Shown: positions 1 to 64,000 of the stretch, piece after piece
How positions within the stretch are numbered: position 1 is the first letter of the stretch
Layout of the letters: every line of letters starts with the position of its first letter
From: Candidatus Treponema caballi
GTDB taxonomy: Bacteria; Spirochaetota; Spirochaetia; Treponematales; Treponemataceae
Direction of reading: 5' to 3'
NCBI GenBank assembly: GCA_018066285.1
Contig: JAGHRS010000002.1
Location: 1-64,000, forward strand
Length of the DNA stretch: 64,000 bases
The notes under the pieces: model-generated
What the model was told of the DNA's origin: nothing
Seen by the model: only the letters and a program-made list of their open reading frames with translations
The model's database searches: none
Program-made: the position numbers and the translations under genes

Positions 1-30
1 ATATTATACTAATGGATATAATGGATGGTT

Positions 31-2202
31 ATGAGTAAATCTAAACTTGGAAAAATTGGATTATGGTTGCGCGAATATCATTATTCCCTTTTTGTCCTTT
101 TTATAATACTCCTTATTATTGGTTTCCGAAGCGGACGCTTTTCAGGAATACCTGAAATTGAGGTGTTCCCGGATAATGTCTATGAAAAGACACTTCATGC
201 TGTTGCCAATAATAATAACAGTCCGTACACATTCATTGATGAAAACGGGAAAGGCCAGGGATTTGATGTTGAGCTTGTCACTTTTATTGCGAACAAGCTT
301 CAGATGAACTTGGTAATTGACTATCTGCCCTGGGATGAATGTATTGCGCGTATTACAGACCATGAGGCAGATCTTCTTCTGACATGTGATTATTCAAGTA
401 ATTTTGGTGAAGGTGTAAATCTTATTAAGACACAGCCGGTTAGTGAAGACGATTTTGTTGTTTATTCCCGGAAAAAGATTACATCCGTACCCGAACTGAA
501 AAACCTGAAAACTGCTATTTCTCCTGATACCAACGTTGTCCAGAAAATGCACAGTCTGCAACTGACTGATAATGGCATAGTGTGTGAAGACAATGTTTCC
601 ACCATGAAGGCTTTGCTTTCCGGAGAGGCTGACTGTGCAATAATCAGACAGTCTGTTGGTGCGGTGTTGCTCAGAGAACTCAGAAAAGAAGGGTTGCAGA
701 CTGATGTAAAGGCTTATCTGAAGGTTGGCGACAGCCCTATGTGCCTTGCCATAGATGGAAAGAATGGAGAACTTGAAAGTCAGATCAACCGGACTGTCGA
801 TATATTCAAGCTTGATGGCACAATAGACGCTCTTAAGGAGAAATGGCTGACAACATTTGTCAGACCGTATTCCTTTGTGGAAGTTCTTGAAATGAACCGC
901 TGGGTTGTCTTTCTGCTCATCCTGTTTGTTGTATTTACCATAAACGCGTTTTTCAACAACAAACGACGCTGGCTCAAGGAACAGGAACGCGAGCTGAAAA
1001 AAGAGCAGATGATGCAGCAGCAGATTCAGGATGCGCTTGCAGAAGCTCAGAAAGCAAATGAAGCAAAGACTGTATTTTTGAGCAATATGTCTCATGATAT
1101 CCGGACGCCCATGAATGCAATTATGGGATATACCAAACTGGCGTTGAATCATATTGATGATACGGAACTGGTCAGGGGGTATCTTGAAAAGACCCGGCTG
1201 TCATCGACACATCTTCTTTCGCTTATAAACGATGTTCTTGATATGAGCCGCATTGAATCAGGCAAAATGATGCTTTCTGAAAAAGAAGAGAATCTGCAGG
1301 AAATAGTTCATTCGCTGGAAGAAATCGTGCAGGTTGATGTAGATGCAAAAAAGCTTTCACTTTCAGTTCACTGTGAAGAACTTCAGGATGAAATTGTCAT
1401 CTGCGATAAGCTCCATCTCAATCAGGTCCTGCTGAATGTCCTTTCCAATGCAATAAAATATACTCCGGAAGGTGGTGCTGTGTCTCTGACAGTCAGCCAG
1501 AAAAGGCACTGGGGTAAGAAATCCGGAACCTGCCGTTTCGTCATCAAGGATAACGGAATCGGCATGAGCAGTGACTATCTGAAAACTGTCTTTGAGCCAT
1601 TCACTCGTGAAAAGACTGCAACGGTCTCTGGCATTCAGGGAACCGGGCTTGGCATGTCCATTGCAAAGAAAATAGTGGATATGATGGGTGGAAAGTTTGA
1701 GATTCAGAGTGAGCCAGGAAAAGGCACGGAAGTGATTCTGACTTTTGTCTTCAGAATCGGGCAGGAAACCGAAACGGTGTCTGCGGGAAAAAAGTCAGAG
1801 AAAGAGTCTGGAAAGCAGAACTTTGAAGGCCGGAAGCTGCTGCTGGTTGAAGACAATGAGTTTAACCGCGAGATTACGACTGAGATTCTTGAAGGCTACG
1901 GTTTTGTCATTGATACTGCAGAAGACGGCAGCGTTGCCCTTGAGAAAGTGGCAGCTGCTTCTGCTGGCGCTTATGATCTCATCCTCATGGATATACAGAT
2001 GCCGGTTATGAATGGTTATGAGGCAACCCGCAAAATCAGGGCTCTGAATACAGAAATCTCCCATATTCCGATTGTTGCCATGACAGCAAACGCTTTTGAG
2101 GAAGACAGAAAGATGGCACTTGAAGCTGGAATGAATGATCATGTCGCAAAGCCGATTGACTTCGGAAAACTGAAACAGACGCTGAGCAAATATCTTATCT
2201 GA
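31..2202 (+). CDS. Hybrid sensor histidine kinase with amino-acid-binding sensor domain
   Basis: An inner-membrane two-component hybrid kinase of about 723 residues. A first membrane segment (about residues 20-36) is followed by a periplasmic SBP_bac_3-type ligand-binding domain (about 50-280), a second membrane segment (about 285-305), a short coil, HisKA with the phospho-accepting His in SHDIRTP (about 355), HATPase_c with the N box (LLNVLSNAIKYTP) and the G boxes DNGIGM and GTGLGM, and a C-terminal receiver with Asp in LMDIQMP (about 654). The sensor resembles polar amino acid binding proteins, so an amino acid or similar ligand is inferred. ATG at 31 is preferred over 25 because a TATAAT at 17-22 leaves almost no leader. 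No output response regulator gene is adjacent. Confidence 0.9.
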   Translation: MSKSKLGKIGLWLREYHYSLFVLFIILLIIGFRSGRFSGIPEIEVFPDNVYEKTLHAVANNNNSPYTFIDENGKGQGFDVELVTFIANKLQMNLVIDYLPWDECIARITDHEADLLLTCDYSSNFGEGVNLIKTQPVSEDDFVVYSRKKITSVPELKNLKTAISPDTNVVQKMHSLQLTDNGIVCEDNVSTMKALLSGEADCAIIRQSVGAVLLRELRKEGLQTDVKAYLKVGDSPMCLAIDGKNGELESQINRTVDIFKLDGTIDALKEKWLTTFVRPYSFVEVLEMNRWVVFLLILFVVFTINAFFNNKRRWLKEQERELKKEQMMQQQIQDALAEAQKANEAKTVFLSNMSHDIRTPMNAIMGYTKLALNHIDDTELVRGYLEKTRLSSTHLLSLINDVLDMSRIESGKMMLSEKEENLQEIVHSLEEIVQVDVDAKKLSLSVHCEELQDEIVICDKLHLNQVLLNVLSNAIKYTPEGGAVSLTVSQKRHWGKKSGTCRFVIKDNGIGMSSDYLKTVFEPFTREKTATVSGIQGTGLGMSIAKKIVDMMGGKFEIQSEPGKGTEVILTFVFRIGQETETVSAGKKSEKESGKQNFEGRKLLLVEDNEFNREITTEILEGYGFVIDTAEDGSVALEKVAAASAGAYDLILMDIQMPVMNGYEATRKIRALNTEISHIPIVAMTANAFEEDRKMALEAGMNDHVAKPIDFGKLKQTLSKYLI

Positions 2203-2317
2203 TGAAAAATTCTGCTTGCTTTAAAAATCCTCTCGTGATATATTGATGATATCAAAAAGATATCAACTTTCACCTGAAACATATTCAGGCCGGATATCAT
2301 CTAAGAGAGGTAGGCTT

Positions 2318-3043
2318 ATGAGCATGCTTGAAATCAAAAACTTTTCTAAATCGTACGCAGCAGGTAAGAAAGCTGCTGATGACGTTTCCATCACCGTAGA
2401 AGCCGGAGACATCTTCGGTTTTATCGGCCACAACGGCGCCGGTAAGAGTACGACAATCCGCTCTGTCGTCGGTGTCCTGCAGTTTGATGAAGGCGAAATC
2501 CTGATAGACGGCCATTCGGTCAAGGATGAGCCTCTTGAGTGCAAGAAAGTTACGGCATACATCCCTGACAATCCTGACCTGTACGAGGCGCTTACCGGCA
2601 TTCAGTACCTGAACTTCATCGCGGATGTGTTCGGCATCAGTGCTGAAGAACGCGAGGAGCGCATCAAGACATACGCCGGACGCTTTGAAATTGAAGCCGC
2701 GCTCGGTGACCTTATTTCAAGCTATTCACACGGAATGAAGCAGAAGGTGGCCCTCATCGGCGCCCTCATTCACGAGCCTAAACTGCTCGTGCTCGATGAG
2801 CCGTTCGTCGGACTTGACCCTAAGGCCGCCTTCACCCTGAAGGAAATCATGCACGAACTGTGTGCGCGCGGCACTGCCGTGTTCTTCTCAACCCACGTCC
2901 TTGATGTTGCCCAGAAACTCTGCAACAAGATTGGCATCATCAAAGGCGGCAAGATGATTGCATCTGGCACCATGGATGAGCTTATCGGCGATAAATCACT
3001 TGAAGACGTATTCCTTGAGGTAGTGGACCATGACGAAAAATAA
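2318..3043 (+). CDS. ABC transporter ATP-binding protein
   Basis: Cytoplasmic ATPase of a two-gene ABC-2 type exporter, 241 residues. Walker A (GHNGAGKST), the signature SHGMKQK, Walker B (LLVLDEP) and the H-loop (FSTHVLD) are all present. The start at 2318 is chosen because AGAGAGG lies 7 nt upstream; an in-frame ATG at 2243 has no ribosome site and would add an unrelated N-terminus. The gene overlaps its permease by 14 nt, implying translational coupling. The family is typical of exporters of peptides, drugs or lipids; the substrate cannot be told from sequence. Confidence 0.92.
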   Translation: MSMLEIKNFSKSYAAGKKAADDVSITVEAGDIFGFIGHNGAGKSTTIRSVVGVLQFDEGEILIDGHSVKDEPLECKKVTAYIPDNPDLYEALTGIQYLNFIADVFGISAEEREERIKTYAGRFEIEAALGDLISSYSHGMKQKVALIGALIHEPKLLVLDEPFVGLDPKAAFTLKEIMHELCARGTAVFFSTHVLDVAQKLCNKIGIIKGGKMIASGTMDELIGDKSLEDVFLEVVDHDEK

Positions 3044-4661
3044 CACCTGGACACTTCTGTCCGTCCTGCTCCGCTCATCCGGAAACGGCAACAGATACCG
3101 CTACTCAAAGGATAAGAAAGAGCGCAGCAAGATTGCCGGCACCGTCGTCGGAAACATCGTGCTTGACCTGTGTATCGCGGGCCTTGGCTTTTACATGTGC
3201 TACGCGTACTGTTTCGCCGGTCTTGGTCCTGAACTCCCCGCTCTGTGCTCCATGGGTATTGTCGTCGCATCGTTCCTTCTGACGCTGCTCAAGACAAACG
3301 GCTACCTGTTCGCTTTCAAAGGCTACGACATGACCGTTTCTCTGCCGTTCCCGATCAAGGATGTAGTCGGTTCGCGCTTCCTCTACATGTACGTGAAGAG
3401 CCTTCCGCTCAACCTGTGCATTTCGCTTTCAATACTCGCCGGTTACATCATCTGGGTTGACTTCAACTTCTTCTCCGTCGTTCTCTGGATTGTGCTGACC
3501 GTACTTCTGCCGCTCATCCCGATGGTGCTTGCAGCCCTTGCCGGTGCGCTTATTGCAGCAATCGGCTCCGGCTTCAAGTTCAAGAAAGCGGTGCAGGCCA
3601 TCCTGCTGTTTGCGTTTGTCCTGCTTTGCTTTGGCGCCCGTTTCTTCTTTCAGGATATGTTCCAGAACGATCAGGTTGAGCAGGTCATGACTGATGTCGC
3701 GTCTGCCATTGACGGAACGCTTGCCTGGTGCCTTCCTGCAGCCTGGTTTGAGCAGGCAATTCAGGGAAAGCTTGGCGGCGCAATCGGCCTGATTCTGGTT
3801 TCCGTGCTTGTGTACGAACTGTTCGTCATGCTCGTCGGCAGCCGCTACCGCCAGATCAACTCACGTCTTATGGCAAGCCACGCAGGCAAGAATTACAAGC
3901 TTCGTACGCTTAAGACACGCAGCGCCGTCCGCTCTGTCGCGTTCAAGGAATGGCGCGCTTTCTTAAGTTCACTGAATTATCTGGTAAACTGCGGCATGGG
4001 CCAGATTCTCTGCTTCATTGTATCAATCGCCGTGCTCATTTTCCCGGCAGAGAAAATCATCAGTCTGCTTGCTCCAGGCGTTCCCGTTGATGCTGAAATC
4101 ATTGCGGTCATTGCGCCGTCAATTCCGTTCATCGTCTACTTCTTCCTCGGCATGGTTTCGACAACTGCCGTAAGTCCGTCGCTTGAAGGAAAGAACCTCT
4201 GGATTTTGAAGAGCCTTCCGATGGATGTGAAGACCATATACCGCGGCAAAATGCTCTTCAATCTGTGGATTACCCTGCCGTTCATGGTTGTCGGAACAGC
4301 GTGCCTCTGTATCTGTGCGCACACGACGTTCGGCCAGTTCCTGCTGTATACGTTCAGCGGCCTGGTGCTCTGCGTGTTCTCTACTCTGTGGGGCATGGTC
4401 TGCGGCATAAAGCACGTGAAGCTTCAGTGGGATAACGACATTGAAGTCATAAAGCAGGGCAGTGCGGTTGCCGTCTATCTGTTCCCGAACATGTTCGGCA
4501 CAATGATAGTACTGTTTGGTGTCATCATTCTTGGAGTCAACAGCACCTTCAACAGCAACGTTGTTGTTTTGTGTGCCACTGCGCTGTATGCGCTGCTTGC
4601 CTTTCTCTGTGCCCTGCGTGTCAGAAGCTTTGAGAAGAAGGGATTTGACTATTTACAGTAA
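3030..4661 (+). CDS. ABC-2 type transporter permease
   Basis: Polytopic membrane protein of 543 residues with about a dozen hydrophobic segments spread over its length, beginning near residue 35 (NIVLDLCIAGLGFYMCYAYC). It has no ATPase motif. The start overlaps the ATPase gene upstream, so the two should form one transporter. Length and topology fit large permeases annotated as putative ABC exporter proteins rather than short six-helix ABC-2 permeases. Substrate unknown. Confidence 0.8.
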   Translation: MTKNNTWTLLSVLLRSSGNGNRYRYSKDKKERSKIAGTVVGNIVLDLCIAGLGFYMCYAYCFAGLGPELPALCSMGIVVASFLLTLLKTNGYLFAFKGYDMTVSLPFPIKDVVGSRFLYMYVKSLPLNLCISLSILAGYIIWVDFNFFSVVLWIVLTVLLPLIPMVLAALAGALIAAIGSGFKFKKAVQAILLFAFVLLCFGARFFFQDMFQNDQVEQVMTDVASAIDGTLAWCLPAAWFEQAIQGKLGGAIGLILVSVLVYELFVMLVGSRYRQINSRLMASHAGKNYKLRTLKTRSAVRSVAFKEWRAFLSSLNYLVNCGMGQILCFIVSIAVLIFPAEKIISLLAPGVPVDAEIIAVIAPSIPFIVYFFLGMVSTTAVSPSLEGKNLWILKSLPMDVKTIYRGKMLFNLWITLPFMVVGTACLCICAHTTFGQFLLYTFSGLVLCVFSTLWGMVCGIKHVKLQWDNDIEVIKQGSAVAVYLFPNMFGTMIVLFGVIILGVNSTFNSNVVVLCATALYALLAFLCALRVRSFEKKGFDYLQ

Positions 4662-4713
4662 ATAAAGCGGGCCGGAGCTTACAAGAGCACTGGCCCGGGG
4701 GGAGTTGTTAATT

Positions 4714-5742
4714 ATGGAAGAGAAAGTAATCAGTGGAAAGAAGAACGGCATGTCTGTGCTGTTTCTGACAGTTGTCCTGTATGTTGTCGCAATACTTGGA
4801 CTTGTTTTTGGCGCAACAAATCTCGGCTCTTATGTTCTTAATCCGCGTGATGTGGTGATTGTCGTTGTCTGCGGCCTGTACCTGCTGCTTGGCTGGATTC
4901 CGCTGCTGGGCCTTCGTGTCCTTAAACCGCAGGAAGCACTCGTGCTCACTCTGTTCGGCAAGTACTACGGCACGCTTAAAGGTGCGGGCTTTTACTTCGT
5001 AAATCCGTTCTGCGTCGGAGTTAATCCGGCTGCAACCACAAAGCTTTCTCAGAGCGGCGATGTTGCATCCCGTCCTGTGGTGGCTGTTCCCGCTGCAGGG
5101 CAGGTGCCTGTCGTGACAGGCATGCTTGACAAGAAGATGTCGCTCAAGATTCAGACGCTGAACAACGCAAAGCAGAAGATAAACGACTGCCTCGGAAATC
5201 CGGTTGAAATCGGCATTGCAGTCACCTGGCGCATCGTTGACACCGTAAAGGCTGCCTTCAACGTCGACAACTACAAAGAATATCTTTCACTGCAGTGTGA
5301 CACAGCCCTGCGCGACATTGTCCGCATTTACCCGTATGACGTTGCTGAGAACGTTGACACGACTGGCGATGGCGTTGCTGATGAAGGTTCCCTGCGCGGT
5401 TCAAGCGAAGTTGTCGCTCAGCGCATTAAGGATGAGATTCAGAAAAAGGTTGATGTAGCCGGCATTGAGATAGTCGACGCCCGCATTACGTATCTGGCAT
5501 ACGCTACTGAAATTGCAGCCGTCATGCTCCAGCGTCAGCAGGCTTCTGCCATCATTGATGCCCGCAAGATGATTGTGGATGGTGCTGTCGGTATGGTAGA
5601 GATGGCTCTGGAGCGCCTTAAGAACGGCGGCATGGTTGAGCTTGATGAAGAGCGGAAGGCGGCGATGGTGTCAAATCTGCTTGTTGTCCTCTGCGGCAAT
5701 CACGATGCACAGCCAATCGTTAATTCGGGAAGTCTTTACTGA
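4714..5742 (+). CDS. SPFH / band 7 domain membrane protein
   Basis: A 342-residue protein with two N-terminal hydrophobic segments (about residues 12-32 and 45-62), followed by the SPFH motif region ([20 protein letters not shown]) and a helical C-terminal part. Proteins of this family form membrane-bound oligomers at lipid microdomains. ATG 4714 is chosen because GGGGGGAG ends about 9 nt upstream; a TTG three codons earlier is unlikely. The stop codon overlaps the next start by one base (TGATG), so the small Arc-like protein is almost certainly co-translated with it. Confidence 0.88.
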
Positions 5743-5963
5743 TGGCAGATACTGCTTCCGGTAAAGATGCCGGCAAGAAACAGGTTCCCCTGCGGCTTTC
5801 TGCAAAGCTGTATGACGCACTCTCTTCCTGGGCGGAAGATGACTTCCGCTCGGTGAACGGGCAGATTGAGTATCTGCTTTCGGAGTGCGTCCGCCAGCGT
5901 AAAAAGAACGGCAAGTATGTCTCGGATGAAATTGATGTGCCGCCCGAGCTTGACCTACATTGA
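5742..5963 (+). CDS. Small Arc-like ribbon-helix-helix protein
   Basis: A 73-residue protein. Residues about 13-50 ([20 protein letters not shown], then [18 protein letters not shown]) read as a ribbon-helix-helix (Arc/MetJ type) fold: a short beta strand, then two helices with the [10 protein letters not shown] turn seen in Arc-like domains. The C-terminus PPELDL is acidic and proline-containing. It is coupled to the SPFH gene by a one-base overlap, a pairing I recall as recurrent in bacteria, so it may regulate or bind the SPFH protein. Its last 9 nt overlap the end of the convergent acetyltransferase gene. Confidence 0.75.
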
Positions 5964-6428
5964 GATGAGGCGGTTGTATATGCTGTTTTCCGGGATGCCG
6001 CCCTTGATGTATTCAGCGCCGAGCACTTTCTTATAGAACGGGGCAGCCTCGCGTACCCAGCCGATGACAGCATAGCCGTAGCCGTAAGCGCGCATTGCTT
6101 CAAGTGTCTTGAGCATAAGCTGCGTTCCTACTCCGCGGCCCTGCATGTCAGGATGAACGCCAATCGGTCCGAAATAGTCCTTTGCGGTTGCGTCATAGCA
6201 GGCAAAGCCGACGACGCGTTTGTTCTCAACAGCGATGAAACAACGGACCGGATCCTGCATCATGGCATAGCGGGCTTCGCCAATCCAGCCTGCGGCAAAA
6301 TGTTCCCGGATGAAATCAAGAACTGCCTCTGCATCACACGGATGCATCTGGCATATTTTTATACCCTCAATTTCCTTGAAGGCAGGGATGGTAGTAAGAT
6401 TAACAATCATGTCGTTTCCGTCTAACAT
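5955..6428 (-). CDS. GNAT family N-acetyltransferase
   Basis: A 157-residue single-domain acetyltransferase. The acetyl-CoA pyrophosphate-binding motif A is visible as [16 protein letters not shown], preceded by the VVGFACYD strand. An AAGGAAG ribosome site lies 6 nt before ATG 6428. The gene is convergent with the SPFH/Arc pair. The acceptor substrate cannot be predicted. Confidence 0.88.
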
Positions 6429-6514
6429 AAAAAACTTCCTTGTAGCAGGCTGAAAAAACGCCTCTTATTTAGTATCAGTACTGTTATATCACAGAATCTC
6501 CATTTTCTGAAGAG

Positions 6515-6542
6515 TTGTTTTTCTGAAAAAACGTACTATAAT
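6515..6542 (+). promoter_or_regulatory. Promoter of the outer-membrane barrel gene
   Basis: TTGTTT (6515-6520), a 16-nt spacer and TATAAT (6537-6542). The roughly 90-nt leader that follows holds two short hairpins, GGGATG/CATCCC near 6571-6585 and TTTATC/GATAAA near 6605-6622, before the AGGAG ribosome site. Confidence 0.55.
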
Positions 6543-6639
6543 TATTACTGTAGGTAGAATTATCTGCTTAAGGGATGATACATCCCGTACACTATAAAAC
6601 TGGTTTTATCAAAAATGATAAAGCAAAGAGGAGAAAATG

Positions 6640-7854
6640 ATGAGAAAAGTACTGATTGCACTTATTGCAGTATGTATGCTTTCAGCCGCGGTTGCATCAC
6701 CGACAGGTTCTTCAACGTGTTCTTTGTACACTTCTGAGACGGATGATGTGCTGAACGTAAACAACTGGTCAAATGTTGATGTGGGAAACGGTTTCCTGTT
6801 CATGAATTTTTACAATGACTACAGTCTTCCAACTGTTGGTTATGCTAAAAAGCTTGATGGCGGACTGTTTATTGCCGGTTCTGTAACGGGAAATTATGGT
6901 TCCTATAAAGATTCAGACTATAATACTCAGACAGGAAAAGTAGATGAAAGCGTAGGAGAGAGCAAGGTTTCTCTCTCTGCAAATGTCCTTCTTGGAATTG
7001 CAGACTGGGGTTTCAAACTGTCTGCAAATTTCAATCCTTATACAAGAACGGTGGATAATTATTCCAGTGACCCTTCTGAAAAAACAACAACCTCAAAAGG
7101 CTCTGCTAATTTCGATATATCAGCGGGAACATCTTTTGCTGTTGGAAACGGAACATTAAAACCATATGCTGGAATTACTTATTCTAAAAATAATTATAAA
7201 GTATCAAGTAATAAAGTTCCAACTGACAGTCCTTTGTATGATAATTTCAACTATGATTATGGTACTTCTACGTTATGTTTTTATGGAAAAGCTGATTTTC
7301 TGACTGCATCAGAGAATGGCCGTCAACATAGAGTAGGAGCTTATTTCAGCTATTCTGATACCAAGTACAATGACAGTGATTATGCTAAGCTGGTTACCAA
7401 TGTCTCTCAGACCGATGAAAGTACAGACATTTACTTTGCGCCATCATATGCCTTTATTTATTCTCCTGTTTCAAATGTTTCTTTTACGGCAGAAACTGAG
7501 TTGTGGATTTCTAATGTAACTCAGGCGATTGATAAAAATAAATATGCTAAGACTCGTGTGTATCTGTACGAGGACCTCGGGGCTATTTACAAGGTTACTG
7601 ACAAATTCCAGATTAATGGCGGTGTACAAGTATGTGGAAGTGGATATACACAAGAAAACTCTTTTGATGGAAAGACTGAAGATAAGAAAGTAACATTTGG
7701 TACAACTTCAGGTTCAGGAACTACAAAATACCTTTACAATCAGGGTATTGATACCACTCCATACTTTGGTCTGTCGTTTGATGTAACTCAGAACCTGAAG
7801 GCTGATGTTTGTGTTCTTGGAACCCGTTCAATCACAGTAAGCTACAAGTTCTGA
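6640..7854 (+). CDS. Predicted outer-membrane beta-barrel protein
   Basis: A 404-residue secreted protein. A signal peptide (RKVLIALIAVCMLSAAVAS) is followed by a sequence of alternating short polar and aromatic stretches that read as beta strands, ending in SYKF; a terminal aromatic residue is the usual signal for outer-membrane barrel assembly. No specific family is recognised; function may be porin-like or structural. Tandem ATGs occur at 6637 and 6640; the second has the better spacing (7 nt) from AGGAG. Its base composition is more A+T-rich than its neighbours. It is a single-gene unit with its own promoter and terminator. Confidence 0.7.
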   Translation: MRKVLIALIAVCMLSAAVASPTGSSTCSLYTSETDDVLNVNNWSNVDVGNGFLFMNFYNDYSLPTVGYAKKLDGGLFIAGSVTGNYGSYKDSDYNTQTGKVDESVGESKVSLSANVLLGIADWGFKLSANFNPYTRTVDNYSSDPSEKTTTSKGSANFDISAGTSFAVGNGTLKPYAGITYSKNNYKVSSNKVPTDSPLYDNFNYDYGTSTLCFYGKADFLTASENGRQHRVGAYFSYSDTKYNDSDYAKLVTNVSQTDESTDIYFAPSYAFIYSPVSNVSFTAETELWISNVTQAIDKNKYAKTRVYLYEDLGAIYKVTDKFQINGGVQVCGSGYTQENSFDGKTEDKKVTFGTTSGSGTTKYLYNQGIDTTPYFGLSFDVTQNLKADVCVLGTRSITVSYKF

Positions 7855-7879
7855 TTACAGTTTTCGTAAGCTGAATAAA

Positions 7880-7908
7880 AGCCTGCTTCACTGAAGCGGG
7901 CTTTTTTT
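7880..7908 (+). terminator. Rho-independent terminator
   Basis: An 11-bp stem (7880-7890 with 7892-7902, one G-T pair) followed by seven T residues. It ends the barrel gene; the azlC -10 element begins 2 nt after the T-run. Confidence 0.85.
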
Positions 7909-7921
7909 GTATAGTCTGAAT

Positions 7922-8485
7922 ATGACCCGCCGTTGTCTTAAATCTGCATTACGTGTTACTTTTCCCGTTTTCTTAGGCTACATGACCTGTGGCATTGCAT
8001 TTGGCCTTGTGCTTACAAATGCCGGGTACCCGTGGTGGCTCGCGACACTCATGTCAGTGTTCATGTTCGCCGGAGCCGCACAGTTTGCTGCGGTTCCTCT
8101 TTTTGCAGCCCACACGCCGCTCGCCGTCATTCTCGTCACTGAGGCGCTTCTTAATATCCGCCACATTGTGTACGGCCTTCCGCTCATCAATCAGTTCAAG
8201 CAGTGCGGGCGCCGTAAGCCATACCTCATCTTTGCGCTCACGGATGAGACTTTTTCGCTTCTGACAACCGTCTCTGTTCCAGAAGACGTCGCGCTCCCTG
8301 AGTTTTACAGCACGGTCGCTGTCCTTGATCACCTCTACTGGATAGCAGGCAGTACGCTTGGAGCCATTGCAGGCGCTCTCATCCCGTTTGATATGACCGG
8401 CGTCGATTTTGCCCTGACAGCGCTCTTCGCTGTTCTGACTGTCGACCAGTTCGCAAAGTTCCTGAAGAAGGGGGCTCACGAATGA
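7922..8485 (+). CDS. azlC: AzlC family branched-chain amino acid exporter, large subunit
   Basis: A 187-residue polytopic membrane protein with the AzlC hallmarks: the N-terminal GYMTCGIAFGLVL segment, the FAGAAQFAAVPLF helix and the LLNIRHIVYGLPL motif. With AzlD it exports branched-chain amino acids or analogues. ATG 7922 is chosen: TATAGT (7910-7915) ends 6 nt upstream and there is no ribosome site, so the message is probably leaderless. The stop overlaps the azlD start (ATGA). Confidence 0.92.
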   Translation: MTRRCLKSALRVTFPVFLGYMTCGIAFGLVLTNAGYPWWLATLMSVFMFAGAAQFAAVPLFAAHTPLAVILVTEALLNIRHIVYGLPLINQFKQCGRRKPYLIFALTDETFSLLTTVSVPEDVALPEFYSTVAVLDHLYWIAGSTLGAIAGALIPFDMTGVDFALTALFAVLTVDQFAKFLKKGAHE

Positions 8486-8802
8486 CAGTCACAGAAGCCA
8501 TCATCGCCATGTTCTGTATCGCGCTCGTCATTTTTGCAGAGCGCCTGTTTCCGTTCGTGCTTTTCTCAAAGCGTGCACCGGGTCGTCTTATCCACATCTT
8601 TGAGCGCTATGTGCCGCCGGTCGTCATGCTCGGCCTGCTTATCTACAGCCTGCGTTCTGTCAGTTTTGCAGAACCTGCGCTCTGGGTGCCGCCTGTCGCC
8701 GGCGTTGCTTTCAGCGCTGCAACATACGTCTGGAAAAAGAACACATTCATCAGCATATTCGGCGCCACCATCCTCTATATGGTGCTCCTCCGTGTGATGT
8801 AA
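8482..8802 (+). CDS. azlD: AzlD family branched-chain amino acid transporter subunit
   Basis: A 106-residue, four-helix membrane protein whose start overlaps the azlC stop by 4 nt. The family pattern AERLFPFVLFSKR, the central VMLGLLIYSLR and the C-terminal FGATILYMVLLR are visible. It is the small partner of AzlC in the exporter. Confidence 0.92.
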   Translation: MTVTEAIIAMFCIALVIFAERLFPFVLFSKRAPGRLIHIFERYVPPVVMLGLLIYSLRSVSFAEPALWVPPVAGVAFSAATYVWKKNTFISIFGATILYMVLLRVM

Positions 8803-8831
8803 AGCTGCGTTGCCACCAGAAAGGAGATTTC

Positions 8832-9680
8832 ATGAAAGTTCAGGTAGTCATCGACAACATATCAAAAAGCAGCCTTCTTAAGGAATGGGGACTCTGCGTC
8901 TACATAGAGTACGGGGATAAGCGCTATCTGCTTGATTCGGGCAGTTCAGCGAAGTTTGCGGATAACGCCGGTGCGCTTGGCATAGACCTTTCCGCTGTTG
9001 ATTACGCCGTGCTTTCACACACGCACTACGACCACGCAAACGGCATGAAGAAGTTCTTCAGCCTGAACAGCAACGCTCCGTTTTATCTGAGGGAAGGGAG
9101 CGGCGAAAACTGCTTTCATCACCATTTGTGGATTGTAAACGTATATATCGGCATTAAGCGTGGCTGGCTCAAAAAGTTCAGCCGCCGCATCAGGTACGCT
9201 TCCGGCGTCTGCCAGCTTGAAAAAGGCGTGTATCTGCTCGGTCACACGACACCAGGCCTTGAGGAGAAGGGCAGACGCGCCCACCTCTGGATCCGCGAGA
9301 ACGGCCGCCGTTCTGAACTGCGGGAACGCGGAATCAGCCGCTTCCACCCTGACGATTTCCGCCATGAGCAGAGCCTTGTCTTTGAAACGGAGAAAGGGCT
9401 TGTCATTTTCAACAGCTGCTCTCACGGCGGGGCGGACACCATCATTAAAGAAACAGCAGCCGCCTTCCCTGGTCAGAAAATATACGGCATGATTGGCGGC
9501 TTCCACCTGTTCTGTCTTTCGGATGATGAAGTGCGCTCTTTTGCCCGCCGCGTACGCGACACCGGCATAGAGTATGTCGTTACCGGTCACTGTACGGGGC
9601 AGAGAGCGTACGAAATCCTGCACGAAGAGCTCGGTGACAAGGTTATCCAGATGTTCAGCGGACTTGAGCTTGATTTGTAA
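8832..9680 (+). CDS. MBL-fold metallo-hydrolase
   Basis: A 282-residue cytoplasmic protein of the metallo-beta-lactamase fold. The metal-binding HTHYDH motif is at residues 63-68; further ligand candidates are the His in GHTTPG, NSCSHGG and the C-terminal GGFHL and TGHCTG. The pattern matches the group annotated as 7,8-dihydropterin-6-methyl-aminobenzene phosphate synthase-like hydrolases (COG1237); the true substrate in bacteria is unknown. AAGGAG lies 7 nt before the ATG. The gene may be co-transcribed with azlCD, 29 nt upstream. Confidence 0.85.
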   Translation: MKVQVVIDNISKSSLLKEWGLCVYIEYGDKRYLLDSGSSAKFADNAGALGIDLSAVDYAVLSHTHYDHANGMKKFFSLNSNAPFYLREGSGENCFHHHLWIVNVYIGIKRGWLKKFSRRIRYASGVCQLEKGVYLLGHTTPGLEEKGRRAHLWIRENGRRSELRERGISRFHPDDFRHEQSLVFETEKGLVIFNSCSHGGADTIIKETAAAFPGQKIYGMIGGFHLFCLSDDEVRSFARRVRDTGIEYVVTGHCTGQRAYEILHEELGDKVIQMFSGLELDL

Positions 9681-9706
9681 CAGGAAGGGCTTTCTTCAAC
9701 AGCGCC

Positions 9707-10276
9707 TCAGAGGGAGAGGACGCCGTTCATGCCTTCTGCAATCTGCTCAATCGTGAGACTGTGGACGCCTTCTACAAGCACGGCGCTGTTACCGAACAGC
9801 TGTTCGAAAAGCGGCTTGAAGTTGTGGTTTTCATCATAGTGGAACGTCGCGTCCTGTTTTCCGAAAATGCCGGCGGCACGCTTACAGTCAGCCGGTAAAT
9901 CGTACTTTTCAGCCTTTCTCCATCTGGCAAGAACGTCCGCGTTGACGCTTACGGGAGCTCCTGAGTCGCGGTCTTTTAAAAGCGGAATCTCATGAGAGGG
10001 CAGCATGCACGGGTTTATCGCAATCTTGAAGACGGGCCGCTTGCAGCAGAGCGTATAAAAGCCGCCGAGCGACGCCCCCACGAGGATGCTGACGTCGTTT
10101 TCATCAATGTAGCGTTCAATCTGCTGCTGTGTTTTCTCAACATCAGTATGCAGTTCAGGGAATGGAAACGAGATGACGCGGTAATCGCTCTTGTCCTTGA
10201 AAAAAGAAACGAGCCCGTCGTATGTGCCGCCTTTTGGGTTTCCGTTGAATCCATGTATGTACAGAACTGTCTTCAT
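9707..10276 (-). CDS. YqiA/YcfP-type alpha/beta hydrolase
   Basis: A 189-residue serine hydrolase. YIHGFNG at the N-terminus is the oxyanion region; the nucleophile elbow GASLGG puts the catalytic Ser near residue 69; His in GVHSL near the C-terminus fits the triad. The family includes E. coli esterase YqiA. The start at 10276 follows GAAAGGAG; an upstream in-frame extension to 10393 has no family counterpart. It is convergent with the MBL hydrolase. Confidence 0.85.
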   Translation of the reverse strand: MKTVLYIHGFNGNPKGGTYDGLVSFFKDKSDYRVISFPFPELHTDVEKTQQQIERYIDENDVSILVGASLGGFYTLCCKRPVFKIAINPCMLPSHEIPLLKDRDSGAPVSVNADVLARWRKAEKYDLPADCKRAAGIFGKQDATFHYDENHNFKPLFEQLFGNSAVLVEGVHSLTIEQIAEGMNGVLSL

Positions 10277-10461
10277 TGTGTGTCTCCTTTCGCTCTGCTT
10301 AATCTGCGATGTGGTTGCTCCATAGTAAAGATAGCGCAAGTGTCTGTTTTTGGAAACAAAAAAAATGCAGAGCTGAGTTTCCGGAAAAAACATTGTGACA
10401 TCAAAATCGTGTTTTATTCCTTATCTGCAGGATAAGCGGAATCCCAAAAGTATAAAAAATG

Positions 10462-10510
10462 CTCCTCCTAAAATTGAACTTTATTTATCCAACTTTAGGG
10501 GTGTACTTCA
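10462..10510. mobile_element. Terminal remnant of an IS3-like insertion sequence
   Basis: Read on the minus strand from 10510, the sequence starts TGAAGTACACCCCTAAAGTT and contains the 10-bp inverted arms 10490-10499 and 10467-10476. This resembles the ends of many IS3/IS150-group elements (a TG-starting inverted repeat with a CCCTAAAGTTG-type palindrome). No transposase ORF or second end is visible, so it would be a degraded solo end. The glnA-like fragment stops exactly at its edge. Family assignment is from memory of IS3 ends. Confidence 0.45.
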
Positions 10511-10585
10511 AATGAGCATGGTGTCTGCAATGCCTGTGTCCTTCAGGTACTTCTCAGCTGCAAGGACGATGTTGCGCGGACTGCC
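10508..10585 (-). pseudogene. Glutamine synthetase gene fragment
   Basis: The minus strand reads 25 codons whose translation begins GSPRNIVLAAEKYLKD and continues TGIADTMLI before a stop formed at the IS-like end. This matches the conserved type I glutamine synthetase segment known from E. coli GlnA ([20 protein letters not shown]). A TAA lies just before it, so only this short piece survives. It is a relic left by insertion and deletion, not a functional gene. Confidence 0.6.
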
Positions 10586-10629
10586 TTAGTTAATCAGAAA
10601 AAGTCTGTAACTGCTTGTTTCATGGGTAC

Positions 10630-10659
10630 TTGATTAGCTCGTGCCTTTTATGATATAAG
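10630..10659 (+). promoter_or_regulatory. Putative rpsU promoter
   Basis: TTGATT (10630-10635), an 18-nt spacer and TATAAG (10654-10659) precede the small-subunit protein S21 gene. The leader contains a small CCGG/CCGG hairpin and then a strong AAAGGAGGTGA ribosome site. The rest of 10277-10630 holds only the IS-like end and glnA relic. Confidence 0.45.
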
Positions 10660-10707
10660 GTATATGCTTTTATCCGGGACTCCGGTAAAAAGGAGGTGAC
10701 ACACTTT

Positions 10708-10914
10708 ATGGCAAGAATCCTTGTTGACGATTCTGAAAACCTCGAAAAAGCCATCAAACGCTTCAAGAGAATGGTTGAAAAGGAAGGTATCATCCGCGAG
10801 TACAAGAAGCGGGAATATTTCGTAAAGCCTTCTGCTATCAATCACCAGAAGCAGACTACGCTTGAGCGCAAACTTCTTAACAAGAGAAGAAAGACAGAAA
10901 AGAAGGATTACTAA
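10708..10914 (+). CDS. rpsU: 30S ribosomal protein S21
   Basis: A 68-residue basic protein that begins MARILVDDSENLEKAIKRFK and ends in a lysine/arginine-rich tail (RKLLNKRRKTEKKD), as in S21. S21 sits near the 3' end of 16S rRNA and helps initiation. A strong AGGAGGTGA lies about 11 nt before ATG 10708. It is a monocistronic gene with its own terminator. Confidence 0.95.
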   Translation: MARILVDDSENLEKAIKRFKRMVEKEGIIREYKKREYFVKPSAINHQKQTTLERKLLNKRRKTEKKDY

Positions 10915-10931
10915 TCTTTTCTGATAAAAGG

Positions 10932-10960
10932 CAGCCGGTTGTTTCCGGCTGTTTTTTTTT
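10932..10960 (+). terminator. Rho-independent terminator of rpsU
   Basis: The stem CAGCCGG (10932-10938) and CCGGCTG (10945-10951) with a TTGTTT loop is followed by nine T residues. Confidence 0.9.
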
Positions 10961-11042
10961 ATCCAACAATGCGGTATAATGCACAGCAGATGCTGTAACT
11001 TAGTTATGGCAGTCTTGTTTTTTTATCGGAGAAATAAAAAAT

Positions 11043-11954
11043 ATGAAACCAACATTACTTGTGCTTGCAGCTGGAATGGGAAGCCGCTATGGCGGTGTAA
11101 AACAGATTGATGCAGTAGGCCTTCACAATGAATGCCTGCTTGATTATGCAACTTTTGACGCAATGAGGTCCGGATTTGGAAAAGTCGTCTATATCATCAG
11201 GAAAGATATTGAGGCTGATTTCCGTGAGCGCCTTTTTGACCGTGTTGCCCGCAATTTTGATGCTGAGTATGTCTTTCAGACACCGACTTCCATTTTTACT
11301 CAGGATCAGCTGAAGTTGATTTCCCCGGAACGCAAGAAGCCGTGGGGAACGCTGCACGCAGTCCTTTGTGCAGAGAATGCGCTTAAGACGCCGTTCGCCG
11401 TCATCAATGCTGACGACTACTACGGCCGTGATGCAATCCAGACAATTGGAAAGCATCTTGCCGCACAGGGCCCTGATTCAACAGAACAGGCTGCTGTCGG
11501 GTATGTCCTTGAAAACACCATGAGCCCGTCTGGTTCCGTTTCACGCGGCATTTGCACTGAAAAGAACGGCGAACTCGTTGCAATTCATGAAAATACAAAG
11601 ATTTACTATGAGGATGGTAAAGTCATTTCCGAACTTGAGGATGGAAAACACATCCTTACCGGAAAGGAATGGGTTTCTATGAACCTGTTCGGCTTTACGC
11701 TCTCTGCTTTTGACACTTTCCACAACTACTGGGACAATTTCGCAGCAACAAAGATTGGCGAAATCAAGAGCGAAGCCCTGCTTCCAGAGGCTGCTTCCCA
11801 GATTCATACAGACGGGAAAGGTACAATCAAGTTTTACAACTCTCACGAAAAGTGGTTCGGTATGACTTATTCCGAAGACCGCGAGAATGTAAAGAAAGCC
11901 ATCGCTGAAAAGACAAAGAGCGGCTACTATCCTGAAAAACTCTGGGAAAAATAA
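11043..11954 (+). CDS. Sugar-phosphate nucleotidyltransferase family protein
   Basis: A 303-residue cytoplasmic enzyme. LVLAAGMGSRYGGVKQ (residues 5-20) is the nucleotide-binding signature of the NTP_transferase family, and INADDYYG near residue 120 fits the metal-binding Asp region. The family transfers NMP to sugar phosphates; which sugar and nucleotide is not clear. It lies 2 nt before a mannose-6-phosphate isomerase gene, suggesting activated hexose synthesis for the cell surface. A TATAAT at 10975-10980 is a likely promoter, and GGAG lies before the ATG. Confidence 0.8.
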   Translation: MKPTLLVLAAGMGSRYGGVKQIDAVGLHNECLLDYATFDAMRSGFGKVVYIIRKDIEADFRERLFDRVARNFDAEYVFQTPTSIFTQDQLKLISPERKKPWGTLHAVLCAENALKTPFAVINADDYYGRDAIQTIGKHLAAQGPDSTEQAAVGYVLENTMSPSGSVSRGICTEKNGELVAIHENTKIYYEDGKVISELEDGKHILTGKEWVSMNLFGFTLSAFDTFHNYWDNFAATKIGEIKSEALLPEAASQIHTDGKGTIKFYNSHEKWFGMTYSEDRENVKKAIAEKTKSGYYPEKLWEK

Positions 11955-11956
11955 CA

Positions 11957-12841
11957 ATGTTCAAGACATCTCCGTTTGTTTCTGAAAAAGTCTGGGGCTA
12001 TGAGCGCTGGATTATCTCTACGCATGCAGCAGGTCAGAGTACTGTGCTTTCTGGCGATGAACGATTTAATGGCAAACCGCTCCCGGCCGCTGTCGGCGAA
12101 GACTATCCGCTTCTGGTGAAGGTCATTCAGGCGGATGACACGCTTTCTGTGCAGGTACATCCGGATGACGATTATGCCCGCCGCGTGGAAAATACATACG
12201 GAAAGACCGAGTGCTGGTACGTTCTGGGTGCTACGCCCGGGGCAAACCTCGTGTGCGGCCTGAACAAGAACTATACAAAAGAAGAACTGGCAGCCGCCAT
12301 AAGCGGAAACAGGCTGGAAGACTGCCTCAGGTACGTTCCTGTTGAGAAAGGCGACTTTGTGTTCATCCCGGCGGGAACGGTGCATGCCATCCGCGGAGGA
12401 TTACGTTTGCTCGAGGTACAGGAGCCGAGCGATATCACCTACCGTCTGTATGACTGGGGACGCCCGCGTGAAATCCACGTGGAGAAAGGCCTTGAAGTCA
12501 CAAAATGGGATGCGCCTGATGTCGTGAAAAACTTCGACGACGTGTTCAGCTGCGATTACTTCACGCTTGAAAAAGGATCTGCAATCGGTTCTGTCGAAAT
12601 TACATCCGATGTAGGCTTTATGGCATGCACATCATCTGTTGGCGGAAAAAAGCCTGAAACGCCTGCCGTAAAACGCGGCTGGGTGAGCCTGTTCATCCTT
12701 GAAGGTGCGGGAACAATCACATCATGTGACTGTACGAGCATGTCTGTAAAGGCAGAAGATACCATCATGTTCCGTACGGATGAGCAGCTGCTGCTTACAC
12801 CTGTTCCTGGAAAACGCATCAAATACATGAAAATCATGTAA
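11957..12841 (+). CDS. manA: Mannose-6-phosphate isomerase, class I
   Basis: A 294-residue zinc enzyme interconverting mannose-6-phosphate and fructose-6-phosphate. Diagnostic segments are VWGYERW at the N-terminus, the metal-ligand region LSVQVHPDD (residues about 66-74), the GTVHAIRGGLRLLEVQEPSD block and YRLYDWGR with the catalytic Arg. It follows the nucleotidyltransferase with a 2-nt gap, so the two are one operon. Length matches the short bacterial type I enzymes. Confidence 0.92.
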   Translation: MFKTSPFVSEKVWGYERWIISTHAAGQSTVLSGDERFNGKPLPAAVGEDYPLLVKVIQADDTLSVQVHPDDDYARRVENTYGKTECWYVLGATPGANLVCGLNKNYTKEELAAAISGNRLEDCLRYVPVEKGDFVFIPAGTVHAIRGGLRLLEVQEPSDITYRLYDWGRPREIHVEKGLEVTKWDAPDVVKNFDDVFSCDYFTLEKGSAIGSVEITSDVGFMACTSSVGGKKPETPAVKRGWVSLFILEGAGTITSCDCTSMSVKAEDTIMFRTDEQLLLTPVPGKRIKYMKIM

Positions 12842-12884
12842 CAGCCACGTTTGTGTGGTATACTACAGACAGCGGAGGATTTCC

Positions 12885-14240
12885 ATGTCAGCGTATTCAA
12901 AGACCATCCATATTCTGGACCAGAAAAACACATCCCTCAAGAAAGAACTTGCTTCAGAAGAAACGCAGATTGGTTTCATTTATCTTGATGATACTGTCTG
13001 TACGGAAGAAGATAAAAAGCATTATGAAGAGCTGAAAGCTGATTTCCAGCATCTTATGGCCAACCTTGCTGAAATCAAGAGCCTTGAGACAAAGAAAAAG
13101 GAGCTTTCTGCAGACATCCAGAATGTGAAGGCAGAACTGGCAGGTCTTGTCACAAAGGAAAGCGGCCTTATGCTTACTCTTGGTATCGCTCTGTATGGTC
13201 AGAGCGGTGCTGCTTCTGTTCCTTCCTTCAGCAAAGCATATGAAGAAGCTTCCTCGTATGCGGATAAGGTTACATCCCTTAAGACGCAGTGTGAACAGAT
13301 GACGGAATCACTTGAACTGCAGAATGTGTTCAGCCGTGTTGTCTCAAAAATGAAAATCAATTCACTTTCCATGTCGATAAACTCCCAGCAGAAGAAGCTT
13401 GATTCAGCACTTGTTGCCGGAGCAAAAGCTGTTGTAGACAGTCAGGATCTTCCGGATGAGCTCAAGTGTCCTGCTTACGAGACCTGCGTGGCTTTCAAGA
13501 ATGACTGGAACAAGAAGAGGATAGAGCTTGAAGCCCTTCAGGATGAATTCCAGAATGTGGAAGTGACCTTGGCTGATTTTGGAAAGAAGACGCTTGTACA
13601 GGAAAAGGCTGATGCTAAGAATGCGGAGATTGAGACTTTCGCCCTTCAGGCAGGTCATCTCTTTGACAAGAAATATATAACCCGTGATGGCGAAATGCTT
13701 ACAGAATTCCCTGCAAAGTATGCAGAACCGCTTGCAAAGGTTCTTTCTCTCAGAACAGAACTTGCATCCGTAAACCGCCGTATCGACATCCTGCAGTATT
13801 CAGAGCAGATTGATGCTGCAGAAGATACAGAAGATTCGTTGAAGAAAGAGGTTGCGGCAAACGAGGAGCGCATCAGAAAGCTTGAGGCTGAAAACGACAG
13901 CCTGAAACAGCGTATCCGTGAGAATGCCGCCGCCGCTGAAGACTTGCGTACACACCGTGGGGCCGTTGAAAAGGAAGAAGGCGTTTCTGCCGCAGATTTA
14001 CTTGATGATTATGACATTGACCCTGATGCAGTACGTCCTGCAGAGAGAGTCGTTGAATCTGTAAAGAAGACCGCAAAAAAAGCTGCCGGTGCTGTAAAAA
14101 AAGCCACGTCGAAGAAAACTGGTAAATCCCGCACCAAAGATGGCGAAGCCATCGAGCCAGACGACGAAGAAGCAGAGTTTCTGAGTGCATTAAATGCAGC
14201 AAAAGCATCTGCTGCAGCGGACGGAAAAGAAGCAGAATAG
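12885..14240 (+). CDS. Coiled-coil protein with lysine/alanine-rich histone-like tail
   Basis: A 451-residue protein of unknown function. Long heptad-like stretches occur around residues 15-100 and again at about 300-375. The C-terminal 75 residues change character: a Lys/Ala block (VKKTAKKAAGAVKKATSKKT) like the tails of bacterial histone H1-like proteins, then an acidic DDEEAEF segment. ATG 12885 follows GGAGG, and TATACT at 12859-12864 is a likely -10. It lies just upstream of the ParE/ParC topoisomerase genes. A DNA- or envelope-associated scaffold is possible; no family is recognised. Confidence 0.65.
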   Translation: MSAYSKTIHILDQKNTSLKKELASEETQIGFIYLDDTVCTEEDKKHYEELKADFQHLMANLAEIKSLETKKKELSADIQNVKAELAGLVTKESGLMLTLGIALYGQSGAASVPSFSKAYEEASSYADKVTSLKTQCEQMTESLELQNVFSRVVSKMKINSLSMSINSQQKKLDSALVAGAKAVVDSQDLPDELKCPAYETCVAFKNDWNKKRIELEALQDEFQNVEVTLADFGKKTLVQEKADAKNAEIETFALQAGHLFDKKYITRDGEMLTEFPAKYAEPLAKVLSLRTELASVNRRIDILQYSEQIDAAEDTEDSLKKEVAANEERIRKLEAENDSLKQRIRENAAAAEDLRTHRGAVEKEEGVSAADLLDDYDIDPDAVRPAERVVESVKKTAKKAAGAVKKATSKKTGKSRTKDGEAIEPDDEEAEFLSALNAAKASAAADGKEAE

Positions 14241-14273
14241 TCATTTCTCCACTTTTATGCTATACTGTTGTAT

Positions 14274-16112
14274 ATGGGTGGAGTAAAGAAGAGTACTGCG
14301 CGTTCCTCTGCGGCAGTATATGACGAATCAAAAATTCAGACATTAAGTCCTCTCGAGCACATCAGGCTCAGGACTGGTATGTACATCGGCCGTCTGGGTG
14401 ACGGCACCAATCAGAATGACGGTATTTATATCCTTCTCAAGGAAGTAATCGACAACGCTGTTGATGAGTTCATCATGGGCAACGGTCGCCGCATTGATAT
14501 TGAAGTAAAGGAGAACCGCGTCAAAGTCCGTGACTACGGCCGCGGCATTCCGCTTGGAAAGCTCGTTGACTGCGTTTCCATCATTAACACGGGCGCCAAG
14601 TACAATGATGACGTCTTCCAGTTCTCAGTTGGCCTTAACGGCGTTGGTACAAAAGCAGTCAACGCACTCAGCTCTTATTTCAGGGTTGTTTCCGTGCGCG
14701 ACGGCAAGTGCGCCGAGGCCGTCTTCAGCAAGGGCAAGCTGCAGTCAAACAAGACAGGCCCGGTAAAGGAAGGCACCAGAAACGGTACTTTCGTAGAGTT
14801 CCTTCCGGATGAGGAAGTGTTCGGCCCGTACAACTTCAATCAGGAGTTTGTCGAGAAGCGCATCTGGAATTACGCGTACCTGAACACCGGTCTGACATTA
14901 GTCTATAACGGCCAGAAGTTCGTCAGCGAGAAGGGCCTTCTTGACCTCCTCAGCAACGAAATTGAAGGCGAATCGATTTATCCTGTCGGCTACTACAAGG
15001 GCAAGCATCTTGAGTTTTCGTTCACGCACTCAAATGCATACGGCGAAAACTACTTCAGCTTCGTAAACGGTCAGTACACATCTGACGGCGGCACGCACCT
15101 GTCTGCTTTCAAGGAAGGCTTCCTGAAGGGCGTGCAGGACTTCTACAAGAAGCCGTACAAAAGCGAGGATGTCCGCGAGGGCATGACCGCTGCCGTTGCC
15201 GTTAAGGTGCAGGACCCGGTTTTTGAAAGCCAGACGAAGAACAAGCTTGGCAACACGGATGTGCGCAGCTGGATTCTCGCTGAGACAAAATCTGCGGTAG
15301 ACGACTACCTGCACCGTAACCCTGATGTGGCGAACATGCTGCAGCAGAAGATTGAAGCTAACGAAAAGCTCAGAACCGAGCTCAACACCGTAAAGAAAGA
15401 AGCAAAAGAGGCTGCCCGTAAGATCAGCCTGAAAATCCCCAAACTCAAGGACTGCAAGTTCCATATTGAGGACGGCCCTAAAGGCGAGAACAGCATGATC
15501 TTCATCACAGAGGGAGATTCTGCTACGGGCGCCATGGTCGGCTGCCGCGACGCCAACACCCAGGCACTGTTCAGCCTTCGTGGAAAGCCTGCGAATATGT
15601 ACGGGGCAAAGAGAGCCGACATCTACAAGGTCGCCGAGCTCTACAACCTGATGATGGCGCTCGGCATTGAGCAGGATGTGGCGAACCTCCGCTACGGAAA
15701 AATCATCATTGCAACCGATGCCGATAACGACGGCTTCCATATCAGAAACCTGGTCATGACGTTCTTCCTGGGCTACTTCGAAGAGCTCATTACGAGCGGC
15801 AAGGTCTATATCCTTGAAACGCCGCTGTTCCGCGTACGCAACAAGAAAGAGACCGCGTACTGCTACAGCGAGGCCGAACGCGACGCTGCCATAAAGAAGA
15901 TTGCCGGCGCAGAAGTCACCCGCTTCAAGGGTCTTGGTGAAATAAGCCCGTCTGAGTTCGGCAAGTTCATCGGCGAGGACATAAAGCTTGTTCCTGTCGA
16001 AGTGTCACAGCTCAAGGCAGTCCCCAAACTGCTTGAGTTCTACATGGGCAAGAACACGCCTGAGCGCCGCGACTTCATCGTGAACAACCTGCTTGAGGAG
16101 ATTGATGCATAA
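14274..16112 (+). CDS. parE: Type II DNA topoisomerase subunit B (ParE/GyrB type)
   Basis: The ATPase subunit, 612 residues. The GHKL ATP site is seen in EVIDNAVDEF, VRDYGRGIP and GLNGVGTKAVNAL; the Toprim metal site in TEGDSATGAM and DADNDGFHI; and LRGKPANMYG between them. Length fits ParE or short GyrB. The start overlaps an extended -10 (TGCTATACT, 14258-14266) that ends 7 nt before ATG 14274, without a ribosome site, so it is probably leaderless. The stop overlaps the ParC start by one base. Which of gyrase or topoisomerase IV it is cannot be settled from sequence alone; ParE is preferred because the partner lacks a full GyrA tail. Confidence 0.88.
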   Translation: MGGVKKSTARSSAAVYDESKIQTLSPLEHIRLRTGMYIGRLGDGTNQNDGIYILLKEVIDNAVDEFIMGNGRRIDIEVKENRVKVRDYGRGIPLGKLVDCVSIINTGAKYNDDVFQFSVGLNGVGTKAVNALSSYFRVVSVRDGKCAEAVFSKGKLQSNKTGPVKEGTRNGTFVEFLPDEEVFGPYNFNQEFVEKRIWNYAYLNTGLTLVYNGQKFVSEKGLLDLLSNEIEGESIYPVGYYKGKHLEFSFTHSNAYGENYFSFVNGQYTSDGGTHLSAFKEGFLKGVQDFYKKPYKSEDVREGMTAAVAVKVQDPVFESQTKNKLGNTDVRSWILAETKSAVDDYLHRNPDVANMLQQKIEANEKLRTELNTVKKEAKEAARKISLKIPKLKDCKFHIEDGPKGENSMIFITEGDSATGAMVGCRDANTQALFSLRGKPANMYGAKRADIYKVAELYNLMMALGIEQDVANLRYGKIIIATDADNDGFHIRNLVMTFFLGYFEELITSGKVYILETPLFRVRNKKETAYCYSEAERDAAIKKIAGAEVTRFKGLGEISPSEFGKFIGEDIKLVPVEVSQLKAVPKLLEFYMGKNTPERRDFIVNNLLEEIDA

Positions 16113-18058
16113 TGGCTTACGTTAAAAACCTTTTCGACAGAAACTTCCTTGAGTACGCAAGTTACGTCATTCGCGACAGGGCAATTCCGGACCTTGAGGA
16201 CGGCCTTAAGCCGGTTCAGCGCCGTGTCCTTCACACGCTGTTCGAGATGGACGACGGCCGCTTCCAGAAAGTGGCGACGGTCGCCGGCCGCTGCATGCAG
16301 TACCATCCGCATGGAGACAGCTCGATTGTCGGCGCGCTCGTCGTGCTTGCAAACAAAGAAATCTTCATTGAGAAGCAGGGTAACTTCGGCAACATGTTTA
16401 CCGGAGATGAGGCCTCTGCTCCCCGTTATATTGAATGCCGCATCCGCCCGATAGCGCGCGACCTGCTCTACAACCCGAAAATTACGCGCATGGTCCCTAA
16501 CTACGACGGAAGAAAGGAAGAGCCGGTCGTCTTCAGGGCAAAGCTGCCGCTCGCGCTCATTATGGGTGCTGAAGGCATTGCAGTCGGCATGAGCACCAAA
16601 ATCCTGCCGCACAACCTGAATGAAGTAATCGAAGCGGAAAAGGCGTGCCTCCGCGGTGAGCCGTTCCAGCTGTATCCTGATTTTGCGACAGGCGGTATCA
16701 TCGACGTTTCAGACTACAAGGATGGAACGGGCAAAATCATCAGCCGCGCAAAGCTTGATCTGTCTGACCCGAAGCGCATCGTCATCACGGAGCTTCCGGC
16801 AGATACGACGACAGAGGCCATCATTGACTCAGTGGAAAGCGCTGCAAAAGCCGGCAAACTCAAGATTTCTTCGATTACCGACCTGACCGCTGCCAAGGTT
16901 GAGATTGAGATAAAACTGCAGCGCGGTGTCTATGCGCAGGATGTCGTTGATGCGCTGTATGCGTACACAAAGTGCGAGCAGTCAATCTCCTGCAACCTGC
17001 TCGTCATAAAGGACAACATGCCGGTCGTCATGACGGCGACTGACGTCATCAAATATCACAGCCAGAAGCTCGTTGGCATCCTGAAGGATGAGCTTAACCT
17101 CGAAAAGGCTGAACTGACGGATAAGCTGCATCTCCGCACGCTGGAGCGCATTTTCATTGAAGAACGCATCTACAAGGCGATTGAGCAGATGAAGACTGCC
17201 GAGGCTGTAAACAAGGCTGTTGTCGACGGATTCAAGCCGTTTATGGCAGAGCTCATCCGCCCGATTACGGATGATGACATTGACCACTTGCTGAAAATTC
17301 CAATCCGCCGCATTTCCTTGTACGACATCAACAAGAACCGCCAGGAAGTTCAGGAAATCAATGCGCGCTTAAAGGAGATTGAAAAGCTTCTGAAGCACAT
17401 TGTTGATTACGCAATCGGCTGGCTTGACGGCATCCAGAAGAAGGCGGCAGATGCGCTCGGAGCTGATTTCATGAAGCGCAAGACAGAGGTTAAGTCTTTC
17501 GACGCAGTTGATGTAAAGGAAGTCGTCAAGCGCGACATGACGCTCCGCTACGACGGCAAGACAGGCTATCTTGGAACTGCCGTCTCAACTGGTACTGAAG
17601 TCTGCAAGGTAAGCCCGTACGACCGCATCCTCTTCATCCGGAAGAGCGGCATCTACACGGTATGCGATGTGCCTGAGAAGATGTTCGTCGACAAGGGCAT
17701 GTGGTACTGCGGTCTTGCCGACAAGGAAGAACTCAACAATACGCTTTTCACGGTCATCTTCCGAGACAAGAAGACTAAGTTCATGATGATAAAACGCTGC
17801 CGCATCACGCAGTTCATCCTGAACAGGGATTACTCAATAAATCCTGAAGGCACGGATGTCTTTCATATAGATACGCGCCAGGCGTTCAGTTTCATTGTGA
17901 AGTACACGCCAAAGCCGCGTCTCAAGGTCACCGAGCAGGAATTCCACGCGGGCGACTATGAAGAAAAGGGGGTAAAAGCCCTTGGTGTCCGTCTTGCGTC
18001 TAAAGAGGCTGATAAGATTCTGCTCAATAAAAAGCCCGCGCAGCCTGAGCTGCTGTAA
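16112..18058 (+). CDS. parC: Type II DNA topoisomerase subunit A (ParC/GyrA type)
   Basis: The DNA breakage-reunion subunit, 648 residues. It has the quinolone-region motif HPHGDSS (residues about 65-71) and the catalytic Tyr near 106 in SAPRYIEC. After the coiled-coil domain (about 340-450) the C-terminal part is short compared with GyrA and shows no clear GyrA box, which favours a ParC-like decatenase. It is translationally coupled to the B subunit (TAATG). Confidence 0.88.
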   Translation: MAYVKNLFDRNFLEYASYVIRDRAIPDLEDGLKPVQRRVLHTLFEMDDGRFQKVATVAGRCMQYHPHGDSSIVGALVVLANKEIFIEKQGNFGNMFTGDEASAPRYIECRIRPIARDLLYNPKITRMVPNYDGRKEEPVVFRAKLPLALIMGAEGIAVGMSTKILPHNLNEVIEAEKACLRGEPFQLYPDFATGGIIDVSDYKDGTGKIISRAKLDLSDPKRIVITELPADTTTEAIIDSVESAAKAGKLKISSITDLTAAKVEIEIKLQRGVYAQDVVDALYAYTKCEQSISCNLLVIKDNMPVVMTATDVIKYHSQKLVGILKDELNLEKAELTDKLHLRTLERIFIEERIYKAIEQMKTAEAVNKAVVDGFKPFMAELIRPITDDDIDHLLKIPIRRISLYDINKNRQEVQEINARLKEIEKLLKHIVDYAIGWLDGIQKKAADALGADFMKRKTEVKSFDAVDVKEVVKRDMTLRYDGKTGYLGTAVSTGTEVCKVSPYDRILFIRKSGIYTVCDVPEKMFVDKGMWYCGLADKEELNNTLFTVIFRDKKTKFMMIKRCRITQFILNRDYSINPEGTDVFHIDTRQAFSFIVKYTPKPRLKVTEQEFHAGDYEEKGVKALGVRLASKEADKILLNKKPAQPELL

Positions 18059-18091
18059 GCGGATAAACAGCGGCTGCTGTAAGGAGTAAAC

Positions 18092-19057
18092 ATGCGTTCA
18101 ACAAAGGAATTACAGACAAAGGTCAGGGAAACTGTGCGGGAGAGGCTTTCTCTCATCGTCGTTTCGCTTGTCGTGCTCATTTTTGCAAGCACCATCCTCT
18201 CATCCGTGCTGCTTGCTCCCATCCTTTCGCTGAGCATGGCGGGAACGTCTACCGTCCTCTCGTTTGTTCTGGCCGCTGTTGCCATGTATCTTTCCTGCGC
18301 CATCATCATCTTCCTGGTGTATGGCTTTTCCATCATCCTCGGCCGTTTTTACCGGGGAGAACCCGCTGTTCTCGGCTACATGATCTGGGGCTTCCGTGAT
18401 TGGAAACGGATGAGCCTCTTATCCCTCTTTGCAAGCCTCGTCATTTTTGCTGCTACGTTCATTGTTGTCGTTCCGGTAAGCGTATACCTGACATCCTCGA
18501 TTGAAACAGTTACCGAAGAAGCGGTCCTGGCGGAGTTCAATGCATTCATCATGGCAATTCCGGTCATCCTGCTTGCTGTTACGGCGATTGTACTCCCTGT
18601 CTTCATGCCGTTTATGTTCTCATTTCCGATTATGTTCCACGAGCGCGGAATGAAGCTGTTCGCCGTCCTGAAGAAAAGCCGTGCGCTTCTCAAAGGACGC
18701 AAGTGGCGGCTGTTCTGCTTTGCCATGAAGTGCGCGCTTTATCCACTCATTACATGCGGTGTGTGCCTTGCGGCCACGTTCCTGTTGCCTGAAGAAAGCG
18801 CACTTGGCTCTCTTGCAGGCCTTGTGTTCAGCGTTTCGCTGTATTACTGTCTCGTGTACATCGTCCTCGCTGTCACTGCCTATTACTACGAACTTGCAGA
18901 TCCTGATACGCTTTGTCTTGTTGGAATATCAGATTTTCCATCTTTAGCTATGTCTGATCCGCTTTTTGTTGATGCTCCTGCTGCTTCTGATGCAACGCTT
19001 TTACAGGAGGACGGATGCGAATCCTCACCGGAAGAGCCGAATCAGAGAATGTGGTAA
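18092..19057 (+). CDS. Hypothetical polytopic membrane protein
   Basis: A 321-residue protein with about six hydrophobic segments, for example near residues 17-40, 48-80, 105-130, 150-180, 208-230 and 240-268. The C-terminal 45 residues are polar and acidic. No family is recognised. AAGGAG lies before ATG 18092. It follows parC by 33 nt and overlaps the YigZ gene by 43 nt, so it probably shares their transcript. Confidence 0.65.
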   Translation: MRSTKELQTKVRETVRERLSLIVVSLVVLIFASTILSSVLLAPILSLSMAGTSTVLSFVLAAVAMYLSCAIIIFLVYGFSIILGRFYRGEPAVLGYMIWGFRDWKRMSLLSLFASLVIFAATFIVVVPVSVYLTSSIETVTEEAVLAEFNAFIMAIPVILLAVTAIVLPVFMPFMFSFPIMFHERGMKLFAVLKKSRALLKGRKWRLFCFAMKCALYPLITCGVCLAATFLLPEESALGSLAGLVFSVSLYYCLVYIVLAVTAYYYELADPDTLCLVGISDFPSLAMSDPLFVDAPAASDATLLQEDGCESSPEEPNQRMW

Positions 19058-19620
19058 AAGGCTCCCGCTTTCTTTCGGAAGTCATACCAGTCTCCTCTCA
19101 GGCAGAAGCGCGCGATACACTCAAAGCCCAGAAAGAAAAGTACGCTGATGCAACTCACGTCGTTCACGCTTTCATAAGCGGGCTCGGCGCCGAAGTCATG
19201 GGGATGAGCGACGACGGCGAACCTGCGGGCACTGCTGGCCGTCCGGTGCTTGATGTGCTTAAGGGACGCGGCGTGACCAACATTCTGCTTACGGTAACAC
19301 GCTGGTTCGGCGGCACCCTGCTTGGTACCGGCGGCCTTGTGAAAGCCTACGGTGACGGCGCCCGTGCTGTGCTTGATGCTGCAGAAGCCGCGGGACTTTT
19401 TGAAGAATATGTTGAGAAAAGTACATTCAGCTTTTCTGCAGACTATGCGCAGTACGAGAAGCTCAAGCGGCTCTTAGGTGCGTTTACGGTCAGCGAAGTG
19501 AGCGAGCGGTTCGGCGCCGCGGTCGACGTTTCAGGAAAGATTCCCGCCGCCGATGCTGAGAAACTGAAAGCGGCCGTGTTTGATGCGACGAATGGGAAAG
19601 TATCAGTCACGATTATATAA
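19015..19620 (+). CDS. YigZ / IMPACT family protein
   Basis: A 201-residue protein with the UPF0029/IMPACT signature: GSRFLSEV at the N-terminus, MSDDGEPAGTAGRPVLDVL, then TRWFGGTLLGTGGLVKAY. Eukaryotic IMPACT acts in the GCN2 stress response; bacterial YigZ probably binds nucleic acid or the ribosome, but its role is not settled. The start at 19015 lies inside the upstream gene and has AGGAGG 4 nt before it. Confidence 0.9.
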   Translation: MRILTGRAESENVVKGSRFLSEVIPVSSQAEARDTLKAQKEKYADATHVVHAFISGLGAEVMGMSDDGEPAGTAGRPVLDVLKGRGVTNILLTVTRWFGGTLLGTGGLVKAYGDGARAVLDAAEAAGLFEEYVEKSTFSFSADYAQYEKLKRLLGAFTVSEVSERFGAAVDVSGKIPAADAEKLKAAVFDATNGKVSVTII

Positions 19621-19680
19621 CATTTGCATATATCATTATTATGGGATACCATAAATCTTTTTGTTATAGAGAGGGTAGTT

Positions 19681-21105
19681 GTGAAAACGAAAAAAACGTA
19701 CATCCTGTCATTGTTACTTGTTATTGTTTTGATATGTAGTTGTGTAAGCTGCACAAACCGGAAAAATGCCCGGAAAAACCTGCTTACAGAGATTAAGAAT
19801 ATCTGTGAGCAAAAGCTGAATACCATCGACTATTACAATTTTGCTGCCGAGGATTTTGTCCTTGATGATGAAGTAAGAACGCTTTGTAAAACGTATCTGA
19901 TGATAGATTCTTCAGATAAGGAAGTTACAGCATTATCTGTTATAGTAAATTCATCAGAAGAAGATTTCATTACAAATATAGAGGCTTTCAGAAAAGACTA
20001 TCCGCGATCCTGTTTAATGGAGTATGTGGATTATCTTGAAGAATTCGGTCTGCTTGGTATTTCTTCAAAACCAGAGTTAATTCCAGATTTTGAAAAAAAA
20101 TATCCCGGATCTGTTTTTATAGAACACATGGAAATTGAACAGTTTCACCTCTTCTTTGATGAAGATTATTTCACTTCCATTGGTTATCTTGTCCGTGACG
20201 CCTGCTTAGATTATGATGAGTCATGGACTGATGATCAAGTAACAGCTTCTATATTTAAAATAGTTATAGCAATAGCTTTTTCTGATTCAAGTGATGATTT
20301 TTTTACTTCTGAAGATTATTCTGACGGACAGGATTCTGAAGATTCGCTATCATCAAGAGAATATCTACAGTCTGTAAAGGATGTTTTTATAACTGAAGAG
20401 CTGATTCCTTCTTTTATAGAAAAATATCCGGAATCAAGGGTCAATCCTTTCCTGCTGCAAGCATCAGAGATTTTCGCAATCTGGGACTATACATCTGAAG
20501 ATGATTCAGACAAGGGAAACTATCTCTTCGAGAAAGAGAAAGTTAAAATGATAGATGAATATCTGTCAAAATACGATAACGAGCTCGGCAGGGAATATCT
20601 TGAATCTGAAAGAGATTCTTATCAGAAGTCAATAGAAACCTATGAAAATAAGGTAGCAGATAAAATATGGGCAATTAAAACGTATGTAAATAATTATAAC
20701 GAGTATACAGAGCAGAAGTATCTTACAAATGAAGATATTTCGGGAATTTATACAAGCCCGACTGCTGACAGAAAAGAAGCTGCAATCAGATTCCTGGTTG
20801 ATTCAGAACGCAAAATTGCTTTCAAGCTGTATGAACAGGGAGATACCGTACGCGGAATAAACATTTCCAATGATTCGTATTTTATAACGGTAAAAGACTC
20901 CTTTGGAAGTGAATATACATTTAATGGAACTAACTGGGATGACAGAGTAACTTTAAGCTCTGTAGATTCCCAAAAACTGAATTCATTAATGCGTGTTGAT
21001 CAGGAATTGAAATTCCATATAGAAAGAACAACGTATGGATATCAGTCGAATTATGCATTTACCGTTGATACAACTGGATATAACAGAGTATTCGAGCGGT
21101 TGTAA
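19681..21105 (+). CDS. Predicted lipoprotein with repeated KYP motifs
   Basis: A 474-residue exported protein. GTG at 19681, preceded by GAGAGGG, begins a signal sequence (KKTYILSLLLVIVLICSC) with lipobox-like Cys residues in ICSCVSC. The mature part is acidic and helical, with recurring (K/D)YP(G/E/R)S motifs (about residues 100, 138 and 245), which suggests tandem tetratricopeptide-like helical repeats. Its base composition is A+T-rich relative to the operon upstream. Function unknown. Confidence 0.65.
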   Translation: MKTKKTYILSLLLVIVLICSCVSCTNRKNARKNLLTEIKNICEQKLNTIDYYNFAAEDFVLDDEVRTLCKTYLMIDSSDKEVTALSVIVNSSEEDFITNIEAFRKDYPRSCLMEYVDYLEEFGLLGISSKPELIPDFEKKYPGSVFIEHMEIEQFHLFFDEDYFTSIGYLVRDACLDYDESWTDDQVTASIFKIVIAIAFSDSSDDFFTSEDYSDGQDSEDSLSSREYLQSVKDVFITEELIPSFIEKYPESRVNPFLLQASEIFAIWDYTSEDDSDKGNYLFEKEKVKMIDEYLSKYDNELGREYLESERDSYQKSIETYENKVADKIWAIKTYVNNYNEYTEQKYLTNEDISGIYTSPTADRKEAAIRFLVDSERKIAFKLYEQGDTVRGINISNDSYFITVKDSFGSEYTFNGTNWDDRVTLSSVDSQKLNSLMRVDQELKFHIERTTYGYQSNYAFTVDTTGYNRVFERL

Positions 21106-21120
21106 AACATAGAGAAGGGG

Positions 21121-21156
21121 ATAAAAAAAGGCATCCGTTGTGGATGCCTTTTTTAC
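21121..21156. terminator. Bidirectional terminator
   Basis: The stem GGCATCC (21130-21136) and GGATGCC (21142-21148), flanked by a seven-A run and a six-T run, can end both the lipoprotein gene (+) and the convergent MFS gene (-). Confidence 0.85.
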
Positions 21157-22391
21157 TTTTTATACAGGCTTATATACTGCTTTTTATCAAGCGGAATAAG
21201 AGCAATGCAGGCGATAATCGAGACGAGTATGACGGCAAAGACTGCTGTCCAGGCAGCAACGGAACCGGTCGTATCAAAGAGGCGGCCTGTCGTAAAGAGC
21301 AGACAGCTCTGAAGGATGCTTTGCAGAACGGAAGAAACGCCGTTAATCCTGCCGCGGTGGCTTGCCGGAATGCGTTCTGTAAGGTACGGCCCGCAAGTAA
21401 TGGTGGAAAGGATTTCTCCGAAAGTGAACAGCGCCATGGCGGCATAATAGACGGGAATGGTTCCAAGGAAAATCAGGAACAAAACATAGCCAATCAGCAC
21501 CAGAAGCATGCCGTACAGCGTTTTCCGCGTGTGGCTTGTGCGGGAGAACAGCGTTGTCAGAAGCGGCGTGAAAATGACGACAATCACGCAGTTCAGGCTT
21601 GAGACGCTTCCGAATATGAGCGCGCCTTCTTCTCCGTGGACGCGGCTTATATCAAGCGGCATAAGGTACGTGTACTGATGATATGCAGCCCAGAAAAATG
21701 CTGTGAGAAGTGTATACAACACGATGACCGGATTCTCTTTAAGGACTGTCCATAAACTTGCAGTGTCACGGTTTGCCTGGTATGAGGCTTCTTCACTTTC
21801 TTCTGAAACAGGCGTTACATCCTTGATGCAGACAAAAATCAGAATGGTAGAAAAAGCAATTGAGGTTCCGCTTATCAGGAATGAAAGCCACAGGTAATTG
21901 ACGAACAGCAATCCTGCAATGGTCGGCGTTGCAACCATGCCGAGGTTCATGCCCAGATACATGAGCGAAAACGCTTTCGTGCGGTCTTTTGTGAGCGTAA
22001 TGTCTGCAATGAGTGAGTCATATGCAGGCCGTTCCATGCCCTGAAATCCGGCTGCAATGATGGAAAGCACGATTGTGCCGAGTGTAAGCGGAATAAAGGA
22101 CGCAATAAGATAAAGGATGATGGAGACCAGATCGCAGTAGACGATGACCACTTTCTTGTTGCAACGGTCTGCGATTTTTCCACCGATAAGGTTTGCAGGA
22201 AGAAATGCGATGCTTGCCGTAAGTGTCACAACTGCAACACCTGTCGCATCCATGCCGAGTTTCTGATTGAGGATGAGGGTGAGGACGGGCCATATCATTG
22301 TGCCCATATTTGTTACGAGCTTACCGAAGAAAAGTATGTATACTTCCTTCCGTAAGCCCGTATACTGCCTGAAAAGAGGAATCGTCTTCAC
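21153..22391 (-). CDS. MFS family transporter
   Basis: A 412-residue protein with about twelve transmembrane segments and the loop-2 motif GGKIADRCNKKVV typical of the major facilitator superfamily. The second half starts after a polar loop (EESEEASYQANRD). Similar proteins are drug or metabolite exporters; no substrate is implied. A GTG start at 22391 lies 13 nt downstream of asnS, so the two are probably co-transcribed. Confidence 0.85.
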   Translation of the reverse strand: MKTIPLFRQYTGLRKEVYILFFGKLVTNMGTMIWPVLTLILNQKLGMDATGVAVVTLTASIAFLPANLIGGKIADRCNKKVVIVYCDLVSIILYLIASFIPLTLGTIVLSIIAAGFQGMERPAYDSLIADITLTKDRTKAFSLMYLGMNLGMVATPTIAGLLFVNYLWLSFLISGTSIAFSTILIFVCIKDVTPVSEESEEASYQANRDTASLWTVLKENPVIVLYTLLTAFFWAAYHQYTYLMPLDISRVHGEEGALIFGSVSSLNCVIVVIFTPLLTTLFSRTSHTRKTLYGMLLVLIGYVLFLIFLGTIPVYYAAMALFTFGEILSTITCGPYLTERIPASHRGRINGVSSVLQSILQSCLLFTTGRLFDTTGSVAAWTAVFAVILVSIIACIALIPLDKKQYISLYKK

Positions 22392-22404
22392 TCGGTAATA
22401 GACC

Positions 22405-23889
22405 TTAGAAGTCTGCGAGTTTTGGTGCGCGTGGGTATGGAATTACGTCGCGGATGTTCTGCATGCCGGTTACGAAACGTAAGAGGCGCTCGAATCCGAG
22501 ACCGAATCCTGAGTGCGGAACTGAACCGAACTTGCGGAGTTCCAGGTACCACCAGTAATCCTTTGGATCCATGCCGAGTTCCTTGATGCGGTTGGTGAGC
22601 TTTTCAAGGTCAGCCTCACGCTCAGAACCGCCGATGAGTTCGCCGATTCCAGGAACGAGTACGTCGACTGCACGTACTGTCTTTCCGTCAGGATTTGCCT
22701 TCATGTAGAAAGCCTTGATTTCCTTTGGATAGTCGTAAACCATGACAGGCTTCTTGAAAATCTGCTCTGTCAGATAGCGCTCGTGCTCTGTCTGCAGATC
22801 ACATCCCCAGAATGCCTTGTATTCGAACTTGTCGTTGTTCTCTTCAAGCTTCTTGACTGCATCTGTGTAAGAAATGCGTACGAAGTCTGAATCGCGGACG
22901 TGTGTCAGCATTTCGATAATGCCAGGCTGAACGCGCTGGTCGAAGAACTTCATGTCCTCTGCGCACTTGGTGAGTGCCCAGTTCAAGAGGTACTTTACGA
23001 AGTCCTCAGCGATATCCATGTCGTCTTCAAGCTCGAAGAATGCCATTTCAGGCTCAACCATCCAGAACTCGGCAAGATGGCGCGGAGTGTTTGAGTTCTC
23101 GGCGCGGAATGTCGGTCCGAATGTGTAGACGCGTGAAAGAGCTGTTGCGTATGTCTCAGCCTCAAGCTGGCCTGAAACGGTCAGGCTGGCTTTCTTGCCG
23201 AAGAAGTCTTTATCGTACTGAACAAGGTTTGCAGCCTTTGCAGGATCCATGCCTTTTGCACCGGCCTTGATTCCCTCTTCTGCAATGCGGTTCAGGTCCA
23301 GTGTCGTTACCTGGAACATTTCGCCTGCGCCCTCGCAGTCACTGCAGGTGATGAGCGGTGCGTTGAAGTAGTAGAAGCCCCTTTCCTGGAAGAATGAGTG
23401 TACGGCAAAAGACATTTCGCTTCTCATGCGGCCAACGGCACCGAACATGTTGGTGCGGGCGCGAAGGTGGGCTTTCTCACGCAGGAACTCAACGGAGCAA
23501 CCCTTCTTCTGAAGCGGATAATCCTGCGGGCAGATGCCCAGAACTTCGAGCGTTTCAAGCGTGACTTCAACAGCCTGGCCTGAAGCCGGGGACGGAATGA
23601 GCTTACCAGTAGCACGGACAGATGCGCCTGTCGTAACTTTTGCAAGCATATCCTCCATTGCCGGTGTTCCTGCTACTGCAGCATTAGTATTATTATTATT
23701 TACGGCATTGCCGTTATTTGCGTTTTCGCGGTCATACGTTAACTGAATGGCGGCAAAACATGAACCGTCATTTACCTGAATAAAAACTAAGTTTTTACTG
23801 TCGCGCTTTGTGCGCACCCAGCCGCATACTGTAACTTCGCGGCCATCCGGTTCGGACACAAGAAGGTCCTTAATAAGTGTTGGTTTCAT
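22405..23889 (-). CDS. asnS: Asparaginyl-tRNA synthetase with Asn-rich insertion
   Basis: A 494-residue class IIb synthetase charging tRNA-Asn. The N-terminal OB-fold ([23 protein letters not shown]), motif 2 ([22 protein letters not shown]) and motif 3 ([15 protein letters not shown]) are clear. It is longer than the E. coli enzyme (466). Most of the excess is an asparagine-rich insertion at residues about 55-74 (23668-23727), including a run of AAT codons, in the OB-fold loop. No ribosome site precedes ATG 23889. Confidence 0.93.
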
Positions 23890-23942
23890 AGTACTTTATT
23901 TTTATCATTTTTATGCCTGTTAAGCAATAAGCGCGTAGTTTA

Positions 23943-23981
23943 AATCCGTGAACTAGGGGACGGTTCTCTGGTTCACGGATT
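23943..23981. repeat. REP-like palindromic hairpin
   Basis: Perfect 11-bp arms (23943-23953 and 23971-23981) enclose the loop TAGGGGACGGTTCTCTG. The GGGGACGGTTCTCTGGTTC wording resembles extragenic palindromes linked to TnpA-REP (Y1) transposases in other bacteria. No T-run follows, so it is not a standard terminator. It sits between asnS and the PIN operon promoter. Confidence 0.5.
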
Positions 23982-24010
23982 ATTTGCGCGGAGTGCTTTC
24001 GTTCCAGTTG

Positions 24011-24039
24011 TTGACAAAAGCATTGTACAATAGTACAAT
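24011..24039 (+). promoter_or_regulatory. Consensus promoter of the PIN/Phd/PIN operon
   Basis: TTGACA (24011-24016), a 17-nt spacer, TACAAT (24034-24039), then the ATG 7 nt later. The transcript should begin at or next to the ATG. Confidence 0.8.
24022..24039. promoter_or_regulatory. Palindromic operator overlapping the -10 box
   Basis: ATTGTAC-AATA-GTACAAT is a perfect 7-bp inverted repeat whose right arm includes the -10 element. This is the expected place for a toxin-antitoxin complex to repress its own operon. Autoregulation is inferred. Confidence 0.65.
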
Positions 24040-24046
24040 AAAAAGC

Positions 24047-24442
24047 ATGAAGAAGAAACGGCTTATCATTGATGCTTCTTGTATTATTGCCATTCTTAAG
24101 CAGGAACCGCTGGCCCGGGATGTTTTAATGAAAACTGCCGGTTATGAATTAAGTTCTGCCGCCTGCCTGCCGTTTGAAATCGGCAATGCTCTTTCAAAGC
24201 TGGTAAAGCGGAACCTCCTTAAAACAGACGAAGCGTTGAACTGCTTTGAGTTGTTCCAGAAAATCCCGCTGTCTCTTCTTGATGTAGATTTTGAGAATGC
24301 CCTTCATCTTGCAGGAGAAGAATCTCACTACTGTTATGATATGTATTATCTTGACTGTGCGCTCAGAACAGGGAATCCGCTTTTGACGTATGATGAAGAC
24401 TTGATTGCCATTGCGAAAAGGAGGGGTGTGACATGCTTATAA
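24047..24442 (+). CDS. PIN-domain ribonuclease toxin (VapC-like)
   Basis: A 131-residue PIN protein, predicted Mg-dependent RNase. Acidic active-site residues are visible: Asp9 (LIIDASCII), Glu44 (PFEIGNAL), Asp98 (YDMYYLDCAL) and Asp116/118 (TYDEDL). Length matches VapC toxins. It is the first gene of a three-gene operon, ahead of the likely antitoxin, which reverses the usual order. The ATG at 24047 lies 7 nt after the -10 with no ribosome site. The stop codon overlaps the next ATG by one base. Confidence 0.87.
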   Translation: MKKKRLIIDASCIIAILKQEPLARDVLMKTAGYELSSAACLPFEIGNALSKLVKRNLLKTDEALNCFELFQKIPLSLLDVDFENALHLAGEESHYCYDMYYLDCALRTGNPLLTYDEDLIAIAKRRGVTCL

Positions 24443-24831
24443 TGAATTACTCTCAGGCCAGGCAGAACCTTTCATCATTTCTAGATCAGGCTAAGAAAGA
24501 TGGCTCTGCCGTCATCACGCGCGCAGACGGCTCAAAGTTCACGGTTATTCCGGCAGCAGATGAAAGTGCAGCTTCTGTTTCTCCGTTTGCAGAACTTGCG
24601 GCTTTCGCATCATCCCTGCGCTCCACGCTTTCAGACATCCCGCTGACCAGCCTGCTTTCTGCGTTGAAAGAAGACGATGATGACCGCACTGATAGAATGA
24701 TTATGTATGCTTCTGGCCTTAAACCGCAAAGTAATGCTTCTGAAAACCGGTCACAGTACAGCCCGCTGGTAAATGAACTCGCCGGTATCATCCAGGCTGC
24801 AGAAATCCCGCTGGAAGAAGAGCGCCTATGA
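24442..24831 (+). CDS. Phd/YefM-like antitoxin
   Basis: A 129-residue protein. Its N-terminus (MNYSQARQNLSSFLDQAKKD, then GSAVITRADGSKFTVIPA) matches the Phd/YefM fold that binds operator DNA and dimerises. The rest (residues about 40-129) is a longer, poorly conserved tail, rich in Ser and acidic residues, suited to wrapping a toxin. It lies between two PIN genes with overlaps on both sides (TAATG upstream, ATGA downstream). An alternative start at 24433 adds three residues. Confidence 0.75.
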   Translation: MNYSQARQNLSSFLDQAKKDGSAVITRADGSKFTVIPAADESAASVSPFAELAAFASSLRSTLSDIPLTSLLSALKEDDDDRTDRMIMYASGLKPQSNASENRSQYSPLVNELAGIIQAAEIPLEEERL

Positions 24832-25250
24832 TAAAAGCATTTGTTTGCTCTGACGTCATATTGGATTTTCTTGCACACAGAGTTCCCCATTTTCACTTTG
24901 CCGCCCTGCTTTTTACCTTTGCTGACATGCAGAAAATAGAGCTGTATACGAGTCCTGCTGTTCTGATACAAGTTGAGGCAATCCTAAAAAAACAGCATGG
25001 AGATGAGGATGCAAAAAAAATCCTCAGAAAACTGCGCCTCATCATTCACGTGGCAGACTCAGACGAAAGAGCGCTGGACCGTGCCCTCAATGCCGACTCT
25101 GCAGATTTTCCGCTTGCCCTTGAATGGTATACTGCAGAAGCACATGACCTGCCAGTTGTCATTACGCGTGACGGTCTGTACAACAAAGCGACCGGAGTAC
25201 AGGTGCAGAACCCTGAGCTGTTCCTGAAACAGAATGGCTTCCTGGAATAG
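24828..25250 (+). CDS. Second PIN-domain protein of the operon
   Basis: A 140-residue protein starting IKAFVCSDVILDFLAHRVP, the pattern of PIN_3-type proteins. Candidate catalytic acids are Asp9 and Asp13, Glu50 (LIQVEAIL), Asp93 (SADFPLALEW) and Asp115 (VITRD). The middle is helical (DEDAKKILRKLRLI). It overlaps the antitoxin gene by 4 nt. It differs clearly from the first PIN protein, so it is not a tandem duplicate. Whether it is an active toxin or an accessory is open. Confidence 0.75.
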   Translation: MIKAFVCSDVILDFLAHRVPHFHFAALLFTFADMQKIELYTSPAVLIQVEAILKKQHGDEDAKKILRKLRLIIHVADSDERALDRALNADSADFPLALEWYTAEAHDLPVVITRDGLYNKATGVQVQNPELFLKQNGFLE

Positions 25251-25287
25251 CCGGATGAACTGAAAAATACTCTTTATGGCGCAAAGG

Positions 25288-25305
25288 AAGCCGGTCCGGC
25301 TTTTT
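25288..25305 (+). terminator. Weak terminator after the PIN operon
   Basis: A short AAGCC/GGCTT stem with a GGTCC loop followed by five T residues, about 40 nt after the last PIN stop. Confidence 0.4.
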
Positions 25306-25359
25306 CAGGGCTGTGTACATGCTGAAAAACGTGCGCTGCATGAATTTTGTGCAAAAAGT

Positions 25360-25395
25360 GGTCCCTTTTCGCGCGTTTTTCCGAAAAAGTGACCA
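25360..25395. repeat. 36-bp repeat, copy 1
   Basis: It begins GGTCCCTTTTCGCGCG and ends AAAGTGACCA, with inverted GGTCCC/GTGACC borders. The same 36-nt unit recurs at 25561 with few changes, and a third GTGACC followed by a T-run lies near 25431. GTGGTCAC-type multiple repeats are found at ends of IS21-family elements, so a degraded element end is one explanation. No ORF between 25251 and 25694 looks real. Confidence 0.6.
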
Positions 25396-25560
25396 TACTT
25401 TATCTGTGTACGGGCGTGCGAGTGACCTTTTTTCCTGAACCAGTGCAGCCAAAGACAGACAATACTCCGTTTTTGCTATAAAAACCACATCCGCGCCCTT
25501 CATTTTTCCACAAAAATGCGTACCCTGCATATGAGAAACGCGCGGTGCTTTCTTTTCAAT

Positions 25561-25596
25561 GGTCCCTTTTCGCGTGTTTTTCCTAAATAGTGACCA
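25561..25596. repeat. 36-bp repeat, copy 2
   Basis: GGTCCCTTTTCGCGTG to AAATAGTGACCA, a near copy of 25360-25395 in direct orientation, 201 nt downstream. The conserved core is GGTCCCTTTTCGCG with a later GTGACCA. Confidence 0.6.
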
Positions 25597-25624
25597 CTTT
25601 TTAGGATTTTCCGTGCTATAAGTA

Positions 25625-25666
25625 AATCATGCTGCCGTCAGTTTTGAAGGCAGCATGATTTTTTTT
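25625..25666 (+). terminator. Strong intrinsic terminator upstream of the TvpA-like gene
   Basis: A perfect 12-bp stem (25625-25636 with 25649-25660) followed by eight T residues. It lies only about 30 nt before the lipoprotein gene. It either insulates that gene from upstream transcription or acts as an attenuator; a TATAAG at 25616-25621 immediately precedes it. Confidence 0.8.
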
Positions 25667-25694
25667 ATTTAATACCCTTTCATCGGAGGAAATA

Positions 25695-26666
25695 ATGAAA
25701 AATATATGTAAGAAGATTGCAGGAGCAGCATTGGTACTGTTGCTCCTGTATGTAATGACTGGCTGCCCGCACGACTCGTCTGACAATCCACCAGCACAGC
25801 CGACACCGCCAGCTGAACCGCCGGTACCAGCTGGTTTTGTCAAAATTAACGGCGGAACGGTGAGTTCAAGCTTTGGTAATAACGGTGGTCCGTTCTATAA
25901 CGCATCAGAGCAAACACCGGTAACGGTCAATACGTTCTACATGGCAGAAACAGAGCTTACCTATGCAAAGTGGTATGAAGTGTACACCTGGGCAATAAGT
26001 GATGAACGCAGGGCAGCAATGTATACCTTTGCGAATGAAGGTAGTGAAGGATATGACGGTACAGACGGAGCAGCCCCTACTGAAGGCAACACAGAGCCTG
26101 TAACCTGCGTAAGCTGGCGCGATGCTGTTGTCTGGTGCAATGCTGCAAGTGAAAAAGACGGCCTTACCCCGGTCTACTGGCTTGAAGGAACAACTCGGTT
26201 TACCGATACAACAAAAGTCTTGCGGTTTGCTGAAGGCTATGTTTCTGAACCTGGTGACGGCAAGGCCGAAAAAGCCGTAATCAACGAGAGTGCAAACGGC
26301 TACCGGCTTCCGACAGAAACAGAATGGGAATAAGCTGCAAGAGGAGGAAACCCGACAGCAGCAGCCTGGAATTACCGGTGGGCCGGAACAGATGAGCAAA
26401 GTGAGCTTGCTCACTTTGCTGTGTACAGTACAAACAGCACTGCCAATGTGCGCTCAAAAGAGAAGAATACAGAAGGGGTGTATGACATGAGCGGAAACGT
26501 ATGGGAGTGGTTCAAGTCAACAGACTCTTCGGGGTCCAATGGCCGTGTGTGCCGCGGTGGCAGTATGAACTATAGTGCGATTGGCTGTACTGTTGCGAAC
26601 CGTATCTACTACGCCCCGCGTACCTCGGGCGGCATTGGTTTCCGTGTTGTGCGTAACGCCGACTGA
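25695..26666 (+). pseudogene. TvpA-like formylglycine-enzyme-fold lipoprotein, interrupted by a stop codon
   Basis: A 323-codon reading frame with a single internal TAA at 26331-26333. The N-terminus is a lipoprotein signal with lipobox VMTGC, then a proline-rich linker, then the formylglycine-generating-enzyme/C-type lectin domain (VNTFYMAETELTYAKWYEV, YRLPTETEWE). After the stop the same frame continues AARGGNPTAAAWNYRWAG, DMSGNVWEWF, RGGS and finally GGIGFRVV. The stop replaces the Tyr of the conserved EWEYAARGG block, so one base change separates it from an intact gene. T. denticola TvpA, the target of a diversity-generating retroelement, has the same fold and lipidation. An SD (CGGAGG) precedes ATG 25695. 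A sequencing error cannot be excluded. Confidence 0.8.
26553..26648 (+). other. Variable-repeat-like 3' end of the TvpA-like gene
   Basis: The last 32 codons before the C-terminus run from CGC GGT GGC to TTC CGT GTT. Between invariant RGGS, CTVANR and IGFRVV lie runs of NNC/NNT codons (aac tat agt; atc tac tac gcc; cgt acc; ggc ggc) at positions where known Treponema variable regions have AAC-derived codons. This is the expected product of adenine-directed mutagenic retrohoming. It is inference: no template repeat or reverse transcriptase is present in this window. Confidence 0.45.
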
Positions 26667-26723
26667 CGTTTCCAGTGCTGGCGCATCTTGCACGGAAAGC
26701 CTGAAAGTGCGTATATTAAAGAC

Positions 26724-27152
26724 ATGAGTGAATTAACGATGAAGGCACTTACAAAAGAGCGCCTGATGATAAGAACAACTAACCCGGTACGCGCAAACGT
26801 ACTGTTGATGCTGGTCAACGCCGTCAAGAATGTAACCATTGATGAGCGCCGTGAAGAAACTCCTGCCGATTTTGCAAAGGCTGCCATGAAGATGAAGAAT
26901 GAGCTCCTTTCAACAATCCAGGACTACAAGAAAGGCAATGCCGACACAAGCGAACTTGAGCTTGAGCTTAAGGAACTTGAGCCATTCCTGCCAAAAATGC
27001 TCTCAGAAGCTGAGATGATCGAGGCTGCAAAGAAGGTAATCGCAGAAATCCCTGAAGCAGACCGCGTCCTCAAGAACATCATGCCTAAACTCAAGGCAAT
27101 TGAAGGCTTTGACATGAAGGCTGCAAAGGACATTGTCGCAAAGGTTATGTAA
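26724..27152 (+). CDS. GatB/YqeY domain protein
   Basis: A 142-residue helical protein of the YqeY family, related to the C-terminal tRNA-binding tail of GatB. Visible family features are RANVLLMLVNAVKN, the ELELELKELEPFLPKMLS segment and a KAIEGFDMKAAKDIVAKVM C-terminus. The start at 26724 is set by TATATT (26712-26717) ending 6 nt upstream, with TTGCAC (26688-26693) as -35 and no ribosome site, so a leaderless message is likely. A terminator follows. Confidence 0.88.
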   Translation: MSELTMKALTKERLMIRTTNPVRANVLLMLVNAVKNVTIDERREETPADFAKAAMKMKNELLSTIQDYKKGNADTSELELELKELEPFLPKMLSEAEMIEAAKKVIAEIPEADRVLKNIMPKLKAIEGFDMKAAKDIVAKVM

Positions 27153-27182
27153 GCGGATGTGTCCCGCGCGCTTTTAAAAGCG

Positions 27183-27212
27183 AAAAAGACGGCTGTTCGG
27201 GCCGTCTTTTTT
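27183..27212 (+). terminator. Rho-independent terminator of the yqeY-like gene
   Basis: The stem AAAAAGACGGC (27183-27193) and GCCGTCTTTTT (27201-27211) with a seven-base loop and T-run. Confidence 0.88.
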
Positions 27213-27275
27213 ATGCCTAGAATCTGCCTTCAAGAACAGCCTTTCTAAGGCACGCATCTGCGATTGAAGAAATCT

Positions 27276-28082
27276 TCATCCTTGGGATGTGGCTGCAACG
27301 GTACACAGCCTTCCTCGTAATGTGTATCCGATTTTTGTATAACAGGCATTAGATGCAGCATAATCTGCATCTGTGTAGAGCATGGGTGTAGATCCCTCTG
27401 CCTGTATTATCTCTGTTACTTCATGTACAAGATGTTGTGCATAGTGTTTTCTGCGGTATTCAGGCTTAGTGTATACACCGCTTATGGATGAAAGTTCCGG
27501 GTCGCGGTTGTAGTAACAGCAGGCTGTTGTTATTTCTTCATCATTTTTCCAGAAAAACAAAGCTTTGTCATCAATGTGCTTTTGGGCAACTTCAAGGCAA
27601 TGTTCGTATGAAGGTTTTTCCTGTCCCGTTTCAGGATAAAAAGCTGAGACGAGAGAGACCGCTTCTTCCATATCTTCGGGTGTGCAGCAATACAGTTTTC
27701 CGTCTGATGGCTTCTCTGGCTTAACTGCAGACTGACAATCGTATGCAAATAATCCCATGGAAATTGCAGCATGAAAACCAGACTGTTCTGCTTTTTCAAT
27801 GAAGTAATCAGCCAGTTCATATTTGATGTTGAATTTGAAGCCTTTATCGAGTGGACGATGCTTGCAGATGAGTTTCCATACTTCCTCTTTAACTGTCTCA
27901 GGACAATTATTTCTAGTCCATATCCATACCGGATACGCAGCGTTTGAATGACAGATAATCATGTTCTTATGATCAGTCAGGATAAGGTCAGTTGTATTCC
28001 GGAGAATCCTGTCCAAAACAAGAAATGTGTATTTATCCTGATGAAGCAATTCAAAGTCTTTATCGTTTATTATCGTGTCCAT
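27276..28082 (-). CDS. GNAT family acetyltransferase
   Basis: A 268-residue protein. The C-terminal half carries the GNAT fold: FFWKNDEEITTACCYY, then SGVYTKPEYRRKHYAQHLV (motif A), then the motif B region ACYTKIGYTLRGRLC. The N-terminal half (residues 1-125) is a less conserved domain as in two-domain GNAT proteins. AGGAAC precedes ATG 28082. Substrate unknown. Confidence 0.8.
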   Translation of the reverse strand: MDTIINDKDFELLHQDKYTFLVLDRILRNTTDLILTDHKNMIICHSNAAYPVWIWTRNNCPETVKEEVWKLICKHRPLDKGFKFNIKYELADYFIEKAEQSGFHAAISMGLFAYDCQSAVKPEKPSDGKLYCCTPEDMEEAVSLVSAFYPETGQEKPSYEHCLEVAQKHIDDKALFFWKNDEEITTACCYYNRDPELSSISGVYTKPEYRRKHYAQHLVHEVTEIIQAEGSTPMLYTDADYAASNACYTKIGYTLRGRLCTVAATSQG

Positions 28083-28107
28083 AAACTGTTCCTTGCTGAT
28101 ATGCCAG

Positions 28108-28398
28108 CTATTTCTGCATGAGTGCAGCGTAGTCCAGGTGTTTTTCCCGGGCGTAAGTGAGGAAGTCTTTTTCTTCCTGAGTCACCCGTATCTGAAACTT
28201 CAGAGGAGATCCGAACTTCTGCTTCCTTCCTGCGTTTTCGCGGGCGCCTCCGTGTCCGAACTTTTTCTCATAAGCAGCAAGACCAGATTTTTTCAGATAC
28301 TCTTTTTCAGAGAGTATTTTGTCATCTGGCAAGACTTCTGATTGTAACTTCTTTGTGACATATCCTTCTGCGTCTTTTATGTAAACAAACTCATTCAT
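28108..28398 (-). CDS. Small basic protein, possible DNA-binding regulator or orphan antitoxin
   Basis: A 96-residue protein with a central GHGGARENAGRKQKFG motif, a glycine/arginine stretch common in small phage or plasmid DNA-binding proteins. The C-terminal segment (PLKFQIRVTQEEKDFLTYAR) is compatible with a ribbon-helix-helix unit. ATG 28398 lies 6 nt after the TATAGT of a consensus promoter. No toxin gene is adjacent, although two toxin-antitoxin loci lie within 4 kb. Confidence 0.6.
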   Translation of the reverse strand: MNEFVYIKDAEGYVTKKLQSEVLPDDKILSEKEYLKKSGLAAYEKKFGHGGARENAGRKQKFGSPLKFQIRVTQEEKDFLTYAREKHLDYAALMQK

Positions 28399-28404
28399 TC
28401 TTAG

Positions 28405-28434
28405 ACTATACTCCTTGTATTTTGAAAATGTCAA
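28405..28434 (-). promoter_or_regulatory. Consensus promoter with leaderless geometry
   Basis: On the minus strand TTGACA (28434-28429), an 18-nt spacer, TATAGT (28410-28405), then six bases and ATG at 28398. An AAGGAG lies inside the spacer, upstream of the expected transcription start, so it cannot serve the message made from this promoter. Confidence 0.8.
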
Positions 28435-28626
28435 CAGAATCAAAATACTATATCTGCGTCTATTAGTATTATGGCCGCTCACCGCCTGCTTTTTTCAAAA
28501 CTCGTTTCAGTTTCATCCGGGATTGTGGTAATATAAATGGCAGATACGTTTGTAAAATAGGACAAAACTGTATCGTAATTGCAAAGAATCTTCATCCTTG
28601 CAGTGGTAGATTATTGGAGAAAGAGA

Positions 28627-29487
28627 ATGGAGTGGCTTTCCTGCCTTAAAGAAGCAATAGCGTACATGGATGACAACCTGCTGGACATAAATGGGCCAGA
28701 GGATGTCGCGTCTCATGTAAGCGTCTCTTCCATGTACCTGCAGCGCGGGTTTCAGATTCTGACCGGAATCACGCTCGGCGAGTACATCCGGAACAGAAAG
28801 CTGTATCTTGCGGCAGTGGAACTGTGCAGTTCGCCAGCCTCCGTTCTTGATGTTGCCCTGAAATACGGCTATGAAACGCAGGCGAGCTTTGACAAGGCGT
28901 TTGCCCGCTTTCACGGCGTCACACCGCGTGATGTAAAGAAAGGGCAGGGCAGCATCAGGACATTCCAGAAGATGAGTGTCAGAATCGCTGTTAAAGGTGG
29001 GTTCAGTTTGCCGTTCAGGATTGAGAAGAAAGGGCCGCTTGCTTTTGTGGGTTATCAGAAAGCGTTCGACTACGAGGATTGCCGCGCATCAGTCGGCACG
29101 TGGTGGGATGAGTTCAGAAGTCATGCAGATGAGCAGCCGCCGTACGTTGTGCAGCATCATGTCGGTGAGTATGGCCTCTGCTTTGGCGACGTTGGGCCCG
29201 TGCAGTTCAACTACGTGATTGCAGGCCTTCTCAGTGATGCAGACACAGCTGAAAAAGGCCGTCCTGAAGAAATGCTTGTCAGGGAAGTCCCTGCAGGCGA
29301 ATGGGCAGTCTTTGAATGCACACGGAATGAACTCTTTCAGATGTGCGACAAATTCTGGAACGAATGGCTTCCCGGGAACGAGGAGTATGAGCTTACCGAC
29401 GGCTGTGTGGTCGAATGGTATTCTCAGGAAGACGGATTCAGCCCCAACCAGAGATGCGCACTATGGTATCCAGTGAAACGCAAATGA
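28627..29487 (+). CDS. AraC-family regulator with GyrI-like effector domain
   Basis: A 286-residue transcription factor. The N-terminal 110 residues hold the two HTH units of the AraC fold (VASHVSVSSMYLQRGF and VLDVALKYGYETQASFDKAF), ending in the FHGVTPRDVKK signature. Residues about 125-286 are a GyrI-like small-molecule-binding domain (ending CALWYPVK), as in Rob-type regulators. The start at 28627 follows GGAGAAAGAG. It is followed after 11 nt by a GNAT gene that it may control. Confidence 0.88.
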   Translation: MEWLSCLKEAIAYMDDNLLDINGPEDVASHVSVSSMYLQRGFQILTGITLGEYIRNRKLYLAAVELCSSPASVLDVALKYGYETQASFDKAFARFHGVTPRDVKKGQGSIRTFQKMSVRIAVKGGFSLPFRIEKKGPLAFVGYQKAFDYEDCRASVGTWWDEFRSHADEQPPYVVQHHVGEYGLCFGDVGPVQFNYVIAGLLSDADTAEKGRPEEMLVREVPAGEWAVFECTRNELFQMCDKFWNEWLPGNEEYELTDGCVVEWYSQEDGFSPNQRCALWYPVKRK

Positions 29488-29498
29488 AGGAGTGAAGA

Positions 29499-30251
29499 AT
29501 GCTTATACAATTACCTGAAGAACGCAAAAACGAAATTATCTGCCTGTTCAAGAAACGGCAGCCAAATGCATCTGCATTATGGAGCTATTTCAACGGCACC
29601 ATGGCAGGCAAGACATATGTGGATGACCTTACTGCACCGACAAAGGCAATCTGTCAGCTTGATATGAGCTGGACATTCATCAGTGATGACGCTGATTTTG
29701 CCTGGATTGAAGAAACGCTTGCTGAAATCATCAGGATTACCTGGATTCAGGTCATCTGGGCTCCTGAAAGACGGGGCCAGTACCCGCTTCCGGAAAGCGG
29801 AAAAGTCATTCCTCGCAATGAGTACACCGAGCGCGGCCCTGCGCTGGCTGAACCGCGTGATGTAGAAATGGCACCGTTCTGCAAAGAACTGCTTGAAAAA
29901 CTGCCCTGGGCTGACTGGCACCTCTCAGTGTACGGAACAGCAGAGAAATTCTTTGAAAAGACGTTCGGCTTTTACGCTGTCGAAAACGGCGTACCGTACA
30001 GTGAGGCAGAAGCAACTTTCATCGCCAACGGATGGTGTGAAATCGGCATTATTACTGTTGAGGCAAAGCGCCGCATGGGCTATGCGTTCGCATCGTGCCT
30101 CCGCCTGCTTGAAGAGATTGAAAACCGCGGCATGAAAGCCATCTGGGCCTGTGACAAGGAAAATGCAGAGTCAGACGCGCTCGCAAAGAAACTCGGCTTC
30201 ATCAATCCTGTTGAGTACGACTTCATCTACTTCCCGCATCAGCACGATTGA
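29499..30251 (+). CDS. GNAT-type acetyltransferase
   Basis: A 250-residue protein whose C-terminal third has an acetyltransferase pattern: YSEAEATFIANGWCEIGIIT, then RRMGYAFASCLRLLEEI and KKLGFINPVEYDFIYF, as in the family of larger bacterial GNAT proteins. The N-terminal domain (about 1-140) is of unknown role. It has a weak GGAG site and forms an operon with the AraC-GyrI gene, hinting at small-molecule modification under its control. Confidence 0.72.
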   Translation: MLIQLPEERKNEIICLFKKRQPNASALWSYFNGTMAGKTYVDDLTAPTKAICQLDMSWTFISDDADFAWIEETLAEIIRITWIQVIWAPERRGQYPLPESGKVIPRNEYTERGPALAEPRDVEMAPFCKELLEKLPWADWHLSVYGTAEKFFEKTFGFYAVENGVPYSEAEATFIANGWCEIGIITVEAKRRMGYAFASCLRLLEEIENRGMKAIWACDKENAESDALAKKLGFINPVEYDFIYFPHQHD

Positions 30252-30260
30252 CAGAAGAAA

Positions 30261-30686
30261 TCAGGAAGCTTCAGCGAATGGATTTACTATCCTTACACCG
30301 GATATGATTTGTCCGTCGCTGAGGTCTTCTGAATAAACGGTGGAACAGCCGGCATCAGAAGCAACTGCAACAATCAGTGAATCCCAATATGAAAGCTGCG
30401 AATCTTTACTGATTTGTAACGCATGAAAGACGTTTTCTACGGAGATTTCGTATACGGGATATTGAGATGAAATTTGTTCGCAAATCCCTATGACAATATC
30501 TTTCTCTATCTTGAATTTTTTTGTTGCGATATTGAAGAACTCGCCGATAGTTTGTGTTGAAATTAAGGGATATCCTTGCTTTCGTATTTTTTCCAGAAAG
30601 ACTATTGATTTGTGTTTCTTTTCAACTTCATTTTCATCGTAAGAATAAAGAAACAGATTTGTATCAATAAAACTTTTATCGCTCAT
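30261..30686 (-). CDS. PIN-domain toxin of the XRE/PIN module
   Basis: A 141-residue VapC-like RNase. The active-site pattern is clear: Asp8 (SFIDTNLFLYSYD), Glu49 (TIGEFFNIATKKF), Asp102 (YWDSLIVAVA) and Asp121 (SEDLSDGQ). ATG 30686 follows GGGAGG and lies 11 nt inside the end of the upstream XRE gene, the usual coupling of antitoxin then toxin. It is unrelated in detail to the two PIN proteins at 24047-25250. Confidence 0.87.
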   Translation of the reverse strand: MSDKSFIDTNLFLYSYDENEVEKKHKSIVFLEKIRKQGYPLISTQTIGEFFNIATKKFKIEKDIVIGICEQISSQYPVYEISVENVFHALQISKDSQLSYWDSLIVAVASDAGCSTVYSEDLSDGQIISGVRIVNPFAEAS

Positions 30687-31260
30687 GCATGTCCTCCCTT
30701 GTCCATTTGATGCCATGTGAACTGAAATGAACGCTTTCAGCAAGTTTTTGAGATTTCTCCATGCCGGCCTTCCATTCTTCATACGTCGGCTGTCTCGGTG
30801 GTGTGTTGTGGTCGAGGTGGGGTGCTCTGCCAGGATTCTGTGCAAGGCGGGCAGCTTCCACATCGTTTGACATGCTCTGAGCCACTGTCGTAAGCAGTTT
30901 TGCTTTTTCGGAATAAAGAAGTTTTGGGAGCAGGCTGAGTATCTGATTCAAGACATTCTGCGTTCCGTATGCGGCTGATGGCTCCGCAAAGATACAATCT
31001 GTATCCTTGATTTCGTACAAATCAGGTTGCGCTGTTTTGGATTCAGATAATCCGTTTCTACTGTCGGAAAGCTTATCCCCAAATAGTTCATCAAACGAAA
31101 GTGTGTACAGAGTACATAATGCTTTTGCAGCTTTTAGGGACGGTTCGACTTCGCCAGTCTCATACTTGTTGTACATCTGGCGCGAGATACCGATGAAATC
31201 CGCGACGGCAGACTGTGAGAGTCCCCGCTTATCACGCAATGTCTTTAATGTGGTGTTCAT
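30676..31260 (-). CDS. XRE-family HTH antitoxin-like regulator
   Basis: A 194-residue protein. Residues 5-60 form a Cro/C1-type HTH (LRDKRGLSQSAVADFIGISR, then YETGEVEPSLKAAKALC). The long C-terminal part has a helical region (LNQILSLLPKLLYSEKAKLL) and a tail (QPTYEEWKAGMEKSQKLAES) suited to toxin binding. ATG 31260 lies 6 nt after a TATACT with no ribosome site. It overlaps the PIN gene, so it probably acts as the cognate antitoxin and repressor. Confidence 0.8.
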   Translation of the reverse strand: MNTTLKTLRDKRGLSQSAVADFIGISRQMYNKYETGEVEPSLKAAKALCTLYTLSFDELFGDKLSDSRNGLSESKTAQPDLYEIKDTDCIFAEPSAAYGTQNVLNQILSLLPKLLYSEKAKLLTTVAQSMSNDVEAARLAQNPGRAPHLDHNTPPRQPTYEEWKAGMEKSQKLAESVHFSSHGIKWTREDMHER

Positions 31261-31266
31261 ATGTAT

Positions 31267-31295
31267 AGTATAGTATGAGATGACAAGAATGTCAA
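31267..31295 (-). promoter_or_regulatory. Consensus promoter of the XRE/PIN module
   Basis: On the minus strand TTGACA (31295-31290), a 17-nt spacer, TATACT (31272-31267), then six bases and ATG. The -10 lies in a TATACTATAC-type tandem that could serve as the operator. The gap 31296-31382 shows nothing else. Confidence 0.82.
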
Positions 31296-31382
31296 ATAAA
31301 ATAGCATTAAAAAATGTAAAAATAGTAGCATGGTAGGGTGTAGAGGTGTTTCACTCAGTATACGCTTGAAGCTCAGTATCCC

Positions 31383-32843
31383 TTACACGTCCGTCTGGAA
31401 CTCGTCGAGTTCGCGGAGCCGCGCTTCGTCGAGCGTGTAGGTCAGGTTCTTCTCGTTGGTGGGGAGAACCGTCCCCTTGGGGCCGTTTTTGGCGCGCCTG
31501 AGATATTTGACCTGCGTGCAGTACAGGTCCGCCGTACGTGCTTTCCGCGCCTTGCTGTAGTAAATGGCGAGATTTCCCGCATCCTTTAAGACTTCGGGAG
31601 GTACGCTTTTCCCCGGCCGCGCTTTGATGAAGACATAACCGCCAGGAAAGTCGCGTGTATGAAGCCAGAGGTCAGCGCCCCTCACGTGATGGCGGAGCAG
31701 TTCGTCGTTTTCGTCAGCATCACGCCCTATCAGCAGCGTCCAGCCTTTTATCTCGTAGCTGATGCCGGGCCGCTTCTTCACAATCTGCTGCTTCGGCTTT
31801 ACCTGCTTCCGGATCATCTGCTGCATGCGGAGCGGGTTAGGTTCCTTCTTTACAGCCTCGTACGCCGCCTCTAAATCAAGCAGTTCCTTTTTGGCGCGGC
31901 TTATGTCGTGCTCAAGCGCATCAAGGCCCGACACGCTTTTCTTGTACTTGTCGTAGTAGACTGCAGCGTTTTCCTGCGCGTTCTTTTTTAGGTCTATCAG
32001 GATGCGCACCTGGGCGCCAGTTTCGTAATCCTCGCATTCAAGGAAGTTTGAAGCGCCGTCAATCAGATGGCCGTATGTCAGAATCAAATCGCCCTGGTGC
32101 TTGAGTTTGTCTGATGCAAGGAAGCTTTCGCGTTTTGCCTCAAGCTTCTTGAGCGCGCCTTCCATTTTTGAATGCTTGCTCGTGTACCACTTTTCAGCCT
32201 GTTCAAGCAGTGACTCGCGTGAAAGCGCCTCCGCGTGCTCAGCGTACCACGTGTCGATTCTCTCGCTGTACGTCGGCTCACGCCCTGCTTCCCTCGCTTT
32301 TATGAAAGCGGGTGTCTCATCAAGCTCGCTGAACGTGCGTACGGGGAAGCGCTCTGTGTCGGGGGCGGGAAGGCTCTCGCTCACTTCCGGCGGGATGAAC
32401 GTGCCGCCAGTAACTTCGTTCTTCTTGGGGCGGCGGTAGAACACATCCAGGATGACGTTGTTTTCATCGGTGACGATGATGTTCGGGGCGGCACTCCAGA
32501 GGCGTATGTAAATGAAGAGCGTCTCTTTCCAGGTACTGATGTTCATCTTTATGACACGCTCGTAGCCAATCTGCTCACACGAGTTTATGCGGTAACCCCG
32601 GATGCGCGAACGGAGGAATTCCATGAAGCGCAGGGGCTTGTCGTTCTTCGGGATTTTGCGCCGCGTCTCGTGGATGCGCGTTGCTCCCGGCGCAAGGCAG
32701 ATGAGGACGGTTTTAGGCTGATTTTTGCCATACAGATACAGGGCAAGACTGTCAAAGCCGGGCTGGATAATCTCCTGAATAAAGGAATAGGATATATCCA
32801 GTTCGCTTAAGACAGTGTTTATTTCGTTACAATTTAATGACAT
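31383..32843 (-). CDS. NFACT family protein (RqcH/FbpA-like)
   Basis: A 486-residue protein of the family that includes RqcH/Rqc2, which binds stalled 50S subunits and adds tails to nascent chains. The NFACT-N start, a central coiled coil (about 225-345) and a C-terminal NFACT-R domain (GRDADENDELLRHHVRGADL, then WLHTRDFPGGYVFIKA) are present. It is shorter than the B. subtilis protein. In the N-terminal domain the Asp-Arg pair important in RqcH appears as Glu-Arg (QIGYERVI). The start lies 3 nt after the upstream gene. Confidence 0.85.
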   Translation of the reverse strand: MSLNCNEINTVLSELDISYSFIQEIIQPGFDSLALYLYGKNQPKTVLICLAPGATRIHETRRKIPKNDKPLRFMEFLRSRIRGYRINSCEQIGYERVIKMNISTWKETLFIYIRLWSAAPNIIVTDENNVILDVFYRRPKKNEVTGGTFIPPEVSESLPAPDTERFPVRTFSELDETPAFIKAREAGREPTYSERIDTWYAEHAEALSRESLLEQAEKWYTSKHSKMEGALKKLEAKRESFLASDKLKHQGDLILTYGHLIDGASNFLECEDYETGAQVRILIDLKKNAQENAAVYYDKYKKSVSGLDALEHDISRAKKELLDLEAAYEAVKKEPNPLRMQQMIRKQVKPKQQIVKKRPGISYEIKGWTLLIGRDADENDELLRHHVRGADLWLHTRDFPGGYVFIKARPGKSVPPEVLKDAGNLAIYYSKARKARTADLYCTQVKYLRRAKNGPKGTVLPTNEKNLTYTLDEARLRELDEFQTDV

Positions 32844-32846
32844 AGT

Positions 32847-34163
32847 TTATTTTGCGTATTTTTCCAGTTCTTTGGTGAGCGCGACCGTGTTCTGTGCCTG
32901 TTTACGGAGACGCTGTGCGAGCATCTTTGAAAGGAAAAGACCATAGTGCGGATACTTCCGGATAAGGTTCAGGAATGCGTTCTTTGGAATGCGTATGAGT
33001 TTTCCCTCTCCAATGCTGATGACGGTCGCCGTACGTCTGTCGTTCAGGAGAAAAGCCATCTCACCGATGAACATGTCGTTTGGCGAAAGGATGGAGATGA
33101 GCTTCTTGTCTTTGTAAACGGCGAAGGTTCCTGAAACAATGAAGTAGAGGTCATTTGACACTTCGTTCTGCAGACAGACAACTTCCTTGTCACTGTACTC
33201 GACCGTGTTGAAAGACTGCATGATGCCCGGAACGGTGTTTGAAGAGCTTTTCAGGTTGTTTATCTCAAAGGAAACCTCGTTTCCCTTGTCGTTGTATGTC
33301 ATGTTGCTCGTCATTTCTGCGGATATGGCAATGCCGCGTCCGCTCATCATATCCTGTACGGATGGATTTGCATTGATGACGCTCTTTACACGTTTACGCC
33401 AGTCGAAGCCGTCGCCGTCATCGCGGATGATGAACTTTGATCTTGACTTGCCGATGAGGTACGAAAAATGAATCTTGCGTTCGCGTATTACGGGGTCTCT
33501 GTTCTTGAGTGCGATGAGATCAAGGATATTATTTCCTTTTTCAAGCCAGTTGTTCTTTTCTTCGGATGTGATACCGCAGTTTCCATGTTCAAGTGCGTTT
33601 GTCAGAAGCTCTGAAAGCGCAGTCTGCAGATTTGAGCGTTCGTCTTTGTTGAGGCGGTTTGTGCTGTACAGATAGCTTACGAGGAACGTGATGTACAGCT
33701 GGAAATCAAGCGGATCGTTTCCACAGACAAACTGGCCTTTTTCGCGTCCACCGAGATTTTCCTGCATACCGCGGTTGAACAGCAGCTGCTGGTTTTTCCA
33801 GAGAATACGGACGAGGCGGGAGAAGTTTTCACAGAAGGCAGTAATTGTCTGAACGATGAGGATGTTCGGGTTTTTGAGGGATTCAATCTCATCTGCTTCT
33901 TTTTTGCTTTTTACGATGGCGATGATGCCGCCATTATGCAGCCACGGGTCATTGTCAATTGCGGATACGACACGGTGACAGTCGATGTGGGGAGAGGTGA
34001 AATCAAGAATTTTGATTTCCGGAAGTTCGTAATCTATGAAACTTAATGCGTTGTCAGTGTCAGAGAAGAAGGTTGCATCGAAATATGCCGAGTATTTTTT
34101 ACATACTGCTTTAACTGTTTCAATGATTTTTTTGTTTGCTGAGACGACAAGTATTTTTTTCAT
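32847..34163 (-). CDS. Receiver-like / HATPase / cyclic-nucleotide-binding fusion regulator
   Basis: A 438-residue cytoplasmic signalling protein. Residues 1-115 resemble a receiver (KKILVVSANKKIIETVKAVC, LPEIKILDF) but lack a typical acidic pocket. Residues about 145-300 carry a HATPase_c_2 (anti-sigma-like) kinase fold: LQTALSELLTNALEHGN and DDGDGFDW. Residues about 310-420 form a cNMP-binding domain (YFIVSGTFAVYKDKKLISIL, MFIGEMAFLLNDRRTATV). Start 34163 follows GTGGAGAAATTTG, with a TATAGT further upstream. It could link a nucleotide signal to a partner-switch such as the SpoIIE phosphatase encoded at 36965. Confidence 0.82.
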   Translation of the reverse strand: MKKILVVSANKKIIETVKAVCKKYSAYFDATFFSDTDNALSFIDYELPEIKILDFTSPHIDCHRVVSAIDNDPWLHNGGIIAIVKSKKEADEIESLKNPNILIVQTITAFCENFSRLVRILWKNQQLLFNRGMQENLGGREKGQFVCGNDPLDFQLYITFLVSYLYSTNRLNKDERSNLQTALSELLTNALEHGNCGITSEEKNNWLEKGNNILDLIALKNRDPVIRERKIHFSYLIGKSRSKFIIRDDGDGFDWRKRVKSVINANPSVQDMMSGRGIAISAEMTSNMTYNDKGNEVSFEINNLKSSSNTVPGIMQSFNTVEYSDKEVVCLQNEVSNDLYFIVSGTFAVYKDKKLISILSPNDMFIGEMAFLLNDRRTATVISIGEGKLIRIPKNAFLNLIRKYPHYGLFLSKMLAQRLRKQAQNTVALTKELEKYAK

Positions 34164-34262
34164 CAAATTTCTCCACTTGCTATTACTATAACACAAAAAA
34201 CTGAATTTTGTAAAAAAACACGAATTTCTTAAAATATCGGTTTCAGAAGGATTTTTATGCAG

Positions 34263-34291
34263 TTGTTATTTTCCGGGTGATTTCGTATTAT
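34263..34291 (+). promoter_or_regulatory. Promoter of the acetolactate synthase gene
   Basis: TTGTTA (34263-34268), a 17-nt spacer and TATTAT (34286-34291); the ATG follows after 6 nt. Confidence 0.65.
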
Positions 34292-34297
34292 GAAATT

Positions 34298-35938
34298 ATG
34301 ATTGAAGCAACCGGAGCTCAGATTATCACGACTCTTCTCGAACGGCAGTGCGTAAAGTATGTTGCCGGAATTCCAGGGGGATCTGTCCTTCCGCTGTACG
34401 AAGCTCTTGCTTCAAGTAAACTCCGGCATGTTCTTGTCCGGCATGAGCAGGCGGGCGGTTTTTTCGCGCAGGGATATGCACGTTCAACCGGATTGCCTGC
34501 AGTCTGCATTGCGACAAGCGGACCTGGCGCCATGAACCTGCTTACCGCCATTGCTGATGCGCGGGCAGACTCAGTTCCCCTTGTCGTCATTACCGGTCAG
34601 GTTGCCACAAACTTTATCGGAACGGACGCGTTTCAGGAAGCTGACACGTTTGGCCTTTCTTTCCCGATTACAAAACACAGCATGATGATCACCGATGCGA
34701 GTGAGTTGCTCGAAGCCATTCCAAAAGCCTTCAGACTCGCAGCTTCGGGCCGTCCGGGGCCTGTCCTCATTGATGTGCCGGTCGACGTACAGAAGCAGAA
34801 AGTGCGCTTTGAAGCGTGGCCTGAACCTGGCCGGCGTGAGCGCCGTGCAGCACGCTACCGTACAGAAGGTGCTGAACTCGCTTCCCGGCTCCGCGTTTTC
34901 ACAGAGACGCTTGTTCATGCAAAGCATCCTGTTCTTTTTGCAGGCGGGGGTTGTAACTCAAACTGGAGCGCCGCCGCACTCGCTGATTTTCTGGAAGTGT
35001 TCCCCATGCCGGTCGTCACAAGTCTTATGGGGCTGTGCGCCATACCGCATGACCATCCGTGCTATGCAGGCATGACCGGCATGTACGGTTCTCCTTCTGC
35101 AAACGAGCTTCTCAGAAGCGCTGACGTAGTTCTTGCGGCTGGTGTGCGTTTCGATGAGCGTGCTGCAGGCAGACGCGGCGAGTTTCTTGCTGATGCGAAA
35201 CTGCTTCACATAGACATCGATGCTGCGGAAGTAGACAAGCTGCTTCCTGCTTACTGCTCAATCGTTGCTGATACCGAATCCATTTTCCCGTGCCTTACCC
35301 AGTACTTCAAGCAGTGCCTGATCAAGGGCTCAAAGGACGACCTGGCGCGGCTTGCTGAAGAAAGGCGGGAATCCATGACAGACGGAGCACGCCTCATAGA
35401 AGCGCTTGCTTCCTGTGCAGAGCGCGCCGGATATGCTTCTTCGGATTTGCTGGTAACAGCCGACGTCGGCCTTCATCAGATGTGGACGGCGAACGGATTC
35501 CCGTTCAAGTATCCGCGGCAGCTGCTTGTTTCAGGCTCACTCGGAACAATGGGCTTCGGTCTTCCTGCTGCAATTGGTGCTGCCGCGGCGCATTCTGAAA
35601 AGCGTGTACTCTGCGTATCCGGTGACGGTTCCATCCTCATGAATGTGCAGGAACTGGCGACGCTTGCTGAAATGAACACTGATGTGACTGTTTTCGTCTG
35701 TGACAACGATGCGCTTGGCATGGTCCGCCAGCAGCAGAAAGGACACCGTTCTTATGCGACATCGTATGAAGAGGGAACGAATATTGCGCTTGTGGCAGAA
35801 AGCTTCGGCATCCCAGCGCGTTCAATCAGCGCAGAATCTGTCATGAACGGAACCGGTGACTGGATAGAGTTTGCGTTCCCGCTGAAGGGAAGCGGTCCGC
35901 GCCTCATCCGCTGTGTGATAAAGCGCGATTTAGCCTAG
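34298..35938 (+). CDS. ilvB: Acetolactate synthase large subunit
   Basis: A 546-residue thiamine-diphosphate enzyme condensing pyruvate to acetolactate. IPGGSVLPLYEAL, the catalytic Glu in VRHEQAGGF, FQEADTFGLSFPITKHS and the ThDP motif GDGSILMNVQELATL with NDALGMVRQQQ are all typical. No small regulatory subunit (ilvN) or ilvC lies next to it. ATG 34298 lacks a ribosome site, sits 6 nt after a -10 and is probably leaderless. The 3' end overlaps the convergent Mrp gene by 4 nt. Confidence 0.9.
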   Translation: MIEATGAQIITTLLERQCVKYVAGIPGGSVLPLYEALASSKLRHVLVRHEQAGGFFAQGYARSTGLPAVCIATSGPGAMNLLTAIADARADSVPLVVITGQVATNFIGTDAFQEADTFGLSFPITKHSMMITDASELLEAIPKAFRLAASGRPGPVLIDVPVDVQKQKVRFEAWPEPGRRERRAARYRTEGAELASRLRVFTETLVHAKHPVLFAGGGCNSNWSAAALADFLEVFPMPVVTSLMGLCAIPHDHPCYAGMTGMYGSPSANELLRSADVVLAAGVRFDERAAGRRGEFLADAKLLHIDIDAAEVDKLLPAYCSIVADTESIFPCLTQYFKQCLIKGSKDDLARLAEERRESMTDGARLIEALASCAERAGYASSDLLVTADVGLHQMWTANGFPFKYPRQLLVSGSLGTMGFGLPAAIGAAAAHSEKRVLCVSGDGSILMNVQELATLAEMNTDVTVFVCDNDALGMVRQQQKGHRSYATSYEEGTNIALVAESFGIPARSISAESVMNGTGDWIEFAFPLKGSGPRLIRCVIKRDLA

Positions 35939-36780
35939 CAGGTTTTTCCGCCTGCAAGCTGGGCGAGCGCGTTTACCTGTGAGCCAAGCCAGAAGCCGTC
36001 GATGGTTTCTGCTTTTCCCTCGTCGCAGGCAGCTGCGAAATCGCTTGAAATCGGTATCTTTGTGATTGTCTTTACGTCGTATGCCTTTGCAATTTCTGCA
36101 ATGCGGCTCTTTCCGAATACCTCAATCTTCTTTCCGCAGTCAGGGCATTCAAGATAACTCATGTTTTCAACAAATCCGAGGACTGGAATGTTCATCATAT
36201 TTGCCATCTTTACGGCTTTTTCGACAATCATGCCGACAAGTTCCTGCGGAGATGCAACGACGATGACGCCGTCTACAGGAAGTGACTGGAATACTGTAAG
36301 CGGAACGTCGCCTGTTCCCGGTGGCATATCAACAAACATGAAATCAACGTCGCCCCAGATGACGTCCGTCCAGAACTGCTTTACGGCACCTGCAATGACA
36401 GGACCGCGCCAGACGACGGGGTCTGTGGTGTTTTCAAGAAGCAGGTTCAGTGACATGACCTTGATGCCTGTTTCTGTTTCGGCTGGAAGAATGCCGTCGT
36501 CATTTCCGCCAACATGTTCTGAAAGTCCGAAAGAGCGTGGGATGGACGGACCTGTGATGTCTGCGTCGAGGATTGCGGTTTTATAGCCTTTCTTGTTGAG
36601 CATGACGGCGAGCATTGATGTTACGAAAGATTTTCCGACGCCGCCTTTTCCGCTTGCAACAGCGATTACTTTCTTGATGTGACTGCCTGCATTTGGCTTT
36701 TCATGCAGGTCCTGAGGTGCTGTTCTAGAAGCGCAGTTGCTGCTGCAGGTAGAGCAGTTATGTGTACATTCTTCACTCAT
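35935..36780 (-). CDS. Mrp/NBP35-type iron-sulfur cluster carrier ATPase
   Basis: A 281-residue P-loop ATPase that assembles or carries Fe-S clusters. A Cys-rich N-terminus (CTHNCSTCSSNC) like that of Nbp35 precedes the deviant Walker A (ASGKGGVGKSFVT), the LDADITGPSIPR switch, DMPPGTGD and the cluster-binding CPDC pair (YLECPDCGKK). AGGAG lies before ATG 36780. It is a single gene. Confidence 0.92.
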   Translation of the reverse strand: MSEECTHNCSTCSSNCASRTAPQDLHEKPNAGSHIKKVIAVASGKGGVGKSFVTSMLAVMLNKKGYKTAILDADITGPSIPRSFGLSEHVGGNDDGILPAETETGIKVMSLNLLLENTTDPVVWRGPVIAGAVKQFWTDVIWGDVDFMFVDMPPGTGDVPLTVFQSLPVDGVIVVASPQELVGMIVEKAVKMANMMNIPVLGFVENMSYLECPDCGKKIEVFGKSRIAEIAKAYDVKTITKIPISSDFAAACDEGKAETIDGFWLGSQVNALAQLAGGKTC

Positions 36781-36964
36781 GAAGGAATCTCCTGATTAAA
36801 TACTGTGTGTCAGTATAGTCTTTTTATCCATTTGGGGCAATGATGAATATATAAGAAGATTAAGTAAAAAGTTTTCTTAAGATTTTACCGATAATAATAA
36901 TAAAATGCTAAAATGGAGTATATGGAGATTTTCATTTTTTTTAATATTATGATATACTTACAGT

Positions 36965-39034
36965 ATGGGGTTTCATCTTTTGAAAAAACATAACATCCTC
37001 ATGAGCATTCTCCTGCTGGCTATGTTCTGTTTCCTGTTTTCAGGATGCAGTAATGACAGTCAGGATGTTTTTTTCATCAATGATTCATGGTCCTGTTGCC
37101 CGGTAGAGACAGGTTCCAGTATTTATACCCCGGTTTCATCTTCATCCCTTTCTGATTTGACGTCATTCCTCCCGGAGAGGGAAGGATATATATGGCTCCA
37201 AAACAATTTCTCCTTGCCTGAAGATTTTAAGGATAAGGAACTGAGCGTATTCCTCGGCAAACTGCGCATCTCAGCAAAAGCATGGCTCAACGGTGAATAT
37301 ATTGGTTCTGTTGGCCGTTTCCCGCCAAACAACTTCATTCCGGGCACTAATGCAACAAGTTTTCTTCTTCCGGAAAAGATTCTTGAAAGGGACGGCAACA
37401 ATGTTCTCAAACTTCTGGTGTATGTTAACGGTGTTGGTGGAATATCAACGGAAACATACATTGGCGAAGATGATTACATCGAGTCTGTTACCCGGACTTA
37501 CAATTTCAGGAATTCCGGTATAGCGTTCGGTGCGGCATGTATTCTGCTGATTGTCGGTATCGCATATCTGGCTGTCTGGTCTGCACGTAAAAAATCGACG
37601 GCATATCTGCATTATTCGCTGATGAACATTGCTTCTGCATGCTATCTTGCACAGTTTTATGTTGCAGAACTTCCATTTCTGCAGAATATGTCGTATCTGA
37701 CGTTCTGCAAGCTGGTACTGGCTTTGTCAGCATTCATTACCGGTTATTTTGCCACCTCATTTATCCGTGCCTATTTCCACTGGAAAGATACAGACAACAT
37801 TTTCATCATCAGGATATCGCTGCTTTTCGTTCCGTCCCTGATAGCTCTGTGTATTACCGATGTTGCGACGTTCATGGAAGCCCTTCCTTTCCTGTACGTT
37901 TTTCTTGCTGCACAGATTGGCTTTGCGGTTTGGGCTGTCATTGTTGAGTTCCGTAAAAAATCAAAAGATGCCGCTCGCCTTCTGACAGGTTTCAGTCCCG
38001 TTCTTTTAGGAATACTAATCGATTTTATCCTCTTTGTTTTCTCAAACGATACGGAAATTGCCTACTTTACCGTTTTCGGATGGCAGGGTGTCATTATCGT
38101 ATTCTTCATTGATCTTGCCCTGCGGTTGAAAGAGATATATACAAGGCTTGAGTTCCTCAATACAAAACTAGAGCAGCAGGTTCTGGACAGAACGAAGAAT
38201 CTGTCGGATGTAAACCAGCTGCTTGAGAAGGAACAGAAACGGTCTAATGCTGATATTGCCATGGCAGAACGTGTTCAGCGTTCATTCCTCATTCCTGATG
38301 AGACAAAGTTCGAGGATTGGGATATTGCAGTGTGCTACCAGCCGTTGTCAGGTGTTTCCGGAGATCTTTACGATATTTATTCCGAAAACGAAACCTTCTA
38401 TGGAACTTCTCTGTTCGATGTTTCCGGTCATGGTATGGCAGCAGGACTGGTAACCATGCTTTCAAAAAACATCATCTCTAACCAGTTCCATGCAGGACTG
38501 AAAGTAAAGAAAGACCAGGCTTCTCCGTCAACCCTTACCCAGGTCATGTATGCAGTCAACAACGCAATTATTGATGCTAAAGGTGATATTGAGAACTATC
38601 TTACCGGAGCAATCATGCGTGTTGCTGGCGGGGACGATGGTGGAGCCTGTGAGCTTGTCAATGCGGGAAATCCGTTCCCTATGCTCAACCATGATGGAAA
38701 GATAACTGAGCTTAAGCCTGAAGTCGGCAAGACGCAGATGGGTATGATCGGAATTGATGGTCTTGATGTTTCTTTCCCGACGATTAATTTCAGAATGGAG
38801 CCGGGCGATTCATTCATCCTGTTTACAGACGGCCTTACGGAAGCAGAGAATAAGTTTGGCGAGCAGTTTGGTGTTTCCCGCCTGACACGAGAGTTCTCTG
38901 ATTGCTCTGGTCTTTCAGCTCAGGAGCAGCTTGATTACATCATGCACTGCCACAAATCATTTACCGGCAGCAATCCTCATGAGGATGACATTACAGTAGT
39001 TGTCGTTCACCGTAATAAAAAAGCGGCCGAGTAA
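36965..39034 (+). CDS. 7TM sensor with SpoIIE/RsbU-type PP2C phosphatase
   Basis: A 689-residue membrane signalling protein. The N-terminus is a signal with a lipobox-like FSGC, followed by a periplasmic 7TMR-DISMED2-like sensor (about 40-175), seven hydrophobic segments (about 180-385), a coiled coil (LEQQVLDRTKNLSDVNQLLE) and a C-terminal PP2C phosphatase with Asp motifs SGDLYDIY, FDVSGHG and FTDGLTEAE. Such enzymes dephosphorylate anti-anti-sigma factors. TATACT (36953-36958) ends 6 nt before ATG 36965; no ribosome site is seen. The region 36781-36964 is A+T-rich and shows only this promoter. Confidence 0.87.
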   Translation: MGFHLLKKHNILMSILLLAMFCFLFSGCSNDSQDVFFINDSWSCCPVETGSSIYTPVSSSSLSDLTSFLPEREGYIWLQNNFSLPEDFKDKELSVFLGKLRISAKAWLNGEYIGSVGRFPPNNFIPGTNATSFLLPEKILERDGNNVLKLLVYVNGVGGISTETYIGEDDYIESVTRTYNFRNSGIAFGAACILLIVGIAYLAVWSARKKSTAYLHYSLMNIASACYLAQFYVAELPFLQNMSYLTFCKLVLALSAFITGYFATSFIRAYFHWKDTDNIFIIRISLLFVPSLIALCITDVATFMEALPFLYVFLAAQIGFAVWAVIVEFRKKSKDAARLLTGFSPVLLGILIDFILFVFSNDTEIAYFTVFGWQGVIIVFFIDLALRLKEIYTRLEFLNTKLEQQVLDRTKNLSDVNQLLEKEQKRSNADIAMAERVQRSFLIPDETKFEDWDIAVCYQPLSGVSGDLYDIYSENETFYGTSLFDVSGHGMAAGLVTMLSKNIISNQFHAGLKVKKDQASPSTLTQVMYAVNNAIIDAKGDIENYLTGAIMRVAGGDDGGACELVNAGNPFPMLNHDGKITELKPEVGKTQMGMIGIDGLDVSFPTINFRMEPGDSFILFTDGLTEAENKFGEQFGVSRLTREFSDCSGLSAQEQLDYIMHCHKSFTGSNPHEDDITVVVVHRNKKAAE

Positions 39035-39042
39035 GCCGCTTT
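39014..39042 (-). terminator. Terminator of hisHF, embedded in the end of the phosphatase gene
   Basis: On the minus strand AAAGCGGC-ttactcg-GCCGCTTT is followed by a T-run. It lies 17 nt after the hisF stop and overlaps the last codons and stop of the convergent phosphatase gene. Confidence 0.75.
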
Positions 39043-39058
39043 CAGAAAGACAATTCAG

Positions 39059-39835
39059 TTACAGACGAACGGGAACTCCGGATTGGCGGAGTTCTTTTTT
39101 TATGCTTCCGACCGTATAATCGCCGGAATGGACCATGCTAGCAATAAGTGCTGCGTCAGCGTGGCCACCTTCCGGTGCATCAGAAAGCACGTCTGTCAGA
39201 TGGCTGATCTTTCCACCACCGCCAGATGCAATGACAGGAACGCTGACTGCGTCGCTTATCATGCGGGTAAGGTTAAGCTCATAGCCTGCGCGCGTTCCGT
39301 CCGCATCCATTGAGTTCAGGACAATTTCGCCTGCTCCAAGTTCAACGGCATGAATAGCCCAGTCGCGGGCATCAAGCTCTGTGGCAATGCGTCCGCCGTT
39401 AATCCAGACACGGTAGCCCGACGGCATTGCCTCGTCTTTCTTGACGTCCATGCCGAGCACGATACACTGATTTCCGAAGATGCGCGCGCCTTCCTTTATG
39501 AGTTCCGGGTTTTGGACGGCCTTTGAGTTGAGGCTGATTTTTTCAGCTCCTGCAAGGATTGTCGCGCGGATGTCTTCTATGGTGCCAATGCCGCCGCCAA
39601 CGCAGAACGGAATGAAGACCTTGCTTGCAACGCGTGAAATAAGGTCAAGGATGGGGCCTCTTCCGCGTGCTGACGCGATGATGTCGTAAAAAACAAGTTC
39701 ATCTACACCCTGGCGGTAGTATTCTTCTGCCATTTCAACCGGGTCGCCGATATCAACGTTATTAAGGAATTTGACACCTTTTGTTGTGCGGCCGTCCTTT
39801 ACATCAAGACAGACGATAATGCGTTTTTTCAGCAT
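39059..39835 (-). CDS. hisF: Imidazole glycerol phosphate synthase, cyclase subunit
   Basis: A 258-residue (beta-alpha)8 barrel. The first catalytic Asp is in [12 protein letters not shown] and the second in LGMDVKKDE; phosphate-binding loops appear as FCVGGGIG and IASGGGG. With HisH it makes IGP and AICAR. It overlaps hisH by 7 nt. No other his genes lie nearby. Confidence 0.93.
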
Positions 39836-40485
39836 GATGCACCTCCAAGGGAAGCAAAGTTCTTCAGCAGGGTCAATCCGTGAACGGCTGACTTTTCCGG
39901 ATGAAACTGGAATGCCATGACTGAACCGTCCTGAATGATTGCAGGAACTTTTACGCCGTAATCGGTCCAGCCTGCAACCACATCCTGGCTTTCTGGGCAG
40001 ATGATGTATGAATGAACGAGATAGAAATCGCTGTTTTCAGGAACGCCTTTTACGAGCGGACAGACGGGCGTTCCATCTGTTTTTTTAGCGTATGCAATGC
40101 TGTTCCAGCCAATCTGCGGAATCTTGAAGTTTTCGGTTATGTTCTGCTCTTTATAGACTTCGCTGAAATGGCGTACGCTGCCTTTTATGAGGCCAAGACA
40201 TGGTGTGTCGCCTTCTTCTGACCAGTCGAAAATGATCTGGGAGCCAAGGCAGATGCCGAGCAGAGGCTTTTTTGATGCAGCATACTCTTTGAGAAAAGAA
40301 TCAAAACCTGTCTTCTTAAGCTGGTCCATGGCGTACTGTGCATCGCCAACGCCGGGGAAGATGACCCTGTCTGCTTTTTCAAGGTCTTTTGGATTTTGTG
40401 ATGTGATGAAATCAATGCCCAGGGCTGTTACAGCCCGTTCAACGCTGCGGATGTTGCCTGCGTTGTAATCAACTATTCCTGTCAT
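39829..40485 (-). CDS. hisH: Imidazole glycerol phosphate synthase, glutamine amidotransferase subunit
   Basis: A 218-residue class I glutaminase. The nucleophile Cys is in LLGICLGSQ and the catalytic His-Glu pair in [23 protein letters not shown] is the usual start. It supplies ammonia to HisF. ATG 40485 has no ribosome site, and TAGAAT ends 5 nt upstream, so it may also be leaderless. Confidence 0.93.
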
Positions 40486-40531
40486 AGTTCATTCTACAAA
40501 TTTAACAAAGTTTTGTACAGTTTTTGCCGAT

Positions 40532-40792
40532 ATGAAATGCATGAACATCTCAGAAATTGTATCTGTCTCAATGGCAGTCATCACTAATATCAAGGTAATC
40601 ATTGCATTTGCTGTTGTCCTTATATTCTGGGCTTTTATCAGTTTTGTGCTGTATTACAAAAAAGGTCCGCCGCGTCCAAAAGGAAAAGGCAAAAAAATCC
40701 CGTCTTCGTCTCCAGCCCTTAATGCTTCTGCAGAAGCTTCGGCTCAACCAGCGGAAGATTCTTCCGGAGAAGCTGCTCCTGCAGAAGAATGA
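40532..40792 (+). CDS. Small membrane protein with Ala/Ser/Glu-rich tail
   Basis: An 86-residue protein with one transmembrane helix (VIIAFAVVLIFWAFISFVLYY), a basic proline-containing linker (KKGPPRPKGKGKK) and an acidic Ala/Ser tail. No family is recognised. It may start at the internal ATG 40541. Its last 49 nt overlap the end of the convergent recQ gene, which makes it less certain than its neighbours. Confidence 0.5.
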   Translation: MKCMNISEIVSVSMAVITNIKVIIAFAVVLIFWAFISFVLYYKKGPPRPKGKGKKIPSSSPALNASAEASAQPAEDSSGEAAPAEE

Positions 40793-42345
40793 TGTTGTAC
40801 GCCGCTTCTGTTTCTGATGACAAACAGCCTGTCTTTCCATAGAAACTTTCCTTTCCTCAGTCTTCCGCCTTTATCAAGTGCATCAATCACTGAAAGATAG
40901 TCGCCTCTGTCTGGCTGAACCCTGCCTTTAAGTGCGGAAAGCCTTCGTGAGCCGCCGCCCGCAAGCTCTGCCGCAGCTTCCTCTGCAGTAAACTGACCTG
41001 CGTGCCTCCTGATGAAACGGAGAACGTCTTTTTCATCCTGTGCTTCAGTTTCAGCAACGCCAAGGCATATGTCGCAGCCACGGCACGCTGCCTGTTCTCC
41101 GCCAAGTGCGTCCAGAAGAACCTGGCGGCGGCATGTTGTGCTTTCAGCATAATCTGCCATGACGCGTTCTCGTGATCCGGGAACGGCAGCTGCGGCTTTT
41201 CTGCTGTCTTCTCTGCTCCAAACAAGAAATGAGTTTGCAATGCTTCCGTCACGCCCGCCTCTTCCTGCTTCCTGAATGAACGCTTCTGCCGTTGCAGGTA
41301 CGTCAAGGTGAATGACTGTGTGGATGTCCTTTTTATCAACGCCCATGCCGAAAGCGCAGGTGCAAACGAGAATGGCGTCTTTTTTAGGGTAAAACCAGTG
41401 CTCTGTGTCGTCTTTTTCTTCGCGCGTCAGTCCTGCATGATAAAAGCGGACTGAATCCGTCAGCTCGGAATGCAGATGATGCTGCTGTTCTGAAAGCATG
41501 TGGGCCATCATCTCCGTTCTGTGCCTGGTGCCGCAAAACACGATGAGCGGCTTTTCTTCCCGTTCCGCAAGAGCCAGAACAGCCGCTTCTTTTGCTGATG
41601 CATAGTGCACGAAATAGTGGATGTTCGGCCTGTCTGCCTCGCTACGCACAATGTGGCCCACTCCCCGGAAAAGGACTTCATTCACCCGTGCAAGTACAGT
41701 CGGTGATGCAGTTGCTGTAAAGGCTGTAACGCGCGGCACTTTAAGGCGGTCTATTATGTCGCCCAGTGTCAGGTACGCTGGCCTGAACGAATCTCCCCAT
41801 TCACTGACGCAATGTGCCTCATCTATGGCGATGTGCGCAATTCCGCATTCTGCAAGCTGTTTCACGAGTGCATCCGATTGCAGTACTTCAGGATTTGCGA
41901 GGATGATTTTTGCGCCGTTCTTTATGGCTTCGAAATTCTGTGCCCGCTCTTCTTCAGACTGTCCGCCTCTGAAAACAACGTGTGTTATGCCGCCTTCTGT
42001 CATGCGGCGTGCCTGATCTGACATAAGGGCTAGAAGCGGGTAGAGGATGAGTGTCGGTCCTTTGAAAAGCATGGCGGGCACGAGAAAGCACATGGATTTG
42101 CCCGCTCCCGTTGGCAGAAGGACTATCTGCTTTATGCAGGCAGGCAGCGCAGCTTCCGGAGAAGCGGTCTTCTCTTCAGGGGATCTGTCGTCAAGCTCAT
42201 CAAGAATATTCGCTATGACAAGCCGCTGCCACGGGTACAGATAACTGATGCCGAACGCTTTCTGCGCCGCGAGAGTGACATAATCTGCTTCCGGGGCATC
42301 TTCCGGAGAGCAGGGCTTTGCAAGAATTGATTCTTCTGTGTTCAT
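40744..42345 (-). CDS. recQ: RecQ family ATP-dependent DNA helicase
   Basis: A 533-residue 3'-5' helicase. Motif I (LLPTGAGKSMCF), the DEAH box (AIDEAHCVSEWGDSFRP), motif VI (QEAGRGGRDG) and the zinc-binding cysteines (CRRQVLLDALGGEQAACRGC) are clear. It has a short winged-helix region and no HRDC domain. The start is placed at 42345, 7 nt after a CATAAT. Its 3' end overlaps the small membrane protein gene. Confidence 0.9.
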   Translation of the reverse strand: MNTEESILAKPCSPEDAPEADYVTLAAQKAFGISYLYPWQRLVIANILDELDDRSPEEKTASPEAALPACIKQIVLLPTGAGKSMCFLVPAMLFKGPTLILYPLLALMSDQARRMTEGGITHVVFRGGQSEEERAQNFEAIKNGAKIILANPEVLQSDALVKQLAECGIAHIAIDEAHCVSEWGDSFRPAYLTLGDIIDRLKVPRVTAFTATASPTVLARVNEVLFRGVGHIVRSEADRPNIHYFVHYASAKEAAVLALAEREEKPLIVFCGTRHRTEMMAHMLSEQQHHLHSELTDSVRFYHAGLTREEKDDTEHWFYPKKDAILVCTCAFGMGVDKKDIHTVIHLDVPATAEAFIQEAGRGGRDGSIANSFLVWSREDSRKAAAAVPGSRERVMADYAESTTCRRQVLLDALGGEQAACRGCDICLGVAETEAQDEKDVLRFIRRHAGQFTAEEAAAELAGGGSRRLSALKGRVQPDRGDYLSVIDALDKGGRLRKGKFLWKDRLFVIRNRSGVQHHSSAGAASPEESSAG

Positions 42346-42417
42346 GCCCTTTATTATGGACATGCAGCGGGTGTTTTTTTCAAAAAAAGATGGTTTTCCT
42401 TTCCGGACAGTGGCTGT

Positions 42418-43686
42418 CTACTGCAGGATTGTGATTTCTACGCGGCGGTTCCGGCTTTTTCCTGCTTCCGTGCTGTTGTCGGCGACCGGCATTGTTGAGC
42501 CGAATCCGCGGGTAAAGATGTGGTACGCATCGCGGACGCCGAGCTGTTCAAGAAATGCTCCAACCGCCTGAGCCCGTTCTTCAGAAAGCGTCTGACACGC
42601 TTCTTCTGAGCCCGCGCGGGCGGTGTGCCCTGAAATGAGCAGGTCGTTGCCAGGAAAGGCTTCCAGCAGTTTTCCAAGCTTGATGAGCTTCCCCTTTTCA
42701 GAAGGAAGCAGCACGGCGGAATCGGCCTTAAACTGAATGTTCTCCAGGCTTACGGTAATACCCTTGTCATCTGCGGAAAGCGAGGCGTCTTCGAGTTGAA
42801 GGTCTTCCAGCGTTTCCTGCACGCGGCTCAGAACTTCGGGTGCGGAAAGGTCTTCAGAAGAAGTGTATTCAGCACTGGCTGAGCCTGCATATTCAATGAT
42901 GTTGCCAAGCCGCGTCTCAAGCACAATGCGGAATTCTTCGCTGTACGAGTCAATGACGCCGCGGTCGTTATCCCAGAAGATAGTCTGCTCTGCGTATTCC
43001 ATCATGCTGCACGGATAATCTTCTTTTATGCCTCTGGGAACGGGAATGTCACAGAAAATGGAACTCTCAGCTTGTATGACATGGAGCGTCTTTCCATCCC
43101 GTTCTATCACATCCATATAGGTATAAAACGTATCAAACGGGACTCTGAGCGGTTCTGCAACACCAAAAGAGGCCCTCATGTCATGGACTTCCTCGCCTTG
43201 TCCTTCCCACGTATCCCCGGCCTTCAAATCGCGTTCAGGAAAAACAGGCTCGTTCCTTACAACCGGCATGAGGTACTCATCATCAATGATGTAGTGGCCG
43301 AACTCATCCGATGTAAAGACGGACGTGTACTCATCGCCCCAGATAAAGCGTTTTTCCGTGCTTCCGGCGGTGCGTGCATTTTCGGATGTCATGAAAACCG
43401 CTTCCTGTGTACCGGTTCTGCCGTCAGGAGAAGCATCTGTTACGTGAACGGATATGCGGTTGATGATTTCTGATTCATTGGCGAACGTTCCGTTAACGCG
43501 GACAGTTTCATTCACTGTAGAGAGAATACGGTATTTTTCATCCTGATTATACTTGAATCTGAACTGTTCTGCTGAAAGGGGTAGCAATAGTACTGCAAGA
43601 AGGAAGATACTGGATGCCTTGCGGATGGCACCTGAGGGGAGTACAGAGAAAAAACGTGAAAATGACAAAATTCTCTCCTTTGTCAT
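42418..43686 (-). CDS. OmpA-domain envelope protein
   Basis: A 422-residue exported protein. A signal sequence (ASSIFLLAVLLLPLSA) precedes a roughly 270-residue beta-rich domain of unknown type, then a C-terminal OmpA/MotB peptidoglycan-binding domain: FKADSAVLLPSEKGKLIKL, ISGHTARAG, LSEERAQAVGAFL and SRNRRVEITIL. It should tether the outer membrane to the cell wall. The start at 43686 is divergent from the thioesterase promoter, which overlaps its own. Confidence 0.85.
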   Translation of the reverse strand: MTKERILSFSRFFSVLPSGAIRKASSIFLLAVLLLPLSAEQFRFKYNQDEKYRILSTVNETVRVNGTFANESEIINRISVHVTDASPDGRTGTQEAVFMTSENARTAGSTEKRFIWGDEYTSVFTSDEFGHYIIDDEYLMPVVRNEPVFPERDLKAGDTWEGQGEEVHDMRASFGVAEPLRVPFDTFYTYMDVIERDGKTLHVIQAESSIFCDIPVPRGIKEDYPCSMMEYAEQTIFWDNDRGVIDSYSEEFRIVLETRLGNIIEYAGSASAEYTSSEDLSAPEVLSRVQETLEDLQLEDASLSADDKGITVSLENIQFKADSAVLLPSEKGKLIKLGKLLEAFPGNDLLISGHTARAGSEEACQTLSEERAQAVGAFLEQLGVRDAYHIFTRGFGSTMPVADNSTEAGKSRNRRVEITILQ

Positions 43687-43687
43687 A

Positions 43688-43716
43688 TTGAAAGAATGAC
43701 AGAAAATGACTATGGT
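43688..43716 (+). promoter_or_regulatory. Promoter of the acyl-ACP thioesterase gene
   Basis: TTGAAA (43688-43693), a 17-nt spacer, TATGGT (43711-43716), then six bases and ATG 43723. The -35 begins 2 nt from the divergent OmpA-domain start codon. Confidence 0.65.
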
Positions 43717-43722
43717 TACAGT

Positions 43723-44604
43723 ATGAGTATCGGTAATAAATATACTATTCAACAAACAGTTCAATCAGGTTCAATAGACGGCAAGTGCCGTGCAACAATA
43801 ATGTCTTTTCTTTCTCTTGCCCAGGATCTTGCTTCTTCACACTATGGTACTGGAGGACGTTCAATTCCTCATCTTCAGAAAGAAGGCTTTACCTGGGTTG
43901 TGACGAAGCAGCATTTTGAAGTGCGGGAATATCCGCTCTGGCTTGACTGCTATAAGGCAGTTACCTGGGCGAAAAAGCCACGGGGGCCGTTCTGCTACCG
44001 TAACTTCGCTTATTCCTATGCTGAAGACGGAAAATATGACACTGTCGATGATGCGTTTGCAGATCAGGTAGCGAAAGGCGGCTCTTACGGCCAGATGCCC
44101 GCAGGCCTTTCAGAGACTGCAGATGCAGCTGCCCAGCCCTTTTTCACGGGTTCATCCCTCTGGATGGTGCTCGATTTGTCTACAGGGCGTCCTGTCAAAA
44201 TGACCGATGAGCTTATGGGTAGCCTTCAGTTTTGCGAGGATTCAGTTCCCGGTGAGGAAATGGCTAAAATCCGTGACCCTGAGGAATGGACGTTCGGGCA
44301 TGAGTTTACACCGACAAATCTTGATATTGATCTGAACGGTCATGTCAACAATCTTGCGTATGACAGATGGATTTTATCGTTCCTGCCCGAAAAAGCGTAT
44401 GCAGGAAAGCTTGTAAAGGCGATAGACATGTACTTTATTGCGCAGGCAATGTTTGGTGATGAGCTTGTCTGCCGCGCTGCAGAAGTGGAGCCTGATGTGT
44501 GGGTGCATTCCATTATCAGGAAAGCAGATGGCGCCGAAATGTTCCGCGCCCGCACCGAATGGGCTCCCGAATGGGAAATCTCCCGCCCGGTGACAACAAG
44601 GTAA
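43723..44604 (+). CDS. Acyl-ACP thioesterase
   Basis: A 293-residue double hot-dog enzyme releasing fatty acids from acyl carrier protein. The first half shows SLAQDLASSHYGTGG and FTWVVTKQHFEV; the second has the catalytic block DLNGHVNNLAYDRW (Asn-His in the FatA/FatB pattern). ATG 43723 is favoured over 43696 because of the well-placed promoter and because family similarity begins there. It may supply exogenous or lipid-recycled fatty acids. Confidence 0.88.
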   Translation: MSIGNKYTIQQTVQSGSIDGKCRATIMSFLSLAQDLASSHYGTGGRSIPHLQKEGFTWVVTKQHFEVREYPLWLDCYKAVTWAKKPRGPFCYRNFAYSYAEDGKYDTVDDAFADQVAKGGSYGQMPAGLSETADAAAQPFFTGSSLWMVLDLSTGRPVKMTDELMGSLQFCEDSVPGEEMAKIRDPEEWTFGHEFTPTNLDIDLNGHVNNLAYDRWILSFLPEKAYAGKLVKAIDMYFIAQAMFGDELVCRAAEVEPDVWVHSIIRKADGAEMFRARTEWAPEWEISRPVTTR

Positions 44605-44640
44605 AAAAGTCCAGAAAGCAAATAAGTCCACGAAGCCAAA

Positions 44641-44678
44641 AAAAAGAGAAGTACAAGGATGTACTTCTCTTTTTTTTA
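44641..44678. terminator. Bidirectional terminator
   Basis: A 14-bp stem, arms 44641-44654 and 44661-44674, with an AAGGAT loop and A- and T-runs on each side. It serves the thioesterase gene and probably the convergent pot operon. Confidence 0.85.
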
Positions 44679-44720
44679 TAACTGACTAATCCCGCACGAA
44701 GGGCTTTGCACTTCGTGCAG

Positions 44721-44750
44721 TTGAATGATTGCATGGATGCAATCATTCAA
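44721..44750. repeat. Perfect 30-bp palindrome after potD
   Basis: Fourteen-base arms (44721-44734 and 44737-44750) around GG, just after the potD stop. A second hairpin (TGCAC-TTC-GTGCA) lies at 44707-44719. There is no T-run, so it is either a transcript-stabilising 3' structure or a protein binding site. Confidence 0.7.
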
Positions 44751-44752
44751 AC

Positions 44753-45802
44753 TTACTCGTATCTGATTGTCTGCCAGGCGTCGTTGTAGTTCTGGATGTA
44801 TTCGCCAAGGTCATACTTGAGCGTACATCTCATCATTGCCTCGTTGTCGTAAGCAGGAGTTTCCTTTACGTACGCAGAAGCTTCTGTGTTTACGCTGTTA
44901 GGGAAGCGGAAGTAATCAAGGAACTCTGCATAGATTTCAGGTCTGTGGATGAAGTTGATGAACTCACAGGCTGTGTCATAGTTCTTTGAACCTTTGAGGA
45001 CACACATTGAGTCCATGTACATAGGACCGCCTTCCTCTGGAATGAAGAAGTCTACAATATCCCACTTGTCTTCTGGAATCTCGCTGAAAACGACTTCCTC
45101 ATATCCCTGGACAATCCAGAAATCTCCGCGTGCAAATGACTTACCGAAACCTTCAGCATCGAATGTTACGAGGTTTGGTTTCCACTGGGTGTTAACCAGA
45201 TCTGTAGCTGCCTTGAGTTCTGCATCATTCTTTGTGTTGACGTCGTATCCGAGGTGAACGAGTGCATCGCCGAGAACTTCACGCATATCGTCCATCATAC
45301 ACATGTGCTGGTCATAAGCCTTGTTACCGAAAATGCTCCAGCTCTTTTCATAGTTGCTGACCTTTTCAGTGTTGACTGCAATACCTGCTGCACCCATGTA
45401 GTATGGAATGGCGTACTTCATATCCGTGTCATATGTTGCGCGCTTTGTTACTTCAGGATTGATGTACTTCAGGTTTGGAATCTTGCTGTGGTCAATTTCT
45501 TCAAGCATTCTTTCGCTGATGAGGATTGATGTGAAATCCTGTGATGGGAATACGATATCATATCCCTTTGCACCAGCCTTAAGTTTTGCATACATTTCTT
45601 CATTTGAAGCGTAATTGTCTACATGGACTTCGACGCCGAACTCTTCTTCGAACTTTGCAATGACGCTGTCCGGTGTGTAATACGTCCAGTTGAACAGATA
45701 AAGTTTCTTCTTGCCGTCGTCTTTCTTTGAACATCCGGTAAGTGTTACTGTGAGCAGTAAGAGGATAATACTGCTAATCCGTAAAAGAGTGTTTTTTTTC
45801 AT
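44753..45802 (-). CDS. potD: Spermidine/putrescine ABC transporter substrate-binding lipoprotein
   Basis: A 349-residue binding protein. The signal ends in lipobox LTGC; the mature start LYLFNWTYYTPDSVIAKFEE and DIVFPSQDF are typical of PotD/PotF. It delivers polyamines to PotBC. It is the last gene of potABCD, 27 nt after potC. Confidence 0.93.
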   Translation of the reverse strand: MKKNTLLRISSIILLLLTVTLTGCSKKDDGKKKLYLFNWTYYTPDSVIAKFEEEFGVEVHVDNYASNEEMYAKLKAGAKGYDIVFPSQDFTSILISERMLEEIDHSKIPNLKYINPEVTKRATYDTDMKYAIPYYMGAAGIAVNTEKVSNYEKSWSIFGNKAYDQHMCMMDDMREVLGDALVHLGYDVNTKNDAELKAATDLVNTQWKPNLVTFDAEGFGKSFARGDFWIVQGYEEVVFSEIPEDKWDIVDFFIPEEGGPMYMDSMCVLKGSKNYDTACEFINFIHRPEIYAEFLDYFRFPNSVNTEASAYVKETPAYDNEAMMRCTLKYDLGEYIQNYNDAWQTIRYE

Positions 45803-45829
45803 GATAAACCCCTTTTTGTGTAATATGAA

Positions 45830-46705
45830 TCAATTGCTTGCTGCAATGACTTTAAGGAACTTGCGCAGACAGAATGCAACGATGACTGTAACGAGAATCA
45901 TGACGAATGACAGTGCGTTCACAGCTGGTGAAACACCATAACGGATCATGGAGTAAACGTACAGAGGGAGCGTTGTTGAGCCCGGGCCAGAAACGAAGAA
46001 TGTAATGACGAAGTCTTCAAGACTCATCGTGATTGACATAAGGAAGCCGGAAAGGACACCAGGCATGATTGCCGGAATGATGACCTTGATCATTGTCTGT
46101 CTGTCTGTTGCGCCAAGGTCGTGAGCAGCTTCTATGATTGAGAAGTCAAACTCATCAAGGCGGGCTATGACCATAAGGAAAACGAATGGCAGACAGAACG
46201 TCGTGTGTGCTGCGAAAATGGTGAACATGCCCAGTGGCAGACCGATGCCTGAGAAGAAAATCAGCATGGAGACACCGACAATAACCTCAGGAAGGACCAT
46301 CGGCAGGAAACTGATTGTCTGGATGTACATCTTTCCCTTGAACTTGTACCAGTTGATGCCGATTGCGGCAAGCGTACCGAGTACAGTTGCAACGACGGAT
46401 GACGAAATAGCTATGATGAAACTGTTCAGAAGTGACAGCCAGAGGTCGTCTGAATCAAAGAACAGTTTGTGGTACCACTGCAGGGAGAAACCGGTAAACT
46501 GTGCGCCTTTTGAGCTGTTGAACGAGAAGAATATAATGTAGAACAGCGGCAGGAACAGAAATACCAGCGTTATGATAAGAATAATCCGTGAGAAAGAGAA
46601 CGGCTTTCTCTTCTGGAAAGCGCGGCGTGCGTGACGTGCCGGCTCTGACATAGGCTTCTGCTTGTTGATGCGTGAAATGAACTTCTTGTAGGGTGAAAAA
46701 CTCAT
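45830..46705 (-). CDS. potC: Spermidine/putrescine ABC transporter permease
   Basis: A 291-residue permease with six transmembrane segments and the cytoplasmic EAAHDLGATDRQTMIKVIIP loop that contacts PotA. ATG 46705 overlaps the potB stop (ATGA) and has GGAGG upstream. The N-terminus has a basic extension of about 45 residues before the first helix. Confidence 0.92.
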   Translation of the reverse strand: MSFSPYKKFISRINKQKPMSEPARHARRAFQKRKPFSFSRIILIITLVFLFLPLFYIIFFSFNSSKGAQFTGFSLQWYHKLFFDSDDLWLSLLNSFIIAISSSVVATVLGTLAAIGINWYKFKGKMYIQTISFLPMVLPEVIVGVSMLIFFSGIGLPLGMFTIFAAHTTFCLPFVFLMVIARLDEFDFSIIEAAHDLGATDRQTMIKVIIPAIMPGVLSGFLMSITMSLEDFVITFFVSGPGSTTLPLYVYSMIRYGVSPAVNALSFVMILVTVIVAFCLRKFLKVIAASN

Positions 46706-47577
46706 AACTTTCCTCCCTGAATGCCGGACATCTGAGTCTTCATGGCAGCTTCCTTCTTTGAAGAAGCCATCATCCACAGGACGCCAGCCGTACTGATGAC
46801 GGTGATGATCATTGAGAATGATGCGGCAAGCGGCCAGTTACGGGTCTTGTTAACCTGGTCAACAATGATGTTGCCGAGCATGTAAGAGTCTTTTCCACCA
46901 ACGAGCAGCGGAACAGTATACGCACCGAAAATCGGGATGAATGTAAAGATGATTGCAGTCGTCACGCCGCTCTTGATGTTTGGCAGCAGGACTTTGAAAA
47001 TGGCTTCAGGCTTTGTGGCACCAAGGTCACGTGCAGCTTCCAGAAGCGAAAAGTCAAAGCGGTCAATTGCTGTGAACGATGGCAGAATCGCGTACGGAAT
47101 GTACATGTACACTGAAACGAGGATGACAGCCTTTGAGTTGTAGAGCAGGGAAACTGTGCCGTCTGTCAGTCCAAGCTTGATGAAGATGTTTGACAGGAGT
47201 CCGTCGTTTCCAAGAAGACTCATCCAGGCAAAAATGCGGATAAGTGAGTTAGTCCAGAATGGAATGATGACCAGGAACAGCAGCAGAGTCTGATGCTTGC
47301 TCCGTGCCATTGCATAGCCGCAGGGAAGGGCAAACAGAATGGTGATGAGCGTTGCTACCACAGAAATCCATATGGTGCGGATGAAAACCGTTCCGTATGC
47401 CGGATTGAACATCTGCTTGTAGGCAGCAAAGGTGAAGGTCCACTCAACACCGCCGTAAAGGCCTTTCTTGAGGAAACTGTACAGAACGATGATGGCAAGA
47501 GGCGCCACAAAGAAAATGGTGAACCAGATGCCCATTGGCCAGGCGTACTTAACGCCGGGATTCAGCTTTTTCTTCAT
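46702..47577 (-). CDS. potB: Spermidine/putrescine ABC transporter permease
   Basis: A 291-residue permease with six membrane helices and the EAA loop EAARDLGATKPEAIFKVLLP. It overlaps potA and potC by 4 nt each, so the operon is tightly coupled. Confidence 0.92.
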   Translation of the reverse strand: MKKKLNPGVKYAWPMGIWFTIFFVAPLAIIVLYSFLKKGLYGGVEWTFTFAAYKQMFNPAYGTVFIRTIWISVVATLITILFALPCGYAMARSKHQTLLLFLVIIPFWTNSLIRIFAWMSLLGNDGLLSNIFIKLGLTDGTVSLLYNSKAVILVSVYMYIPYAILPSFTAIDRFDFSLLEAARDLGATKPEAIFKVLLPNIKSGVTTAIIFTFIPIFGAYTVPLLVGGKDSYMLGNIIVDQVNKTRNWPLAASFSMIITVISTAGVLWMMASSKKEAAMKTQMSGIQGGKL

Positions 47578-48713
47578 TTCTCAATGTCCTCGACAATATA
47601 GCCGTCATTTGCGCTCCAGGATACGTAAACCTTATCCTTCCATTCAATCTCCGGACCATCATCCAGATAGTTGGTGTGCTGCTTGAAAACCTTTATGACT
47701 GTTCCGTTTTCAAGCCGGACGTAGAACTTTGACTGGAAACCTGAATAAACAGGCTCTTCAACTATACCTTCGAAAACATTTATATCATTTCTATCCGTCT
47801 TAGGCGGTTCTGTCGTAATGCGGATCTTTTCAGGACGAACGGAAACACATACCTTCTGTCCCGGCTGTGTCATGTCGTAGTCAGTTACCTGAATTGTCTT
47901 GGCGAGTTCAGGAATGTCGAGACGGCACATATACTCTGTCTCGTTTTCTGTTGTCTTGTAAGGTGTGCATTCTTCAACGCGTGCAGTGAACAGGTTTGTC
48001 TCGCCGATGAACTTTGCGACGAACTCTGTTGCAGGACTTTCGTAAATCTCGAACGGAGTACCTATCTGAAGGACTTTTCCCTGGTTCATGACGGCAATTC
48101 TGTCTGAAACGGAAAGTGCTTCAGACTGGTCGTGCGTTACGTAGATGAACGTAATGCCGATCTTGTCGTGCAGGGCGTCAAGGTCAACGAGCAGCTGAGT
48201 CCTGAGTTTTGCATCAAGGGCAGAAAGCGGCTCATCGAGCAGCAGGACAGACGGCTCATTGATAAGTGCACGGGCAATGGCGACGCGCTGCTTCTGACCG
48301 CCTGAAAGCTGGTTTGGCTTTTTATCTGCGTGTGCATCAAGCTGAACCAGATGCAGATATTCCTTTACCTTTGCATCAATTTCCTGCTTTGGCACTTTCT
48401 TGAGCTTAAGAGGGAATGCGATATTGTCAAATACTGAGAGATGAGGGAACAGCGCGTAACTCTGGAATACAGTGTTGGATGGACGCTTGTCCGGCGGCAG
48501 GGGAAGCACGTCAGTATCATCGAAAAGAACAGCTCCCGTGTCAGGAAACTCAAAACCTGCAATAATGCGGAGTAATGTGGTCTTGCCACATCCGGATGGA
48601 CCAAGAAGCGAGAAGAACTCGCCTTTATTGATGGTGATGTTTACATCGTCCAACGCGTGGAATGTGCCGAAGGTCTTTGACACATTCTCAATTGTTACTG
48701 TACTGCCTTTCAC
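47574..48713 (-). CDS. potA: Spermidine/putrescine ABC transporter ATPase
   Basis: A 379-residue ATPase. Walker A (GPSGCGKTTLL), signature LSGGQKQR, Walker B (LLLDEPLSALD) and a C-terminal TOBE-type domain are present. The start is uncertain: GTG 48713 matches the family N-terminus (TVTIENVSKTFG), with GGAGG about 13 nt upstream. A TTGACA at 48789-48784 (minus strand) is a possible -35, but its -10 is weak. Confidence 0.92.
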   Translation of the reverse strand: MKGSTVTIENVSKTFGTFHALDDVNITINKGEFFSLLGPSGCGKTTLLRIIAGFEFPDTGAVLFDDTDVLPLPPDKRPSNTVFQSYALFPHLSVFDNIAFPLKLKKVPKQEIDAKVKEYLHLVQLDAHADKKPNQLSGGQKQRVAIARALINEPSVLLLDEPLSALDAKLRTQLLVDLDALHDKIGITFIYVTHDQSEALSVSDRIAVMNQGKVLQIGTPFEIYESPATEFVAKFIGETNLFTARVEECTPYKTTENETEYMCRLDIPELAKTIQVTDYDMTQPGQKVCVSVRPEKIRITTEPPKTDRNDINVFEGIVEEPVYSGFQSKFYVRLENGTVIKVFKQHTNYLDDGPEIEWKDKVYVSWSANDGYIVEDIEK

Positions 48714-48870
48714 TGTTTGTCGTGTTCCTCCAGGAAAAACATAAAAATGCGGTAATTCGTACAATGCAATATTACACCCCCGTTGTCAAGTAATTATTTA
48801 AAATATTCCGCTCATTTTTTCAAAAAAAATCACTATTCTAATAAAGAAGATTTTGAGCTATACTGTTTTT

Positions 48871-50031
48871 ATGAAATACAGACGTTTTCCTAAAATTGAC
48901 GAGAGTGAGATATCCATTCTTGGTTTCGGTCTTATGCGCCTTCCGCAGACAAAAGAAGGTGAGATTGATGAAGAAGCTGTCCGCGAACTGGTGAAGACAG
49001 CATACGCACAGGGCGTAAACTATTTTGATACAGCCTATCCGTATCATGGTGGAAAAAGTGAACTTGTTATAGGAAAGATTCTTGAAGAAGAAAAACTTCG
49101 TGACAAGGTGTATCTTGCTGATAAATGTCCGCCGTGGGTAATAAAAGAAACGTCAGATTTTGACCGCATTCTTGACGAGCAGCTTTCCAAGCTCAGAACT
49201 GACCATATCGACTTTTACCTTATGCATGCCCTGAACAAAGAGTCCTGGACCCGCATGAAGGATCTGGGATGCATCGCTTTCCTTGAGCGTGCAAAGCATG
49301 CCGGCAAAATAAAGCACATCGGCTTTTCATTCCACGACAGCATCGACGTTTTCAAGGAGATAGTCGACAGCTATGGCGGATGGGAATTCTGCCAGATTCA
49401 GTACAACTATCTTGATGACGACGGAGAAAAGAAGCGCGGTAATCCTGGAAAGCAGGCGCTCGCATACGCTGCTGAACACGAGATTGGTGTCATTGTCATG
49501 GAGCCTCTCCGTGGCGGTCTTCTTGCTAATCCGCCGGATGTTGTAAAAGACATTTTCAAGGCAGCACCCGTACAGCGCACGCCTGCTGAATGGGGACTGA
49601 AGTTCGTCTGGGAAAGCCAGGAAGTAGTCCTCCTCCTTTCAGGTATGAACGCCATGGAACAGATGCTGGAGAATTGCGCTACTGCAGATAATTCAAATCC
49701 CAATGCAATGCCGCGCGCTCAGATGGCTGTCGTTTCAAAGGCGAAGGAATGGTTTGAAAGCCGTATCCGCGTTCCCTGTACTGGCTGTCATTATTGTGTA
49801 CCGTGTCCTCAGGGGGTTTCCATTCCTGATGTTTTTGCTGACTTCAACAATGTTGCCATGAGCGGAAAACTTGAAGGAGATAAGAAGTCGCCTTCCGAAT
49901 GGTACAGAAACATGAATAAGAACGGACAGGGTGTGTCTGTCTGTATCGGTTGCGGAGCCTGTGTTTCTAAGTGTCCTCAGCACATAGATATACCGGCTGA
50001 GCTTAAGAAAGCCGATTCCCTTATAGGTTAG
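48871..50031 (+). CDS. Aldo/keto reductase with C-terminal 4Fe-4S domain
   Basis: A 386-residue oxidoreductase. The aldo/keto reductase barrel (DTAYPYHGGKSE, HIDFYLMHAL with the catalytic Asp/Tyr/Lys/His pattern) is followed by a ferredoxin-like tail with CTGCHYCVPCPQGV and CIGCGACVSKCPQHI, able to hold 4Fe-4S clusters. ATG 48871 lies 6 nt after TATACT with no ribosome site. A small membrane protein gene follows after 9 nt. Confidence 0.9.
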   Translation: MKYRRFPKIDESEISILGFGLMRLPQTKEGEIDEEAVRELVKTAYAQGVNYFDTAYPYHGGKSELVIGKILEEEKLRDKVYLADKCPPWVIKETSDFDRILDEQLSKLRTDHIDFYLMHALNKESWTRMKDLGCIAFLERAKHAGKIKHIGFSFHDSIDVFKEIVDSYGGWEFCQIQYNYLDDDGEKKRGNPGKQALAYAAEHEIGVIVMEPLRGGLLANPPDVVKDIFKAAPVQRTPAEWGLKFVWESQEVVLLLSGMNAMEQMLENCATADNSNPNAMPRAQMAVVSKAKEWFESRIRVPCTGCHYCVPCPQGVSIPDVFADFNNVAMSGKLEGDKKSPSEWYRNMNKNGQGVSVCIGCGACVSKCPQHIDIPAELKKADSLIG

Positions 50032-50040
50032 GAGATTATC

Positions 50041-50268
50041 ATGCTTGCCATAGTTCTTGCAGTTATCCTTCTTGCTTTTGCTGTTGTTGCCTGGTTGCCG
50101 GGTGGTTTTGGCTGGAGTGCGGAAATCATTGCATTCCTTAAGGGGTTTTGCCCTTTCCTCGCGTTTTTCCTTGCCATTGTCTGCATCTTTGTCGGAATCG
50201 CAGATATCAAGGATAAACAGGAAGCACGCAAGGAAGAGGAAGAAACAGAAAAAGAACAGAACACTTGA
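50041..50268 (+). CDS. Small membrane protein
   Basis: A 75-residue protein with two hydrophobic helices (about 3-20 and 34-56) and a charged Lys/Glu C-terminus. AGGAG lies before the ATG, and it follows the aldo/keto reductase by 9 nt. No family is recognised. Confidence 0.6.
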   Translation: MLAIVLAVILLAFAVVAWLPGGFGWSAEIIAFLKGFCPFLAFFLAIVCIFVGIADIKDKQEARKEEEETEKEQNT

Positions 50269-50421
50269 TTTAAATTCAAATAAGGTGTAGGTTTAGTTAC
50301 CCGTATATCTGCTCTTCGCACATCATTAAAGGGATTGCTCACCCGATGCGATGAAGACGGACCAGATGCCGGATGCACGGTGGACGGTCTGAAAGATTTT
50401 TTTATATGTAAGGTTACATAC
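50269..50421 (+). promoter_or_regulatory. Structured leader of rplM-rpsI
   Basis: A non-coding leader. A region of G/C-rich complementary segments (about 50350-50392) is followed by a seven-T run (50397-50403), terminator-like. Then TATGTAAGGTTACATA (50405-50420) forms a stem with the AAGG ribosome site in its loop, one base before ATG 50422. This suggests autoregulation by L13 or S9, as known for other ribosomal protein operons. Confidence 0.45.
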
Positions 50422-50850
50422 ATGAAGACTATTTTTGTAAACGAAAAGGACGCAGTTCGCAACTGGTACGTTATCGATGCTGCTGACAAGCCTCTGGGAC
50501 GTGTAGCTGCAAAGGCTGCATTTGTTCTCCGCGGAAAGCACAAGGCTACATTCGCTCCTAACCAGGAAATGGGCGACTATGTTGTTATCATCAACGCAGA
50601 CAAGGTTCTCGTTACAGGTAACAAAGAGACAGACAAGATGTACTATCACCACACAGGATTTGTTGGTGGTCTGAAGTCTCATTCATTTGAGAAGCTCATT
50701 GAGAAGCACCCTGAGGATCCTCTGAAGTTAGCTATCAAGGGAATGCTTCCTAACGGTGTTCTTGGACGCAAGCTGCTCAAGAATGTAAAGATTGTTGCTG
50801 GTTCTGAGAACCCACATGCAGCACAGAATGCACAGCCACTGGAAGTGTAA
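50422..50850 (+). CDS. rplM: 50S ribosomal protein L13
   Basis: A 142-residue protein with WYVIDAADKPLGRVAAKAAF at the N-terminus and KGMLPNGVLGRKLLKNV near the C-terminus, as in L13. It binds 23S rRNA early in assembly. Co-transcribed with rpsI, 13 nt downstream. Confidence 0.96.
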   Translation: MKTIFVNEKDAVRNWYVIDAADKPLGRVAAKAAFVLRGKHKATFAPNQEMGDYVVIINADKVLVTGNKETDKMYYHHTGFVGGLKSHSFEKLIEKHPEDPLKLAIKGMLPNGVLGRKLLKNVKIVAGSENPHAAQNAQPLEV

Positions 50851-50863
50851 TTAGGAGTCTATC

Positions 50864-51256
50864 GTGATTAAGAATATTGGTATTGGAACAGGAAGAAGAA
50901 AGACTGCTACAGCCCGCGTATTCATTCGCGAAGGCAATGGCAAGATTACAGTAAATGGAAAGGATATTGCAGAGTATTTTGCAACTCCTGAGCAGGTTCA
51001 GATTGTAAAGCAGGCTCTGCTTGTAACAGCATCTGAATCAAAGTATGATCTGCTCATCAACGTTCAGGGCGGTGGTCTTAATGGCCAGGCTGGTGCTTGC
51101 CGTCATGGCATTGCACGTGCACTGACACAGGTTGATCAGGGCAACTACGCTTCACTGCATGCTAACGGATTCCTTACTCGTGATTCCCGTATGGTTGAGC
51201 GTAAGAAGTACGGTCAGCGTGGTGCACGCCGCCGCTTCCAGTTCAGCAAGCGTTAA
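50864..51256 (+). CDS. rpsI: 30S ribosomal protein S9
   Basis: A 130-residue protein: [20 protein letters not shown] at the start and the [18 protein letters not shown] tail that reaches the P-site tRNA. GTG start at 50864 with TAGGAG upstream. Confidence 0.96.
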
Positions 51257-51280
51257 TCTCTGGCTTATGCCACAGAAAAA

Positions 51281-51308
51281 AACTGCCGGTTACGGCAGTT
51301 TTTTTTTG
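51281..51308 (+). terminator. Rho-independent terminator of rplM-rpsI
   Basis: The stem AACTGCCG (51281-51288) and CGGCAGTT (51293-51300) followed by a T-run. Confidence 0.9.
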
Positions 51309-51346
51309 CCCGGTTCAGTAAAAAAAGGATGGGGAAGTCAGTTTTC

Positions 51347-51376
51347 TTGGAAAAACGGAATCCCTCTTGCTATAAT
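51347..51376 (+). promoter_or_regulatory. Promoter of recX
   Basis: TTGGAA (51347-51352), an 18-nt spacer and TATAAT (51371-51376), with a short leader carrying AAAGGAG. Confidence 0.65.
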
Positions 51377-51405
51377 ATAGAGTGTACTTATAAAGGAGTT
51401 GACTT

Positions 51406-52014
51406 TTGTCACAGACAATCGGAACAGCGGAATATATCGGCAGTGACTGTGTGAAATGCACATTCTCCGATGGCTCTGCTTTTTATGTGCGTCTTGCCTA
51501 TCTTCAACTCTGTCCGCCGGAAAAAGTGACTGCCGCTTCTGAGCTTTCAGAAGAAGAGTTTGCTGACCTTGTGGATGCGGCTCTTGTGTATGCAGCGGAA
51601 CGTGATGCTGTCGCTTACCTTGAGCGCAGTGAACACAGCCGCTTCCTTCTTAAAACCAAGCTGATCAAGAAAAAGCACAGCGCGGCGGACATAGAACGTG
51701 CACTTGATTACTGTGAAGAGCGGAACTGGCTTTCTGACAGCCGTTTTGCAGGAGCCTGGCTCAGAAGCCGTGCCATTACGCATACAGAGGGGCGTATCAG
51801 GCTGCAGGGGGAACTTGCGGCGAGAGGAGTTTCAAGACAGATTGCGCAGGAAGCTCTGAATGAGTTTTTTGAGGCAGAAAGTGAGGAGGATAGGTGTCTT
51901 CGTGCGCGTGAAAAGTTGATTGCACAGGGAAAAGAAGGAGATGCGCTTATCCGTTCGCTGGTAAGGAAAGGTTTTTCAGAGAAAATAATCCGCAAGTGCG
52001 AAAAAAATGAGTAG
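51406..52014 (+). CDS. recX: Regulatory protein RecX
   Basis: A 202-residue protein with the RecX three-helix repeats: FLLKTKLIKKKHSAADIERA, then LDYCEERNWLSDSRFAGAW and RIRLQGELAARGVSRQIAQE. RecX inhibits RecA filaments. The start is TTG at 51406, preceded by AAAGGAG. recA is not in the window. Confidence 0.87.
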   Translation: MSQTIGTAEYIGSDCVKCTFSDGSAFYVRLAYLQLCPPEKVTAASELSEEEFADLVDAALVYAAERDAVAYLERSEHSRFLLKTKLIKKKHSAADIERALDYCEERNWLSDSRFAGAWLRSRAITHTEGRIRLQGELAARGVSRQIAQEALNEFFEAESEEDRCLRAREKLIAQGKEGDALIRSLVRKGFSEKIIRKCEKNE

Positions 52015-52116
52015 AAATATTCGAAAATTTAGAGAAAATGAGTGGATTAGAGTACCAATAAATTAAAAAAAATGCTATACTAAAGCATATTACAAATAGT
52101 TTTGACGAGGAAATGA

Positions 52117-52701
52117 ATGAACAAGGAAAAAAACAGAGCCCGTGTCTATTCAGCTCTTGAAGTTGCCAACATCTGTGGTGTTGTCAATCAGACAGCAATT
52201 AACTGGATTCGTAAAGGCCATTTGAAGGCTTTTAAGACTCCTGGTGGTCAGTATCGCGTATATAGCGAAGACTTACTCATTTTCATGAGAAGCCGCAATA
52301 TGCGTATCCCTCTGGAACTTGAGCAGGGAACACATACGTTGCTTATTGTTGATGATGATAAAGGTCTGAATAATGTTCTTGCCAAGTATATGGGCAAAAA
52401 CTTTGAAGGCTTCCAGATTTATCAGGCATATGACGGCTTTGAGGCAGGAACTCTGCTCGCTGAAAAGAAACCTGACCTGATTTTCCTGGACCTTAATCTT
52501 CCTGGAATTGACGGATTCAGTCTTTGCAGCAAAATAAAGGAATCTGATGCATTTGGAAAACCACTTGTTTTCGTAATGACATCACTTTCTGATGAAGAAT
52601 CTGAAATGCGTGTCCGTGCAATGGGTATCGAAGAGTTCTTCAGAAAACCTCTGACACTTCCAGATCTTGCCGATGCAATGAAAAAGCATCTCAATCTGTA
52701 G
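52117..52701 (+). CDS. HTH (MerR/excisionase-like) plus receiver regulator
   Basis: A 194-residue protein. Residues 9-60 form a MerR/excisionase-type winged helix (YSALEVANICGVVNQTAINW, then FKTPGGQYRVYSEDLLIF). Residues about 72-192 form a receiver: acidic pair in IVDDDK, phospho-Asp in IFLDLNLPG, Thr in FVMTSLSD and Lys in FFRKPL. A DNA-binding domain ahead of a receiver reverses the usual order. An extended -10 (TGCTATACT, 52073-52081) precedes the gene, with GAGGAAATGA as ribosome site. No kinase lies adjacent. Confidence 0.85.
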   Translation: MNKEKNRARVYSALEVANICGVVNQTAINWIRKGHLKAFKTPGGQYRVYSEDLLIFMRSRNMRIPLELEQGTHTLLIVDDDKGLNNVLAKYMGKNFEGFQIYQAYDGFEAGTLLAEKKPDLIFLDLNLPGIDGFSLCSKIKESDAFGKPLVFVMTSLSDEESEMRVRAMGIEEFFRKPLTLPDLADAMKKHLNL

Positions 52702-52738
52702 AACAGAAGAGGGAATAGTTCCGTCTTAATAATAATGC

Positions 52739-52791
52739 TAAAAAAAGCTGTCCGGTTGAAGATAACTTCAAGCTGGGACAGCTTTTTTTAT
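52739..52791. terminator. Bidirectional terminator
   Basis: The outer stem AAAAAAGCTGTCC (52741-52753) pairs with GGGACAGCTTTTTT (52775-52788), with inner GTTGAAG/CTTCAAG pairing. It separates the HTH-REC gene from convergent galK. Confidence 0.85.
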
Positions 52792-54089
52792 CACTTGATT
52801 TCTATTGATCCAAGCGGACGGATGCTCATGCGGTATACAGGGCTTCTTCCGTTTCCTTCTTTCCAGCCAAGCGCCTTGTTCATGTACGCTGTGTACTCAT
52901 CAACAAGGCTGTCCGGGATGAACGCCTGAATGACGCCGGCGAATCCACCGCCGTGAACGCGGCATGCGGCCGGCATTGATTCAGCGCAATGTGTCTTGAT
53001 GAACTGTTCTGTCAGTGCAAGGCAGACGGCAATAGGCTGTTCTTCAGGATAGCCTGGAACGCTTATGTTCTGCAGCCACTTCCATGATGAGTTACCGGAT
53101 GCCGTTATTCCCTTGAGGAAAGCGGCAAAGTTGTTTGCCTCAAGAGCGGCTGCTTCTTCATCAACACGGTCATTTTCAGTGAAGAAGTGCATTGCGCGCA
53201 AAACTGCCCTGTCTCCGCATTCTTTTCTGAGAGCCGGCAGATTGCCTGCTATGTCAGCGAATGAAAGACCGCGCAGTGTCTCCTGTTTTAAGAACCGGGC
53301 TACAGATTTCATTTCATTTGGAATTGATGAGTATTCGGCAGACAGATCTGCATGACCTTTGCCTGTGTTTACTATCATCATGCTGTAGCCCTGCTTTGAG
53401 AAGTCGAACGGAATCTGCTTTACGACCGGCTTTTTTGGCTCAGCGAAGTCTATGGTTACAAGACCGCCCGTAGCGCACGCTGTCTGATCGAGCAGGCCGC
53501 TAGCTTTATCCCAGTAGGTGTTTTCTGCAAACTGACCGATGCGGGCTATGTCGCTTACGGTAAGCGCTCCGTCATTGTAGAGACAGTTCAGAATGGTGCC
53601 GAGCATCATCTCAAATGAAGCGGATGAGCTTACACCGGCAGCGGCAATGACGTCGCTGGTGAAGCAGGCGTTGAATCCGCCGACGTTGTAGCCGGCATTC
53701 TTAAAGCCCTGAATAATGCCGCGGAGCAGCGCGATGGAGCCTTTTTCTCCTTCGTGGCGCTCTGAATCGGCAACGGAAACTTCATAGTCTTCATTGTACG
53801 TCAGGTCATAGACGTGGATTACGTCAGTGCGCGCTTCAACGGCTCCGATGCAGTCGAGTTGAATGCTTGCTGCAAGTACTTTTCCAAGATTGTGGTCGGT
53901 GTGGTTTCCACCGATTTCTGTCCGTCCGGGTGACGAAAAGAGGCGGATGGATGACGCATCTGGTGATGTACCGAATTTCTGTGAGTACGCTTTTGTGAGA
54001 GCTTCATACCGCACCATCTGCTGTTCAATGACGTTTGCGTCAGTGCCGTACAGCTTTTCAAAAAGCTCTTTTTTTTCGCGAATGTTCAT
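52791..54089 (-). CDS. galK: Galactokinase
   Basis: A 432-residue GHMP kinase. SPGRTEIGGNHTDHNLGKV is the galactokinase signature and AAAGVSSSASFEMMLG the ATP-binding loop; RVHGGGFAGVIQAFI is the third motif. It phosphorylates galactose for the Leloir pathway, but galT, galE and galM are not nearby. GGGGGG precedes ATG 54089. Confidence 0.92.
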   Translation of the reverse strand: MNIREKKELFEKLYGTDANVIEQQMVRYEALTKAYSQKFGTSPDASSIRLFSSPGRTEIGGNHTDHNLGKVLAASIQLDCIGAVEARTDVIHVYDLTYNEDYEVSVADSERHEGEKGSIALLRGIIQGFKNAGYNVGGFNACFTSDVIAAAGVSSSASFEMMLGTILNCLYNDGALTVSDIARIGQFAENTYWDKASGLLDQTACATGGLVTIDFAEPKKPVVKQIPFDFSKQGYSMMIVNTGKGHADLSAEYSSIPNEMKSVARFLKQETLRGLSFADIAGNLPALRKECGDRAVLRAMHFFTENDRVDEEAAALEANNFAAFLKGITASGNSSWKWLQNISVPGYPEEQPIAVCLALTEQFIKTHCAESMPAACRVHGGGFAGVIQAFIPDSLVDEYTAYMNKALGWKEGNGRSPVYRMSIRPLGSIEIK

Positions 54090-54107
54090 TTTCCCCCCAG
54101 GAAGATG

Positions 54108-54659
54108 TTATTTATTGTTAAGGCTGTACAGTTCGCTGTAAAAGCGGCTTTCTATTTTATCCGGAGAAACGCCACAGCGGGACAACACTTCAAGCAGCGC
54201 ATTGTGTGCGGTCTGCGCAACTTCAGGTGTGTTTTCCTCGGCGAAAGTCTCAATTTCAATGAACTCGCCCAAGCCTTCCAACAAACACAATTCTATATGG
54301 AAATTGCCTGAATGCCAACTCCCCGCAGTTTTGTGTTTTGAAAAGTTAAGTGTAAATCCCGCATCCTTGAGGATCAGCTCAAAGTCATCAGGATTTGAAA
54401 CGGTAAACTCGTGTTCTTCGTTTACCTCAAAACCGTTGTCACGGCTCTTGTGCTTGTAGGTGACAAAGGTTTCGGTTACGCCCGTTGATTCCCGCCTTTC
54501 AGAGCGAAGCCGCACCGTCATGTGGGAATCAGGCTGTGTATCAAGCTTCCAGTAGCGGTCATGCTTATCCAGAGTGTCTTCATACACAGCGAAGGTTTTG
54601 AGGACCGCCTCAACAGCAGCCCTGTCGTCCATCCAGGCCTTAAGCTCTATCTCGTACAT
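54108..54659 (-). CDS. CYTH domain protein
   Basis: A 183-residue protein beginning MYEIELKAWMDD, the ExExK-type signature of the CYTH/class IV adenylate cyclase tunnel fold, with further charged strand motifs (TVRLRSERR, FVTYKHKSRD). Members act on triphosphates; cyclase or triphosphatase activity cannot be told apart here. It overlaps the adenylate kinase stop by one base. Confidence 0.82.
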   Translation of the reverse strand: MYEIELKAWMDDRAAVEAVLKTFAVYEDTLDKHDRYWKLDTQPDSHMTVRLRSERRESTGVTETFVTYKHKSRDNGFEVNEEHEFTVSNPDDFELILKDAGFTLNFSKHKTAGSWHSGNFHIELCLLEGLGEFIEIETFAEENTPEVAQTAHNALLEVLSRCGVSPDKIESRFYSELYSLNNK

Positions 54660-55288
54660 CAGAGAGGGAACTTTTCCTTGAAGGTGTCAAGAATCTTCTC
54701 AGGTGCCGGACGTGCATCAATATCAACGATATTTCCTTTTTTTGTATAGAAATCGATGAGCGGTGCAGTCTGGTCGCGGTAAACAACCAGGCGGTTCTTG
54801 ATAGATTCGATTTTGTCGTCGTCACGGATGAACAGGTCAGCGCCACACTTGTCGCACTTTCCTTCAACCTTTGGAGGCATAAACTTGATGTGGAAGCCTT
54901 CTCCACACTTTGTGCAGACGCGGCGTCCACCAAGGCGCTCAACAACTTCTTCATCGGCAATGTCGAAGTTTACTGCAGCATCAACCTTGCAGAATGTTGC
55001 GAGTGCTTCTGCCTGTGGGATGGTGCGTGGGAAACCGTCAAGGATGAATCCGTTCGCAACGTCTGGCTGTGAGAGACGGTCCTTAACGAGCTCTACGGTG
55101 ATGTCGTCGCTGACGAGTCCGCCTGACTTGATGATTGCGTCAACTTTCTTTCCGAGCGGTGTCTGGTTCTTGATGTTTGCGCGGAAAATGTCGCCGGTTG
55201 AAATGTGCGGAATCTTGTATGTTTCAGCAACCTGCTTTGCGAGGGTGCCTTTACCTGCACCCGGTGGTCCTAAGAAAATGAAGTTCAT
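54659..55288 (-). CDS. adk: Adenylate kinase, zinc-binding LID form
   Basis: A 209-residue kinase converting AMP and ATP to ADP. The P-loop FLGPPGAGKGTLAK, the GFILDGFPRT motif and a LID with four cysteines (CTKCGEGF ... CDKCGADL) that should bind zinc are visible. GAGGAG precedes ATG 55288. It heads a two-gene operon with the CYTH protein. Confidence 0.95.
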   Translation of the reverse strand: MNFIFLGPPGAGKGTLAKQVAETYKIPHISTGDIFRANIKNQTPLGKKVDAIIKSGGLVSDDITVELVKDRLSQPDVANGFILDGFPRTIPQAEALATFCKVDAAVNFDIADEEVVERLGGRRVCTKCGEGFHIKFMPPKVEGKCDKCGADLFIRDDDKIESIKNRLVVYRDQTAPLIDFYTKKGNIVDIDARPAPEKILDTFKEKFPL

Positions 55289-55362
55289 GTGCTACTCCTC
55301 TTTTTTGGGATGAATTCATCCTTTTTTTATACATTAAGTGTAGCAAATTTGAAATAAAAAGA

Positions 55363-57780
55363 CTAGCGGATTTTTATGAGCGCCATCGCCTGCTTCCACG
55401 GGAACATACGTCCGCCTTCCTGGCTACTGATAGCTTCCATAAAGAGAGCGGCGAGTTTTTTCATGGTGTCTTCGCCGAGTGCATCGGTAAGCGAGCGGGC
55501 GTATGCGCTTTCAGGAGCGAACCATCTGTTGATGTCGCTTTCTGTAAGCGTCCGCTTTTCGTAGAAGACGCGTTCGGTAAGCTCTGTGACAGCGTGTTTG
55601 GTATCAGAAAGCGTTTTGTCCACAGCTTCACGTATTGTGGCTGCGTCCCAGGAAAAAAGCGTCTTTGCGTTTTCTGGGGCCGCTGCTCCCGAGTAGAAGT
55701 CGTTTTCTGCAGTGAGCATGACTTTCAGGAGTTTTGTCTTTTCTGGATCATCAGCGCATTCTGGGAGCAGCAGTTCTGAAAGGCGCTGGCTGTGGGCCGG
55801 TATTTTCTGGACAGCGAGCAGTTCTGCGTCTTTATCAAGTGTCATAAGCCCTGCGGATGTGCGGACGTCGCCTGCAAAAAGCGCGGCGGCGGTGCCTGCG
55901 AACGTCGTGATGTCTGCTTCACATTTGACCGGGTCACGGAAGAAGACGCGGTCGAATACATGAACGCCGCCTGCCGTATCAGCGCCTGCTTTTAAGGCCT
56001 CTGGGGCGCCGTCGTAGTCGGCTATGAGAAGCGGCTTGTCGAGTTCATCGAGCGTGCCGGAGTATTGCTTTAAGATGTCGTAGCCCTGCTTTGTGTAGCA
56101 GACGCCGGCTGTCTGTCCTTCAGGAGTGCGGCGCCAGATTTCCCAGAGAAGAAGGCCATCGTCTGCGCCCATGACAAGCGAGCGGTGATGGCGGACAAGC
56201 GATGCACCTGAAATGACGGCATCGCGCAGCTCAAGCAGCAGTTCGGTGCGATGAGACTCAGTACGCTTCTGCCAGGCGGCGCGTTTACTGTCACCGGGGC
56301 TGAATGTCAGGTTTTCAGGCGTCTGTACATCGCCGTGCTTCAAATGCTCTGCTTCCCACCAGTCGCCCATAGGGTAAATGGCGTCAGAAGTGGTTTCTCC
56401 ACCTGCGAAACTGGAGGAACGGCGGGCGTCTTCAATAAGCGAGGTAATCTGCAGTTCTCGCCGTGAAAGCACGTCTTCGCGGATGGATGCCTCATAGCCC
56501 TGTGTTGTCGGGTTGTAGAACACGCGGCCGTTAAGGCTTCCCGGCAGGTACTGCTGGGCGACCCAGTGGTCTTTGTATGCGTGCGGATACATGTAGCCAG
56601 CGCCGTGTCCGAAACCTTCGCCGTCACGGCTAGCGTCGCGCAGGTGGTTCGGAACTTCTGCGTCTTCAGTCTGTACGGCTTTGAGTGCGTCAAAGTAGGC
56701 CATGCTGCTGTTTGATTTTGGCGCGGTGGCAAGATAGAGCGCTGCCTGGGTCAGCATGTACTGGCCTTCAGGCAATCCGATGCGGTCAAAGGCGGCCGCA
56801 CAGCTTTCTACAACGGTCAGTGCCATCGGGTCTGCAAGGCCGGTGTCTTCACAGGCGGAAATGAGCATGCGGCGGAAAATGAAATGCGGGTCTTCTCCTG
56901 CTGCGATCATGCGTGCCATCCAGTAGAGTGCGGCGTCAGGGTCGCGGCCGCGGAGGCTCTTTATGAACGCACTGATTATATCGTAGTGGTAGTCGCCATC
57001 CCGGTCATACAGGACGACTTTTCTCTGAATGCTTTCTTCAGCGGTTTCCTTGCTGATGAAAATGGTGCTGCCTTCTGGCGGAATACATGGGGATGCGTCC
57101 GGTTTCCAGACTTCGGGCGTTGTCTCAACCGCAAGCTCGAGCGCGTTCAATAAACTGCGCGCGTCACCGTTCGCTGTCTCAATGAGGTGCTCCAGGGCGC
57201 CTTCCTCAAACTGGACGTTCCAGCGTCCGTAGCCGCGCTCTTTGTCTGTAAGCGCCATGCGGGCTGCTTTTGTAAGGTCTTCTTCTGTAAGCGGCTTCAG
57301 CTGGAAGACGCGGCTTCTTGAGACGAGCGCTTTGTTTACTTCGAAGAACGGATTTTCTGTTGTTGCGCCCACCAGGATGATGGTGCCGTTCTCAACCCAG
57401 GGAAGAAGCGCATCCTGCTGGCTTTTGTTCCAGCGGTGGACTTCATCTACAAAGAGGATGGTTTTGCGCTCGTACAGCCGCTTCTGGTCGTCCGCAAGTT
57501 TGATTGCGTCGCGTATGTTCTGAACGCCGGTAAGGACCGCGTTCAGCGTAATGAAGTTGCTTTTTGTGTGATTTGCAATGACACGGGCGAGGGTGGTTTT
57601 TCCGGTACCCGGCGGTCCGTAGAAAATGACCGAAGTGAGCTGGTCTGCGGCAATGGCGCGGCGGAGAAGCCTGCCAGAGCCGACTATGTGTTCCTGCCCG
57701 ATGTACTCATCAAGATTACGCGGCCTCATGCGGGCTGCAAGAGGCCCTTCGTTTTTTTGTGGTGCATCGAACAGATCCAT
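55363..57780 (-). CDS. rarA: RarA/MgsA replication-recombination ATPase with long C-terminal extension
   Basis: An 805-residue protein, nearly twice the usual length of about 430. Residues 1-430 are a full RarA/MgsA/WRNIP1 AAA+ ATPase: Walker A GPPGTGKT (55-62), Walker B FVDEVHRWN, sensor VGATTENP and the C-terminal tetramer region ending YNPTTQGYEASIRED. Residues about 440-805 are a separate domain: SGASLVRHHRSLVMGADDGL, LLIADYDGAPEA and a helical end. It is known as an unknown-domain fusion in related genomes; its role is undefined. The lipoprotein gene upstream ends 28 nt before it. Confidence 0.87.
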   Translation of the reverse strand: MDLFDAPQKNEGPLAARMRPRNLDEYIGQEHIVGSGRLLRRAIAADQLTSVIFYGPPGTGKTTLARVIANHTKSNFITLNAVLTGVQNIRDAIKLADDQKRLYERKTILFVDEVHRWNKSQQDALLPWVENGTIILVGATTENPFFEVNKALVSRSRVFQLKPLTEEDLTKAARMALTDKERGYGRWNVQFEEGALEHLIETANGDARSLLNALELAVETTPEVWKPDASPCIPPEGSTIFISKETAEESIQRKVVLYDRDGDYHYDIISAFIKSLRGRDPDAALYWMARMIAAGEDPHFIFRRMLISACEDTGLADPMALTVVESCAAAFDRIGLPEGQYMLTQAALYLATAPKSNSSMAYFDALKAVQTEDAEVPNHLRDASRDGEGFGHGAGYMYPHAYKDHWVAQQYLPGSLNGRVFYNPTTQGYEASIREDVLSRRELQITSLIEDARRSSSFAGGETTSDAIYPMGDWWEAEHLKHGDVQTPENLTFSPGDSKRAAWQKRTESHRTELLLELRDAVISGASLVRHHRSLVMGADDGLLLWEIWRRTPEGQTAGVCYTKQGYDILKQYSGTLDELDKPLLIADYDGAPEALKAGADTAGGVHVFDRVFFRDPVKCEADITTFAGTAAALFAGDVRTSAGLMTLDKDAELLAVQKIPAHSQRLSELLLPECADDPEKTKLLKVMLTAENDFYSGAAAPENAKTLFSWDAATIREAVDKTLSDTKHAVTELTERVFYEKRTLTESDINRWFAPESAYARSLTDALGEDTMKKLAALFMEAISSQEGGRMFPWKQAMALIKIR

Positions 57781-57808
57781 GTTTCAGTTAATGCCTTCCG
57801 GGTTTCGG

Positions 57809-58840
57809 TTACTCGTAGTTCCAGCTGTCGCCGAACCAGCCCCAGAGCTTGCTGTACTCGGAGCTGTTGTCGCTGATGACGCCTGCGTATACTGATGAAG
57901 AACCAACTGCCTTGATTGTAATGATGCGGCGTTTGTTTCCTATGAGTGATTCAGCGTTTGTTGTTGAATTGGCACCATCTGACGGCTTTTTTGTGGAGCT
58001 GTCTATTGTACAGATTTCGTAACCGTTGGCGGTGCCGACAAGGAGTTTGTCTGTACCGAAAGCGCATATGCACATTGGTATATCAGATACGCTTCCTCCG
58101 TTTTGCCAGGAGCCGCCAGAAGTCTTGTATTTTACGACTTTAGCATTATCGCTGTCCCTGCTGTTTACAGAATAGAGCGTTGTTCCAGAAGCACAGATTG
58201 CGGCAATATTCGAGAATACTGTTGTTGAGCCATCATATACAGCTGCTTTGATATATTCTCCAGCTGGAACTGTAGCACTGATTTCCGGTACAGAAACAGT
58301 TGCGGGAGTAGCAGAACCAGAGAGCATTTTGACTTGCTGACTGACATTCTCTGTATCTCCCTGAATTTCAGAAGTAACTGTGATGTATGCAGTTCGTCCT
58401 GTTGTGTTGCAGGATGAATCTGCCACCTGATTATCAAAGAGTTCTGCTACATCCTCAGCAATCTTGGTCCATCCTCCGTCTGCTGCTGGATTTGTTGCCC
58501 ATACTGCGTGGACGAGGTAACCTTCTTCATTCAGACTTGCATCCATTGCATACAGGTAAGTGTCGTCTGAAGCAAGCCGGATGATGTTTCCACTGTTTTC
58601 AGGGACTGCAATCTGAACCCATCCGTGAGCTGTGTTCACATTTTCTTTCTTGAAGATGTTGCCATTCTGAACGTAGAGTTTTCCTCCGAGAGGAACAAGG
58701 GAATATATGTTACCGACGATTGCCGGGTCATCAAGTTTGACTTCGCGGGCAATATCGGCAAAGATGACTTCCTGACGGCAGCTTACCGCAGTCAGCGTAA
58801 TAAGTATAAGTAAAAGAAGTGATATGATTTTTGCTTTCAT
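57809..58840 (-). CDS. Predicted lipoprotein
   Basis: A 343-residue exported protein. The signal (KAKIISLLLLILITLTAVSC) ends in a lipobox Cys. The body is beta-rich with repeated short units (GGKLYVQNGNIF, DDTYLYAMDAS, GTTLYSVNSRDS, TDKLLVGTANGYEI), suggesting a beta-propeller. ATG 58840 has CAGGAT upstream. It lies 22 nt after an outer-membrane barrel gene, and the two probably form one envelope unit. Function unknown. Confidence 0.68.
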   Translation of the reverse strand: MKAKIISLLLLILITLTAVSCRQEVIFADIAREVKLDDPAIVGNIYSLVPLGGKLYVQNGNIFKKENVNTAHGWVQIAVPENSGNIIRLASDDTYLYAMDASLNEEGYLVHAVWATNPAADGGWTKIAEDVAELFDNQVADSSCNTTGRTAYITVTSEIQGDTENVSQQVKMLSGSATPATVSVPEISATVPAGEYIKAAVYDGSTTVFSNIAAICASGTTLYSVNSRDSDNAKVVKYKTSGGSWQNGGSVSDIPMCICAFGTDKLLVGTANGYEICTIDSSTKKPSDGANSTTNAESLIGNKRRIITIKAVGSSSVYAGVISDNSSEYSKLWGWFGDSWNYE

Positions 58841-58862
58841 GATTATCCTGATCCCTTGAATT

Positions 58863-59519
58863 CTAGAAATGATAGCGGACACTCAGACCGATATCTGAAA
58901 TGACTCCCGTATAATTGTTGGCAGAGTCTTTGTACCACTGAGGCATTATGTAAAGACCTGCATATGTACCGACTGACCAGTCTGGTGCAATACGATAGAA
59001 GAAGCCTGCTTCAGGTTTAACGACAAGACCGAAATAAAGTCTGTCGATGTAGCTCTGAATGGCTCCTCCAATTTCAATACTTAATGGAATTTCCAGATTC
59101 CTGATCATCATCTGATACTGGGCACAGAGTGTTACCGGAATGAAATAGAATACATTACTTCCGACTGTTGTCGAATACGCGAAACTGATTTTTCCACTGA
59201 GGTTGAAATCTTCAGAGAGGAACATGCCGTATGAAAGTGTTCCCGTTCCGCCTAAACTGAGCTGCTTTGGACGGACAGGAACTTCAAGTGCAAGATTCAG
59301 TCTTACGAACTGGTCACCTTTCTGATTAGGAGCATATACAAATCCTTCTTCTTCGGATTCTTCTGTTACCGTCACTTCTGATGTTGTTTCAAAAATGGTA
59401 TATGTATCTCCCGGATTATCAAGTGTCTTGAAGTCCAGATCGTTGAGATCAACCGTTTGTGCCATAAGCACAGTCATTGTCAGGCTGAGCACTGCAATAA
59501 GAGCTGTTATGCGTTTCAT
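58863..59519 (-). CDS. Predicted outer-membrane beta-barrel protein
   Basis: A 218-residue protein. The signal peptide ([19 protein letters not shown]) is followed by amphipathic strands and a terminal SVRYHF, ending in the Phe expected of barrels. The size suits an eight- to ten-strand barrel. GAGAGGAT precedes ATG 59519. It is the first gene of a pair with the lipoprotein. Confidence 0.68.
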
Positions 59520-59655
59520 AAATCCTCTCGTTTATTTGTATCTATGGATAAAAATTTCAAAATTTATTACAATAATAATACTTGTTTTGACATCCATTGT
59601 CCACACAAGAAAACAGCCGGATTACATGATGGTTACGGCTCAGGAAGGGAAAAAA

Positions 59656-60531
59656 ATGGCAGCTCAGATTATTGATGGAAAGCAGATTGCTCTTGATGTC
59701 CGCGCAGGAGTTGCGGAAAAGGTTGCAGCACTTAAGGAAAAGGGAATTATTCCCTGTCTCGCAGTTATTCTGGTAGGTGAGAATCCGGCCAGCGTCAGCT
59801 ACGTTACCGGAAAGCGCAAGGCTCTTGCAGAAGCCGGAATGCTGGACAGAAGCGAAGTGCTTCCTGAGAATACGACAGAAGAAGAGCTGCTCGCCCTTAT
59901 TGAAAAACTGAACAACGATAAGTCAGTTCACGGCATTCTGGTTCAGCTGCCGCTTCCGAAGCACATTGATGAAGACAAGGTCATCATGGCAATTTCCCCT
60001 GAAAAGGATGTAGACGGTTTCCATCCGGTGAACGTCGGTAACCTCGTGATTGGAAAGAAGGCGTTCCTGCCATGCACTCCGCACGGAATCATCGTGCTTC
60101 TTGAGCGGATGGGCATTGAGACAAGCGGCAAACACGCCGTCGTCATTGGAAGAAGCAACATCGTCGGAAAGCCGGTGAGCCTGCTGCTTGCAAGAAAGGA
60201 AACAAACTGCACTGTCACCATCTGCCATACAGGAACGAAGAATATGGCTGAAATCACGAAGCAGGCGGATATCCTGGTTGCCGCTGTCGGCCGCCCGGGC
60301 ACTGTGACAGCAGATATGGTCAAGGATGGCGCTGTTGTCATTGACGTTGGCGTCAACCGCATTCCGGACGCAACAAAGAAGAGTGGCTTCCGCCTTGTCG
60401 GTGACTGCGATTATGCAAAAGTAAGCGAAAAAGCTTCATATATTACGCCGGTTCCGGGCGGAGTAGGACCGATGACAATCGCCATGCTCATGTACAACAC
60501 GCTCGAAGCTGCGGAAAACACACTTGCTTAA
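59656..60531 (+). CDS. folD: Methylenetetrahydrofolate dehydrogenase/cyclohydrolase
   Basis: A 291-residue bifunctional enzyme. The catalytic Lys is in [34 protein letters not shown] and [16 protein letters not shown] are the family blocks. It interconverts methylene- and formyl-THF. ATG 59656 follows GGAAGGGA; upstream in-frame extension to 59395 runs antisense through the barrel gene and is rejected. Followed by folE2 after 31 nt. Confidence 0.94.
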
Positions 60532-60562
60532 GACCGGTCTCATCCGGATGTGAGATACTGCG

Positions 60563-61366
60563 ATGCGGGATATTCAGAACGAACAGGATACACGAAAGAC
60601 ACCTCTCCAGAAAGTCGGCGTAAAAGGTGTGCGCTATCCTGTTACCGTTCTGGACAAGAACAGAAAGCTGCAGCAGACAACGGCTGAAGTCGATCTGTTC
60701 GTAAATCTGCCGCACAATTTCAAGGGAACGCACATGAGCCGTTTCATCGAGACGTTCCACAAGTATCATGAAGACCTTACCATGAACCGTTTCCTTGAAA
60801 TGCTTGAAGAAATCCGCGAGAAGCTCAATGCCGAACGCTCGTTCGGCTGCATCCGCTTCCCGTACTTCATCGAGAAGAAGGCGCCCGTTTCAGGAAGCCC
60901 GGGAATCATGGAGTACACATGCTCGTACGAGGCTGAGGTCGGCGTTTCAAAGGACGCTGACGGCGAGCCCTGCATTGATAAAAAGTTCTATGTAACGATT
61001 GAAGTTCCCGTCACCACGCTCTGCCCGTGCTCAAAGGCCATCAGCGAGCGCGGCGCACACAACCAGCGCGGCACGGTGAAGGTGAAGCTGCTCTATTCGG
61101 GTTTCTTCTGGATAGAAGACATTATTTCCATGATTGAAGGATGTGCCTCAAGTCCGCTTTATTCGGTGCTCAAGAGGCAGGACGAAAAGTATGTGACAGA
61201 GCAGGCGTACGACAATCCGCGCTTCGTCGAGGATGTAGTCCGCGAAGTGTACCAGGGCCTGCTCCGTATGAACGCATTCAGGTTCTTTTCCGTTGAGGCA
61301 GAGAACTTCGAGAGCATCCACTACCACAACGCGTACGCGTACACTGAGTATTCCGAAAATAACTGA
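60563..61366 (+). CDS. folE2: GTP cyclohydrolase I, type IB
   Basis: A 267-residue enzyme making dihydroneopterin triphosphate from GTP. The FolE2 blocks VGVKGVRYPV, the metal Cys in TTLCPCSKAIS, then GAHNQRG and the C-terminal ENFESIHYHNAYA are present. It pairs with folD in a folate operon. No clear ribosome site. Its stop abuts the convergent SPOR gene. Confidence 0.92.
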   Translation: MRDIQNEQDTRKTPLQKVGVKGVRYPVTVLDKNRKLQQTTAEVDLFVNLPHNFKGTHMSRFIETFHKYHEDLTMNRFLEMLEEIREKLNAERSFGCIRFPYFIEKKAPVSGSPGIMEYTCSYEAEVGVSKDADGEPCIDKKFYVTIEVPVTTLCPCSKAISERGAHNQRGTVKVKLLYSGFFWIEDIISMIEGCASSPLYSVLKRQDEKYVTEQAYDNPRFVEDVVREVYQGLLRMNAFRFFSVEAENFESIHYHNAYAYTEYSENN

Positions 61367-62407
61367 TTAGTCCGGATAGACCGGGTAGCATTCGTAGCCG
61401 GCGTTCTTGAGCTGCTGGCCGACGGTTTCGTCTGCGTTTTCAGGGACGACGACCGCGTAGTACACTGTGCCGCTTGAACGCTTTTCTTCCCGTATTTCAG
61501 CCTTGAATCCGCTTTTTGCGACGCGGTCTACAAGGACCTGTGCGTTTGCCTTGTCGCGGAAGAAACCGAGCTGCTGGTAGACGACTTTTGTGCTGTCAGA
61601 CGATGCGGCACTGGAAGCAGTTGCTGTTCCGCTGCCAGACGAAGCTGCTGTGCCCGCGCTGGCGGTTCCTGCCGTTGTATTGCTGGAAGCATCTGTTTCT
61701 CTGCTTGCAGCCTGCTCAGGGCGTACTGCCGGTACAAAGTACCAGAATGGAGCAGGCATGATGACCGCTCCTCCGTTTGCGACGGCGTCTTCAGGAGAGC
61801 CGGGGAACGAGTCGTGAATCTGGGTTGCGTACGTCTCGTCGCCGGTGAGGTACCAGAGCGTAAGAAGTACGACGGGTTTTACAATCTGCATGGATGACTG
61901 CTGGAGAGCGTTCTGAAGGACGGCGACAGGCTGGGCGAGCTCTTCAAGCGTCTCAACCTTGCACAGCCAGCTCCACACTGCATACAGCTTTACATAAGCC
62001 TGTGTTTCTGCACTTACTGACTGAAGGAATGCCGTACTCATGATGTAGTCTGCGCTTGCGGTGTCGCCTGTTGAAAGCGCGCAGCGTACAGCTCCAAGAA
62101 GGGGAGCCTCTGCTGCTGATGAGGCATTTCCGTTTGCCACTTTTACGGCAGCTGAATAATTCGCAGCAAGACTCCAGCTGTTTTTTGCGTCTGCGTAGAA
62201 ACCAAGCTGCTCCTGAAGGGAAGCAAGCTGAGAATAAGCGGTGACTTTCTGCTCTGCGGATGAAGCGGTCTGTGCTGTCTTTTTAAGCTCATCCATTTTT
62301 GAGGAGACTGAATCTTCGGGAAGGTCTGCTGCAAAAAGCGTGGCAGCCATAAGGAGTGGCGTGAGGAAAGCGGTCAGTTTTTTCAGGAAGCGCGTATCAG
62401 TCATCAT
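61367..62407 (-). CDS. SPOR-domain envelope protein
   Basis: A 346-residue exported protein. A signal peptide (LTAFLTPLLMAATLFA) is followed by helical repeats, then a Ser/Ala/Thr/Gly-rich linker (about 230-270) and a C-terminal SPOR domain (YQQLGFFRDKANAQVLVDRV to YAVVVPE) that binds denuded septal peptidoglycan. The start overlaps the LapA-like gene. Confidence 0.8.
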   Translation of the reverse strand: MMTDTRFLKKLTAFLTPLLMAATLFAADLPEDSVSSKMDELKKTAQTASSAEQKVTAYSQLASLQEQLGFYADAKNSWSLAANYSAAVKVANGNASSAAEAPLLGAVRCALSTGDTASADYIMSTAFLQSVSAETQAYVKLYAVWSWLCKVETLEELAQPVAVLQNALQQSSMQIVKPVVLLTLWYLTGDETYATQIHDSFPGSPEDAVANGGAVIMPAPFWYFVPAVRPEQAASRETDASSNTTAGTASAGTAASSGSGTATASSAASSDSTKVVYQQLGFFRDKANAQVLVDRVAKSGFKAEIREEKRSSGTVYYAVVVPENADETVGQQLKNAGYECYPVYPD

Positions 62408-62735
62408 TTATGGGACGGGCAACCGGCTGTTCGTCTTCTTCAGCGGCTGCCGGCTTTTTAGCAGCACCAGTCTTGCGAGCCGCCGGCTTTTTTGTGGAAG
62501 CAATCGGGTTCCTTTCCGGATAATCTGGATAGGAACGGGAAGAGCGTCTTCCGAAAGTGAACGGAATCATGATGAGCATGCCAAGGGCGAATGCAATCAG
62601 AATCGATATGTAGACCGGAACATCCGGATAGGTTACGAAAATCAGGGATACAGCGCACTTATTATCAAGATTGACGCCGACAAAGACAACGAGAAGTACT
62701 AAAAAAACAGCAAATAAAATCAATCGCCAGGGCAT
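62397..62735 (-). CDS. LapA-domain membrane protein
   Basis: A 112-residue protein with two transmembrane helices (WRLILFAVFLVLLVVFVGVN and PVYISILIAFALGMLIMIPF) and a polar tail with Lys/Ala repeats. Such LapA-type (DUF1049) proteins help envelope assembly in other bacteria. AAAGGAT precedes ATG 62735. It overlaps the SPOR gene by 11 nt. Confidence 0.75.
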   Translation of the reverse strand: MPWRLILFAVFLVLLVVFVGVNLDNKCAVSLIFVTYPDVPVYISILIAFALGMLIMIPFTFGRRSSRSYPDYPERNPIASTKKPAARKTGAAKKPAAAEEDEQPVARPINDD

Positions 62736-62769
62736 GATTACATCCTTTCTTACATTAATATACTGTCGT

Positions 62770-64000
62770 TTACTTTAAAAGTGTACCCCTGAAGGTATTA
62801 CCTGTCAATTCAAGCAGCTGTACCGTCTGGAATGTGCCAATGAGTGATGCGTCTGCCATGAAGACGACGTGTTCATCCTGCTCGGTGCGGCCGAGAAGCT
62901 CATCCGGATTATCCTTAGACACGCATTCACAGAGTACTTTGACAGTTGTTCCTGCACGCTTTGCCATTTCTGTGCGGTTTATCTCAAGCTGTGTCTCAAT
63001 GACACGTGCAAGACGGGCTTTCTTGATTTCCATTGAAATCTGGTCAGGCATGGTGCATGCTTTCGTGCCTTCGCGCGGATTGTAGTAGTACATGAAAGCC
63101 GCCTCGTAGCGCACTTCCTGAAGCAGTGTCACTGCTTCCTCAAAATCAGCGTCTGTTTCACCCGGGAAACCGAGCATGATGTCTGTCGTAAGACTGACAC
63201 CCGGAAGCTTTTCGCGGATCATGCGTACTTTTGCAAGATAATCTTCCCGGGTGTAGCGCCTGTTCATGGCGGCAAGAATGCGTGTAGAGCCATGCTGCAC
63301 CGGCAGATGGATGTGGCGGCAGAAGACGTCTTCCTTTGCTATGACGTCAATCAGGCGTTCTGAAAGGTCTTTAGGATGGCTCGACATGAAACGTACCCAG
63401 CCTATGTTGCTTTTTGTCTCGCGCAGGTGGTCGGCAATCATCTGCATGAGGACAGGAAAGTCGATATCATCTTCTGTCGGATGTGCTGCGCTTCCTGAAG
63501 CCGAAGCAGCTGCATTCCAGCGGTATGAATTGACGTTCTGTCCAAGCAGCGTGATTTCGCGCACGTTCTTTGCTGAAAGCAGGTCGAGTTCGTGAAGTAT
63601 TGCTTCGGGGCTTCGTGAAACTTCCCTGCCGCGGACATACGGAACGATGCAGTATGTGCAGAAATTGTTGCAGCCGTGCATGATCGGCACGTATGCCTGG
63701 AAAGCGCCGGGCTCGTACGAGAACTCGCTGAATGTGTAGACAGGTTCTTCTTCAATTGGGCCTGCTTTCACGCCGTTTTCGGCAGCGGTAATCAGATCAT
63801 CGAACTTATAGCGCTGGAATGTGCCGATGACATAATCAACAACGGGATACTGCTTCTTAAGCTCATCTTTAAGACGCTCAGCCATACAGCCGACGACAGC
63901 AAGCGTGAATGAGCTGCCCGCTTTTTTCCGCTGGCGGCCGAGCATCGTGTAGAAGCCGAGACGGCCGTCAATGCGGCTTTCGGCTGTTGCGCGCACCGAG
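62770..64000 (-). CDS. miaB: tRNA-2-methylthio-N6-dimethylallyladenosine synthase, 5' end beyond window
   Basis: The last 410 or so codons of a radical SAM methylthiotransferase modifying A37 of tRNAs. The visible part starts within the N-terminal UPF0004 domain (codons matching SVRATAESRI just after the expected NTC motif). The radical SAM cluster motif HGCNNFCTYCIVPYVRGRE and a C-terminal TRAM domain (GRTEQDEHVVF) follow. The frame continues to the window edge, so the start lies outside. A GTG at 63996 is not the true start. Confidence 0.92.
   Translation of the reverse strand, partial: SVRATAESRIDGRLGFYTMLGRQRKKAGSSFTLAVVGCMAERLKDELKKQYPVVDYVIGTFQRYKFDDLITAAENGVKAGPIEEEPVYTFSEFSYEPGAFQAYVPIMHGCNNFCTYCIVPYVRGREVSRSPEAILHELDLLSAKNVREITLLGQNVNSYRWNAAASASGSAAHPTEDDIDFPVLMQMIADHLRETKSNIGWVRFMSSHPKDLSERLIDVIAKEDVFCRHIHLPVQHGSTRILAAMNRRYTREDYLAKVRMIREKLPGVSLTTDIMLGFPGETDADFEEAVTLLQEVRYEAAFMYYYNPREGTKACTMPDQISMEIKKARLARVIETQLEINRTEMAKRAGTTVKVLCECVSKDNPDELLGRTEQDEHVVFMADASLIGTFQTVQLLELTGNTFRGTLLK

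Follow-up and report, generated by a model that had tools for sequence, protein, structure and literature searches.

An interrupted TvpA-like lipoprotein gene of Candidatus Treponema caballi, probably an orphaned former target of a diversity-generating retroelement

Background

The TvpA family of Treponema denticola (PDB 2Y3C) is characterized by a lipoprotein signal, a formylglycine-enzyme (FGE)/C-type-lectin domain and a C-terminal variable region, the varying positions of which derive from asparagine codons. These proteins are targets of a diversity-generating retroelement (DGR), and T. denticola is also known to have remote targets (PMC4891356). Isolates of this species that lack the template and the reverse transcriptase keep leftover targets, some of them truncated (Nimkulrat et al., PMC4891356). 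Such leftover targets, with variable regions that retain the adenine pattern, have been found in ATCC33520, AL-2, ASLM, F0402, H-22 and other isolates without the DGR core (PMC4891356).

Here, we analyze a TvpA-like gene in a window of 64,000 nucleotides (the whole stretch of DNA under study; all positions refer to it unless another locus is named) from Candidatus Treponema caballi (GCA_018066285.1, contig JAGHRS010000002.1). The gene shares with the TvpA family the FGE/C-type-lectin domain and the C-terminal variable region, and has a putative lipoprotein signal; unlike in the T. denticola genes, its frame is interrupted, and a search of the genome recovered neither a template nor a TvpA-type reverse transcriptase. 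Very likely, the gene once served as a target of a TvpA-type DGR and is now orphaned, the cassette having been lost or the target having been acquired alone. Because leftover targets have already been described in T. denticola (PMC4891356), the kind of finding is a known one; the present gene differs from those in that it comes from a different genus of the family, and the template that matches it comes from a rumen Treponema, not from T. denticola.

Results and discussion

A TvpA-like gene with a premature stop codon

The gene occupies positions 25695 to 26666 of the forward strand and comprises 324 codons, including the final stop and one in-frame TAA; another gene follows at 26688. The ATG start at 25695 is preceded by a GGAGG ribosome site and opens a putative lipoprotein-type signal, recognized by inspection (25695 to 25766, forward strand; MKNICKKIAGAALVLLLLYVMTGC), the hydrophobic leader of which closes with TGC, the codon for the proposed acylated residue Cys24. 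Residues 47-320 of the product match the Pfam family FGE-sulfatase (PF03781; E 4.6e-33), and a second sequence match is to T. denticola variable protein 1 (PDB 2y3c; E 2.3e-20). The first-pass annotation, made from the sequence alone, had proposed an FGE/C-type-lectin fold, which both matches corroborate, and a TvpA-like protein, an assignment upheld by the second. By analogy with this family, the ancestral product may have been a surface protein that bound a ligand through variable binding loops.

What had escaped the first-pass annotation is the in-frame TAA at codon 213 (26331 to 26333, forward strand), where the closest homologue reads TAT (Tyr). Because of this codon, 25695-26666 is not a single open frame; the listed frames run from 25695 to 26333 and then, in the same frame, from 26421 to 26666, and the break lies before the variable region. 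The interrupted gene has probably lost its function, and it probably represents an inactivated relic, of a type already described, and not a remote target in working order. The 110 codons that remain past the TAA are, however, undamaged. This counts against the relic reading: the stop may have arisen recently, may be polymorphic among strains or may result from an assembly error. That the stop is indeed such a polymorphism or error, and that a cassette absent from the draft assembly, or one located on a mobile element, still serves the gene, appears unlikely; if this were the case, targets and cassettes would come and go independently in the genus.

The closest homologue is an intact gene with an adjacent template

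Among 195 genomes of the same family, a protein search identified one clear closest homologue (G140:C79), where an intact gene encodes a protein 60% identical over the full length; its contig probably corresponds to JAILPY010000157.1 of the rumen Treponema metagenome-assembled genome (MAG) RUI344, the sole match in a search of a genome-contig collection. An adenine-relaxed search of this genome located a template of 127 bp (L056:148-274) directly downstream of the homologue gene, about 156 bp from the variable region (L056:431-557). Template and variable region differ by 22 mismatches, 20 of which fall on template adenines, and most positions that vary in the window gene correspond to AAC or AAT in the template. 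No TvpA-type reverse transcriptase was found in the RUI344 MAG, in which the contig of the homologue stops just past the template.

The third-base pattern of the variable region is common to the two genes. They differ in that the RUI344 gene is intact and has its template nearby, with a strong hairpin between the two (L056:335-425; z = -8.7). No comparable hairpin follows the window gene; the short imperfect hairpin on its 3' side (26669 to 26698, forward strand; z = -1.04) is not stronger than shuffled sequence, and we therefore claim no retroelement role for it.

Third bases retain the imprint of adenine-directed change

The former variable region of the window gene extends from 26544 to 26651 on the forward strand, as delimited by the lock of third bases against both the template and the variable region of the homologue, and includes a core of adenine-derived codons (26568-26633, forward strand) framed by the motifs RGGS, CTVANR and IGFRVV. 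The codons that the first-pass annotation quoted for 26553-26648 (RGGSMNYSAIGCTVANRIYYAPRTSGGIGFRV) are present exactly as described. In a codon alignment made before the template search, the varying codons mostly keep their third base, whereas the framing codons differ mostly there. Between the window gene and the template of the homologue, third bases are identical at all 11 codons that are AAY in the template and at 9 of the 23 others (Fisher p = 6e-4). Where the two genes encode different residues, third bases coincide at 15 of 18 codons inside the region compared with 36 of 108 outside (p = 8e-5); both comparisons cover two genes only, with proteins 60% identical and one one-codon gap in the alignment.

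Locked third bases are the reverse of ordinary divergence and carry the imprint of adenine mutagenesis, so that the earlier proposal of an origin from AAC-type template codons stands: a template with such codons adjoins the closest homologue, and the lock is complete at its AAY codons. On these sequence comparisons, the pattern of the variable region is in excess of chance. The same evidence weighs on the reading of the gene as an ordinary FGE-fold lipoprotein with a naturally divergent C-terminal loop in which no retroelement was ever involved. Some FGE proteins of the family (L025-L029) do have C-terminal loops without template-like codons, and the fraction of NNC/NNT codons, which we had considered as a test, was dropped because non-targets score high too, a paralogue in the same genome (L006) reaching 10 of 11. 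Neither observation accounts for third bases that stay fixed while first and second bases change precisely at the AAY codons of the homologue's template, and we judge an ordinary loop to be most improbable.

No cognate template or reverse transcriptase was found in the genome

The first-pass annotation had noted that the window contains no reverse transcriptase or template repeat, as we also found, and had suggested that the machinery acts in trans. We searched the whole genome (2.91 Mb in 75 contigs, 99.8% complete, a draft assembly). With an adenine-relaxed pattern over 105 bp and at most 3 mismatches, the sole match was the gene itself. BLAST with the template of the homologue found no template, and BLAST with the variable region returned only that region and short chance matches. 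A family-wide motif search for TvpA-type templates gave one match in this genome, on contig C74; the match ends in AAGCC, and inspection revealed no template there. A search of viral contigs yielded no relatives.

Two RVT_1 matches were detected in the genome, on contigs C56 and C32. The C32 enzyme (1-857; L002), which is interrupted by the contig end, was rejected as a DGR enzyme: its best match is RT_UG27, a defence-associated unknown group, and it has a QG rather than an SQ motif. Contig C56 (4100-6500; L001, L018), in contrast, harbors a separate DGR with its own template (5507-5628) and target, the variable region of which (6129-6250) forms with the template a 122-bp pair whose 18 differences all fall on template adenines. 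The reverse transcriptase of this system, 405 aa long, has the GxxxSQ motif and YMDD. When a TvpA-type reverse transcriptase from genome G138 was used as the query, only this enzyme was recovered in the genome, with 28% identity, and the template and target of the C56 element are unrelated to those of the window gene.

These data bear directly on the view that the gene works as a remote target and is even now diversified in trans, the DGR lying elsewhere in the genome. Remote targets in T. denticola (PMC4891356) offer a precedent, and the C56 element, with its fully adenine-specific pair, is a DGR in the same genome. The C56 template, however, agrees with the window region at 70 of 99 positions under the relaxed comparison, as random stretches do, and because it does not match the region we reject this element as the trans-acting machine. 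Beyond C56, no adenine-differing template beside a reverse transcriptase was found for the gene, the genome search recovered no TvpA-type enzyme, and the frame is broken before the variable region. The proposal of trans-acting machinery is therefore not sustained; it is largely refuted already by the negative template search, and we regard it as very unlikely, although an assembly in 75 contigs could miss a small cassette.

Two further features of C56 can be mentioned. A small ORF of 137 aa lies between the reverse transcriptase and the target, and the reverse transcriptase, like the TvpA-type enzyme, matches the phage family phrog_1423. The setting of this DGR is likely a prophage.

Cassette decay in the genus and the origin of the orphan

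TvpA-type sets, consisting of a template and a nearby reverse transcriptase with the motifs IGNLTSQ and YMDD, are present at L101, L102 and L104-L108, in several genomes of the family. In a sister species (G001:C23; L120:5468-6137), two fragments of a TvpA-type reverse transcriptase, out of frame and covering residues 56-92 and 167-249 of the query, come after a target-like gene, and no template was found in the 12 kb around this gene. Judged from its sequence, the locus is a TvpA-type cassette in decay, which indicates that such cassettes do decay in the genus to which the window belongs.

An orphaned target could have arisen here by loss of the cassette, and either this loss or the arrival of a lone target is what we infer. 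In the second scenario, the target was acquired alone by horizontal transfer and the cassette was at no time present in the lineage. Six congeners yielded no orthologue of the window gene at E 1e-40, the closest homologue belongs to another genus, and the G+C content of the gene is 51% against 43-45% in its flanks, all of which would fit such a transfer; the decayed cassette of the sister species shows, on the other side, that the genus had such cassettes. We treat transfer as a possible but less than even variant within the orphaned-target explanation, not beside it, and the main conclusion is common to both.

Under the orphaned-target explanation, an error-prone reverse transcriptase would have copied the template repeat in an ancestor, misreading adenines, and the cDNA would have substituted the 3' end of the lipoprotein gene, altering surface loops of the C-type-lectin-fold protein. 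The adenine-derived codons would be the imprint left by this ancestral rewriting, and a nonsense mutation ahead of the variable region would have cut the frame. With neither the template nor its cognate reverse transcriptase found any longer in this genome, rewriting should have stopped.

The gene illustrates how retroelement ancestry can be recognized after the machinery is lost: third bases stay constant while the first two bases change, a signal that can be compared with a homologue in which the template is still present. Together with the decayed cassette of the sister species, it adds to a picture of frequent gain and loss of DGRs in treponemes.

Upstream of the gene, between 23984 and 25250, PIN-like ORFs and short antitoxin-like ORFs were noted by eye and may represent toxin-antitoxin pairs.
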